Assembly: GCA_000310025.1 (NCBI GenBank)
Contig: FN647938.1
Coordinates: 541,044-605,043 of the forward strand
Length of the DNA: 64,000 bases
Direction: 5' to 3'
From: Ectocarpus siliculosus
Taxonomy: Eukaryota > Sar > Phaeophyceae > Ectocarpales > Ectocarpaceae
Made by a program: the position numbers and the translations under genes. Of this stretch, positions 1 to 64,000 are shown one piece after another. Numbering within the stretch: position 1 is the first letter of the stretch; every line of letters begins with the position of its first letter. Under the pieces are notes generated by a model. The model made no database searches and was not told the origin of the DNA. It worked only from the letters and a program-made list of their open reading frames with translations.

Positions 1-2460
1 TATTCCCTGTGGCTGTTCGCGCGCAACGCAGGCGTTCGCATCTAATAGGCAGTGTTTTCTCTCTATCTTTCTATCTTTCTCTCTTGCTCTCTCTCTCAAA
101 GTTCCCTCATAGCACCGGGGCTTTGAACGCTGCATACCGTGCAGTTGTACAGCTGCCTGCTCGCCTGCCTACTTCTGCATTCCCGAGAGGTTCGAGGCGG
201 CGGAACCGCGAACAGTTCGAGTAGTCGCTCATCTGTCCGTCTGCTCCTGGGTGCGAAATCGCGAAATCACATTTCTCACTTTCCGCTGTACCGTGTACAG
301 CACAGAACGCCACATTACCGCGTGTCCCTGGGGCCTCCCTACCACACCAATCCCCTATATATGATGCATATATCAACATACGTAACGACGACAGCGGCAG
401 GAGCGTTCGGATGCTAGCAGGGTCCGAGACGATTAAACCATCCTTGGTGATCAAATGTTGTATCTCAATGATTGAAAATTGAAAGAGGTATTGTCATCGG
501 CATCCAAGACACAAGCTCACAAATTCGCCGCCCAGGAAACATCTGGGTATTTTTCATCGTCCAGGCGAAGTATTGATTTGTCTGAAGATGATTGGTGATG
601 CCATTCTTTTTACCAAAAGCTCCACTACAACTGACCAAATGGAGAGTCAAGATTCTGCCTGGTAAATAGCGAAGGAAACTGATGCAGAGAGAGATCCAGG
701 AGCATGTGGTCCGTGGTCTGGCGAGAGGATGGGCGTAGAGAGTCAGAAACGCACATGGGTGGGAACTCGCTGTCGGGTGCGTATATCATACTCTACTCCT
801 ATCTTTTTGTGCGCGCTGACTGAGATGCTGCTGCGTGCTCGTTATCCACAGTCCTCGTTGTCGACAGTGGATTTTGGGGTTTCGAAACTGTTCATACGTA
901 CGCAGACGAGCGCGGGTGGACCGCGGTCATCCTGCAGGGGCCATGTGCAATGAAGTACAACGTAGCCTTCACAACCTGTTAATATTTTCTGTTTTCCTAA
1001 AAAGCTAGGTTCCGTCTTCCTGCTACGTTCTACTCATTCCCGTACCTACTCTACCTTCGGCATGCCCATTGGACCACGCCACCCCCAGTGAGTCAGCGGG
1101 GCCCTTCAATGCCCTAGTACTCCGTAGTCTACAAGGACCATCCAAGGCATGCGGAACTGGTTGCCTGAGGAGACGGAAGGTGAACTGAGTCCGGACAGTG
1201 AAGTAGGTGACGACAGGCGACTACGTGTAGTGTTCAGCACTACCTTCCTCGTTTAGCAGCGAAGTTCAATGCAATTCGCAAGCGCTCGTCGGGGTAAATA
1301 TTGTGAGGAACGGCGCGAGCAGGAACAACAAAAATGATTGAAACGGAACCGCCGAATGGTAACAAATTCCGACGAAAACTCGTCGAGCTCCTCGCAGCTT
1401 TTTTGCAACCCCGTGCCAGCACACTTCTCACTTCCTCGTTCACACTCTTGACAAGCTCCCGATAATCGAAAGACACATTCCAAGACCTTCAGCATGGCAG
1501 GACGGTACGTTTAGCAAGGTGAGCAAACCAGGGCAGGTCTAGTCCTGCCAGTCGCTCGAAGTTAAGTTGTGTATGCGCGCCGCCGAGCAGCGTGAATGGC
1601 GCATATTCAATTACTTGCGGTTCCGACACCGAAGCTGCCTTGCTTCTACTCGGGGTCAAGCAGGTGTGGTATCTAAAAACCTGATGGGCGATGTATTGCC
1701 CTCAGACCTTCGTAGTGCCTGGGTGCATAGAATGTCCCTCCCGGTTGGTCACACGAAAAAACATGACACCAGTGCAGAGACGTTGCAGTCTACATTACAG
1801 TTCATCTCCATTGTTCTACGACTACAGTAGATTAGTCTGTTGGGGATGGATTCCGGGCGACTCCTGGTGCGCTCTTTCTTACCACGTGGTTCTGGATGGT
1901 TCGCGAGGACACAACGCGAGCAACCGACTACGCTCGCCCCGTATAAGCGTCGGCCACTGTGCCCTCCTGCGTCATTCTTCCTTGCGAATCGTAGTCTAAT
2001 CAGAATGCCTATGTTGAGCTCGTGCCGTTAGCGTGACTGACTAAGCATTGATCGAAGCCGTAGTGAGGAAAATATCGTTAATGGTCCTGCAGAATATGTT
2101 GTTTAGTGTTCAAGGTAAGATCAAGGCGACAGAACACAGCATAGATTTTACACGCCGGGTACATTGCTTCGCGGACATGTGCACATGACAAAGGTTTCTG
2201 AATGCATACTGATCTGGTCGTTGTTTGCAAATAGTTGCTACGTTGACAAGATGCCCATTTTGTGCACGATGCTGTTCCCAAACCCTGCCGAGTTGGGGTG
2301 GGGTCCACTGGCTCTCGCACCGAACCAAGTAAGTGTGCCGAAGCGAATGTTGGTGAAGCTTTATAATGCGGAATTCGTGATATTTTGGCGGAGATGAAAT
2401 CCAACAATGATTGGGGTGGTCGGAGAGTTACCGTACACAAACCATCAAATACATACCGTT
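1..2460. other. Gene-poor stretch, no supported gene
   Basis: I see no exon chain here that I can support. A CT-rich run lies at about 58-99. Short open frames exist, for example a 35-codon frame at 1149-1256 with acidic, coding-like composition and another short frame starting near 681, but none joins to a second exon in a consistent phase. They could be remnants of decayed elements or chance. Confidence 0.5.
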
Positions 2461-3116
2461 ATCGCCTCCTTGATCTGCCCCAGACCGAATCCTTCCTCGT
2501 CCAACTCGGCGTTGCTGGCCGTGGACCCCTCGGATCCCTGGGGAACTCGCTGTTGGTGACCTTGAGGCCCCGTCTCGTTCCCCTTCTTCGCCGAAGCGTC
2601 TGGCGCTGGTACGACGGGCGGCATGCCTGAGTGGTGGCAAACACGAGCGGGGCGAGATGCCGCCCGTGCTGCGCCACGTTGGAGAATTTTTCCCTCCAAT
2701 TGGTCCCATAGTGCCCGCCCTTCCTTGGTCCCGGTGGAGATATACTTTCAGGGCCTCGATTTCGTTGTCCTTATCGATGACCTGCAGGTCGGCGATAAGG
2801 ACGAAGAAATCGAGGCCCTGAAGGAAGGTCTCCACCGGGACTAAGGAGAAGGGCGGTCCCTATGAGACCAGTTGGAGGGAACATTTCTCTAACATCAACG
2901 TCACGCCGCAAGGGAGGCATTTCGCTCCGCCTGTGCTTGCCACCACACAGGGCTGCCGTCCATCGTACCAGCGCCAGACGTTCCGGCGAAGAAAGAGGAC
3001 GAGACGGGGCCTGAACGCCAGCAGCAGCAAGTCCCCGAGGGCTCCGACGCGCCCGCGGCCAGCAACGCCGACTTGGACAAGGATTGATTCGGCCTGGGGC
3101 AGATGAAGGAGGCGAT
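2461..3116. repeat. Large imperfect inverted repeat with decayed coding copies
   Basis: The left arm (2461-2784) and right arm (2785-3116) are reverse complements of each other with substitutions and small indels, meeting at the perfect palindrome GACCTGCAGGTC (2779-2790). Read outwards from the centre, each arm encodes the same peptide family. Both show a segment like IEALK..LHRD near the centre, a VPAPD..AKK segment mid-arm and FGLGQ-KEAI at the end. The right arm carries in-frame stops, including a TGA near 3085, and its frame runs on past the repeat through a glutamate/lysine-rich, coiled-coil-like segment to about 3267. This looks like a head-to-head duplication of one gene or mobile-element segment, both copies now decayed. 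The parent family is not recognised. Confidence 0.85.
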
Positions 3117-3696
3117 ACTTCGGTCCATGGTGGTGTTCAAGCAGGAGGAGAAGCGCGACCTGCAAGAGGGGAAGGCACCATCGGCACCGCGGGCCAAGGC
3201 GACAGCAGCACCGGGAAACTACATGCATCGTTACTCCAAGTATGAATATCGCAACCAAGCGCTGTAGGCTCAAATCACACGTGGTCGCCAAGGGACCCCA
3301 ACCCCGAACACAGCTCCCTGATACTGTAGGGTATCCACACATTGCTATGTTAGTGTTTTGGCGATGTTTTCGGCAAAAGAGCACTCGACGTTCATAGCGG
3401 AGCGAGTGAGTCATTTCAACGCACTCAAGGGTTCTCAACGGAAACTACAAGAAGAATATTGTATGCGACGAGGTCGACCGCAGCTACCAGTGTGCCGTCG
3501 AAGTCAAACATGTAGCAGACCACCCAATAGCGAGATTGGCAGGGTGTGATCTGTCTCTTTAGGCAGTAGCATCGTTAGTGCTCTCGCCACCGTCATCGCC
3601 GCCGTTCTGACCAACCCCTTCACCACCCGCCCGCTTCTTCCTCTATGGTGTTGGGCGCGCGGAGAAAGAGCGACAAGAAGGAAGAAGCCCCCAACC

Positions 3697-4145
3697 ATGG
3701 CGTCAACCAACCCGTGGGAGTTTTTCACGGACGACGAGAACGAGGATGAGGAGGGCGAGGGCAAGGGAGCCAAAGGTGAGCTCCCTTCTAGGTGCTGCTG
3801 CAGTTCGATGCACTTATCTCAGGTAGCAGGACCATCCTCTCGACCCTTCACGGGTCCTTCGTGTTGTGGGTGAACGTCTGACATCCCGGTTTTACGAGGG
3901 TCACGACGTTCTCTGCAGCATGTGAAGTGCAAGTGATCTAGCTGTCCGTATTAGCTCTCCGTTTTCGTGATCAAGACGAAGTCCTTCTTCATTCTCCCTA
4001 TCTACTCGGTTAATCGTGTACTCATTCACCCTGTAATGTTGCAGGAGCGAGGCCCGCCGACGCCACGCCCATCACGTCGCCCCCTCGGCAGAGGTCGAAC
4101 CCGCGACAAGTTCCCGAGCCAGAGTCGCCGCCGGGGCACCAATAA
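3697..4145 (+). CDS. Candidate small two-exon gene, acidic N-terminus
   Basis: Exon 1 (3697-3775) starts at an ATG in a good context (AACCATGG) and encodes MASTNPWEFF followed by a strongly acidic D/E/G run. It ends at a canonical GTGAG donor. Exon 2 (4045-4145) follows a TTGCAG acceptor in matching phase (Gly split 1+2) and ends at TAA, giving 59 residues rich in Pro, Ser and Arg. The first residues resemble the N-terminus of Stm1/HABP4-SERBP1-type ribosome-associated proteins, but this is a weak resemblance and the conserved arginine/glycine body of that family is absent. It may be a truncated gene copy, a real micro-protein, or a first exon whose true partners I did not find. Confidence 0.33.
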
Positions 4146-5572
4146 TGGGCACTAAGAGTGCTAGCCTAGCCCGACAGGGTCGTTAGCGGCGTGGCTCACA
4201 CCGGGCTTTCCATAGATTGCAAGAGGGGGCTCGGGGTTGCACTGTATGCAATATTGTGCCTCCTGAACGCTTGATATTCTGATATGACGAGGACCTATGT
4301 GTCGTTGTAGAAGTAGGCCACGGATTCTACCAAGAAGGATCACACCGTATCGTACACATGCCAATTATATAGAAGAGACCTGAAGGATTTGACAAAGACC
4401 TCGTGGACACACCCTGTTCTTGTAGGTTGATGGGCCTTAACAGACAACCAGCCTCCTCGCGTTACCTTGGTCGCGTGGCGTAGAGGGGGCTGGAAAATCG
4501 CAGGAAATCACAGGTCTGGGGCCAACATCATCTTCATTCAGTATCTCGATGCTTTTGCTGCTTGCGCTGGAAAACGTCATGGGGATGTTTGTCCCATTCA
4601 CTTCACATGCTGCTCCAAATCATGTATCGAATTCAGCAGGCAGCACGACTGGCAGTGCGCATAGGCAACACGAGTAGTCCAGTACCAACGAAGAAACTAT
4701 CAAAGAATCACTCAAAATGGTGTGGCAGGCTCCAGAACATGAGCAAAACTGACGTTGAGCCGCTGTGTTTACCAACCAATTGGACCAACTCATCGATTGT
4801 CAATCAATGCATCTCGAGGTTCCGTTTTTATAGGCGGCAGCCCATCCAGTTGAGTCTCCATCGAAGTGCTCAAGATCGAACTGAGGCTAAAACACGCAAG
4901 AGGCATGCGAACCTGGCGACAACCTCGAAGTGATCAATATATTTCACTGGATCATTCCAAACATTCAAACCATAAATTTATTGATCTCGGGGCAAACTTC
5001 ACATTTTATAAATCGTTGTCGTTGCTAGGGGTTCACTCCTTCATGCCGCAGCAATTACGCATCCATGCCCCTTGCGCTCTGTAGGATGAGCGGCCTGTCA
5101 CACAGAAGATGCAAGCGGGTTTGACGCCATGCTCATAGTCTAGTCGGTCACACGTCGAACGCCGACAGTGCTACAGAAACACCATAAGCCGATATTGTTG
5201 TGCAATAATCAGAGCACAGCAAGCCTTTGGAACCCTTCGGGAGGTAAAAAAAAGCAAGGGGGAGGGGAGCACATATACCCAGAGTACGCACGACTCTTCC
5301 CGCCCGCTCGAGCTACGGCTAATGTGTGTCTCCATATATTGCCCCGCGCCTTATGCTAAACCGAAACGCACCGGGCCGAAGAACAAGTGCTAACGCCACC
5401 CTTCCTTCTCTCTCGCCAGCACGAAACGCCGTCCAGCACGCAAGCTGGCATTGGCCGCGCTACAAAGTTTTGAAGGGTGTAGGGCAGAGAACAACTCGAA
5501 CCCGGAACCTTTGAGCCTCCCCTCATCACGTTCGTTCGTGATCAATCGTCGTCGTCGTCGTTGTTGTTGTTG

Positions 5573-5632
<60 letters not shown>

Positions 5633-8437
5633 GTTGTTGTGTTGCAGCATACAATATCTACGTATATCCAACCATGTCTGAATCATGCGACAATTGCAAT
5701 TTGCTGTAATCCGTGTGATTCGGGTATTTTTGTTCTTGTCCGGCCGTAGGACCAGCCAATCGACCAGCACGTACGTATCCTTGTGTCCCTGAGAGGGAAC
5801 TATTTGACCCAGCCGTCGCAACAAAACTATGTTACTGCTGCACTGTTATTGCAAAAATTTTTCTGTAGAGTTGAGGCGTATTGCTGAGTTGGGGATGCAA
5901 GCAGCGAATGCATCGTGAAAGCTGTCAAGGTTTGGATTTATGATGGACGTCGTCGTTCCGGCGGCTCGCAAGGCGGACGTGAGTCATACTCGTTTTCCAA
6001 ACACGAGTTGGTCTGCCACATGCACCGTATTAGATATACTTCTCCAACGCTTTCTCCAACGCCGCCTTAATCTCTCTCTCTTGGCCTAACACGGCCAACT
6101 ACCCCGTGCCCCAAGTAACGCCCAGCACGGGCTTGCTGCACCTCCACGCAGTTTACCTTTCACACCGCATCTCTGTTCCCGAGGCTATTTCCTTTCCTTG
6201 TTTCTCGTCTTTGTCTGTCCCTGTCTCACGGCACTCGCGCCAACCCCAACCCCGCGTCCACGTCGTGATCGCCCATGTTCTCGCTTGTACTCCTTGCGAT
6301 GACGTGCTTCGCCCCCTGCTAATACCTCGCGCTAATCGATGAACGCGTAGTAACGCGTGGTGCCCGTTGGGCGATCTACATTCACAACACGCACGGGCGG
6401 TAACTCACTCATTATGTATTGAACTCACTCACTCACTCACTCAAAGTGCGTGGACGGGCGTTTTTGGCACGGCCGGGGCCAGCTGATTGGTGCTAACCAT
6501 GTTGTAGCAAGTGATCTGAGTCATGGGTATATTGATGAGCCGGTGATTCATGGCAATGTTTCTTCTTCTGGACTGTGCCGTAGTCCACCAATCAGCTATC
6601 TGCAGCTACAGCAGTACCTCCCGCAAGGTCGATGAAGTTTCCATGAAGAACATGTGGCGCTCTTCCTGGTCTCCGTTGCATTCCTCTTGGGAATGGAGTT
6701 CATACGTGCATACGAAAGATGACCTGCTGTCCGCGCCGTGCCGCCTGAGACATGCTTGTCGGTCTTAGGGTCGACCTTTCGGGTGTACTTTTCGACATGA
6801 ATGCACGAACGCTCCTGGAACCTGACTGCACCACGATGTCTTGCCGTGCATGCCTCACAAACTGGGATGACATTCGCCAGAGCTGCATGTGGAACCCTCG
6901 TCGTGGAACCCTGTCGCTCACGTGCGCTGCTGCCGTCTGCAGCTCGCCCAATAGGAATCCCGACAACCCATAGCCCGAGAGTTAATACGCGCGTCACCTG
7001 GTCGAAAGCAGCAGTCGAAACATACCGACATGACGGTATGAATGCTGTGCAACAGTTGCATCTCACGGCAGTTTTTCGCGCAACGCTTTTCCATTTTTCG
7101 GGGGAGGGGGGACGGTGGCGACGTCTCATTTTCTCAGATTGTCTTAGACCTGCTCTCCACACACCTCACACTGCTGGACGGCCCGTGAGGTCCGTGGGGC
7201 GTTGCTGGTTTGGCCAATGGAGGCACGCTCGTCACAGGGTCCTGGTGATCCTTGCCTATCCGTTGCGCTTACATTGTTGTCGACCCAAGTTGGTGGATTT
7301 AAGGTAGGTTTGGCAGTTGCGCCGCATTTACGTCCATGGTTGTGCGGAGGCAGGATGGCAGGATGCTCGACATTGACCTAGCGCAAGATCTCCTCAACCC
7401 TATGTATGAAAGACGGCCCTTTCGCTCAATGTGTCATCTTACATGTAGGGTGGAAGGCGAAAGGGTCACTCGTAGTTCACGGACAAGATGAGATTGCTTG
7501 GGTGTACCGTCACGGGACTGTCATTTTCCGCCCTATGGCATCTCGCGGAGAAAAGGCTTACTACCATGTGCCGAGTGCCGAGTGTATACATCTGCGAGTC
7601 CTTTTGAGTTGGTGTCTGCAGATGATCGACACGTACGTTGCATTTCCATATCCTGAAGGCACCCGACCTAGACTACTGCTAGTGAAAATATATTGAAGAG
7701 CGTTCCCACAAATCGTTGATAGGGTAGTCTACATGTCCTGCATATATGCCTTTGGTGCGTGAGTGGGCACGACCTGCGCCACTACTGTGTCTCCTCTCTC
7801 ACTTTGCAACCACTCCCGCCGTGCGTCGACTCGCTACACCCGTGGCACATTGCATGCTCACCGCCACTCAACTGGCTGCTTCGGCAACGAAAGGAAGGAG
7901 ATGTGGCTCCCGTGGCTGTCGCCGCGGCCCTCGACTTTCTCTCCTCGCCGTGCAGGACTAGCGCGCGGTTCCCTGGACTACGCGTCGTGTTTGCGGCCGA
8001 GGAAGGATCGACCGCTCTGGTGGCCTTAAGAGAGCACGCCCCAGCCTTGGCGGAAGCGGGACACGAATCGTGAGTCGTGCACTGAAAGTGGCCGATTTGT
8101 GTATGGGCGAGTCATGAATCGTGAGTCGTGCAATCACGTTGGCCGAGTGTAGGGACGCCAGTAGGAACAAGCAGGTACACCAGGAGGTGAGCTGCAGCCG
8201 CAGGGCAGAGCATCCAAATCGTCGAAGGGGCGGAGCGTTCACCTTGAGTAGCCACCAGCGAGAGCGCGAACTCGTGAAACAAGGAAAAGTCTAATGCGCC
8301 CTGCTTCGGGTGTAGTGAGGCATTTTTTGTGTGGTGTGAACCGCTGCCGACTTTGCTTGCCGATCGATGTTGGGCGGAAATATTCTGTGCTCTACTGTTA
8401 GCGTGGATGCCTACAATTTCCATGAGTAATTATCAAA
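4146..8437. other. Intergenic DNA, mostly without recognisable content
   Basis: Apart from the GTT microsatellite and an ACTC-type short tandem repeat near 6408-6445, I find no supported gene. An open frame ending at 8073 (from about 7850) has coding-like composition (runs such as PVAVAAALDFL) and could be a terminal exon of an unrecognised gene, but I found no upstream exon in phase. Just after it, the segment around 8066-8096 (CGTGAGTCGTGCA core) is repeated about 50 bp later near 8113-8147. Confidence 0.4.
5548..5645. repeat. (GTC)n/(GTT)n microsatellite
   Basis: A GTC run passes into about 25 GTT/TTG triplets interrupted twice by GTG. Long open frames over it (poly-Val, poly-Cys, poly-Thr) are products of the repeat, not genes. 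Confidence 0.95.
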
Positions 8438-8770
8438 ACCGGTCGCCCACGCGGTCTAGTGGCGAGGTCGTGAGTTCGAATCCCCATGGGGTGAAAAATT
8501 TCAACTTTGGGGGTGAAAGCGAAAAAAGGCTGAAAAGCGCTCGTGAGTACCAAACTTCGACGTTAGCACCGTCGACGAGGGAAAGGGACGGCTGGACCCT
8601 TCTCGCAAAAAAAATAAAATTCAGCACGCACCGTAGGAGGAAGGTGGGGCACGAAGAGAAAAGAGAAGAAAAAAGCCCCAGTGTTTACCCCCTCCTGTGT
8701 GACCCTGGATGGTTGTAGTTGTACGAAAAAGTATGCTGAAAAGTGTAGTACTCCTGTGTAGTACACGCCT
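8438..8770 (+). repeat. tRNA-related SINE-like element, copy 1
   Basis: The element begins with an A-box-like GCGGTCTAGTGG (about 8451) and a good B-box (GAGTTCGAATCCCC, 8472-8485), the internal RNA polymerase III promoter arrangement of tRNA-derived SINEs. The following unique body shares several blocks, in the same order and spacing, with a second diverged copy at about 16330-16665: GGTCGTGAGTTCGA, TCGTGAGTA-CAAAC, a GTCGAC block and GTGTGACCC. No cloverleaf can be folded, so this is not a tRNA gene. Confidence 0.6.
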
Positions 8771-8865
8771 CACCGCGAAAAATGGGGGGACTGTCGCCAT
8801 AATAAATAGGGCGAAAACACACGCACACTTATTGGGATGAACGGGCTCTCTCTCAACAGGCGGTT

Positions 8866-9850
8866 GGTGATGAAAGCGTGCGCGTTGCCAGATGTGAGCA
8901 AGGCCGGGGCCCGCTGCGCCTACCTCGTCAACCCTTGCAACTGGCGCCTGGTGAGTTATCATTTTGGTTATTTCGCGACTGGTCATGATGAATGGGGACA
9001 GCAATGAAATGCGACAGACCCAACGTGCTTCGGTCACCACTTGCCCTGCCACATGATCTAGCCCAAGGTTTGGATTGCCCTGTGGCCGTATAACCATGTA
9101 GCTCCGCTGCTCGGTGCGCCACCTGCCGGCTCGCCACCCCTGTTGTCACCGAAAGGCCTCACCTCACAGCGGACCTCTGGCGACCAAGTTCTTCTCAACC
9201 AAATTTGACGCTGGGGAATTGAGTGTGTGCGCCAGCGTCTGCCAGTAGCATCGACAATGGTGTTTGGCGAAATTTCAAACTTCCAACACAGGTCGCTGGT
9301 GGCGCGAGGACAAACATGCTCGTCAACCGTGCTGCGGGAGATTCTCTACGGCAGGGTAGCTTAGAGGGCGGCCGTACGAGAGCTCTGGTTGCGGAACCTT
9401 TCGCGGTTAAGGTGTGAATCTTCCAGGCTATGGATACGGGTAGCACTAACAGAGCGGACTTTTCGAAGGAGCGCTCGTGGCGAAAGATTCTTGCCGAGGT
9501 TGCAGCGGACGTAGAAGAACGCGATTTACCAGAAAAGGACTGTTTTCGATGAGCAAGAGGGCGCCGGCGTTTCGTGGACCCCGTCGTAGCCTCGAAGAAG
9601 GTTGAAGCACACAGAAATGACGTGCGTCGTGCATTGAAGTTCAGTCAGATTACCCTCATTGTTTACAAAGTGTTCGCGAGAAATTTCTAGGTAGGAGGTA
9701 ACCGAATGGTTTCGCGAAACGCACGCCGCCCCCGAAATGTTACAGCTCTCCCAGGACTCTCCTCTGCGCAGCGAAGGAGTCGATACCGTGATCCAGGTGT
9801 GTGCGCGATTGGTGAAGCAAAATATGAAAAGTGGATCCCAAGGCGTTGAA
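8866..9850 (+). pseudogene. Possible decayed or unresolved gene
   Basis: A plausible internal exon lies at about 8861-8951: a pyrimidine-rich CTCAACAG acceptor, about 30 codons including the segment MKACALPDVSKAGARCAYLV, and a GTGAG donor. From about 9190 the same strand has one frame interrupted by only four stops (9415, 9550, 9688, 9848), with coding-like acidic/basic composition between them, for example FSKERSWRKILAEV near 9450. This pattern suits a gene or element remnant that has picked up stop codons. I do not recognise the family, and chance cannot be excluded. Confidence 0.22.
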
Positions 9851-10278
9851 TAGACGCGTCGCAAGGATAGAATGGAAACGATGTGCCCCAGGAGTGGGTA
9901 AGCTCGTGTGGGTCGGGCGCTCAAATCACATGCACTGCAGGGTAGGAGATCTCTTTGTGCGACACCACCCAGTCGACCGGATCCATCTCGTGTCGTCGTG
10001 TCTATCTGGGGTGTTTCGTACTCCAGTGCTTTTTTTCTCCCCCAAGAGAACGAAGCTCATAAGCGACCGTGTTGACGTTCAATGCTAAAACGATCATGGA
10101 GTGATGCAGCGCGATGACTCAGCGCCGTCATGCAGTTGCGGCGATGATTTTTCGCAGAAATATCAAGCATTCTTTTGCAGTGATGCAAACGTGTCAGTTT
10201 CGTATCATTCGGTTTATAGAAGACCCACCCCCTGCACTAAGTCTACGTGCTTGCGTATCGTGCGCCAATGAACGTGTG

Positions 10279-13200
10279 ATGGTCCAGGTGCTCGGACCGA
10301 ACCTAGACCCGCGGTTCCCCGAGTGCCTTGCCAACGAGCCCGACCGAGCGCGCTACCTCCTCCGTCAGTGCTACGACAAGACCCTCGATAGCTTCTGGAA
10401 ACTGGTATCGTCGGAAACATCCGGCGCAGCTGCCGTTGTCGCTACGCCCACTGCTGCTGCCGATACCGCTGCGGCGGCCTCTGCTGCTGCTGCTCCGGGT
10501 GCCAGTGGTGGTGGTGGTGGTGGGCACTGTAGTGGTAGTGCCGCTGCTGCTGATACTGGGGTCGGGAAGGGGGCCGTGACGAAAAGGAAACGGTGAGTAG
10601 AAGAAGATATCTGACGTGTTGTTCGCGTTCATCTTTCGTTCTTCACTCGCCCGCCACTGTTGTTCTTCACTGTTCGGGTTTGGTGATGCTGTGATGCATG
10701 CTGCTGTCGTGCGTGGCCGTCGCTTGAATTTGGTTTGTTGTGTTGAAGGCGCCCTTGCACTCGGTGCCGTGGGAAGCTAGCGCCTGTTGAAGGGTTTCGG
10801 CTTGCTCATTTCTTGTGGATGCTTTATGGCCACCTGGTGTTGTACATCCGGTGTCCCGCGATTGGCCATTTGACTGTTGGTACTCACGCTGGATGCTTGC
10901 TTGCTGATGATGCGTGCTAGAAAGTTTGCACAACAGCAATGAATGGCCGCCAGGGTTGATGTTGATAATTGTGTTCGTGTTTGATGTTCTCGTTCACCGT
11001 CTTTATTTCGCTTTCCCCACATTTTCCCTCCGTATTATTGGCGACCTTCCGCGCAAGAGCCTTAGCATTGCCCGAGTACCGACGAACACCACCAACTCCC
11101 GTGAAAGGCGCCGGGCACTGGAAGGCGGTGCTGTTTCAGTACCTGAAGGATGAGCCGATGCCCGTCGAGCTACAGGTACAGCGGGTCTATGTACTACGTC
11201 GAATCTATCAAGTTGTCGCGGACATGATACGGCATGTTGGGGGGGGGGTCGCCATTCGTACCGGCGCAAGGTGTGGGGCGGGGAATGCGGAAGGTGGGCG
11301 GGGGCGTGTTCTTCGAATTGGTTCGGAGTTCATTTCATGCCTTGGCGAGCACTTACTCTGTTTGTAGTCCGTGCGGAGGTATTTCAATTACGGAAAAAAT
11401 TAACAGTATTTCTACTAGAGCTCATGGTGGTGTTTCAGCACTTACTCCACGTGTACCAATATCGATTGGATCAATCCCGCGCACCTTGACCTCATTGGTC
11501 ATTGTGTACGCCTGGCCGCCGTCACCAGCGATTTCACTCCCTTTGAGGGAAATTGTGCTTGGTTGCCTGGGGTTTCAATTTGAGAAACTCGTATGCTTTC
11601 GTGCTGTAAACGCATGAGGATTTCGAAAACGTTTTTTTCATGAGTTCTCGTTCGTCGGCGGCGTATACACGCCCGAACACCCCTCTAACCTCTTTGGGCA
11701 CAAGCTCGAGTTTCGCGTTGGCATTGTTTACCCCCTTACCGACGCTGCCATTCGAAAATATATTTTATATGTACTGTGCCACTCGCCTGCAGCGCGAGGT
11801 CTATTTCTCGGATAACCAGTGCGTTGTCGTCTACGACGGCTACCCCAAGTCACGGTACCACCTGCTCCTGCTGCCCAAACCGAAGGTGGGAGGTATGGCG
11901 TGAGAAACGTTATTTTCGTCTTGCTGATGTGTTCTACCGTTCTACCTCAGTGTTCGGGTCGCCCTACCTTTGTTGCTGTTTTTCTTGGCTTGTCTTCGCA
12001 TTGTTTTCAAGCCGTGCTTGGCTCTGTCGTTTCACTTGTTCCGTGAAATGAAGCGGGACCTCTTGCTCGGGCTGGCTGCATACCCGTGTTGAGAGTGACG
12101 AGAAGGTTCTTCTATGCTGTTCGGGTTGATTTAACGCTTCCACACTGTGTTGTTTGGTATTGCAGCGCGGCCCCCGGAGGTAAAAGTATTGTCTCTGCTG
12201 CTTTTCCCACCGCGTAACTTCCGCGTCGCAACGAGCTCGGGGAACTTCCTCCAAAGAGAAGATCGTTTTGCCTGCCCAATACATACATCGTTCGAAATGT
12301 GGCAGGAATCGAGCGAGTGATCCAGAGATATGTAAGAGTGTGTGGCGATCAGTCTCGACAGGGAACGTGTACGTGTCTCGCCCTAACACCGCAAACGAAA
12401 AAGGACATGTGTAAACGCACACGTACCACGTTCTCCTGTCTCCTGGCGGTCGCTCCCAAGGTTCCCGTACACGGCTCCCATGCCTACTACTGCTGTGGCT
12501 CCTTAATCCGTGCTCCCTCGTTGTATTCCTTCGATGCCAACAACGAAAAACGAACTCCGCGCCTTCACCGTGAAGTTCCTGGACGTGAAACAAGCTTCGG
12601 AGCTCCGCCGGGATGAGCACCTCTCAAGCCTGCGCCAGCTACACGCCACAGCAACGGCGGTGGCGGAGGCGTTATCTCAACAGGGGGCTGGGGTTATCAG
12701 GTACGGTGAACGGTACCGCCATTGACTGCAACAATGTGTACACTTATGGATTCCCGGGTGTGATTTCTTGGTGTTTTTTTTTTTATCGGGCAACTCATCG
12801 CGTGCAGTTTGGACGGGAACGAACGGAAGAGAGGGGAGTCGAGTGGAAAACACGCGAAGAAAGGAGATTTGTCGTTCCGGGAAACCGCAGGTTACATGCG
12901 AACAATTCGTCTCCACTGCTGGCCGGTTTGCCGGATATGTCGACATCAAAACAATTCTGCCTAGGCGGGGTGCACGGAATCGCGACCCCGCGGGTGAACA
13001 CGCCGTCATGTTCCAGTTTGACCCTGACACACAGAACGCTCTGATTCTTGGCATTCGATCGCTTGGATGGCGAGAGTCACTTGCCATGTTTCTGCGAGTG
13101 ACCCCAAAGTCTTGATGATAATTTTGTGAGCCGCTGTCAGAATGAAGGCGCGGAGAGTCGTCGCTGTATTCGAAGGCACTACCAAGTCATCGCAGTGACA

Positions 13201-15277
13201 CTTCTAAATTGCTGCATCCCGCATGCAATCATTGTCAAGGTGCGGCTATCACGGCATTCCGTCGCTGGAGCCACTGCACCTGCACATCATCAGCCAGGAC
13301 TTCGACAGTGAACGTCTCACAAAGCGCAAGCACTGGAACAGCTTTACCACAGGCACGTGTATGAAACGTCATCGCTCTCCGCCGCTGCTGAGGATGCTCG
13401 ACCGTATTTTGGCCTGGCCTTGATGTGCACGTTTGGTATTAGAGAAAGCAGTGGGAGAACCAATCGTGGAAACGAGACTCTCGAATCGGCATTGAAGACC
13501 TATTTTATCTACCTGTAGAAGAAGCAACTTGTGCCGGGGTTTCGGCCTGCTCGAACACGTAAAACTATTTTGAGTTCAAACACACCTAGCGCTACTGTCT
13601 TTTCGACACCAGGGTGAAAACTGATGCCAAACTTCTATGAGCGTGTGCCGGGTGTGGCCAACGTGGGCAGACTCTGCCTTAGGTGATGAAATTTTCACCA
13701 CAGCTTTTGAAATGTAATGCTTCCGGGGTCGTTGTCGCTTCACAACGCCCGGATGCACATGTTTCCATCCGTGGTTGCCCTTGTGACCCCGTTCAACACT
13801 GGCTCTAACCTTGATGGGTTCGGGTTAGCACAATTCGAGGCACGATCACTTTGGCAAGGCTTATGTGTGATATACCGAGGGTGTCGTTTGTACCGCTGCT
13901 GCATGTTTGCCATCCGTTTCCATGAGGCGTGTGGGCCCACTATTGGTTCCACCACCTTCCAGCCAAGCCACGTTTCACTCTTTCCAACAATACCCAACCA
14001 TCCTATGAACGCTGGTCTGAGCGTAATTCATTCCCATGTACTGTCATGCTATTTTCCCGAAACCCTGTGGAGGCTGACCCGGCCTAGTCGTGCACGGGCT
14101 GAGCTTAAGTTTGGTCCCAATTTCTTATATGATGTTTGTGTCTTTGGTGCGTATTGTCCATTTACCACCCCACCCATTTAGTTTACCACTCTACCCATTT
14201 ACCACGCCTTCACTTGGCTTTTTTGGGTATCTGGGACTCTCCCCGCATTCCGCAGATTTTTTCCTGGATGCTTCTTGGGTGGAAGCGCGGCTGCTGGAGC
14301 GTGGGAGTCTCGGGCTCGACAAAGAGAGGTGCTTTGACATTCGAGAGCTTCACACGCTCCCCATTCCTCATGAAGACTCATCTCATTGTACATATACGGG
14401 CCTTTTCGATATTTTCGTGGATCCGGCGAGGTTTGTTCCTGGGCATACATCGAAGTTAGCCGCGCGCTATTTGCCCTGGGTACATCCTGGTCGGCATGAA
14501 TATACCGTCAGGATTGCGTTTCAGCGGTAACGAGAGTTGCTACAGAAACGAGGCCCAAATCACTCGTTGTCGTTCGACGAACAGTTAACGGTGCGGACAC
14601 ATACCGTCCCCCACGTTGATGTTGCCTGTGTAGAATGCATTTTCCTGGCTTCGTTGCTGGTATTGTGAGGGTGTACGCTCGCGTGGTGCAGCCCGTGCGT
14701 CATTATTGCAGCTGCAGAGCATACCCGCTGTACCATATCACCTCCCCTAATGTCTCTTTGTTATTGGATGTTGGCAAGCGCCTGCCCTCGGCGGGGAGCA
14801 GCCAGCGGGAAACTTCCGTTGTGTACGAGAGTGACACAAAGTGTGCCTCTTTCAGTCTGTCAGGCCATCCATGCTGTTGTGCACAGGATTAACCCCGTCC
14901 TTCATTTTTAAGTGCTCGATTCAACACGAACCTCATGCACGGCAGGGTTTGGAGACTTTCGGAGTCGTCAAACGCACTTTAACCACTCAAAATCTTCCGG
15001 GTAACAACCGATTTTGCTTGCTTCATGTTCCGCGGTTAGTAATGATGAAAATGTGACGTGGATGTTCTTCTTCCTGTTGTGACTCTCGCTTCCAATTGGT
15101 TTGTGGGTGGTTGTTCTTTTCCGCAGGTTGAAGGCGCTGGAAGCTACTCCGCTACGATGCTTCCGGTGCCATTCACCGATGACGAACATGACCAAGCTCA
15201 AGGAACACCTCCTGGGCTGCAATTTACCCGTACCAAAAAAAAACAGCTGTGGCGGTGGAGGCAGCAGCGATGCATAG
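10279..15277 (+). CDS. APTX: Aprataxin (HIT-domain DNA 5'-adenylate hydrolase)
   Basis: Aprataxin removes AMP from 5' ends left by abortive DNA ligation and acts in nuclear single-strand break repair. Seven exons join in perfect phase: 10279-10592, 11058-11175, 11793-11885, 12576-12700, 13240-13352, 14256-14328, 15127-15277, giving 328 residues. The HIT domain spans about 120-265: GHWK near 123, [15 protein letters not shown] at about 158-172, the [17 protein letters not shown] active-site segment at 218-234 and KHWNSF at about 247-252. His230 and His232 match the second and third histidines of the HxHxH motif; the first position is Pro228. The C-terminal aprataxin-type zinc finger has Cys290, Cys293, His306 and Cys310 (last ligand Cys rather than His). 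There is no N-terminal FHA domain, unlike vertebrate APTX; residues 50-104 are Ala/Gly-rich. Intron 5 uses a GC donor. The start codon is the least certain point, because an upstream in-frame ATG at 10114 or a further 5' exon is possible. Confidence 0.93.
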
Positions 15278-15948
15278 AGAGCAATGGATGATTGGGGATA
15301 GAGTTGAAGCAGCTGCCGAATGATTGGTCAGTTCTTGTAGTTGGTGTCTTCTCGCGAAGAAAATTGCAGAGTGTGTGATGTCAACGGAGCACGCGTGACG
15401 GCACTGATGTACGTGGACACGACGCCCGCCTTCAGCCACGTGGATGAGGTCGATGTCGACGGCATATTCATTCTGATCATGATCATGTTCACTCGTTGGT
15501 TTTGGTTGGATTTGCTATGACACCTACTCTTGCGTCTGCATAGCTCGAAGGGTGGCGTGTGTCATGCGGTGCAGAAAACAAATGTTTTGCAAGAACTTCA
15601 GAGAGCCAACAATGCTAGCGAGATGTGCAGCTGCAATGCCTACTACATCGTGTTCGAATGTGTGCATTGCAGCGGCGAAAGCGTCTGCATAAAGATCGCC
15701 GCGGCGCATGTCACCATCCGTTCTTGGAAACGGGTAAGGTTCATTCTGTCAAGGCCGGTGCAGAAGGAAAAAGTAGAGCACTCACTGCTATTGGCGGTAA
15801 AAGAGATCAGACACTCGTCGGGAGTACTACGGCTTATCGCCAAGTTCAATTGGTACCCTCGCACACCTCCGACACTTGGGGTGAGAGTTGGAATGTCGGA
15901 CGCGGTCACGCTGCGATTTTCTCACGCATTGTTGTCGTTGCCTTGACA
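15278..15948. other. Intergenic DNA downstream of aprataxin
   Basis: Presumed 3' UTR and spacer. I see no further exon in phase. Open frames around 15530-15946 overlap in several frames and show no splice-supported continuation. Confidence 0.5.
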
Positions 15949-16665
15949 TAAAAAAAATCGTTCGGTCTCTACTCAGTACCTTCTCACATCCCTGCCGTAT
16001 GGTGAACTGACTCGGGCGCGTTCCGCCGTCGAAGGTCAACTAGTATTCCAAAAATGAACACGATTTCTAGAAAAATAATTGTACTTGATAGAAAAAATAA
16101 AAATAGGGCGCAGAAATCCTCAACAAATCTCCACACCAGATCACAAAAGACAGACCGGTAGGGTAGGGGAATGTAACCCCGGAGGAAGGAAGAATCATCA
16201 GAAAAGAAATATTTGGGGAGCACAGGAGGCCGGGACGCCCCATCCGGACAAAAGAAAGGGAGCCCATCGCTCCCGCTCGGCACGCGGTGCGAACGAGGAA
16301 AAACGACAACAGAAAAAACAATGTAGACCAATCAATCAGTGGTGGGCTAGAGACCAATCTCCACGACTCCCTCGCAGCTGGTCGTGAGTTCGATTCGTCC
16401 TCAGGAGGTTTTTCTATCCCGGGATAAGTTTCCAACAACCTGCCGTTGAAAACGACCTAGGTCGTGAGTATACAAACCTTGGCTTCACGGTCGACAAACC
16501 AAGGCATACACCGCAGGGGGAAAGGAGGGGCAAAAAAAATACTGAACATAATGAAAAATGCTCCGGTGGGAAGTGTGTGACCCCGGCTGATACGTCAGGT
16601 ATGGTACAATATATACGCCGAATGGCCTGAATACCGGCGCCAGAATAGATGGAAGAAACACACGC
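15949..16665 (+). repeat. Repeat cluster: SINE-like copy 2 and dispersed-repeat head
   Basis: At 15949-15990 lies a block with the core TCTCTACTCAGTACCTTC, shared with repeats at about 25829, 28967 and 34187. At about 16330-16665 is the second copy of the tRNA-related element seen at 8438, with B-box-like GAGTTCGATTC at 16386-16396 and the same downstream blocks. The region between is A-rich and non-coding. Confidence 0.55.
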
Positions 16666-18059
16666 GCACTCCAAAACGATATCGAGTGCAAGGTTGCAGC
16701 CTTCGTAGACGTGCGCAGTTTTCTTCTGTTGCTACATACCGTTTCTGTCTTTTGTCTTTGATCCCGAGAATGGGTTAGTCTCCCCCATGCCGCCCCCTCG
16801 CGGGGTCCCCGTTAATGGCATTTCGAAGTGTTCTTGGTTTTCACCCGCACTGAGACTGACGTCTTTTCATTGGTCAGCCGGTTAGCGCGGTCGATGCTAA
16901 TAATAAAAACACACACAATCAAGGCAAAACTGAAAATAGAGTCACTAGGCCGGGGTGAAGTCGCCGCCAAGGTCGCAACTAGAACAGAATAAGCGTGGGA
17001 AATTCTTAACGTCACTCCACCCAAACAAGTCCCGAGAGAAACAATTCAGTTACTTAATTCGCCTACACACATGTCACAAATCAACTTCACGGGGGATCCA
17101 AGAGGGGAAGGAGGGAGCCGCTGCATCCTTTTTCACTACAGAGCTAAGCTCCTCACGACAAACATCAAACATGACGGAAGGAGGCACGGAACAATTACAC
17201 TCGAAAGTTCCGGCTGACAAAATTCAAGGAAATCTCGAAGGGTGTATGTACATCTCGACGTCCAGAGCACATGGGTACCGACGCACACTGCAACACTATC
17301 CTGCTCACAGGAGCCGGCCTTCGTCATACTATAAACATGGAATCCGCTGCAGAATCGAGTGAATCCAACTGCATAGACGGCGTGCATAAACTACTTATAT
17401 CGCCTGAAAGAGCACGAGGTAGGCATACATCAAGACGACACACACACACTCAGAAGAAACACATACATATTCATCTCGGCAATGAAGAGTTGGTCAACAC
17501 AACCCCAAGCAGTCATATCTGGTACGTAACACGGACAGCGGTATCCTGCCATTGCCATATACTATTCCTGCCAACCCAAACCTACAGCGGCACGGCAAGT
17601 GTGCACTGATGACCCTAGGCGAAGCCCCGCCAAAACGTCGCGCGGCGCATAACATATCTGCTTTCCCCAGCGGCCGAGCGCAGTTTCCAACCAATTTGAA
17701 GGTTAAGGTTGAGGAAGCGATCCGATTTTTCGTTCGCCACTCCAAAATTGTGAGTTCCCATCCCTATCGCCCTGAATTTTGCGCGAGGACTGTTACCCTG
17801 ATTAAGAAAACCACAAACTCCGCCCACACCAGGGGACAATGCTGTGTCCTGCAGGCCGAAACAGGCGTGAGACGTGATAGCGATCGGAGTGGAACGAACG
17901 AGCGTGTCTCATGCACCCGGTCCGCCGCAAGGCGAAAAACAACAACAAGAGGGAGAAAGACTACCAGCACTGCTTCGGGGGTACAGCAAGCCTGCTCGCT
18001 CATCCGGCAGTCACCGATATTTTATTCTCCGCCACCCGGTCCGTGGCAAGGAGGAAGAC
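16666..18059. other. Spacer and presumed 3' UTR of the minus-strand gene
   Basis: No supported gene. A plus-strand open frame (17552-18349) is partly antisense to the low-complexity last exon of the minus-strand gene and is rejected as a gene. A CACCCGGTCCG block followed by AAGG-type sequence occurs twice, near 17917 and 18034. Confidence 0.45.
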
Positions 18060-18660
18060 CTACCAAACGCTACCGGGATGACATTCGCCGTTGTCCCCAG
18101 CGTCCTCGTCCGAGAGACTGCTGTCGACGTCCCACGGTCGCCCCCCCCCCCCTCTCACCATGGAGCGGCCCTCGAAGGACGAGGAAACCCCTTCCGGTTC
18201 TCGCCGGCGCCTTTGCTGGCGGCGGTGACCGGGGAGCTCGTCCGCCGCTCGCGAGTGCCGCTTCGGCGGACCCACCAACTGCCATGAACCACCGCTGGGA
18301 GAGTAGCAGCCACCATCCGTCTCGTACGCGGAAGCCCCCGAGAAGCTAGACGAACGGGCCTGGCTACCAGAAGCGACGAGGGGGCGCCGTGGATGCGCCC
18401 GGGCCCTGCTCCGGGGTACGGGGCCCCAATAACCGCCGTCATGGTCGCTACTGCTGCCGCTAACGTGAGCGCCGCCACGGGATGCCCGCCAAGTCGCCGT
18501 CGTCCTCGCTACCCTGTCGACCGCCCTGACCGTCACCGATGCCTCCGGCTGGCTCCTCCTCCTGGGCCAACGGCCAGCAGAACCATCCGAGGCCGCCGCC
18601 GAGGCGCCGAAGGACGCTCCTCCGTCCATTTGCCGCCTCTCGAAGTCGGAGGGGCCCAGA

Positions 18661-18698
<38 letters not shown>

Positions 18699-21600
18699 AG
18701 AAGAAGTGGTCGTCGTCGTCCTGGAGGAAGCCAGCCGCGCGCTCAGCTCGTAGACCTCGTGCGTGAGGTCCTCGTGCTCCCTCTCCAGGTGCGTCGACCT
18801 GTACCCCCCTCCCCCCCAGCCCGCCTCTTGCGTCGCCTGCGGCGGGGCGTACCTCCCGAGGGCACCGCCGGGACGCGTCCCCTGCGACGGGGGGTGCCTC
18901 CCGGGGGCCCCGCCGGGACGGATGCGCGCTCTCTCGAGCGGCGGGGGGGACTGGTACCCGTCCTCATCGTAACTGTTGCTGGAAAACCGGCGGGTAAACG
19001 GCGCTGGCCGCATGTAGTGGTGCACGGTAGAGCCATCGGATTCGTCGCTGTCGGTGTCCATGTCGGTGTCCACGTGGGGAGGAGGTTCTTGTTGGCGGCG
19101 GCGGTGGGTATCAGAGGCGCGTCGACGACGGGAACCCGTGTTTCTCGGGGGAGAGATGGGCTCGGAGTGGGAGTCGCTGTCGCCGGTGGAGTCCGCGGGG
19201 GATCGAGGGTCCCCTTCCCGCGTCTTTGCCGAGTTCTTGACGTGCGCCGATGCCTGCCCCTGGATGTAGCGGGGACGGAGGATAGAGGGTCGTCACCAAA
19301 CGTACCACAAGAGGGTTCCCAAGGCACAGAAAAAATAATCAGTCACATATTTAGTGGATCCAGCACAGTATCGTCAGAGGTAAGGCACCACCGGCGTCAA
19401 TACACACGAACTGCGGCTACTGCTCGCATGCGCGATGACAACAAATAAAATCCATCCCTCACAAGTGGGCGACCAGACTCAAGGGCGGCATACGGGAGAC
19501 TCGGGTGGTTGTTGACACCCCACCATTCCCTGCTCACTGACAAGCGACACGCTACAGCTCAGCGCGACTGCCATAATTGAACAGAATGCAGCACGCATAA
19601 TCACGACCGCGACACATCAGGTGAGGCGATTGCATTGCGATCACGTAGTTGTGCCTTCCAGAGACTCGTGCCCACTTGCAACAAAGATCGACTCAACACA
19701 GCACTACCGATTCGCAAGGATGACCCCAACATTCCCGCGGCGAAGTGGCTCCATCACACCACACCAACAGCCGCACCTGCAGAAAGCGGATCCTGGCGAA
19801 GAGAACCTCGCCGTGCTGCTTCCTCCTCGCAATTTCCTCTCTCAGACTCAGCGCCTCCTGCAGAGCGTCATACAAGCACTCCTCCCCGATGGCCACTTTC
19901 TCGCGAAGCGCGGCCGACTGAAGTTGCCAGCAGAGGTGGAGGAGGAGGACGAAGAAGAGGGTTCCATGGGCAAGGGCGTGAGCAGCATGGACCAATCAGA
20001 GACAGGTAAGGCAGCGGCTCGCTGCTGCACCAGCACACACGCTAGCCATTGTCACCTAGTCATCGTCACGTCAACAACACGTCAACAACCACCCTTAAGT
20101 ACGTTTCGAGCCACCGAGGGCCAAAGAAGGAAGGGAAGGCAAATGAAATACCCAAAACCGTGTGGGAAAGGAACCGTCGGGCGTCCAACAGGTGCACAGC
20201 AGGATCGGTGCGGTTGTATCGAGCGACACTGCGGTACCCGTGTGTGTACCGCTGAAAACTGCACTGCAAGACTGCTCCCACCTCTTCCTTGACAGCTTGT
20301 GACTCTTTGAACGACGCTTGCACGACATCCCGCAGAGATTGCAGATCCACCTTGGTACGAACAGATACACCGGTCGAAAGGCGGTAGCAGCAGCATCAGC
20401 ACGAAGAGATGCTCGAAAGTTTTGCACCCCCTACCCAGGAGATTTAGGGGAGCATCGTTGGAATTTCTCCAACGCGAACGGCCTTAGGTGTTTGAAGGTC
20501 GTACATGACAATCCACGCTTGTGTCACGTGCTGTGCTCTCAATCTTCCACCTCGCCTCTCGACCACCGAATGATCGCCACCCTCAACATTTTTAGCGACA
20601 AACGGATCTTGGCCGCGTGTGAAGCGAATAAGAAAGGCGTTCGCTCCCACCCTGGACTGTGAGGCGACGCGGTTTCCCCCCCGCTCTGTGGGATTTATGG
20701 CTCTGCGTTGTCAAGCCAACAAGCCACACGTGACTACCTGCAACCCTCGCCAACCTGCGTTATCCCGAGCCCATCCGTCCCTGCCTCCGCCTCCTTATCG
20801 CCCCGCTCCGCCGCCGCCGCCGGTCCCCTGTCGCCCCTGTTCCCGTACAACTCGGCGTGAATCTCGCTGACTATCTTGACGAGGTCTTCATCCATCTTGC
20901 TCTTCTTTTCGTCGAACTCTGCCTCCATCTTGACTCTCTGTCGGCCGAGTTCGGACTGCATCTCCCTGCACTGCTCCTCGGCGTTAACACGGAGTTCCTC
21001 CTTGTCGGCTTGGCTCTTTAGTGCTTGGTACCGCTTCCGTAGTGTCTGCGGGGGAGAGATGAAGGCGGGGGGGGGGGGTCGTGGGTCACACGCTCCTGTC
21101 TCAGGGGAAGGCGTTGCGCATATCGCTGCGAGATACAGTAACGGCTACGGTGTAAGCGGTTTAAGCGCAAGTACGGACTTACGAGAGGAAAATTGGCGTG
21201 TCCAGCCCATGAGAAACGCTTTCAATCTTACGATTTTAAGAGAAAAGCGGGATGTAAGCGAGAAATACCGGCTTGTCCCACGGCTGTGCGCCCCAATACC
21301 CTGCATGATGGTGTCATGTTCAGCTGCCAAATTGTTCCAAAGCCCATTCTCCAAACCAATTTGAAGATGTGCTCTCTATCGGCGTGTCGAATCTCGCAAT
21401 GCCAGGCGGCTGTTCACACCCGCTTGCCACGAGAGGGCACCACTCCTGTGCCGTCCTGTCCAACGTCCAGAGTACAAACATGAAACCGACAGCTTCGGAT
21501 CGCTGACCGCCATCGTGCACACAACGACGAAAAGTTACAGCACACAACCGCAGCGGGGGAACCGGCACGCACCCTGTACGCCGCCCACACTTCGTCCGCC

Positions 21601-22249
21601 CGACACGCGCAGGCGCAGTGGCTGCATGCCTCCGGGGCACCAAGGGCTGTGTCTGCGGGGCCCCTTCCTCTGTCCGACTGTTCATCGTCCCATGCCGACG
21701 CCGCCCTGGAATTCCGTCAGACAAAGCAGCAGTCAGGTGCGGTTTTCGGCCGGGGAAGAAGCGGAAAACCGCTAGCCGGAACCCTGGCACCACATGCTAG
21801 ATAAAAGACCGACCGTCACGCGTGGTTCCGTGAGAAACAAGACGATCATCACTGCACACCCGCACGACAGCCCTCGTGGCAGTTCAACCCCATCCTTGCC
21901 GCGGTTGAACCAACACCAACCTCTTCCTGCTGTATCCTTCAAAAAGAGGTGTTTCCACCGATCACATTAGACCAAATAGCAATGGTGCCGAGAGGCTAAA
22001 CTAGTACTGTACGGAACGGGGCGGTGCCAGCCGCGGAAAAAACGAGAGACATTATTTTTGTTGACAAGGATAAGTTGCACTGACGCTCGGGCCTCGTCCG
22101 CACCTGCAGCATCCCGGTCCGCCCTGACCCGCCGCCGCAGCCGCCGCCACCTCGCCCGCCTGCGACCCTCTCGCTTTTGCGGCCGCTTGCTCCTCTGATC
22201 TTGTGGGTGGCGGTGTACACGGGTTCGGATTGGTGGTCGGTTGTTGCTG

Positions 22250-22282
<33 letters not shown>

Positions 22283-25200
22283 CGGCGGCGGCTGCTGCTG
22301 CGGCTGCGGCTGCTGCTGCTGCTGCTGCTTCTGCTGCGGCTGCTGCTGCTGCGGCGGTGGCGGCTGCTGCGGCTGCTGCTGCTGCTGCTGCTGCTGCAGC
22401 TGGCGCAGTCGCTGCTGGTGTCGCATTTGGTGTCGCCGGCTCATCGGTGTTGTCGGTGTTAACCCGGCGCGCGCTCCTAGAGTGACGTCATCCACCGAAT
22501 GGTGGCCGTGCCCCACGGACATACCGGGAGCGGTGGCGATGACGGCGTTGTGAAGCCGGCTCGGCGGAAACCCTTCCACGGTTATCCGCTTCACCTGTGT
22601 GTGCCGGGGGTCAGCGACGTCCGACCCCCGTCATTTTCTTACAGAATACCATGGTACTAAATAGGTGCCAAAACACTCAACCCAGTGCCAAATAACGAAC
22701 ACGCACTTCAGCGCGCGTGCCGCGCACATTGTGCGAGTGAGAGTGTTACGCTTCGCGAATGGAAGCAAACAGAAACACAAGGATGTGGTCAGGCTGCTCA
22801 GAAGGACAACGCGGTGTCTGCAAGAGACACATGTGCACTACGCAACACCAGGACGATGTACAGCAGCAATCACCGCTAAAGCCCGGCGCCGCTCCTTCCC
22901 CCGATCGGAAACAACCGCAACGACGACAGCCTTGAATAGACTATTACTCATCAGGTGCTCGTAAGGAACAGGAACAGGAACATGTGGCCTGGCTAGACAC
23001 CTCATCAAGGCCACCTCGAGCACGCGGACGACACGGAAGAAGCTGCAGTACCTCACTTGCCTTCGGTAAACGGAGCCCGATGAGCTTAATGCTTGCCTTG
23101 AGGGTCTTATTGGCGCGTCGCATCACGTCCGGTAGTTCTCTGATTACGACAAGACGGGCGGGTGAAAACCGGGTGTCTGTCTTCGTTCGGCAGTGGCAGT
23201 GTGCTATCGCAAGAGCATGAGCATGGACGCCACCACCCTGCAGTCTCTCTTGCTCTCTTGTCTTCGAACGCTGATTGGCTGGCGGGGAATAGTCTTGCTA
23301 CACGGTGAGAAAAACGATGGCTACCAGAACGATCATGCTGCGGGCACAGCAGCGCCGCGGGATCCAACAAAACAGCGAGGCAAGAAATCTCGCCGAGCGG
23401 AGACTACAAGCAGCGAAAAAAATAGTGCTTCCCGTTCTTGCCCACGCGGTAAACGGCGATGATGGGATTACGCGACAATGAGATCGAATGAAAGTTGTGA
23501 CGACCAATCACACAAATACGAGGAACGAGAGCAACGACAAAGGTACCACAAAAAAAGACACCAAAACCGCCCTAAACACACCCTGACGCACTCTCATCGG
23601 GGCGATCTCGGCGCCCATTGCAAAAAAAACAACGACGCCCAACATACACAAGAGAGGAGGAGCGCCCCACTGTGGCGACGATCGACCAACGGTGTTTCAT
23701 GTCGGAAACATCACCCCTCACCAATTATTAAGGACGCGAGTTGTCCAAAATTGAGGCAGCTGTCCGCTGCGCCCAGCACACCCACAATTGTTCCACGAGC
23801 CCCTGGCTCACCTGCTTGCTGACGTCACAACGATCAGGTAGAGCCCCAACCTCCTACCCATCGAACAAAGCTACCTAGAAAAACTGGTAGAGGATGTGTT
23901 TGGGCATGTGCCACAGAAAAGAACCTTACCTGCGCAGGACTTCCTGATCGGTCTTGGCCATCACCTCCTTGAGCTCGTCCTCGGCGTGCCCGACTGCGCC
24001 CTTCTGCCCAGTCACCAGCTGTTCCGGACACATACGCAGATCACAAGTAAAAAATAGCGCACACCCGATCGAGACAGTGAGACACGAACAACAACAACAA
24101 CAATAATGGCATAGGCGACCACGACCACGACTACGACTACGACGACGGCAAGGCTGGTCGGGAGAGTCGGCTACAAAAGCCTTGGATGAAATTTTCCGGC
24201 ACTTCTGGCTGCAGCTTGCAGTGGTGTGTCGGGAGGATATTGCAGTGATGAACGGGAAGGCGATCCTCAATAGAACGAGCTTGTCAACAACAATGATGCC
24301 TTCCTATGAATAGCACCTTACGATGGACACCTGAGATGTTCTTGTTGTCTATATTAGGGAGGCAAGCGGAATTTAATAAGAAAAACCCGTGAAAGTCGTC
24401 CGCTTCCTCTGAACGTGCACCGATCAGTCCAAACGCTATAGATAGCAAATTTGCACGGAAACACTCCTTCCCAGTGCCAACCACGAACAAAAATAAACAA
24501 ACACGAAAGAGCACAAAACAACGCCAAGCCCGCTGCGGTTATGGGTCCAAGACACTCAAGAAAACCGCGACCACCGGAGGTGCGCCCAACGAAGAATCGT
24601 AGAGCTACTGTAGCTCTCTAGTAGATGTGGTGTATCAGGTCATGCTACACAAGAGACTGCGCCAACTAGGAAAAACAGCTCTGTAAGTGTCCTGCAACAG
24701 TTGCGCCGACTGGGTTCACTTGCTGCCGTAACCCGCCACTGCCCCGCAACAAAGGTTCATGTCCTTGAAGGTGGCGAGAAGCTTGTCGCGTTATCTTCTG
24801 CTTGGAGACAGCCGGCAGACAGAAGCGGCCAAAAATGAAGGGGGGAAAGAGGCTATCGCAAACCTATTTTTACACACGTGTACTTCAAAAGAGAAAACCA
24901 CGCCGAATCGATGAAGCAAGCCTGTCCAAAGTTGGAGGTATCTTGCTAGGAGTACGAAACGCTTCGAAGGAGCACACGCGTTGCCTCTTCGATAGGCACG
25001 AGGGGACGTTCGGTGAGCAAGCCAAGCCAACGCTTCAGCGAACCCCCTTCCAAACTTTTTACTCGCCTCTATGCGGGCGATTGTTGGCCCCTCCATGATT
25101 GACCTGTGGGCTTGAAGGTCCTGGATAGACTGCTGGTAAAGCTCCTCCAGTTTTTGTTTGAGGGACTCGTACTGGCGAGGGGCGGCGGCGGCGGCGGGGC

Positions 25201-25656
25201 GGGGGCGGGAGGCATTTTTCGCACAAAGGAGGTCAACGTTTCATCTTGGTGGTACGCACCGCGGCCGAAACCCACAGAACTAGTTCTAACGCTGGAGTGG
25301 ACCGGACCGGCCGCGTGTAAGTATCGCACAAAAAAAAAAAAAAAGGCAGGAGACAGCACAGCAGCTGCGCATATTCGTACGGTACTATACGAAAAAACTT
25401 GAAAGAGAGCAGCAGTGCGCTGACACTTCCCTTCCCAAACGGACTCCAAGCTGAACGCTTCAACTCATTCGGTGGTGGGCGACGTACCTCGCTGCGAACC
25501 TTCGACGTCGCCGATTTTATAGCGTCCCGCGACCCGGCGTCCACAAGCGACTTTACCATTAGGCTCATGGCTTCACCATGGCGCTCATTCACGTGGCCCA
25601 GCCTACCCAGGATGACGGAGGCCTCACACATGTCGTCCTCCATCTTCTGCTTCAGG
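18060..25656 (-). CDS. Coiled-coil, polyglutamine-rich protein of unknown function (5' end incomplete)
   Basis: Exons on the minus strand, 5' to 3': 25656-25488, 25171-25104, 24003-23930, 23139-23052, 22594-22104, 21045-20755, 20350-20282, 19917-19777, 19253-18060 (stop at 18060). Most joins are in phase with canonical splice sites. Two joins (25104 to 24003 and 22104 to 21045) are out of phase, so one short exon is probably missing in each gap. The first exon listed begins mid-codon, so the true start lies further upstream. The model gives about 860 residues. Several segments are heptad-like and charged (exons at 25656, 25171, 24003, 21045, 20350 and 19917, for example LKQKLEELYQQSIQDLQAHR). 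Exon 22594-22104 encodes a long interrupted Gln/Pro tract from CAG repeats. The 397-residue last exon is Ser/Arg/Gly-rich with a poly-Ala run and one short helical segment (LEREHEDLTHEVYELSARL). A scaffold or cytoskeletal role is only a guess from composition. Confidence 0.65.
21132..21290. mobile_element. Fragment related to the TA-flanked MITE
   Basis: TACAGTAACGGCTACGGTGT at 21132 matches the terminal repeat of the 29571-30475 element at most positions and is followed by similar TTTAAG/CTTACGAG-type sequence. No opposite terminus was found nearby, so it looks like a truncated or diverged copy within an intron of the minus-strand gene. Confidence 0.45.
22247..22402 (-). repeat. Interrupted CAG tract encoding polyglutamine
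   Basis: CTG/CGG/TTG triplets on the plus strand read on the minus strand as Gln/Pro codons inside an exon of the coiled-coil gene. Three blocks of pure CAG are separated by Pro-rich spacers. It is likely length-polymorphic. Poly-Ala, poly-Cys and poly-Leu frames on the plus strand are shadows of it. Confidence 0.9.
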
Positions 25657-26300
25657 CTGACGTGTGTGAGGGAAAGAAGGGGCGGGAACGGATGGTGAAT
25701 GGCTCATCCGGCAAATATGGAACATCTCACGGAACGACAATTTGCCGGAACAAAAAAAAGAAGGAAACCCAGCTAGGCAGATTCCAGAGTAACGGTGCGC
25801 TGTTGTGGTCTTCAACAAAACAATAAAGCCGTTTCTGGTCTCTGCTCAGTGCCTCCTAACACCATTAGCGGCCTAACTGAGGCGAACGCCTTCAATGTCA
25901 CAGGCCAACCACACCAACTACACTACCCACAAAAGGGCAGAATAGTATCTACATAGATGCTAAACAACACAACACAATCAAGAATAATCTACACCGTCCT
26001 TAAGCCACTGCTAAACTAGGCCGGGGGTGTATTTCCCGCCCGAGCTGCATCGGTGAAGCCAATCCCCTCTCACATGCCAATGCACGAAACGGAAGCACGT
26101 GTGGGGGTGCTCAGGATCAAGACAGCCGTGGTGCGCCTGCATGCTCCATTCCAACAACAAAGAGAGGCAAGCCTGACACGTGGTATCCCTCCCCCCCCCC
26201 CCCTTGCTACAATACATCGGGAATTATCCATGCTGCACTCTTCTCAAAGCCGTACACAGACACCTCAAGGGAGGCCACCATGCCAAAAATACAGTAACAG
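25657..26300. other. Spacer with a diverged dispersed repeat
   Basis: At about 25826-25915 is a diverged member of the repeat family seen at 28967 and 34187 (GGTCTCTGCTCAGTGCCTCC core and a TGTCACAGGCCAA block). No exon of the minus-strand gene could be identified here, although its 5' end must lie upstream of 25656. Confidence 0.5.
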
Positions 26301-26310
26301 GCGGAGAAGC

Positions 26311-27215
26311 GGCACCGGGGTGCGCAACAAAATACATGCACGGCATATGATGTAATCTCATTTCCGCGCCGGGGTCGGTGAGATCGCACCCGTGAGATCG
26401 CACCGGGTGCGATCTCGCCGACCTCCAAATCCAAGATTGAGCTATTTTTGAGCTGCCGGAAAGAGGAATGCGTGCACCTTTTACATGTGGGGAGGATGTC
26501 AGCGGAGCGACACTCCTTTTTATGTACGATACTGATGTTCGGTCGCGGTTCACGCGGGATGTCAGTTGTTTTCATTTAACCGGCATGGAAGTTGCCAACC
26601 GTACACTCAACCAAGCACACAACATACAAGCCGTAACATACCCCACGCTACCGTGCACAACAAAATCGTACTATACTAGTATTCGTGTGAAGGAAGACCG
26701 AAACGAAAGCGGGAGACAACCTGTGATACCGTATGTACCGGTACCCCGCATTGAAACCACATCGTCTGTTGTCCTTGCCACGCCTTAAGCCAAACTAGCA
26801 TTCAAACCCCATGACCACTCGCTTTATGGAAAGGACAGCCGCTACACGTACTAGTCTACGCATAGCCTACGCCTTGTCTTTGCCGGTGTGCTCCCCACCA
26901 GCAACAACGGCACCTACACGGCCCACGTCTGCTGTAGTTACACTGCTTTACGCCAACTGAGGTGGAGATAGGGCACCGGTCAGGGAGATGGTGCCGGAAT
27001 GCGTGCCTACAACACCGCCGAGCACTACTGCACCTCCGTGTACTCCATTGGGCATTGCACCGGTCGGAGAGATCGCGCCGGGGTGCCTTGAAAAAAGCAA
27101 AACGAAATGATGTAAATACTGTTCCCGAGACGGGGTCGGAGAGATCGCACCGGGGTGCGAAAAAAAACAGAAAAGCATGTGTTTAAATTATCGCACCCGG
27201 TGCCATCTCTCTGCC
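26311..27215. repeat. Scattered ~80-bp repeat with GAGATCGCACCGGGGTGC core
   Basis: Units built from CACCGGGGTGC, an A-rich stretch with ATGATGTAAAT, and GGGGTCGGAGAGATCGCACC occur at about 26311-26392 and, as two tandem units, at about 27056-27160. Partial or inverted versions lie at 26394-26416, 26966-27000 and 27196-27215. At 26394-26416 the core forms a perfect 11-bp inverted repeat around a single G. No coding function is visible. Confidence 0.7.
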
Positions 27216-28149
27216 TTACAGGCGCTTGAAATTGGAACCCTGGTGTATGTCGCATCCCACGGTGACAGGTCTTGCACGACAACACATCCAGTATAACAGT
27301 ATAACCCTGGCCCTTTCAGATATTTACATTTTTCAATCCCTCCGGCAAAAGCGGTAATTGTAAGACCGTTTCGGCATTTTTTTTGGGGTCAAACAAAACC
27401 CTCGAACCAAAAGAGGGTCGGCTTTTTTTTTCCCCTCAATATGACCCAACGAATCCATCTTCATCTTTGTAGCAATGAGTCAAAGATTACAGTAGATTGG
27501 CAATTAATCCATGAATCCATGGCGTCAGCGACTGTTTGAATATTTTAAAATATGTTAGCCGGCAACGTTTTTTTGTCTGAGACGGGCCCACTTTCCGCCC
27601 ACGGCTCAGACAAACACCTCTCACCAACCTCACCTTATCTGAAGCGTGGGTTCCTATTCAGTTGTTCCAGAGTTTTGAGCAGCAACAGAGTAGTAAACTA
27701 CAAAAAGATGGCATCGCAGGGTACAGAGTCGTTCGAGCCTTATGTCAACACCACTGGACAGACCTGCTCCTCCTGTGCGGTGTCTGTCCACAGGTATGTA
27801 TGCATGTTGTGATCGCTGTGGAAGGAACCGACAAGGAAATGTGGGATGAGACAAGCCGTCAAAATAGAGCAGTAGAACTCCCAGACCATGAGCTGTAGGC
27901 CACTCGAACTGCTGGGAGGTGGCCCAAAAGGGACCGCCTATGCAGGATTTCAAGAGTATCTAGAAAAAGATTTAAGGGAGGGGGCACGCAAACCCTATCC
28001 CTAACCCTAACATCAACCCCAAAGCACGGATTGAATACTTTATCCCATATGTTTGCTTAATCGATTTTGCTGCGTAGACTTAGGGCTAGGGTTGGGGTTT
28101 AGAATGCCGCAAAAAAAATCGCTGTGTGAGGGTGATTTCTGGGTGGAAA

Positions 28150-28182
<33 letters not shown>

Positions 28183-28920
28183 ACATGCTGCTGAAACGCC
28201 TCCTCTCTCTTTCGCTTGATTCGGCCAACCAGGGGGGGGAAGTTGCCACGTCATAAATAACAAAAACATTAAGCAAACATAATATTGTTCCTATTTTCGG
28301 ATCTTTTGATGCCAATATTGTGCCTGGGCAATTTTGTCTAAGAGCAAAACGAAGCATTTTTCCGAAACTACCCAATATTCGCTTGCGAAATCGGAAGAGC
28401 TCGCACTGGAAAATTCGAAAATTCCTCGATCTGCCTCCACTCCGGTGTCAACAATATGCACAGTAAACCCTACGCCAGTAGTAGTGCACCCTACCCGAAA
28501 AGCAAGCAAGACTTTTTGTTTCATCGTTCTTGTTTTGTTTTCTTAATGTGACACAACGATTACGATTCCATCAAATTCCATCTCTATCCATAGAAAAGAG
28601 TCTACAATAGTTCTTCGAAATTGCAAACGAGATCTTCTGGCTCTAGCATTTTTGTACCCAGTCTTGGCATTATTTTGGGATTAGCAACTGGCACGAATTA
28701 AATGTGAAGACAACAGCAACAATAACAACAACTACTGCTGTACTTCCTACGACGGGACAGGGAAAGAGAGTTAACGAAACAAGAAGAGGCTCTCCGGTAG
28801 GAAGATGAGCCCCTTGGCCCTGGAGACAGGGCGTTGACGATAATCGTTTTGGATTCCGGAATGTACTGCACACACAAACCCATCCGTTGACAACAGGTCT
28901 ACCTGCATGCAGGGTGTTGG

Positions 28921-28966
<46 letters not shown>
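27216..28966. other. Spacer with telomere-like motifs and microsatellites
   Basis: No supported gene. It holds short inverted telomere-like tracts (27990-28100), a (CTG)10 run at 28151-28182 and a (TTG)n run at 28922-28966. Homopolymer-rich stretches near 27370-27435 look non-coding. Confidence 0.55.
27990..28100. repeat. Inverted pair of interstitial telomere-like motifs
   Basis: AACCCTATCCCTAACCCTAA (27991-28010) is a degenerate CCCTAA array. TTAGGGCTAGGGTTGGGGTT (28080-28099) is a degenerate TTAGGG array in the opposite orientation about 70 bp away. The two tracts are nearly complementary over about 20 bases. Confidence 0.8.
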
Positions 28967-28967
<1 letters not shown>

Positions 28968-29400
28968 CTTCACATTAAAAACCGTTCCGATCTCTCTCTA
29001 CCCAGTACCTTCACATGTCCGTACTGATCCAACACTTGACGCGGTCGATTCCCGTGGTCACAGGCTAACTTACCCTAAAAAGGTACACTCAAATAAACTG
29101 GCACCGGGGGGTCCCCAAGTCAATAGAAATCAACGACAGATATTCTGGAGTCCTCCGCTCCCTCTGCGCGCTATGCGAGGTAACAACTTAGACTAGGAGT
29201 CAGCCTCACGGGCCAGAGAGAAAGAGGTACACCCCCTTGGTTCAATATTGGTGCTTCACACGCAAGCGGAGACAAGGCCATCTGACACAGAAATAGAGAG
29301 AAAAAAGAGCGACAAAGAGAAAAAAGAGAAAAAGAGAAAAAGAGAAAAGGAAATCAGGAAGAAAAGAGAAAATAAAACGAAAAAGAGCGAGGACAAAAAG
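28967..29400 (+). repeat. Dispersed SINE-like repeat, copy A
   Basis: The body 28967-29290 is nearly identical to 34187-34515, in the same orientation. Both follow a (TTG)n run and both are followed by a purine-rich A/G tail (here to about 29400). A B-box-like GGTCGATTCCCG occurs at about 29042, and a head with CCGTTCCGATCTCTCTCTAC. Head, body and simple-sequence tail are typical of a short retroposon; the family is not one I can name. Confidence 0.75.
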
Positions 29401-29570
29401 AGACCAGGCCGAAAATAAGAAGAATATCAGACAGAATAAGGCACACGGTGGAGAGACCACTAACGAACGAACAAGCAATCACGCAAACATGGCCACCAAC
29501 CAGCGATACATGTGGGGGTTGGTGAAATGGTGCAGAGGAATGGTTGCAATCTGCGCTGGATGTACAGCAG

Positions 29571-30475
29571 TACAGTAGCGGCTACGGTTTAAGAGAGGGT
29601 CGTGCCAAGCATGCATTTCTCTCTTAAATCGGTCATTCTCTAATACCGTTTTAGCTGCGGTATAACAGAATATTCTCTTAAAACATATCTCGATTTAAGA
29701 GAATATTCTGTTATACCGTAGCTAAATCTGTAAGATCGTGGAACATGGACACCCTCGTGCCAACTACTGTCTTAAGAGTTCATGGAGAGCGTATTATTGA
29801 TGTCACATACATAACCCAGCTAGGGTCAGCACCTTAGGCTAGTTCCACGTTCCACACACCGCTTTATCTGTTGGTCGGCGAGCAACATGGACCCACGTCA
29901 CGGTGTACTCTCTTCGAACTCGGGAAATTAGTATGTCACGGTGTCGTGCGACACATTTAGTGCGTGTGGATAAACAGTAATTGTTACAGGTGTGCTGCAT
30001 TCCTCTTCTAGAACTACAACCAGAGCCCACGGATGCACCAGCATCCAAGAATAAATCCGTCCACCCACCCACTGAATCACCCACTGAATGATCCACCCAT
30101 CCCCTGCACGCAACAAAACCCAACACTCACAACTGTTAAAAAAAGTCTCGAATACACAGATGCCATGTATGTACTGCCCACAACCGGCTTTGCATGGGTG
30201 AATTGTGAAGTTCGGCGGCCCTGGCGTGTTGTCGGGCATAGCGCAGCGATCGCCCGCTGCGCAGGGCATGGTGTCTGCAGCCGTGTGTGTGTTGAGAGCT
30301 GTGTGATGTGTGAGATGGCTGCGTGACGTGGCCTCCAGAAGCTCGATTTGAGAGAAAAACTCCGAAATAAGCCAAATTCTATCTTAAATCGATTTTGGTC
30401 GTGCCAAGTGAGTTTTCTCTCTTAAACCCGTACTTTTACTTAAACATTTTACACTAAACCGTAGCCGCTACTGTA
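29571..30475. mobile_element. 905-bp TIR element (MITE), TA-flanked, Tc1/mariner-like
   Basis: The two ends are perfect 21-bp inverted repeats, TACAGTAGCGGCTACGGTTT (29571-29590) and its complement ending at 30475. If the outer TA is the duplicated target, the element starts with CAGTAG, the arrangement expected for Tc1/mariner-type elements. Subterminal CTCTCTTAAA and GTCGTGCCAAG blocks recur near both ends. There is no transposase frame, so it is non-autonomous. Internally, 29650-29682 and 29694-29726 form a 33-bp stem with one mismatch and an 11-base loop. Confidence 0.85.
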
Positions 30476-31759
30476 CCATACAAGTACGACCCCGGAGACA
30501 GTGCTTCGGTATTGGTAACCTATGGTTCCTGCACTTGTAAAGTACAGCAACGCCATCGCAAGCCTGCTCAGTGATGCAGTGTCGGAGATTTGTCTGTGGA
30601 ACTATGATTTTTGTCGCATGTTTTTCATTAATTCTTTTGAGACGGAAAGGGACGCTTCGGGGAAAGGTGGCGTCGCAGTTTGGCCCCCACGCAAAATGCC
30701 GCAAATTCGTACCTTGAAGGAACCAAGTTGTCTATGCGTACATGTGTCATGTGCATAGTATACTGAATGCAGTGCGGACACATGCCGGAACGTGCGGGGA
30801 AGCAACCCAACAACCGCACCGGTCGGACTTCGGCACATCGGCACGTTATGTAGCAGTCACAAAACGCCTGTAGTGTGGTATCTAGAATAAGAACAGCGTT
30901 CCACGGTCGTTTCAGATCCGTTTCCGATGTAGACAACGTGGGTACACAACAATAGGGCCACCGGGTTATGGCCCCGATCTGCAAGCTGGGGAGCTTCTGC
31001 TGCTGTGCACAACGTATATATGCCTACAATGTAGACGAGTTAGTCTACATGCTCAACGCGATCCCGGAGTATCATTTCTTTCGTGTTCCAACGGCATATC
31101 ACACCTTCGAACCAAACAGCAGGCATCCGAAGTCCAGTCCATATTTCACCCAACGACAGACCGAAGTTTTTAAATTCCACGGCCCTATGCATTCAAACTA
31201 TAAACCCATTTTGCACCGCCGCATTGGCCGTGTTACAACCTACCTGCGTGATGAGTCCTACCTATGGGTGAACTTGCCTTCTCTCTTGCTCATGGATGGT
31301 GTGTCTCGGGGTGCGATAGTAGCAGAGGCAGACAGCAAAGGCGGTGGTTCTTTTTCAACGCGTCCGAAAGAAGCGTCGCCCCGCCGCAGCTCTTCTCCGC
31401 GTACTGGTACCCCTGTACTCCTCTACCCGCAGGTTCAGACGCACCCCGCCGAGCTCACGTAGGCCGCACTCACGCCCACCACCACGAAGGACGAACGCAC
31501 GCTGCCGGGGACCGATGTCTACAGCAATTCTACGCTCTGTCTCTTGTGTCTGTTAAATGAATGGAATGTGCGTTCAAACGCAGCGGGGAAGAGGGGCACG
31601 CGCAACCGAGAATGGGTGGAGCGTGGGGGGTGATTCATCGAAACCCCCTCAAACACCAAGCCGAGCTGGACACAGACAGGAACAACAGCCACATGGAAGC
31701 CGGAGCACAGACAGAGAGGGGCACGGCTGGAGGCTTTTGCACTAACAAGGGCAGGGGAA
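30476..31759. other. Spacer upstream of the FYVE-SYLF gene
   Basis: No supported gene. The proximal few hundred bases before 31760 should hold the promoter and 5' UTR of the FYVE-SYLF gene. No clear TATA element is evident. A Ser/Pro/Arg-rich open frame around 31330-31462 has no supported continuation. Confidence 0.5.
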
Positions 31760-34700
31760 ATGATGACGGCCGCCTTCGGCGATGAATCGGCTAGCTCCAT
31801 GAGCCTTCTTCCGCCAATTGAGGTACGTCCTGCTCTGGGTACCGTGCTGTACACGTCAACTTCAATTTCGTCCGCCGACCTCCATCGTTCGCGATGATGA
31901 GTAGGGTTCGTCATCCAGACTACCTCCCGTACTTACCGTGCCTCACCCAAGCGCCCATCACCCTGTCTGAGCATCATGCATAAGCTCTCTCATTTGAGGA
32001 GTATTATTTCTGCTAGAAGTACCGCGGGTGTCGGGTGTACAACTGCACTACACTGCTGTGTAGTTTAGGTCTGTGTTTTCTGCTTCACGTACTGCAGCGC
32101 AGTGCTGTGCCGTTGTGTGCGAAGACTATTACACAAGCAACGGCGGTGCCGTGAACGCGCGAAGTTCTGGTGGCACAGGCTACACTTGTTCCTGAGTCGT
32201 ATGATGTGTCGCCGGTGCTCTCAGTACATTTTTTACGCCTGCATGTGTGGACGCAGTGGATAGGCCGCCATCCCACAATCCCTATATTCGCACTTCGGAC
32301 CTCCAACAGATGCAAGCACGGGCGGTGTGTAGTACGATGGTAGCAATATGCGTATGTACCAGCTGGGGGAGGAGGCGCCCATATATGACTCATTTTGAAG
32401 CTGGCCAATGGAACGAGGGGGGCATGTCGCGCTCAACTCAAGAGTCGCACTCTACTACTGCTGTACACTTTTTTTTCGGGTCCCGTTATTTGGTTAGGTT
32501 TCAATTTAGAAATACGAACATAGAGGCAGTTGCCAAATTCTCATTTCGACTCTGCTGCACATGTATGGATGTGAAGCAACAGGAGGCCAACCACCACGCG
32601 CAAAACTCGAAAGACTAGTTATCATCGTACAAGTTTATCCCGCTGTGTGCGAGAAGTTCGTTTTTGCGACCTAGTTCTTCCATAGTATGCATACACCGCT
32701 GCGAAAAGACGACAATTACGCTGCCCTCCCCCTTTTTCTAGTCGACCGTGGTCGTCGCGGTTCTTTACAAAGCTGTGAGGTTATGTTTACTTTCAACAAA
32801 TGCTGCCAGCCACGGGAAGGCATGCTAGTTCTACGGAGATTTTATTTCAATCGTCGTGTGTGCCTCTTTACTTATTTTCTGACCGTGTGCGGGCTGGCCG
32901 CTACGTTATTATACATGTTACAGGGCTCTGGCGGCGATACCGGGGAGGATGTAGATGGAAACCCACGAGAGGCGGCGCGACTACTGGAGGAGGAAAACCC
33001 CCATCATCAGGTGCGATGGAACTGTGCTTCTCTTTTTTATCTGCCGTGTGGACGCAAAGGATTATAGTATGGTACATGTTTTTTTTCTTGTGAGGTTTGC
33101 GCTTATTTCTTTTCTGCCGCTGAGTGGCGTTCCTTGACGGAGAGAAAGGGAAGGAGCAGCAGGAAATGTTTTTGAAGAAGGTCACACGATATCTTCCGCA
33201 ACATGATCGGACGGCTCAGAGCTCCAGCCTCCTTTCTCAGAATCGCTTGCTACTACCTCTTGGAAGGTGATCTTGTGTCCATCCTCAAACACCCCTCATT
33301 CCTCTTGCTGTCCTATCCACACCCCCCCGCCGGCCCAGCCGTCCTACAACGGCCAACGCCACGAGCAGCAAGACGTGCCAGGCAGGCAACTCATGGAAGA
33401 CAGGTGGCCCAGCGGACAATACTCCTCCTTGACAACGGTACCACCAGGTGGTGCTAGTGGTGGCAGCCCCAACGTAGCTTGGCAAGATCCAAACACTACC
33501 ACAAGTGCTGGCGAAGGAGACAGCGACGGCATGGTTACTCCCGGACAGGGCCAGGCCGGACTAGCCCCGCTTGACGAGCAACCTCCCCCGGATCCGTTTG
33601 CGATGGAGAGGCCGCCGATCGCCAACGGCGGGCGGGGGGGGGGGGGCGCCGTGGGAGGTGAAATTCGCGCGAAGCCCCCAGTCGCACCACGGCCGGCAAG
33701 GTATAGCAGTGGCGTGGCTGTTGGTCTGGTAGTGCAAGATGTAAGATTAGCGTTGCCGGACTCCTGGTGGTCTGGCTGGATGGATGATCGTCAAGCGTTG
33801 AAATGAAGCTTTTTTAACTGTACGCGTTTTAGGGCCGACGTCCAAAATAACATGAAAGGGTGGCGTCCGACGATTTTATGACTTCTCCGGGGTTGACCTC
33901 TTCGCTTGTACCGGCCGAAGCTGGTGGGCCTGGAGTCAGAACCGGCTTGTGTTGACATCGAAAAACTGGGCACGTGAGGCATAGCGCCGCCGCTCATCTG
34001 CTTGCGACCCAGCAGTGCCAGCCACTGCTGTACCACACCAGTAACACATGCGCTGGCGGGGTACTAACACCAACACGCTCCAACACGCCGTCGTGCCTTG
34101 GCCTCCAATGCAGCGCGTACCCAAAGCCCCGTCAAGACTTGGCCGCATTCGTTGCAAAGAAGGGGTTGTTGTTGTTGTTGTTGTTGTCTTCACATTAAAA
34201 ACCGTTCCGATCTCTCTCTACCCAGTACCTTCGTATGTCCGTACTGATCCAACACTCGACGCGGTCGATTCCCGTGGTCACAGGTTAACTTACCCTAAAA
34301 AGGTACACTCAAATATACTGGCCCCGAGGGGTCCGCAAGTCAATAGAAATCAACGACAGATATTCTGGGATCCTCCACTCCCTCTTCGCGCTATGCGAGG
34401 TATCAACTGAGACTAGCAGTCACTATCTATCATGGGCCGGAGAGAAAGAGGTACACCCCCTTGGTTCAATCTTGGTACTTCACAACGCAAGCAGAGACAA
34501 GACCATCTGGCACAGAAAAAGAGAGAGAAAAAGAGAGAAAAAAAAAAAGAAAAAAGAGAAAAAAAAAGGGTATGACGGAACCGATCGTTGCGAAAGGTGG
34601 GTTCTACAGGCTTATGACCCCCGCCCCCGTATGTATTCTTCATGTTAATCTTCCGCTGTTCGCGCAGGAGGGAATGGAACCTGACCACGACCAAGCCGTC

Positions 34701-36586
34701 TCCGAAGCTCTCGTCCACCGCGGTTGGCGCTACCGGCGCCGCGAACGGCCACATTTCCAGCGATGGCAAGGGCGTCGGTGTGGCGGGAGTAGGAGGTGGG
34801 AGCGTGGCAGGCGGTGGGGGTGTGGGCCTGAAGCCCCCCAAGTGGTTGCCCGACGAGGACACTTCGTCGTGCTCGGGATGCGGGCGAGATTTTGATTGGG
34901 CGAGACGAAGGGTGAGGGTATGCCCGTTGTGCGGGGAGAGGGGGGAGGGTCACGTCCACAGAGGAAAAGCTCCCAACACTGGTGTTCCACGCGTGGTTCG
35001 GGGCAATGGATTATTTGGATGTATTCACCTGCTACATCTGCGCCTGTGCGTAGCGGATATGTTATTCTCTGCTGGCAGCGCCGTAATTTTGTCAACTAGT
35101 CCGATAGAGATGCAGAGACGTCTTTGGCGGGTTTGTCGTGTTTGTTCGGTATGTTGAGCGTGGTCATAACTGCTGCCCCCTTGTAGGTCGTGGGTCTGTT
35201 TCAGGCCGTCGTTTCCCCGCTCCCACCCCCCGCTCCCACCCCCCACCCCCACGCCCCGCCGGACATGTCTTTCATTGCACAGATCCCCAACGTCGTGGCC
35301 TTGCCTCTTCCCACACCTTATTTTCGCAAATGGCGCCCCTTTTCCCGGCAACTCCTCCTTCGTTGTGCTGTACCACGGTGCTGTTATTGTGTGTCTGGCT
35401 CCTGTGGCATCGTCAGCACCACTGTCGCCTCTGCGGAGGCATCTTCTGCTATGCGTGCAGCCAGTTCCGCGCGTTGTTGCCGCGATCGTTCGGGTCCCGA
35501 GACCCTCAGCGCCTTTGCCAGCCCTGCAACGCTAGGGTTGCGCCGCTGCAGGAGATGCTGGCCGGTGGGTGCTCTTGATGTAAACTTTTGCGCGCTAGTG
35601 GCGGTGTGAGCAAGGAAGAATTGGGTTCGGAGCGGCGTGTGTGGTCGCATGATTCGCTACCACACTTGTGTTTATCGTTGGTGAGGGGGGTCAAAGGGAA
35701 CAGGTGGTGTGTAGCCTAGGATTACCTCTTTGGAAAGTTAAAGCTGTGAAACCTTTGCTGCAGCGTTTTGTAGAAAATGTTTTTTTTACGATCACAGAAA
35801 GACTACTCGCTTGACTATAACTTCGCACGCTGTGTTATGCGAAACTGCAAGTGTCGCGAAGATTCCACAAGCCCTTATGATGTTGTACATGGTAGATTAG
35901 TCAGGCTGCTAGATTGTGGGACCGAGTCGCTGTAGTGTGGGCAATGCGGTGAAGGGAGGCGACGTGTGTCAATGGCGGGAAAAGTGTGTCTAGAAGTCTA
36001 AGGTCATTAGCAGTATACCGTTTGGTTCGGCAGACGGGTTGTACGGTTGTACCCGTCTTCGCCCATGGCTGAATCGTGCCACCACAATCCACAATTAGCG
36101 AAATCCCTAGACGGCATCGAAATCTCCTGCGGATTCATGCACGAGTTGCTGCATGCATGCTTACACGAAACACTTGGAATATGCCCCCACTGCTGCTGGT
36201 CGCACCCCTGCCTGCCGAGCAGAGAGCGTTAGCAACGCCGTCAAGGAGAACGATGTGGAGCGGGGAACCGTGGCCTCTTACCTCAACCGCCCGATCGTCT
36301 TCACGCTGGGAGCCGAGGTTCGGAAGGCCGCGTACACCATCCACAACTTCTCCAAAGAGTGAGTGAAGTGAAAAGCGGACGCGGAGTGCAGCCTATGCCA
36401 GGGTGTTCTATCGCGTCTGGTCTTGGTCGGTGGCGATGTCGGTGGCTGGGTCGCCCTTGGAAGTCGCTGTCTGTTTTGTTGTGCTCTTTGGTTGGAGGCA
36501 CGGTGTCTCTGCCGTCGCAGCTATCCTGTTCTGTTTCACCATGTGTTCGTCGTGGTTGCCGTTGCTATCGCTGTTGCTCTTGGTGT

Positions 36587-36655
<69 letters not shown>

Positions 36656-38942
36656 CATCGTCGCGGTGTTGAAAGTACTGCTGTTGTTGTAGCTGCTGGC
36701 GTTGATTTCCGCGTGGCATGTACTACTACGCTGGGGCTCCTCCCAAGCGCTTGGCGTTTGGGTGGTAGATGGTGATGTCGACGCCATCGTTATCCTCTTC
36801 GCGCGTGCCCTCGGCACTACACACGCTCGTCTTCATCCTGAAACGATTTCCCTGTCGTCTGTCGACGTTGATTTGCTTCGGCCCTCTCGATCGCGTCGCG
36901 AAAAGGGGCATGATTCAAGACCAGTCCATACCGCAGGAACTTCTTAGCCGCGCCAAAGGACTCGCGTTCCTGACGGTTATCAAAGGGTGAGTCAGGATCG
37001 ATGCTCAAGAGAACACACCCCAGTGATAACTTCTGAAACAAGTGTCAACGGAGGTGGTATTGGGTTGCGGCGTGTGATGTCTTTTGCCGTCCTAGTGCTT
37101 GATCCGAGGGTAGTTTACTGTTTTGGGCTTATGTTGACACGTCCATGATATTGAGATTGAGGTCAATACGACCGTTTGACGCAACCACGAAACGTCACCA
37201 CCACGACCTCCAACAACATGCAATAGCAATAGTCATTCCTCGTCTCTTTTGTTCTTCTGCATGCATGATGTCAACCGCAAATCGATTGCAGGGGGTTTAT
37301 CGTTGCCGGCCGTGTGGGCACTGGCCTGGTCATCTCCAAGACGGACGAGGGAGTGTGGTCCGCGCCCTCCGCCATAGCGACGCTGGGCATGGGCTGGGGC
37401 GCGCTCATCGGGGGCGAGATCACCGACTTCGTGCTGGTGCTCAACACGGATGCAGCCCTGGAGGCCTTCTCAGGTGCGTAAGCCGGGGCTGGGAGTCGTG
37501 AACACGTTCTATAATAGTCCTTTCCATGAACAGCTTGATCACACATGATGGATTGTTTCCATTACCGTCGCAGTATCCACGAAAATATTGCGCACAGCCT
37601 TTGTCCCTTCCGTCTCACCAAAACATGGGAGTTGTTGATACACGCGTTGCTGACGCGCATCCTATCCTCGCCTGCCTTGCATCGCATCGTGTTTGCAGGA
37701 AGAGGTCAGGTGTCCATCGGCGCAGAGCTTAGCGTGGCGGTCGGTCCCGTGGGGCGCACAGGGGCTGGCAATGTCAGCGTCGCGGCGGAGGGCGTCGCTC
37801 ACGCTTATTCTTGTGAGTCAGTCACTCAGCGTTACAAGACATCCTCGGCCTCGTTTGCCTCTCATGCGGTACAAGACGGTCTCGATGCTAAGGAGTGTGG
37901 CAGAGGAGCCTCGTGGGCATCAAAACCGAACTCTCAAGAAGAAGCTAGGGAGGAATTATTTAATCATTTTGGAACGGGTGTTTGTGTGCGAAGTATTGTT
38001 GGTCGATGGCATACCGCATACCTACCTGTGCGGGGCTAGAAATCGGACATTCAGTTCTCCTCTTGTATCCTTGTAGTACATATTCCCATTTTTTTTTTTT
38101 TTGTCCCACAGTTGCCTTACCACAAACGAAGGTCACCATGAAAAGGATACGACTGCGTGATGCGGTATGTGTGTGCCGTGAGATACCGCAGGTTGAATTG
38201 ATACTAATGCGAGCGACATTCCCCTCACACCGTTTCAGTAGTGAACCCTGCTCGCTCTGCTCTGACCTCGCGGCGCTATTCCGATTGCCCTGTTTGTCGG
38301 GGCCCCAACACGACGGCTGGTGCTCTACGGTACCGCAGACAGTCACAGCAGAGGCCTGTTTGCAGGTCTGAGCCTGGAGGGGGGAGTGATCGTGTCCAGA
38401 CCGGACGTGAACAGAAAATTTTATGGCCGACAAGTTTCCGTGAGGTGAGAAAGGCGGGGTAACAAGATTTTGTGTGAGGAAGAGCCCAATGGTGGCCGAC
38501 AACGTCATACCAGTTTTCGGCAAGCTCTCGCCGTAGCGTCGTTTTTCGCTTCCACCACTGACAGCCCCGTCCTCGATGCAACGCCTGCACATGTCTTGTC
38601 CACGTGCATCATCAGCCAGGTAAATCGATCGTATCACCGAATACAGGGAAACATGGGTACCTAGACAGCCCAGCTTCCCTCCCCAAAATGATCATGTATC
38701 GAGTTCTTCGTCGGCACTGTACGATACTGCCACCAGCTTGCTCTTGTTATTGCTGTTGTTGTACAGCTGTTCTAACGGTTGCTGTTCCTACCGATTTTTT
38801 TTTGGTTCTGCGGTCCAGGGACCTCCTTTCTGGAAGCGTAGCGCCTCCACCAGCGGCCCGGCCTCTATACGAAGCTCTAGATAACAGGGGGCCAGGCGCC
38901 GACCAACAGCGGCTCCTTTCGCAAGGATTTCGGGTAGGCTAG
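31760..38942 (+). CDS. FYVE zinc finger-SYLF (Ysc84/DUF500) protein
   Basis: Eleven exons join in phase: 31760-31822, 32924-33010, 33339-33700, 34668-34911, 35417-35564, 36223-36358, 36906-36986, 37292-37473, 37699-37812, 38339-38444, 38819-38942; 548 residues. Residues 1-228 are disordered (Pro/Gly-rich). The FYVE domain (about 229-300) has all signatures: WLPD, CSGC, RRHHCRLCGG (split by an intron), FCYAC and RLCQPC, so all eight zinc-binding cysteines are present. It should bind phosphatidylinositol 3-phosphate on endosomes. The SYLF domain (about 310-540) shows IPQELLSRAKGLAFLTVIKG, VWSAPSAI, VAVGPVGR and SRGLFAGLSLEGG, as in yeast Ysc84 and human SH3YL1, which bind lipids and actin. FYVE plus SYLF in one chain also occurs in plant proteins; no C-terminal SH3 is present. 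A SINE-like repeat sits in intron 3 and a CTG run in intron 6. The 36223 acceptor could instead be CAG-shifted by one codon. Confidence 0.95.
34187..34570 (+). repeat. Dispersed SINE-like repeat, copy B (in an intron)
   Basis: 34187-34515 is nearly identical to 28967-29290 and is followed by an A/G tail to about 34570. It lies in intron 3 of the FYVE-SYLF gene in the gene's orientation and is preceded by a short (GTT)n run at 34165-34186. Confidence 0.8.
36591..36655. repeat. (CTG)n microsatellite in an intron
   Basis: About 21 CTG triplets with one CTC interruption, in intron 6 of the FYVE-SYLF gene. Poly-Ser, poly-Ala and poly-Leu frames over it are shadows. Confidence 0.95.
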
Positions 38943-41413
38943 AAATACGAGGGGGGGATCAACGGCAGGGCGTAAGCTGGTCCCTAAGGATTCGGGTGGG
39001 CTACATGCACGGGAGAAAACGTTTCCATGTCAGAGGGCGGGTTCGGTCAAATGAATCGTAGCGGTTCCGGTGCAAATCGGACGGGTTACCGTTACCTGGG
39101 CTTCTTCGGTGTTGAGCTTGTGGCCTTTGCGTAGATCGGAAAGGAATTCCAACCATCTGCGAAGAAAGTTGCTCAACAGTCACGCCCGCGTGAGATGTGG
39201 CGCATTTATTTCGAACTTTTTTTACTGCCGGATGATGAAAGACTCGCCAGGCACTATACTGTTGAATATTTCTCGGCATGTTTCAGTCGATGCACACGGA
39301 TGTGCTGCACGCGTGGTGTTGGTGTACCGTACGATATCTCCGTAGATGTGATTTTATTACATGCGGTTGTGGAAGAAAGTGAGGGAGAAGCGTACATGTT
39401 CCATCAGAATGTTCCATCAGAAATGATGCGTTGGCGGTGTTATTCTTGGTTGTGTTGCAAGTGTTCCTTGTGTTTATGTTTTGCATATCGTTTGGTGGAG
39501 TGGGCAGGCCCCGCCCGGCGGCCAGGATGGCCCAATCGCGGCGTGGGAGCTGTCGTTGTCGGTGTATGGACTGTGGTGCTGCATGCCGTGAGAGGTACCT
39601 TGCACACAGCAGTAGTGCACGAGGCACGTAGTACATGGAGTCTCTTGTGCGAAGTTTGCCGAGATTCGGGAGCAACTCCTTCTAAAATTCAGGGACCAGA
39701 CTCATGTATGACGTGACTCTCCAGCTAGAGGGCCCTGGGAGCGGGAATACACCGATGAACGTATGCGACAGAGCCACGGAGACCAGTTGTGGATGGAGTC
39801 GAAGCGTTTCGACCAAAGCCACGACAAAAGACGGCGGCGTTGGAATACCCTCGCCACGCAACGGTTGTTAGTTCGGGGCAAGTTGCTACGGCACGCGGAA
39901 GGCGGGCGCGGCGTGTGTTGAATATATTGTGTGCTGAGTGCGTCCTGTTCGCTTGGGAGTGAAGAAGACGAAGAGAAAGTAGACACTTCGCGCATGTAGG
40001 AAAACACACAAGCTTTCGCAAATCGCAATAATAGTGTGGGAAATGGTAATGGAGGGAGTGATGCAGCGACAGAAGGAGTCGTTTCGAGCTTTCAAGCCTC
40101 TGCCTTCCGTGGACCATGTATGTGCTGTAGACGGAGTATATTCTGTAGTCTAGAACTGATCGAACTGAAAAATCCGTCGTACGGTTTCAAGTAATAGGCA
40201 CAGAACTGAAGATCCTTCTGCATGTTAAGGATATTTAGCAGATCGAGTCTTGGTACTTGGTTGTCTTCATGGACCTCCTGTAGATCCACCTCATATGCTT
40301 AGACTTCTTAGTCGACAGCAACGGTGAGCGGGGCTGTGCAGATTGAGTTGGCGTCCGGCATGCCTTTTAATGACCGATGCCAACAAACTTTTTTGATCGG
40401 TGAAGAACGTGCAAGAGGGCGTTCCCCCTGCGTAATGGAAGGCGCCACCACGGAACCTCGTGTATCCATGGTTGACCGAGAGGTTGGGTTCTGACTTCCT
40501 TTGTGGGATATGCAGTAATTCTATATCCCAACAACGACTATTTATTTTGCTTTGTTGAGCACACCTGTTTCATCCTACGTCAAGTCGATCTATCCCTTTG
40601 ATATCTTCTTCTCCTTGGTTGCCTGAAGTTAATGCCACCCGTTGTGCGTTGTGTTTCGACATTTTTTTTCGTTGTTACTGCTGTATCTACACCGATCTTG
40701 GTGCTCGGTGCTACCGGTCGAGAATATGGACGGAAGCCACTTACGCTCACAAGCCGATATGACCGTTCCCCCTACCTTCTATGTTCGGGGACGATTTTTG
40801 ACACATACTGCTACGAGACATCTCACAATGAACCCACCCTACGGAGCATGTGTCCAGGAGGATATATACAGAAAGCTTGTGTTGGGCAGCACTCGCAGCG
40901 TATTTCCTGCGTGGGGAAACCAACAGAGAGTTAAAGTCTACCCTACACTAGGTTCATATTATAATGCGTAGGGTTCAAGTTGCAGTAGTTTACAGTACAG
41001 TGAACAGCACCTCGAGTATTTGGTAAATACAGTACAGGCCATGAACTAGTGTAGCCATTGTGTAGCATTGCCGGCTGCATGCTGAGTTGTAGCAGCCCAT
41101 CTCGATGGTACCGTGACAGCACTATACGCATGAACAGGATAGTCTTAAGGGATAGAGACTCCGGGGGAGAATTGTGGCGGGGGAACGAAAGAATAAGAAA
41201 AAAACAGGGGACGAAATCGGGACTTCCCCGCCTCTCAACGGATTGTATGGAAACCCTTTTGGATCTTGGATCTTTCGTTTGATCGACACTCGTTTGCAAT
41301 CGTTTGAGGTGTGGGCTGTGTTGGCCCTTTTTGTGCGCGAGATAATCCGAGTAGTACTGGCGAGTGGATCAAGATTTGCCGTAACTGATTGACGAAATAA
41401 GGAACAGCTGGGC
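38943..41413. other. Intergenic spacer, no supported gene
   Basis: Downstream of the FYVE-SYLF stop I see no phased exon chain. A 173-codon open frame (39195-39716) and a charged 60-70-codon frame ending near 39921 could be chance or exon fragments. Promoter sequence for the membrane-protein gene should lie in the last few hundred bases. Confidence 0.45.
40632..40934 (+). CDS. Doubtful ORF, possible small secreted protein
   Basis: A 100-codon ATG-to-stop frame whose first about 25 residues form a hydrophobic signal-peptide-like segment (FFFVVTAVSTPILVLG), followed by a polar part with five or six cysteines. There is no recognised family, intron or second line of support. A frame of this length occurs by chance in 64 kb, so it is listed only as a possibility. 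Confidence 0.15.
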   Translation: MPPVVRCVSTFFFVVTAVSTPILVLGATGREYGRKPLTLTSRYDRSPYLLCSGTIFDTYCYETSHNEPTLRSMCPGGYIQKACVGQHSQRISCVGKPTES

Positions 41414-43624
41414 ATGCAGCAGAAGAGATGCGCGACCAGGCGCATAGCGCTACCGCTCGCGATCCTGCTCGTCCTAACTGTTTTCTTGATCTGGCTAGAG
41501 TTCGCAGAGGGAGGGCGGAAGCAGCAGGCGATTTCAAGGTAAACGTGCCGTCGCGTGCTGATGTAGGCCCGTTGGGTCCACCCGTGACGCCAGATCGTCT
41601 TGAGTTTCGAGTCGAAGTGGTTCGTCGTAAAGCTTCGAGGGCCTTTGCCCACTGTATGCAGAATACATACTGCTGTAGATATAGTCTAGGCCAGTCGGGC
41701 ACGGTTACGTCATTTTGAAGGTTGCAATCGAATAACAAAGTGCCCGAAGCACATTCGGCCAGACCACGAGGAAGGATGATCTTTTTCACGCCATTCTGGT
41801 GTTTGTGTGAAATACATGACGACTTCGCAACTGTACTGGCCCAACGTAAGGTACAAGGAAAGAAAGTGGTTGAGCTTCAAAAGGACGGAACACGGCAGGT
41901 TGAATCAGGTCCGGCGAACCCCTTTTTTTATTATGCTTGGTCGTCAGTCCGACGAAGATAGACAGAGTATAGTTCTAGGGTCATTGACACAGCAGTCAAT
42001 GTTTCAAACGGCATTTCTCCACAACGACCATTCCCTTGCTACAACACCACCTTCTTGCCTCCCCAACACCGAGTACAACAAAATCATCGATATAGTCTAG
42101 AGGCTGTTGGGAAGGATTTACACGATACTGAGTACGCATGATATTCATATCGCCGTCCTTGTCGTTGTCGGCTGCGTATGTATATATGCAGGCGACGGAC
42201 CAAGAAGTCCCGAGCAGGTGTAGGGAAGGACTTCTCAGAGTTCCTGCTGGTGATCGGAGCTATTATGACTTGTGTGATCGCGCCAGTCTTTTTTTTTTTC
42301 CTCCACTCCATTTACAAGGTACGTTCCTTACCAGCCGTCGACCTGTAGATCGCATGCCCTACACGGGCGACGCGGGTATCCCCTACAGTCGATCGAATCA
42401 GCATCGGATTGATGTCGACGGCCGGCCAGCGCACGTCCAAACAACGTTTCCCCAAATCGATACCGCACCGCTTCTTACATATATCATGTAGGGCAAAGTC
42501 TATCGATCGTTTAGAAATGAGAGTACTGAACAGCCTCAACAAGGCGCCACCACCAGCGACACAGTTGATGACGACCACAGGGCACAGGCCGAGTAGTTCG
42601 ATCGGACTATTGTACGCAGCGCCCGGCGCGCATAACTTCCAGAAATAGTACCCAGCAGGTTGCGCATGAGGCATGCTACATAATCCTCTCTAACGTACCG
42701 CTACGATTTCGTGTGCGTCTTTCGGACCGAACTGCTTCCCCCACAAAGGATCCAGCGACTCCTGAGCTGGCGCGGGCATGCTGGAATGCCGTCAAGAGCA
42801 AGCTGCTATCCTACCTAGGACAGTCACCTGCGGTGCCCGGCTCCGTCGTTGGTACAAACAACACGTTAGCCTCTTTGTCAACCCCTACAGCAGCCCGACG
42901 TCGTACCCTCTACGCGAATGACAGCACCAACTACGTCGACATGCGCAGGGACGAAAACGGCAACAAGACCTCTGGAGCTTCCTCGGCTTCGCGCCGAGCC
43001 ACAACAGCTAACACGCAACTGTACTCCGCTGGAGACGCCATCACCGAACGATCTTATCTTGCTGTACCTAGGCCGAGTAGCCGAGACCAATCCCGGCCCC
43101 GCCGATACCTTGATGATGACCAAAGGGAAGAACCACCGTACTACGGCTACGCCGCCGCCGACAGGCGCTACCGCCGAAAAGGTGAAGATTTGCAAAGGCA
43201 CCCAGCACCAGGGTACACGGCACCCTACTCTTCAGGAGCAATTCTTCCCGAACAAAGCGGAGGGGGGCTCAAGCTGGAAGAGGACGGATTTTCGGCGGCA
43301 AGGGGGGCACAGCCTACAAGGTGGCGGGAATACGGCGGCAACGGCCGTGACCATACCCTTCCCGCAAAAGACGTCAGGTTTCTCGGTGAGAACGAAGCCC
43401 GCAGCTCCGAACCGCGCCGGAGAGTGGAGTGGGATCCATACCCAGATGATGATGACGATGATGTTGGCAAGGGGTTGCAGGGCAACCCAACGGTTGACGA
43501 TCATATGGGTCGTGGCGTGTACAAAAGCACACAGAGCAAACGGACGGTGGCAAGAAGCAAGCGGGCGAGGGCCACGAGAATCTCATTGGCTGGAAAGACG
43601 AACGGTGGGAGACAGTCTTTGTGA
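41414..43624 (+). CDS. Two-pass membrane protein of unknown function
   Basis: Three exons join in phase: 41414-41538 (ATG, ends ..AG|GTAAAC), 42192-42318 (TGCAG acceptor, GTACGT donor) and 42749-43624 (ACAAAG acceptor, TGA stop); 375 residues. Exon 1 encodes a basic N-terminus and a strong membrane segment (about 11-31, ALPLAILLVLTVFLIWLEF). Exon 2 adds a basic loop (RRTKKSR) and a second membrane segment (about 59-80, ending PVFFFFLHSIY). Residues 85-375 are soluble, very polar and probably disordered (Arg, Asp, Ser, Tyr, Pro-rich, with a run of six Asp) and end in a basic stretch. I do not recognise the family. The hydrophobic exons 1 and 2, each bounded by good splice signals in the right phase, argue for a real gene. 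Both soluble ends are predicted on the same side of the membrane. Confidence 0.6.
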
Positions 43625-46600
43625 ATCAATTACCTGATGGCATGATGAAACCGCAACGTTACCCATGGAAGAGGGCGCTGGGAGAGGGAAAGGAGGGGGG
43701 GGGGGGGGGAGTCGTTTCGGCCAAGCCACACAGGCAAGGCGCTGTCTCGCTACCGTAAGGTAGGCACTCGGAGAATCGCGTCCGGACGTCGTGCTCTCTC
43801 GAGGCGATGTCGACACACAACGACAACACGGCCACGCCCAACGGCAACCACGACCGCAACAGAGATGTTCAATGTAGAAGGGTCGAGTCGGCTGTTCATT
43901 GGGGTAAGGTTGGAAAAGTGGTGCGGCGATGGACGGGGATGAAGCATATACGAAACGAGTCCGAAAGCGATGGGAAGAGACCAATATTGATCTTTTCTGT
44001 CGTTGGCATTGAAACCAAAGGTTGTTGGCTCAAGAAAATAGCGCTGGGAGCTACCCTGCACAAGTCCGAGAATCCAACAACAGCAAGCGACTGAGTGGGT
44101 GGGATGTCGGTCGAATCCAACAAGCGCGCAGCGGCTTGCGGCTCGGTGTAAGGGATTTCGGGGTACGCAAAGGGCTCATTGTACCAGGAAATGTTTGAGG
44201 CTTCACCCTCAGAAGCATATACTGTAGCTAGTACATTCACCCAGGCCGAAGTTTTACCCTCAGAAGCATCCACTTACATTCACCTAGGCAGTGTTCAATG
44301 GATTGCCCTGTCGTGCCAACCATTGATTGAACCTGAAAGAAAATTTGCGGTGGTTTTTCGAGAGAGTGTCTCCTCAAAAACCTTGGCGAGGAGTGGCCAG
44401 GCTGAAAGAAAAGAGGGGGGAGAGTCAACGTACGACCGAGACCAAACGTCACGGAATATCGGGCGATGATGTACCCATGGGACTAGCTTGCATGTTTCGG
44501 AGAGACGATTTCCTCGACCTGAGACAGAAAGTACTGTCTCGAAGCATCCTTGTCGAGAAGTGAGAAGCTGTGGGTGGACGGAATTCTTAGGGGTGGGCGA
44601 CAGAGAGGGCAAGTGGTACCATCAAGAGAGTCGATTGGAAAGGATACACACACATCCATCTGTTCTTAACAATCGGCGCGGGACACCACAAAACTTGTCA
44701 CGTTTCAAAGCCGTCGGTGGTGACTTTTCGAATCCAGGTGTACCACCTCCGTGATTTAGCACGCTCGTGCACACTTCAATCCCAAATCCGTGCATCCAAC
44801 CTCACCGAACCGCAATGGTCGGTGGCCGAGGAGGTGTTTTAACCTATCCCCCTACACAGGCCGGTTGCGCTTGTTGCACCCCCCGTAGCCTCTCCTGGTC
44901 CTTGCGCTCCCAGCACCCCAATCAAGAGCGTTTGTGGTCCTTGCGACGTCCAACGCAGCCTTCTGCTAGATATGTTTAGTGCAGAACCTAAGACTGCATT
45001 TGGGCCGCACGGTGAGAGCACGAATTCGGCTGTTGCACGCTGTGGTTTTTGACGCTCACCAACCCGTGCATCCGATTGCTCTTTCACACGGTCACCGTCG
45101 TCATGGTTCGCGCTGGTCTATTCGACCGAGCCCTTCGGAACCATATTTCGCCGAAGCAAAGAGCACCGAGGGAGCCCAACCGCTGGCGAAACGCGATGAT
45201 GAAGAACCAAGAATCAAACATGCAACGCTTCATTTGGAAGACGACACATTTGGGTTTCCAAGCGACACGCAGGGCGTGAAAAACAAACGTGTGATGTCTG
45301 GATGTTCTTATTAAACTTAAAAGAGAGTGTACCAGATAGTCTTTGTCCTACGAACAAAATATAAACGTCCCTCTACGCAGCGTTTTCTTCCTACAGCTGC
45401 AACTCCCTCTCTCCCCCCCCATCGATTGACCTGTCGATAACTCAATTCACGCGGACGGCCCATCTTGACCCAACATACACAAGATACGACGCCGAGAAAA
45501 AACAGTCAGGGTCAGCACCCGCACGACGGAAATTAGAAATTGCAACACCCAACGAACAGCGGGTACGTTAGATATTTCGCCCCGGCCGCTTTTCGGCAGT
45601 TCTCAGACTGTCAAGCCATGCCCGTGATGACACCCCTCCCGACCTCCCTTACCCCGCCTGTTGGTTATTTCATACTTCTCTGTTCTAGCTTCAAATAAGA
45701 ATACGTAAATTGAACTGTACTATTGTATGCGTATGCGTATGTATCATTGGCGTGGCATGGTGGCGGGATTACGAAAGTGACGAAACAGAACAGCGCAAAT
45801 ATACTCAAAAAATGAACTAGTAACAATATCGAACAGACGCGGCAAACACACACTTGTACACAGCCGTGGTCCGCTAGACTGCCATGAAGTTGGCGAACAA
45901 GTCAACCTCTTCGCCGCCCTCGGACTAAATACTGGATTCGCACAAAAATGCCGAGCCACCTGTACAGGATCTGCTGACAATAACACTGCTGTCCCACGAC
46001 AACGAACGCTTAAATAGATGCCACAAACTCCGCTATACGTAAACGAGTCGGAACCCTCTTTCTCCCTAACGCTAGAATTATTTCTGACGGTCCCTCCCTC
46101 GATACCCTCGGCAAGACCTCATTTATGCGGTGACATGAACATGTGTGCCCACAAGACAAGAGACAGACAACACGCCCCTAAGGTAGTACATAAACCACGC
46201 GCACGAGGTCAAGAGCAAAACGGAACAGCCGATTGAACATGAACGCTGCAGCCCCATTTTCCCTTTCCCTCGATTCTCCACGTTCACGCTTCAAGCGTGG
46301 CCATCGCTGCAATTTAAATCTTCCAAGCATGAATATATCATGAATAGCCCTGCCCTCCCCCCTCCCCCCTCCCGTTCAAACAAGCTCATCACCACGCCCA
46401 GCGCCGGGGCCATCCAAAGGTGGTCGCGGACACCCTCCCCCTCTGTGTCCCCAAAAATAATGAAACGCTAAACGTCTCAAAAGAAACTCTCGATATACAT
46501 GAGAGCGGAGTCACACGGTGGCAAATAATTTCATTTCCCCCCCACCCCCCTCCAACCGACAGCACAAAGCTTTCGGACTTTCATCTACCACCACGCCCAG

Positions 46601-46785
46601 CTCAAGGGGTTCGGGATGAGGGGCCTATGGTGAGGCCCCGCCGCCCCTATTGTTTTGGACCTCCTCAAACGGCGAAAATCCTACGACACCCATCCCGGGA
46701 CTGTCAGGATGCAACGGGGGCCTTGCATAAAGCACTCTATGGCACCTAACCACGGGTTGTGCACCTCTCCTCCTGCGCGCCCCCC
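43625..46785. other. Intergenic spacer between convergent genes
   Basis: This lies between two gene 3' ends, so both UTRs fall here. A G-run sits at 43696-43709. Two imperfect direct copies with an ACCCTCAGAAGCAT core occur at about 44200-44280. Short frames starting at 43807 (Asn/Asp/Thr-rich, before a GTAAGG donor) and at 45103 (58 codons, basic, good start context) are possible exons without further support. Confidence 0.45.
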
Positions 46786-49700
46786 TCAACCAGAAGCACC
46801 AGCACCCCCCCCGGCCTTGGCCGACAAGTCCAAGACCGGTGACACCAGTTCCCACATGGGTCTGCCCACGAACACTACCTCGTGCGTGTCCTTGTCGTTT
46901 ACCCCCTCGTCCCTGACGGCCTCTTTGATAGCTGATGCGCACTCTCGAAGGGCGGGAGCGGGGCTCGAGTCGATGTCTTCCGGGTGGCACCTGCATCGTC
47001 AACGTTGCCATTGATGGACATTCAGTCGTGTCAGGCACACAGCAATACCCAGTAGTAATTAAACAAGCAGTGCTGTCCTGGTTATCGTCATGAGTTATCG
47101 ATACCGGTTTCGTTGTCAATTGTTGGTGAAGGCGTGGAGTGGGTGGGAGTGCTACAGTACAGCTAAGGAAGGTGCGCGAGCTACGGATGGCGGGTGAACG
47201 AAGCCTGTGATCTACTTCTAGGCTTCTAGGTATTTCTGGCCCACGTAGTTGATACCTTGGCGTCAGGGAGCCAGTGCTACAGCAGATCAGCTCGACGTCG
47301 TGCACACCGTGTGTAGTGTACGTGTGGGAATACAAGAAGTGCCCACGTTAGAAAAGCGAGTGGTGGAGAACATCACGTGCGGCTCCCAGAACCACCGCTG
47401 GAGATCAGAAAAAACACGACAATTCGGCTTTTGAAGTGCGACGCTTTTTCAGCTTTTTTCTTTCGAGTACGAAGTATCCGGGGTGCCACCCCATTGCTTC
47501 GAGAGAGGGGAGTGATATTCGGCGAATAAGTTTGGCCAAATTAACCGGCACGCGCAACTTTCTTCCTTAGACCGGTGCTTGAATCACCACACCGCGCCGC
47601 ACGACACTCGCCTGGTGAGGGTAACCTCGAATCGGACGACGAAGTCTCCGGCATCGTCGGCACCCTGGAAGAGGGAGTCAAGCACCACGTCCACCGAAGA
47701 CCGTGCCCTCAGCCGCTTCACGGCAGGCACGAAGACTTCTTCCAGGCGGGCGGCGGCATCTTCCAGTTGCTGCGCGTTCATCCCGCAGGACGCGCCCCCC
47801 TGCGGAGGTGCCAAGGCGCGCCAAGTGAAACACGGGGGAGAAGGGAAGGCATGTCGAGCTTGAGGACGTCGTAAGAGGCAACTGCGCGGAAGAGGAAGTG
47901 GGCACGAGGTCTTGGGTGTGCTGAAACATCGTGAGATTGCCACGCTTTCGAAACAAGACTTCCACTCACTTGCCCGCCAGTTTTTTTATGATCATGGGGT
48001 TATGGTGTTGCGTTGATCGTTGCATGGCCACAGAGCGCAAGCGAAAGTGAAAAACAAAACGAAACAGCAGGACGTCAGGAATGGCGTCATCAAAAGAAAA
48101 AACCCATAGGATAAAGCTAAGCGTCAATAATGCGCCGGCGTCACTGCCGCGACACCCAGAATGACTTCCACGGTTCGTCAATCAAGACGGTTCGTCTATC
48201 AAGATGGTACGTTATTGCCCACCGGAACGTATCATATGCGGGAAGGTTAAGGGATCCATCAATGTACAGCATGGCAAAACATATTACAGAGATAACCGCC
48301 TGCGCACCTGGAGAACCCTGAACTCGCAGTTCGTCTCCTCCAGGAAATGTGACACCAGACCGGCGGCGAAGCCTCTGCTCATGTAAAACACACACCAAGG
48401 TACAGCCAGTAGGTGGGGCGACAGATAGGGGGCAGTCAGAGAAACAGCCAAACGAACACGAGCACAGGCGGATCGTCAGATCGTTGTCATCGTTCTTGCA
48501 GGCACGGTATGAACAGCACCACAGAATTAACCAAAAGGTGGCCCCGGCTCTCTTCTCTGCGATACGAACTGATGTGTACGTCTACACTTTGAAAAAAAGC
48601 TACTGCTGATAAAAATCGAGGATCAAGCGGTGTTGTTGAGAAGAGACAACAATATGAAAACTTCGCCGCACCAAAACCCGCACGCAGGCATCGAGGAGGA
48701 GCGCGCCTTTGCGCCATGACGACCGACCCAAGTTTCCTTGCCGTGTGACATCGACGCAATACATCGACCATCCGACACATATCTACAGTACACCCCAAGA
48801 AAAACCATTACTATTAAAAAAACACCCAGACACCAAGGGCCGCTACGTAGAGATATATATGTAGCGAAACTCAGCGATTTCCCACCTGGCCCACGGCGGA
48901 TAGACTATATGTTATATTCAAAGGGTGCGCGTGTAGGGGGGGGGGGGGGGGGGGCCAACAAAAAAAAAAAAATGCCCCCCGCGAAAAAAAAAACCCAAAC
49001 CCCCAAAATGGGGTTGACCCCCGGGGAGGGGGGGAGGGGTTNNNNNNNNNNNNNNNNNNNNNNNNNNNNNNNNNNNNNNNNNNNNNNNNNNNNNNNNNNN
49101 NNNNNNNNNNNNNNNNNNNNNNNNNNNNNNNNNNNNNNNNNTGGGGGCATTCAGAGAAACCGCCAAAGGACCCGGGGCACGGGGGGTTTTTCAGTTTTTT
49201 TTATTGTTTTTTGCGGGCCGGTTTTAAACAGCCCCACAGATTTAACCAAAAGGTGGCCCCGGTTTTTTTTTTTGGGTTAGGAATTGATTTTTATTTTTCC
49301 ATTTTAAAAAAAAGTTTTTGTTGTTAAAATTGGGGGTTCAAGGGGTTTTTTTGGGAAGAGACAACATTTTAAAAATTTTGCCGCACCAAAACCCCCACGC
49401 GGGCTTTGGGGGGGAGGGGCCTTTTGCCCCTTGACGACCGACCCAATTTTCTTTCCGGTTTGAATTGGACCCAATACTTGGCCCTTCCGACACATTTTTC
49501 CATTCCCCCCCAAAAAAAACCTTTTTTTTTAAAAAAACCCCCAGCCCCCAGGGGCCGTTAGGTAGAGATTTTTTGTTGGGGAAATTCAGGGTTTTCCCCC
49601 CGGGCCCCGGGGGGATAGATTTTTTTTTTTTTTAAAAGGGGGGGGTTTTGGGGGGGGGGGGGGGGGGGCACAGCACAACATACAACATGCCACGCGCGAA

Positions 49701-50909
49701 CGAAGAAGCACATACCGTCAATATGGGCTTGACCCCCGGGTAGGTGGCGATGGTTGTTGTCTCTATGTACGTTCCATATTCCATATTTCAACCCACAATC
49801 ACGCAAACATGAGCACGTACGCACCCGCCGACTCACCTTCTCGCCAGAAATTCCCCTTGGCCGGAGGTCAAGGCTCTCATCCGCTCCGCCGCCACCTGGC
49901 CCCCCTCCTCCACGGGGAACGGCACCACGGAGGTGTCGCAGTACCCGCACCCCCGATCCACCGCAAGGACATCGTAGACGACGCTGGTGGTGCTAACCTC
50001 TGCCGCGGTCTCGTCGTCCATGCCCTCCTCCCTCCAGCTGCCCTCTCCCACCCCCGCTTGCGCCGTAGCCTTCTCGCCGAGCGTACCCATGCCCCCCTCG
50101 CTAGCCACGGCGAAGCGGGCGCCCACGGCGCCGGCGTGGTGGTTAGTCCGCGGCGGCTTGGAAGGCGTGCGCCGTTGCTCGTCCAACCGCCGCCGCTGCT
50201 GCTCGTCCTGCTGCTCCTGCCGACGAACCTGCAGAGGGCCCACGCACCAGGTGCTGCCAATACCGCCACCCCTGACAGGAGTCCCAGGGCGATCCGAATC
50301 CACTGCTGCTGCTGCTGCTGTGTGCTTTGCGAGTTGCTCCGAGCCTATCGGGGCGAGCTTGAGGGACTTGAGCTTTCCGGACGAGGATCCGAGGAGGCCT
50401 TGCTCTGGTCGTCGCCGCCGGGCCGAGTCGTTGTTGTACGCCGGCAGGAGCGACGGCGATGCAGCAGTAGCAGAGTCGGCGTCATTGTGGTGGTTGTTGG
50501 TGGCATCGTCCTCGTCGGGGGACGGTGCCTCGGTGCCGTCCCTGCTGCCTCTGGTCCAGTTGCTGTGGTGCTGGATCTTGGGCTTGAGCTGTGTCTCGAA
50601 CTGCTGCTGTTGTGCTGCCGCTGCTACGTCGAACAGCGAGGAGGGAGACGACTCTCCCTCTCCCTCTCCCTCTCCGCCGCCTTGGTGCGGTAGCGGCGGG
50701 GAACTGTTGCTGTTGCTGTTGCTGTTGCTGACGACGCTGGTGTTGGTGGTGCTGAGGGAGACATCGGCAAGGGATGCTCGGAGGATAGAACGAGGTCTCC
50801 ACCAGGCGAAGCCGTTGCTGTTTTGTTTTGAAACTTCGCTATGACCCACGTCCTTCGGTTGATAGTCTTGACTGCTGCTGTGCTTTTCCATGTCTACCTC
50901 ACATGCCAT
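46786..50909 (-). CDS. Unrecognised 510-residue protein; intron 1 holds an assembly artefact
   Basis: Four minus-strand exons join in phase: 50909-49837, 48374-48308, 47799-47612, 46990-46786 (stop 46788-46786). The start ATG (GTGCCATGG context) is the first in-frame ATG. Residues 1-280 are low complexity (Ser/Asn, poly-Gln, poly-Ala, Glu/Gly runs). Residues about 300-500 look like a folded domain, with hydrophobic alternation and segments such as GFAAGLVSHFLEETNCEFRV, VDVVLDSLF, FVVRFEVTL and DTHEVVFVGRPMWELVSPVL. I cannot assign this domain to a family. Intron 3 (47611-46991) uses a GC donor (CACCAG|GCGAGT). Intron 1 contains a false duplication and a gap of 100 N, but no exon appears to be lost because exon 1 joins exon 2 in phase. 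The gene is divergent from UTP13, about 500 bp apart, so the two may share a promoter region. Confidence 0.7.
48426..49750. other. Assembly gap flanked by false low-quality duplications
   Basis: 49042-49141 is exactly 100 N. The sequence right of the gap (49142 to about 49660) is a degraded copy of 48426-48960: landmarks such as TTAACCAAAAGGTGGCCCCGG, GAAGAGACAACA, GCCGCACCAAAACCC and GACGACCGACCCAA recur in order, with bases between replaced by runs of neighbouring letters. The sequence left of the gap (about 48956-49041) is likewise a degraded copy of about 49668-49745. The two contig ends therefore overlap through a long poly-G run and were not merged. Annotation inside 48956-49668 should be disregarded. 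Confidence 0.92.
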
Positions 50910-51408
50910 GGCACGTCTGATCCGGGTATATCTCTCCGCCGCTGGCGGGGTGTGGATCTCAGCCGTGCTGCACGCGTTGGTATCAAACAGGAGAGCTCTC
51001 TCTCTCTCTATGCTCCTCTGCGTAAGAAAAAGTCTCAACTGTCACGCACGCACCAGCTGTAGTGTACCAGCACACCGCGGACGTTGACAATCGAATCCCC
51101 CCGAAGTACAAGATATCAACGTATCAACGTGCGGCGGAAGGGTTCATGTACGCGACCATCCCACAGCTCGAAGGTGTCGCTGCAGTAGTGCCAAAGCGCC
51201 GGGGGGGAGTGGGATCCTGCTGTTCTTGTCCAAAAGTTGCGTGTTGCTGCACTGGGAATTTGACCTTTGAGAAGGGGGTCTGCGAATAAGAATAAGTTAA
51301 CATACACAAGACTATTATCTGTGATGCCCCGCTTCACTGAGTTGCTGGGACTCGACAGCAGTGGGTGTACTCCGCAGTCGGCATCTATTGCCCACGAGCT
51401 GAGTAGAT
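50910..51408. promoter_or_regulatory. Shared divergent promoter region
   Basis: This 499-bp interval separates the start codons of the minus-strand gene (50909) and UTP13 (51409). It must hold both 5' UTRs and core promoters unless upstream non-coding exons exist. A CT-rich (TCTC)n stretch at about 50996-51010 is the only conspicuous element; no TATA box is evident. Confidence 0.5.
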
Positions 51409-54400
51409 ATGCTCAAGGTGGCTTCTACAACACGTGGTCCTTCACTGAGTAAGGCGTGGGAAGTTTCCAAGGCGCACAAGGGAGCTTTCAGGTAAGCAAT
51501 CATATCGTGTGTTTTTCAAACGTATCCGCGGCCGCCTCGTACGGATGTACCGCCAGCAGTAGCAGCACAAGCCTGCGAGAGAGACCAGAGCACCAAAACC
51601 GTCGTGTACCGGCCAGTTGCACGTACAAACACTGGGTTATCCACAACGGTACTTTCTATGCTACCGGAGACTTCTTTCCCTAGCATTCGCGCAGCTTCCA
51701 CGCCGCGCAGCTTCCACGCCATGCGCCGTGGTCCACAGCAGCGGCCAGTACCTTGCTTGGGGACATGAGTGGCCGTGCATCGCAGTGAGTGATAGGAGAT
51801 GTCTTGTGTGTCGGCCGATTCGTTCACGCCCACCTTCGCGGCGGTGTTCACGTGTTCAATGGACAGTAAAACGGCAGGTTTCTGCTGCACTTTCTGTCAG
51901 CCGCGTGTCGAGTAAAAACATCCACTAAATACCACCAACAGGGGCAGTCATTATCCTGCGATCATGTTGTGTGGCGATGTGTAAATGACATGAACCCGTT
52001 ACCCGAGACATTCGTAGCATATCACGCCCAGCATCTACCCGTTTGCGCTCGCGTGAATGCCGTTTCTGCAGACGCCTCTCGCCACCACGTATAACTTGTC
52101 CTGTAGGGTTTTATGCAGTCGCGCTTCCGACAGGGTGGCGCCCTCTCCGTTCTTAACCACGGTACATGGCTGATACAGCAGTAGTATCGCGCAGCAGTAA
52201 GTACCGATGAGCGCCCCCCTTGAATCAGCCGCCAATGGTGAAGGTGCAGCAATCATCACCACGCGGGCACGGCATGATGTACTCACTGGTGCTCCTGGCT
52301 TGGGCGCCGACTCTTGAAACCCAGCATCGCGCACCAGCTACAGGCCGGTTCACCCATCACTAATATTAAGTATGTCGTATCGACTTCGGGAGGGCACGGC
52401 AGTATCACGAGCGACGACAAGCCCTGCTCTTCGGATGTAAATGACGAGTCGTGCCACCTCCCCACCCCGCACCCATAACTGGCCGTGAATATCGTGGGCA
52501 ACCTCTCTTACACCCGCTCTATTTGTTTCTCTGCCTGCTCTGTCTGCTCTTGCATCGACCAACCTGCTCAGCGGAGGAAAGGTCGAGCTCAGCAGGGATG
52601 GCAAGTTCCTGGCCTGCCTGTACGAGTGGGACGTGTCCTTCGTCGACGTGGAGGAGGGGGTTGTGACCAAGCGCCTCAGAAGCGAGGGGAGCCCCGGAGG
52701 CGAGGAAGAAATTGTGCGTCACTTGAAAGCAGAAACAACAGTGCTGTAGTTGGGGGAACGTAAGGTCTCCACAAAGTCGGGATCGTCAGTCTTGCATGTT
52801 TTGGGCTACACGCCTCCTCGGTGCTGGTTGAGGGGTTCGTGTGTTGCCCGCGGCATGTGTGCTTTTCTTCCCGCATCGGAGGTTTCATGGTCTGGCCAGG
52901 CACGCAGATGCTTTCTCGCCACTCTGTGTCACCTAAATGAATCGAAGCCGTTTCGTAGAAAAAGGGGTGCTTGTAGCGAGTTGTCTGTTTATGCCCGCAG
53001 CAGCGTTCACGACGATGTTGCATGAATGCATCCTAACTGCCATTTGCACTATGATACTGTTCTTCGGTTCCGCAACAGTCACCTGTCGTACAGCCTACAT
53101 AGATATGCGCGCAAAGTGCCCTTTTTTATTCTTGTTCGGTTCTTCAACTTCGAATACATTTGGTAGGTATCCTTTGCTCTGCACCCGAACGGGTCGGAGA
53201 TCGTGACCGCCAGCCGAAGTCTCCTACTCCGGCATTGGGAGATCGCTACAGGGGACTGCAAGCGGGCCATCAAGGCCCACGATCACATCGTCCGATGCAT
53301 GGACTACGATGGGTGGGTCTCATGCTTCGCGTGCGCACTGCTGTCCCGTGGCCGTGTAACGCACCTCTAGATTATGAGAACCCGTTGCGATCCACGTATC
53401 CTGCGGCGATCAAGCTTGTCGGCCTTTTGACGACGAGGAATCATGGTCTCTAGAGGGTGGTTTGTACAGGGACAAACATTGTCATTTCTGTGTGCCTGGG
53501 TGTCTTCCATGTACGAAAGTCCGACAAAGGACGAGCGTTGAGAGCGCACCAACACCACCAAGAAGCAGGAGTGAAAACAGCGATCTGTGAGCGGCTTGCC
53601 TGCGGCTGCTATTATGCGTTTTTTATTTTTTCTCGTGGTAATTTTCAAAGGCGGCAAATAATCGTGTTTGTCGTCGATGTTTCAAGGCTCTACCCCGCTC
53701 TCGCCGATGATCGATTCCTTCGGGCCTACCCACCCCACGCGCTCTCTCGCGCCCTCGCCGGTGGTGGCTCGTTCTGAGCCGCCGTCGGAGAAGTCACGAG
53801 AGAGTGGGGCAGTCTAAGCGCGGCGGCTACCTGCGGTTTTCGCGGGTGGCTGCCGTTCGTGCGGGCGTCGGGGACTCTTGAAGGATGACAAAAAAGCGTC
53901 TGTACACATCGTGATGACCATCTAGATCCATTCTTTGAGGCGCATGAGCACGAGAGAGCTTTTCGTGAAAGGGTAATTTTCTGCTGTGTACAATAAGGTG
54001 CTTGGATAATGGCTTCGTTTTGTGTCGTCTGGCCTGTTTACCTCTTTTTCTTGGATATTCCGATCCCGCGTCCTTAGCTGCTGTTTCGAGAAGGACTTGT
54101 TTTAGTCTCCGTTGTTGTTTAGACTCTCTGGACGCAGAATGGATTGTTGCCTCCGAACCACAACACCCAGTATTTCCTTGGCCGCTTTTACTCTGCTCTC
54201 GCCGATGATCGATTTCTTCGGGCCTACCCACCCCACATGCTCTCTCGCGCCCTCGCCGGTGGTGGCTCGTTCTGAGCCACCGTTGGAGAAGTCACGAAAG
54301 AGCGGGGCAGTCTAAGCGCGGCGGCTACCTGCGGTTTTCGCGGGTGGCTGCCACTGTGCGGGCGTCGGGGATGCTTGAAGGATGACAAAAAAGCGTCTGC

Positions 54401-55976
54401 ACACACCGTGATGACCATCTAGATCCATTCTTTGAGGCGCATGAGCACGAGAGCGTTGAACCATCCTTCTTCCAAAACCACGAATCTCGTATCCTGTTTT
54501 TTTTTTTTGTGTGCCCTTCAAGGTTGATGCTGGGGGCACCGCCGTGTAGTAGTTTTTTTTTGTTTGCCTCTGCCTGCCACCATTGGAGAGGCAAGGCCGG
54601 TGTTCTCAACCACCTCTGGGTTGTTGCTTTTTCATTAGTTGCCGGTGTTCAAGCAGTCTAGAAGCGTTAGCAATCCCAAGCTCGCCGATGATGGATTCCT
54701 TCGGGCCTACCCACCCCACATGCTCTCTCGCGCCCTCGCCGGTGGTGGCTCGTTCTGAGCCGCCGTCGGAGAAGTCACGAGAGAGCGGGGCAGTCTGAGC
54801 GTGGCGGCTGCCTGCGGTTTTCGCGGGTGGCTGCCGTTCGTCCGGGCGTCTGGGACTCTTGAAGGATGACAAAAAAGCGTCTGTACACATCGTGATGACC
54901 ATCTAGATCCATTCTTTGAGGCGCATGAGCAAGAGAGCGTTGACATATCCCTCCCCCGGAACCATGAATATGACCATCTCGTATCCTGTTGTCGGCGTCC
55001 GTTCAAGACTCGATGCTAGGGGCACCACCGTCTAACGGTTTTTGATTTGCCTGTCTGCCACGATGGGAGAGGCGAGGATTTGCAGTGCTTAACAAGGCGT
55101 ATGTTCTCAACCATTCTGTTTTGTTGTTTTTTATCATGAGTTTTTTCGGCAGCATTCTCAAAAATAATCACAAGCTTTAGATGATACTCACAAGCTCGCC
55201 GATGATGGATTCCTTCGGGCCTACCCACCCCACATGCTCTCTCTCGCCCCCCCCGATGGTGGCTCGTTCTGAGCTAGCGTCGGAGAAGGCACAAGAGAGC
55301 GGGGCAGTCTGAGCGTGGCGGCTGCCGGCGGTTTTCGCGGGCGGCTGCCGTTCGTGCGGGCGTCGGGGATGCTTTGAGGATGACCAAATAGCGTCTGCAC
55401 ACTCCGTGAAGACCATCTAGATCCATTCTCTGAGGCATATGAGCACAATAGCGTTGGTCAGTTTTCCCGCTTTTTTTCGTTCGCGGTTTTCTTTTGGGGG
55501 GCGTACGTCATGCGGATGCTTCTGCTAAGGTCTAGTTGGTTCGAGTGTTATGTTGTAGAGAGAGGACGGCTGGGCTCGGGGAGAAGGGGGGCGCTGTTGA
55601 TACGGCAACACAAGCCAATGGCCTCATTCTTCTTTTTTTTTGCCACGGCATTTCCCCTCGTATTGAATACCATGTGAGCAGTCCCTCTTGCATTTTTTTT
55701 GTCTCGGCATCCGTATTGCACCACACCATGTGAGAAATCCCTCGGCTTTTTGTTCCTGGGCATTCCCTCTTGGCGTACATTTTTCTTCTGTTCCCACCGC
55801 AGTACCGGTACTCTGGTGGCGACGGGCAGCAGCGACTCTACCGCCAAGGTGTGGGACGTGGAGAGAGGGTACTGCACGCACAACTTTCGCGGCCACACGG
55901 GCGTCGTCTCCGTGGTTGCGTTCCACCCGGTGAGAGCAATGACACCGCGCAAGGCGGTCTGCAAGACGACGGGCGA

Positions 55977-56008
<32 letters not shown>

Positions 56009-59000
56009 TCGTTGTTGTGGTTGTGAGCACGTCGCACATGCAGGAGGGTCTCTGTGCATGCCGTATTAGTAGTTTGCCGAGTGGCTATTACGAGGAGGTG
56101 CAGTTGGCAGTTGATTCCAAGGAGCAGGGTACGTTAACCACCAAGAAGGCCACTGTAGTGACCAAGAAGAAGGGTACAGTAGTACCATAGAGACGAAGGA
56201 AAGTACAGCCAGTGGAGACCAAGAAGGTACTGTAGAGACCCAGGAGAAGAGTACAGTCAGTGGAGACCAAGAAGGGTGCAGTAGAGACCAAGGAGAAGAG
56301 TGCAGTAGAGACAAAGGAGGGGAACAGCGACATACCTCCGAATTCTCGCAGCAACGCCTCTCTCAGTGGCCAGGCGACTTGCACTTAGGTCAAGCCCGCC
56401 TCTCCTGCACGTACTCTTCCACGATATCGACGCAAAATGTGTAACTTTCCTCAACGCAAATGTTTGGGTCCCGCGCTCTGCTTGTGCTTGGTACGCTCTT
56501 GTGTGTTTCCCCCCGGCTGCTTTTCCACGTGCAACGTGTCGCAACAGGACCCGAAACGCTTGACGCTGGTCACCGGCAGCGAGGACACGACCGTACGAGT
56601 GTGGAGCCTCTCGGAGCAGTCCTGCACGGCCGTCCTGAAGGCACACCTTAGCTACGTGACATCGCTGGCGTTCTTGCCGGGGGGGACCGGGGTGATCTCC
56701 GGCGGGCGAGATCGCGTTCTCAACGTCTGGGCCCTGGACAGGTGGGTTGTTCATTGTGTCCTGTTGAGCTGGGCGGAGTGTGTCGTGATGTTGTTGGTCC
56801 GTTCAATCGGTGTCGCGTGAATGGTGCGCAAATCGGGAAGTAAACCCAGCACAGCAGAGGCAGCAGCATCAGCATCACCAGCATAATCGCCACGACAAAA
56901 GTCAAATCGTGAGGCAGCAGCACGGTTCGTCACCCCAAATTTTTTTCTGCGTTGGGTACAAAGCTGTCACCGTGGACGTGACCTTAAGCACTCACACCAC
57001 ACGAAAATGATTGTGCGACAGCCGCCAGCTGTGCCCCCAATGCTTTTTCGCGGTTGGCTGCGACAATATTTCAGCCGGTGCTACATTCGACGTGATAATA
57101 GTTGATGACGACAACCACATACACATACACACACGAGGACTAATCATCTTCCGTCTTGGGCCGACCACAGCTCTCAAGAGTGCTGTCGGTCATCCTTGGC
57201 CCCTTGGACGTCCAAGTTCCTCGGAGATTTACACCTCCCGACGGCCCCCTCTGTCAATAGTGGGCGGTTGTTTGCGTTGAGGGCCGTTGTCGCTGTTTTC
57301 CCACACGACCCCATCCAATCACATGGGTGGGGGATACGGGCAGTGACGTCGGATATTTACATAGCAGTTGTATGTGATCGTTCCGGCTTCAAGGACGCCC
57401 TTGGTTTTTCTCGAAACGTATAGTCTCCCCCAGTACCCCCCACCCCCTACATCGTTTTTACATTCTGCCGGGCACAGGTATACTACCGAAGCCGCCGCTA
57501 CCCCCTACATTGTTTTTTTGCATTCCGCTGGGAACCACAGTTTTGACAACAACCAATTCAGGGCACCCGTCAAGCGGGAAGTGCCCTCTAAGCAGGCACG
57601 ACTCTCATGGCAATCGTGCAGCAATGCGTGAGAGGAGCGGCATGAGAATCCGCGGTGTATTAGAACATGTGGTTCATTCATGACATGCTTGCGTTTATGC
57701 CGGATGTGCTCCGTTCGTAGGTCGGAGGTGCGAAAGACGTTTCCCGTGTACGAGGAGGTGGAAGGGCTTCAGGTTCTTCCGCAGTCGGAGGAATTTTCTG
57801 AGAAATTTCCCGTGTCCGCCGCAGGCAGCCTCGTGGCGGTCGCGGGCAAGAACGGCGTCGTGAGAGTGTTCTCTCTTGAGGGTACTCTGGTCGAAGCAGC
57901 GGCACCGGGAAAAGGAAAGCACAAGCTTGACCGCGTCAACAAGAAGAACAAAAAGACTGCGTTGCCGGCAGCAAGCGACCGGGATGAAAAAGAGCAGCGG
58001 CTGACGTGCCGCTGCGTGATGACCCAGGACAACGCTTCCGCCTCCCACAGGGCCGGCTACACGTCCCTCCTCCTGGACCCGCGAAGATGTGGTCTACTGG
58101 CCGTCACCGCGGACCACAACCTCGTCTTGCTCGAGGCTAGCGGCAAACGCCGCCTGGGGGAAACCCCGGGGGCGGCGGCGGCTGTTGGTCCTCTCGGGTC
58201 ACTGGTTGCCCGGCGGCAGATCGTGGGATACAACGACGAGGTGATCGATGTGAAGAGCTTCCCCAGCGGCGGCGAGTCAGACGGGGAGAGCTGGGTTGCC
58301 GTGGCGACCAACAGCCCGCAGGTTCGGCTGTTCGAGCTGAGCAGCTTTTCGTGCCGGCTGCTGGACGGACACACGGACACCGTGCTGGCCTTGGACGTGG
58401 CACCGGACGGGTGAGCCGCCCAGCCGCTGTGGTGGTCGTTGGGAACACACATCGCTAGCCTCTGTTTGACTACGGGTGGGTATTTTAAGAGTCGTTGAGG
58501 ACACGGAACGCTTACTTCAATTCGTTTTTCTCATGCGCAGTGGGTCTAGGAGTAGTTGAGAGGGCACGGAACGCTAACGTTAATGGCTTGCTCATGCGTT
58601 GTGGGTTTAGGACTCTTCGAGCATACTGGATGATAACCCGCGAACGTTGGACAAACTGAATATTCGTTGTGTCGTCATGTCCGTCGCGACACTCCCCGAA
58701 TTTCTCGCCCGAATCATTATTATTTTTGTTTTCGAGCGAATGGCCCCGAGAAAATGTCGGCTTTCCACGCATTGACACACATGCCTCCTCCAAAAGTTGC
58801 CTCGCGAAATATTTCTCTCTCGTAACCCTTTCCGCCTTCCTCCAAAACTCACCGCCCTCCTACCTCCTCAGGCGGCACCTTTGCACGTCCTCCAAGGACC
58901 GCACCTGTCTCCTGTGGAACGTCGACCTGGGGGTGCCGGTGGTACGGTGGTCCGGCCACGCCGACTCGGTGGGTGCGGTGGCAGCCTCGCGAAAGCCTGG

Positions 59001-62000
59001 CCCTTGGAACTCCTCCTCAACCTCTGCCGCCGGAGGCGCAGCTGCCTTCGTCGTGAGCGGTGCCGCCGACCGCACGCTTCAGCGCTGGGACGTCCCCTGC
59101 CGCCCGCTCGCGGCACTGGAGGGGGCGGCGAGAGACTCTCGGGAGGCGGCTGCAGAGGTAGCGGCGGAGGCAGCGGCGGAAGCCGACGGTAGAGGCAAGG
59201 GTGGCGGCGGCGGCACCGGGGTGTGGACGCCCCCGGCGCCGCTGCTGGAGACGGCGCGGCGGAGCGTGCGCGCGCACGAGCAAGACATCAACTGCGTGGC
59301 CGTGTCGCCGAATGATGCGGTGGTCGCGAGCGCGTCCCAGGACCGCACGATCAAGCTCTGGAAGGCAGCGGACCTGGAGCTGACGGGGGTGCTCAAGGGC
59401 CACAAGAGGGGCGTCTGGAAGGTGAGGCTTGAGCGGAGCTTGTTGTGGGGCCACGAGGGTCTTTTGTTTCGTGTCTAGATGCCCTTGGTATTGCTTCGCG
59501 AGCGTAGCGGCGGGAGCCATCGGAGGATGATCGAGGGGCACAGCTGTTCGGTGCTTGGTCATTTTGCTGTTGTCTTTCAAAGCGCCATGACGTCCTACAA
59601 CTCATCTCTCCACTGCTGACGTTGGTTTGATGTAATCAAAACCCCAGGTGGAGTTCAGCCCCGTGGACCGCTGCCTGGCGTCGTGCTCCGGTGATCGCAC
59701 CGTCAAGCTCTGGAGCCTCGCGGACTTGTCGTGCCTGAGGACGTTCCAGGGCCACACCGCGTCCGTCCTAAGCGTCGCCTTCGTTAGCGCGGGCGCCCAG
59801 GTCGTGTCCGGAGGGGCCGACGGGCTGGTGAAGGTCTGGACCGTGCGCTCCGATGAGTGCGAGGCTACGCTAGACGCGCACACCGACAAGGTCTGGGCGT
59901 TGACCACTGCGGCAGCGCCGGCGGTGAGGAGACATCGGGATGAGGAAGAGGAGGTGGAAGGCGGAGGAGAGGGGCCGAACGCGGGGATAGTGGTTGTTAG
60001 CGGCGGCGCGGACTCGGTGATTAACGTCTGGAAGGACGTGACGGCTCGAGAAGAGGTGAGGGAGTTGTCGGTGTGCGTTGATGATGCGAACGTGTTTTCT
60101 GTTCTTTTTTTTTCGTGCGCAAGCTATTGTGATGTGACGGTCCTTGGGTGTCCTTGTGGTTTTTGTTTGGCTCTTGATGAGAATCTCTTTCCGGTTGTTT
60201 GTGTTTTCCTGGTTCCTCCTAACCAACCTGGTTCTTCCGCCGCCGCCGCCCCTTGGCTTCTTTACGAAAATGCCATCTCGGGGTTTCCAGGAGAAAGTGA
60301 TCGCGGAGAGGGAGAACGCCCTACTCAAGGAGCAGGAGCTGTACAACCGGCTGAGGAACAAAGAGTATGGGCCCGCCATCGCACTAGCGCTCGAGCTCAA
60401 GCGCCCGCAGAAGCTGTGGGGCGTTCTGAGGGACGCCATGACGGAGGGGATGGGAGAAGGGGGACAAGGTGCCCCGGCGGGCGGCGATGAGGGTGAGTGT
60501 ATCACAACAGAAGAGATGGTTCCCAACCAACGTGCGATGGTGCTGACGAATCGATAGTGGACGTTGTTTAGATCGGTGGCGGAGGGCTCACAAACGGTTA
60601 CAGCAGGGCTATTCTTTTTGGGTGCTCTTCCTCAACCGTCCGTACAACTATGCTCGTGTGCAGCAGCGCTTTTATGTTTGCGCTCCCACCCACGTTGCCA
60701 TCGATAGTGTCATGGATGCCCTGAGGACTCTGTCGCTTTCTCTCCTCCTTCGTGGGATATATTCTGCTTCGGCGATGTAGGCACCTTTTGTTGCATGCTA
60801 TCTTTATTTTAGTTGACAAGATATTCCAATACCCGCGGTGCTTTTAATGTTGTCAGAAACGACGACGGAGATGGCATCTCGCCGTTTGGACGAGCACGTG
60901 TCCTCCTGGACCATGGACACCATCAGCCAGTGCCTGGGGTACTGCCGCGATTGGAACACGAACGCGAGGAAGGCGGTGGTCGTGCACGCCCTCGTGGGGA
61001 GCATCCTCCGCTGCGTCAGCATCGGTTCTCTCAAGGAGCTGCCGGTGAGCAGTGCCTCTGGACCAATGTTTTAGTGTGTACATGCTGTGTCGCGAGACTG
61101 CAAGCTTGCGAAGTTGCTTGTCTGGCTAATTCCAAAGGTGTGTCAACTGAAACGTTGGCGTTCACAAATGGTGAACAAAGCGCCAGGCTAATGTTGTACT
61201 TCTACAAACACCATGCTGGAATAATTTTCTCGCTCCCTGTACTGCTATAGACCTATAGACGGATTTCCTACGGGCTGAGAGCTCACGAGATCGCAGGAAA
61301 GGCAATCCTGATGATCTCGTGAGCCTAGAGCCCTTTTTTCGAGATTTCTCCGCCCGTTGACCTCGCCTCGAAGCGAGACTTGCACTTGCCGATAGCCCTG
61401 TGTTGCGAGGGCCTTCCCGGCGTGCCGCGCGCTCTCGGGGCGGACTGCGTGCAGCGCTAGCGAGGGCAGAAAGTCGCGTCTCCGACATGTACCATGGATC
61501 CACCAATCACACCCCGATTTCTTGACAGTGCAGGCCACTCATACATACATTCGGCAAGCGGCTGACGTGGATTGTGCGTGTGCGCTGGCTACACACCACA
61601 CACCCTGCCACACACGACAACCAAGCCACCAAGTCTCCGCATGAGACGAGACAAAGTACTCTACTGCTGTAGTGCGTCTCCCTTTTGATCCAGGCGAAAG
61701 GCGGGGGGGTGAGCGGCCAGTGTCGTGCGTACAGCTGTCTGCAAAACTACCCCCGCCCGAGAAAAAAAAAATTGAAATACGTTGTTTGTTCCTCCGTTTC
61801 ATGGAAATACTTTTTTTTTTTCCCGGAAATATCTTCTGGATACCTACCGCACTTATTGTAGAGCGGCTACCGGGACATGCTCCGCATCCCACCAACACAC
61901 ACCAACACACGAACTTCTACACTCATCTGACTCCCAAAACCCTCTAGCAGAAGATATAGAAATACTACTGCTGCTGCTGTGGGTTTCCATATTTTCATAA

Positions 62001-63621
62001 ATCGGCAGAAAAAGTTGTCTGCTTTTCTTTGCTTTTGCTTACACACAACGTGCTGCAAACACTAAAAAAACTACCGTATGCATACGTAATGATTTGCGCT
62101 GCTTTTCCTCGCCTCCCGTACGCAACCCCGATTCTCATCACCGACGGCTGTACATCAGATCACATACGAAGACCGCACACCCGAGAAGTAGCGAACTTTA
62201 TTTAGCTACAACGTCTCGCTGAGGGGGTGGGTAGCACATGGGAGAGAGGGGGGGAAGAGAGAGAAAAGCTGGTTGCTTGATGTTTATTTCTTAGTTTAAT
62301 TATTCGACACACTCCCCCCCCGAGTAACCCCTCTCGTGTCATGAATAGTAGAGCATTTTAGGGGTCGCTCCTCTGTTTTCTTATTGAGACGTTTCTTCTA
62401 TGGTGTGGCCCAGGTTGAGCTATTATGTTACGTAACCCTATTTTCCTACTTTTTTCGTGGAAAGTGAGCCTTTGTTTCTGAAAAACAAACTTCTTACTCC
62501 GAGCAATTAAATACTCTGTCCTCCGGCCATCGCGTAACATATGAATATAGTAATTGTGCGTCTCTGCTATTCGAACAAACAAACAAAATTTTCTCTCATT
62601 TCAAAACTCCACCCGCACACACTTGCCATCGCCATTGAACCTACGAGCGTAGCGGCGACCGCGAAGCGCCCTTGTACTCTGCTACATATTTCCACACGTA
62701 CGTGCATCGCCAGGATTGTAATTTGCAGCCCTCTCGACCACCCCTTCGCCCCCCCTCCGCAAATCCCACCCGCAGGGATGTGCGGAGTTGGTACGCGTGT
62801 TGCTTCCCTACTCGGAGCGGCACTTCCAACGCCTGGACCGCCTGCTGCAGTCGTCGTATCTCGTAGAGCACACGCTGGCCTCCATGCAGATGCTTGTGGC
62901 CGAAGGCGGTCCTACGGGTGACAGCAACAAGGCAGCGGCGAGGACACAAACTAACCGTCCCTTGGTGCGAGAGTTGAAACGCCTTCGGGATGGCAAACCC
63001 CGACAAGAAGAGGAGGGAGAGAGTGTAGATGGCGGAGTGGAGAGTGATAGTGAGGGGGGGGACAGGGTTGCAAGCCCGGTGCCTGTGTCCGAAGTTGTCG
63101 ATGGGCGGGTTGTTTTTAACGTTAGGGTAGAGAACGGTGGGGCGGGAGACTCGGACAGCGAGGAGGAGGATAGCGATGTGCAGGAAAGTGACGTTGTCAT
63201 GGGTGACGCGTCGAAGAGAGATCCAATTGTAGTAGAGGGCGGAGGTGGGGAGGGGTCGGCGAAAAAGCCGAAGAAGAAGCGCAAAAAGAAGTCTTCGTCC
63301 GGTGCTCCTGCCCCGACGGCTCTCGGACTGGTGGGGCAGCCGGTCGTCGAAGCCGTGGTACCGGCGGCGGGGGCAGAAGAGGTACCAAGTGCCAGTGGTG
63401 ACAAGAAGGCTCGGAAGAAGAGAAGAAGGAGCGCTGGTGACGCTAAGAACGTCGCCGGTGCAAGTCCAGCGCTCGTCAAGGTGCAGAAGCAGCCGGTGGG
63501 GGCTGTCGTACCCGAGGAGGGGGGGGCGGTAGCTGAGACGGGCGAGGACGGGGGGGGGTCCGGCAAGAAAAAAAAGAAAAAGAGGTCGGGCAAGGGCAGG
63601 CGCAAGTCGACGACAACGTAG
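51409..63621 (+). CDS. UTP13: UTP13/TBL3, WD40 protein of the SSU processome
   Basis: A U3 snoRNP/UTP-B subunit needed for 18S pre-rRNA processing in the nucleolus. Eleven exons join in phase: 51409-51491, 52572-52713, 53167-53312, 55803-55929, 56548-56741, 57721-58410, 58872-59421, 59648-60055, 60291-60492, 60857-61044, 62776-63621; 1191 residues against about 810 in human TBL3 and yeast Utp13. WD40 repeats fill about 25-775: visible blades include TGSSDSTAKVWDVE, TTVRVWSL, GGRDRVLNVWALD, TSSKDRTCLLWNV, ASQDRTIKLWKA, SGDRTVKLWSL and GADGLVKVWTV. The Utp13 C-terminal domain (about 781-945) shows CRDWNTNARKA and LLPYSERHFQRLDRLLQ. Extra length comes from Ala/Gly-rich inserts near residues 520-565, an insert near 300-330 and a lineage-specific tail (about 950-1191) that alternates acidic and Lys-rich blocks (for example KKPKKKRKKK), probably nucleolar targeting or RNA binding. 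Intron 3 (2490 bp) holds a tandem array. The start ATG is supported by alignment of the exon 1/2 join (..AFSGGKVEL) with the family N-terminus. Confidence 0.97.
53697..55456. repeat. Four-copy tandem array of ~500-bp units in a UTP13 intron
   Basis: Four conserved blocks of 262-263 bp lie at 53697-53959, 54195-54457, 54681-54942 and 55195-55456, at intervals of 486-514 bp. Each begins with CTCGCCGATGAT and ends with GAGCA(C/A)(G/A)A(T)AGCGTT-like sequence. The spacers after blocks 2 and 3 are also homologous (CTCGTATCCTGTT, GGGGCACC, TTTGCCT, GGAGAGGC), whereas the spacer after block 1 is unrelated. Every block keeps a 36-codon plus-strand frame from ATG to stop without indels (53707-53817, 54205-54315, 54688-54798, 55202-55312), beginning M(I/M)D and ending ESGAV or KSGAV. 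Whether this frame is ever translated is unknown; amino-acid changes between copies do not clearly suggest selection. Confidence 0.9.
55978..56005. repeat. (GCT)n microsatellite in UTP13 intron 4
   Basis: Nine GCT triplets followed by a GTT-rich run, just downstream of exon 4 of UTP13. Confidence 0.9.
56110..56330. repeat. Minisatellite in UTP13 intron 4
   Basis: About nine degenerate units of roughly 20-25 bp built on CAGTAGAGACCAAGAAGG, increasing in regularity towards the 3' side. It lies wholly inside the intron 55930-56547. Confidence 0.8.
61281..61324. repeat. 12-bp perfect hairpin in UTP13 intron 10
   Basis: GCTCACGAGATC (61281-61292) and its exact complement (61313-61324) with a 20-base loop. 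There is no surrounding terminal-repeat structure; its significance is unknown. Confidence 0.6.
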
Positions 63622-64000
63622 CCTTGTATCTTGCGTCTTTTGTCTGCTCTGCCATCCTTTTGATGTTGTGAGGGTGATCGTGATAGGTTGGGATAAGGAA
63701 GGCGGGACCACGAATTGAAAGTTGGAGTATTGAGTGGTTTTCTTCAAGTTTTGAGTGCCGTGAGCATTGCTGTCGCGTGAAGCTTGTGCCCTTCGTGTTT
63801 TGTGTTCGGGCGAAACGTACGATGGTGACACGGGCATCACCCGTTCCTTGTTTCAGAATGCACGTTCGCCATCACAGCAAAAGTCTCCTCGCCCGTTCGA
63901 GACAGTGCCCGCATCGAAGGGATGAGTTGAAGTCTTGTCTTGACATCGAAAGGCGAGCTATTTTGCAAAAGGTGTAGGTCTATTTAGTAATTTTGGTGGG
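63622..64000. other. Presumed 3' UTR and flank of UTP13
   Basis: Non-coding sequence after the UTP13 stop codon; I see no further exon before the window ends. Confidence 0.5.

Follow-up and report, generated by a model that had tools for sequence, protein, structure and literature searches.

A candidate cluster of four intron-encoded snoRNA-like genes in UTP13 of Ectocarpus siliculosus

Described snoRNAs and intronic RNAs compared with the UTP13 blocks

U14 is a textbook box C/D snoRNA. The large box C/D RNAs involved in processing, namely U3, U8 and U13, carry hairpins between C and D boxes located near their ends, and H/ACA snoRNAs are multi-hairpin molecules of 200-250 nt, often intronic. 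PMC7601244 gives snR30/U17 lengths, together with the snR30 motifs AUAUUCC(UA) and AAACCAU. According to PMC4513859, protein-coding genes, and chiefly their introns, contain 75% of the microRNA loci of Ectocarpus, and all but three of these genic loci are on the host strand.

Within the window, i.e. the whole 64-kb stretch analysed, intron 3 of the UTP13 gene holds four direct copies of one block, all on the + strand. Similarly to U3, U8 and U13, the block has predicted internal hairpins between C-like and D-like boxes close to its ends, and its size is near that of U3; unlike them, it has no Rfam match, its boxes are imperfect, and U3 has loci of its own in this genome. Multiple hairpins, intronic location and a comparable size are shared with H/ACA RNAs, including snR30/U17. 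However, there is no position at which all four copies carry an ANANNA box (copies 1-3 alone share one, at columns 191 and 193), the snR30 motifs m1 and m2 are absent from all four, and the blocks end in ACG, ACG, AAG and ACA, with no common 3' ACA. As with the Ectocarpus intronic microRNAs of PMC4513859, the blocks correspond to predicted hairpins on the host strand of an intron, but each contains three hairpins and invariant single-stranded parts, and is arrayed fourfold.

The closest comparison is found within the same genome, where U14 (SNORD14) is present in four copies, as two same-strand pairs. The hosts are SPB1, a nucleolar gene, and IleRS; both pairs lie between exons on the host strand, one flanked by FtsJ exons and the Spb1 DUF3381 exon, the other by IleRS exons, the placement being per host gene and not implying a single shared intron for each pair. 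The members of a pair are spaced by 957 and 582 nt and are 97.5% and 94.7% identical, in flanks whose identity (0.38-0.49) is that of unrelated 120-mers (0.43 +/- 0.05); their GC content is 0.54-0.60, against 0.37-0.47 in the flanks. All score 44.9-47.7 against a Rfam cut-off of 64: since U14 falls below its own threshold, Rfam models under-call in this genome.

Like the U14 pairs, the UTP13 array is composed of similar, GC-rich, same-strand blocks lying hundreds of nucleotides apart within a host gene (spacing of neighbouring copies 483-514, identity 88.8-94.9%, flanks 0.37-0.64). U14 is about 116 nt long, whereas the UTP13 block measures 255; it has two copies per host gene instead of four, and canonical C and D boxes recognised, below cut-off, by the Rfam model, whereas the UTP13 boxes are imperfect. 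In addition, U14 flanks are wholly unalignable, while UTP13 spacers 2 and 3 still align. This similarity of layout within one genome is taken as the deciding comparison.

Blocks and spacers in UTP13 intron 3

The host gene was traced on the + strand from 51409 to 60557, its 3' end lying beyond the traced part, and contains WD40 exons and an exon for the Utp13 domain (PF08625; score 34.6 bits, cut-off 25.9). Boundaries were set by eye: exon 1 spans about 51409-51491, and further exons start at about 52560, 53167, 55803, 56548, 57722, 58900, 59648 and 60261. Intron 3, so delimited at 53313-55802 (about 2.49 kb), is the longest among the first five introns, the others being about 0.45-1.1 kb; a sequence-only reading of this DNA had called it the longest of the gene, which holds for these five, the ones measured.

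The four diverged copies reported by that reading, with their near-regular spacing, were all recovered, starting 498, 483 and 514 nt apart. Copy 1 is located at about 53700..53956, copy 2 at about 54198..54453, with a 1-nt deletion at column 161, copy 3 at about 54681..54937, and copy 4, the most diverged, at about 55195..55451, all on the + strand; cut to the block proper (columns 3-258 of alignment A1 in copy 1), they end at 53955, 54452, 54936 and 55450. What recurs is a block of about 255 nt with sharp edges, and pairwise identities are 87-96% (copy 1 is identical to copy 3 at 246 of 256 columns and to copy 2 at 242 of 256). Of the unit of about 500 bp initially proposed, the regular period stands, but the conserved repeat is only the block, the spacers being mostly unalignable. 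The array lies inside the intron as stated, but does not fill it, the four blocks together covering about 1.02 kb of the 2.49 kb; nor is a tandem array of the unit reported by Tandem Repeats Finder (longest period 500).

For spacer 1 (53957..54197), no homology with spacers 2 and 3 was detected. Spacer 2 (54454..54680) and spacer 3 (54938..55194) are homologous in pieces, at 72-81%, and have diverged, with 77 mismatches in 219 positions and 42 gap columns. Comparison of spacer 1 and the outer flanks with spacers 2 and 3 revealed no homology beyond short words at chance level. GC content is 0.60-0.62 in the blocks, against 0.45-0.52 in the flanks. The blocks give no sign of having promoters of their own, as judged from the sequence, since no 6-mer is common to at least three copies in the 60 nt upstream.

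Searching the block against the 189-Mb genome produced four matches, with E-values between 1e-129 and 3.5e-91, all in UTP13 intron 3, so that a widespread repeat family, considered in the sequence-only reading, can be set aside. A covariance model of the block, used to search the window, returned the four copies and weaker hairpin echoes on the minus strand, with nothing new. Separate direct blocks were also sought by BLAST (at least 60 nt, at least 80%, within 3 kb, touching head-to-tail pairs being dropped): none beyond the UTP13 array was found in the window, and none in five other genome stretches, each 9.5-10 kb long and two of them with 25-50% N. Two invariant stretches of the block, used as exact patterns against viral_contigs, gave 0 matches each.

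In the one pair of periods aligned end to end, the block has 19 mismatches in 258 positions and the spacer 77 in 219 (Fisher p 3e-14), in a comparison between copies of one species only. The local satellite suggested earlier is confirmed in its locality; as a neutral satellite it fits poorly, because divergence is far lower in the block than in the spacer that goes with it. A satellite or dispersed repeat is further at odds with the absence of copies elsewhere and with the partition into conserved and unconserved parts.

Predicted fold and box-like motifs

On the + strand, the minimum free energy z-scores of copies 1-4 are -3.25, -2.59, -2.99 and -3.33, and only 1, 2, 0 and 0 of 200 shuffles fold as low; five spacers and flanks range from -1.4 to +1.75. 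The minus strand gives -2.1, -2.9, -1.8 and -1.6, copy 2 folding better in this orientation. The RNAalifold consensus predicts three hairpins on the + strand, given here in copy 3 coordinates. Hairpin 1 (54714..54790, columns 36-112) is 77 nt long and well paired; hairpin 2 (54793..54847, columns 115-169) has an inner stem of 14 bp, and hairpin 3 (54858..54920, columns 180-242) a basal stem of 11 bp. Both sides have changed in only 2 of 83 pairs, 132-150 in hairpin 2 and 184-238 in hairpin 3, the latter a compensatory change, both in copy 4. Covariation in the block alignment is not above chance, 186 of 500 shuffles doing as well, and was rejected as proof of structure.

Motifs resembling those of box C/D RNAs are located near the block ends, again in copy 3 coordinates on the + strand. 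A C-like box (54688..54694) reads AUGAUGG in copies 3 and 4 and AUGAUCG in copies 1 and 2; a C'-like box, GUGAUGA (54892..54898), matches at 7/7 in copies 1-3 and is broken in copy 4 (GUGAAGA); a D-like box (54916..54919) is UUGA in copies 1-3 and CUGA in copy 4. Between the last two lies a 17-nt stretch, CCAUCUAGAUCCAUUCU (54899..54915), identical in all four copies, which is a candidate guide. The GGC following the D-like box can pair with the GCC preceding the C-like box. Compared with RUGAUGA and CUGA, the C-like box matches at 5-6 of 7 positions, the D-like box at 3 of 4 (4 of 4 in copy 4), and the stem has 3-4 bp. In shuffle tests, the score of this C/D frame, a criterion set post hoc after inspecting the sequence, was reached by 0, 2, 1 and 7 of 2000 shuffles for copies 1-4; when the 64 kb was scanned in both orientations, with the blocks included, 16 of 18,113 windows also reached a score of 19. 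With the basal stem of hairpin 3 formed, neither the D-like box nor the candidate guide would be free. A box C/D class with imperfect boxes is plausible for the putative RNA.

Guide complementarity to the last 725 nt of 18S was not above shuffles: best duplex scores were 24.4, 29.0, 26.4 and 29.0 for copies 1-4, against a mean of 26.2 and a maximum of 32.6 for 60 letter shuffles of copy 3. The rRNA searches recovered neither the remainder of 18S nor a complete 5.8S, and of 28S only short pieces: around the two 5.8S family matches, nothing else of rRNA reached gathering score, one of 12 rRNA probes matched (a 5.8S probe), and two exact 28S pattern matches fell in stretches where other 28S probes matched short, with mismatches.

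Alternative readings and the proposed RNA genes

The blocks could be without function and yield no RNA, a local repeat that arose when a segment of 255 nt was duplicated in the intron and whose similarity is due to gene conversion alone. Site groupings that are incongruent along the block reveal exchange between the copies, and gene conversion by itself could keep the blocks alike, as a partial alternative to constraint. Covariation not exceeding shuffles agrees with this reading, as does copy 4, which has 21 private differences (copies 1, 2 and 3 have 3, 6 and 3), several of them breaking pairs, and is possibly decaying. Against it, the block has sharp edges and diverges far more slowly than the homologous spacer next to it, most of its shuffles fold less well, and it is laid out like the U14 genes of this genome. 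Such a repeat is considered unlikely.

A diverged form of a known processing RNA (U3, MRP, U8, U13 or snR30/U17), missed by Rfam models, would account for size and multi-hairpin shape, and the low U14 scores indicate that such misses occur. Scanning 53000-56500 at E up to 10 revealed no Rfam family match, but five weak hits only: SNORD46 in two rows (E 2.2), the best of them scoring 18.1 bits where the cut-off is 40, Sso133 in two (E 8.5 and 9.3) and isrG (E 6.1); at gathering score, the whole window gave 0 matches. U3 (RF00012) and RNase MRP RNA (RF00030), the two of these RNAs sought across the genome, do not match the block and lie elsewhere, at four loci and at one locus (79.2 bits), respectively, and, with the snR30 motifs missing from all copies, this origin is regarded as rather improbable. 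SNORD15 (U15) was also evaluated for a repeated block in the stretch L029, where it reached only E 0.14 and 0.16; a genome-wide search listed another place (27.4 bits, E 0.04), not the L029 block, which is therefore not called U15.

Still less probable is that hairpin 1 of each copy is an intronic precursor of a microRNA or another Dicer-type product. Its length and good pairing are suitable, and so is the mostly genic, principally intronic, host-strand location of Ectocarpus microRNA loci in PMC4513859, but conservation spans all 255 nt, hairpins 2 and 3 included, and the single-stranded columns 13-35 vary less (2/23) than hairpin 1 (14/77). From the small-RNA precursor array of the sequence-only reading, structured, apparently non-coding units on the host strand are retained, in a layout closer to snoRNA genes than to miRNA or siRNA precursors.

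That the copies are exons of a nested protein gene not described so far, as also proposed there, is very hard to credit: the 36-codon frame (53707..53817 with its stop in copy 1, + strand) is indeed open from ATG to stop in all four copies, but its 16 variable sites (7/4/5 at codon positions 1/2/3) are not concentrated at third positions. The suggested dN/dS check gave values around 1 (pN/pS 0.37-3.7 over six copy pairs), with no purifying selection on amino acids detected in the frame. It is judged fortuitous, its integrity being expected since the only gap in the block alignment, of 1 nt, falls outside it; the frames described on the complementary strand are nothing unusual for a block of high GC content with few indels. 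H/ACA, U3, MRP and coding readings fail or are disfavoured.

The blocks are probably intron-encoded, structured, non-coding snoRNA-like genes, brought to four by local duplication, and a new cluster of such genes, neither satellite nor hidden protein, is the most likely explanation of the array. Like snoRNA genes, which have hosts for ribosome biogenesis or translation, the blocks are intronic and share the strand of their host, here a ribosome-biogenesis gene; moreover, a seemingly conserved, structured block is set in unconserved intron, as far as the copies compared indicate. Transcription, processing, snoRNP assembly, class and target are inferred. The RNA would be co-transcribed with the UTP13 pre-mRNA, released as exonucleases trim the excised intron up to a protein-bound core, and folded into three hairpins. 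As a more specific guess, it could be a large box C/D-type RNA closed by the GCC/GGC terminal stem, with the C-like box at the 5' end followed by the C'-like box, the invariant 17-nt candidate guide and the D-like box at the 3' end, and might act in rRNA modification or pre-rRNA processing. After duplication, selection on the RNA and gene conversion would both keep the blocks alike, while the spacers drift. A bolder, tentative proposal is a lineage-specific nucleolar RNA family of about 255 nt, without Rfam entry, amplified in UTP13 and acting in 18S maturation, the doses of RNA and SSU-processome protein being coupled through one transcript.

Little was found in the literature on the snoRNAs of the brown-algal lineage, and a puzzling intronic repeat here becomes a testable candidate cluster of non-coding RNA genes. 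The suggested rule is that, in this genome, short host-strand blocks recurring every few hundred bases flag snoRNA-like genes, which would include those missed by Rfam. If the block RNA is a processing snoRNA, its UTP13 host would link it to 18S rRNA maturation.

Repeated blocks within intron 3 of UTP13

Four direct copies of a block, each about 255 nt long and starting at 53700, 54198, 54681 and 55195 on the forward strand, are located within an intron of UTP13, as proposed by the sequence-only reading. The host gene contains WD40 exons and an exon for the Utp13 domain (PF08625, 34.6 bits); exon boundaries, and hence the limits of intron 3 (53313-55802), were read by eye. Pairs of copies are identical at 223-246 of 256 columns of the four-copy alignment (87-96%), and the block edges are sharp, 12 of the 15 columns from 259 to 273 being variable. 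No 6-mer is common to at least three copies in the 60 nt upstream of them. Spacers 2 and 3 are homologous (72-81% identity, in pieces), while neither spacer 1 nor the outer flanks have detectable homology to them. Tandem Repeats Finder, set to periods of up to 500, did not report an array of the block unit; the earlier description as a tandem array of 500-bp units therefore fits the spacing of the copies, not their sequence. Whole-genome DNA searches, using as query either the entire block or 95 bases at its 3' end, skip very common words and give repeat counts as lower bounds; they detected the same four places and none further, indicating that the block is not dispersed.

The 36-codon frame previously noticed in each copy is indeed unbroken in all four. 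Its 16 variable sites are split 7/4/5 over codon positions 1, 2 and 3, and pN/pS ranges from 0.37 to 3.7 across the six copy pairs: the block is without coding signal, which argues against protein-coding use of the frame.

Elsewhere in the window, which includes 100 N, the segment 48400-48890 is apparently repeated at about 49160-49650 (by eye), an N gap being surrounded by many errors of homopolymer type; the region 48400-49660 resembles an assembly duplication that was poorly polished.

Divergence and predicted folding of the copies

One pair of periods, copy 2 with spacer 2 and copy 3 with spacer 3, was aligned end to end. Mismatches affect 19 of 258 columns in the block versus 77 of 219 in the spacer (Fisher p 3e-14), and gap columns number 1 and 42, respectively. 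The block contains 11 sites dividing the copies two against two, whose grouping shifts along its length: copies 1 and 2 are opposed to 3 and 4 at columns 1, 2, 15, 119, 124 and 132, copies 1 and 3 to 2 and 4 at columns 178, 179, 206 and 212 (and 84). The simplest reading of this pattern is exchange between block copies; homogenisation thus contributes, weakening, though not removing, the inference of selection. Copies 1, 2 and 3 have 3, 6 and 3 private differences, copy 4 has 21.

On the forward strand, MFE z-scores of copies 1-4 are -3.25, -2.59, -2.99 and -3.33, values as low being reached by 1, 2, 0 and 0 of 200 dinucleotide shuffles; five spacers and flanks, used as comparison, range from -1.4 to +1.75. 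The reverse strand gives -2.1, -2.9, -1.8 and -1.6; since copy 2 folds more strongly on this strand, the strand bias is modest. Three hairpins are predicted in the consensus fold, where 2 of 83 pairs are altered on both sides yet still paired. The covariation of the block is equalled by 186 of 500 shuffles, and therefore does not, by itself, support the structure.

Candidate snoRNA class

Judging from its motifs, box C/D is the best candidate class for the block RNA. GCC (columns 6-8) is able to pair with GGC (242-244) in a terminal stem, beyond which G9-A10-U11 form a three-nucleotide bulge and G12-A13-U14 lie opposite U239-G240-A241, which correspond to the core of a K-turn and are invariant in the four copies. 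Three copies have a perfect C' box (GUGAUGA) at columns 214-220, and the four copies do not differ in the 17 nt that separate C' from the D-like box. A C/D arrangement score was set after the motifs had been seen; among 2000 shuffles per copy, 0, 2, 1 and 7 equalled the score of copies 1, 2, 3 and 4, and out of 18,113 windows across the 64 kb, blocks included, 16 also reached a score of 19.

Against this assignment, box C is imperfect, three of the copies read UUGA at D, and the predicted consensus fold includes an 11-bp stem that would bury the D box. Imperfect boxes may be usual in this genome, since the D-like box of a repeated block in L029, a putative snoRNA gene in a stretch containing the SPB1 gene, departs from the consensus to a similar degree (AUGA, by eye). 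Besides a U14 pair, two repeated blocks are found in this gene region, one at 2686-2822 and 3361-3497, with weak SNORD15 matches (23.9 bits, E 0.14, and 23.7 bits, E 0.16), the other at 4264-4360 and 4381-4481. The H/ACA class was rejected, as neither of its boxes is shared by all four copies.

No rRNA target of the block was found in 725 nt of 18S, most rRNA being absent from what the assembly yielded. A 26-nt stretch of 28S rRNA, the usual R2 insertion site, occurs twice, in the genomic stretches L016 (7344-7369) and L017 (minus strand), where other 28S probes gave poor short matches only.

Comparison with U14 genes and overall reading

Four copies of U14 (SNORD14) were detected in this genome, arranged as two same-strand pairs; they score 44.9-47.7 bits, all under the Rfam cut-off of 64. 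Their alignments show C and D boxes and the two rRNA-pairing motifs of U14. U3 was found at four loci on four contigs (L005-L008; 44.7-56 bits), with C boxes of CGAUGA type (by eye).

Both U14 pairs are on the host strand and lie between host exons: one between isoleucyl-tRNA synthetase (IleRS) exons (L028, 4332-4447 and 5289-5404), the other between the SPB1 FtsJ exons and the Spb1 DUF3381 exon (L029, 5157-5271 and 4575-4689). Block identity and spacing are 97.5% and 957 nt for IleRS, 94.7% and 582 nt for SPB1; for adjacent UTP13 copies they are 94.9, 92.6 and 88.8%, and 498, 483 and 514 nt. Flank identity is 0.38-0.49 for U14, versus 0.43 +/- 0.05 for unrelated 120-mers, and 0.37-0.64 for UTP13, where the values of 0.60 and 0.64 exceed the unrelated level because the spacers are homologous. 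GC content is higher in block than in flank in 6 of 6 sets compared (UTP13 and U14). U14 pairs and UTP13 array are alike in consisting of similar GC-rich blocks, hundreds of nt apart, on the host strand.

Direct blocks were scanned for as separate pairs of at least 60 nt, with at least 80% identity, within 3 kb, touching pairs being dropped. The window contains only the UTP13 array, and five other stretches, including L016 and L019 (25-50% N), gave no pairs. The two U14 stretches gave seven: the two U14 pairs, three short blocks and two L028 rows that look like ordinary duplication. This result is suggestive and does not amount to a rate, because the U14 stretches were picked for U14, L016 and L019 are part N, and touching pairs were dropped. 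Near its U14 pair, L028 carries two 100% identical copies of an 81-bp block, 219 nt apart (6553-6633 and 6772-6852); read by eye, its CAG/CUG ends enclose C-like and CUGA boxes, which suggests another C/D snoRNA. A perfect head-to-tail duplication of 445 bp is also present in L028 (2771-3658).

According to PMC4513859, Ectocarpus snoRNA loci, predicted with ACAseeker and CDseeker, total 88,311 bp, and miRNA loci within genes are found mainly in introns and, for the most part, on the strand of the host gene; provided that the species is the same, the UTP13 array may already be among those snoRNA loci. Among the papers listed by literature searches, no title or abstract opening describes a UTP13-hosted RNA array. 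For the alga Ostreococcus tauri, PMC7671301 reports 17 snoRNAs as orphans, having no predicted target; the snR30 motifs were taken from PMC7601244.

The UTP13 repeat is real, local and structured, and lacks a coding signal. A rival reading, in which gene conversion alone keeps the copies alike, gains slightly from the reverse-strand folding. We consider it most likely that the array is a group of snoRNA-like genes encoded within the intron.
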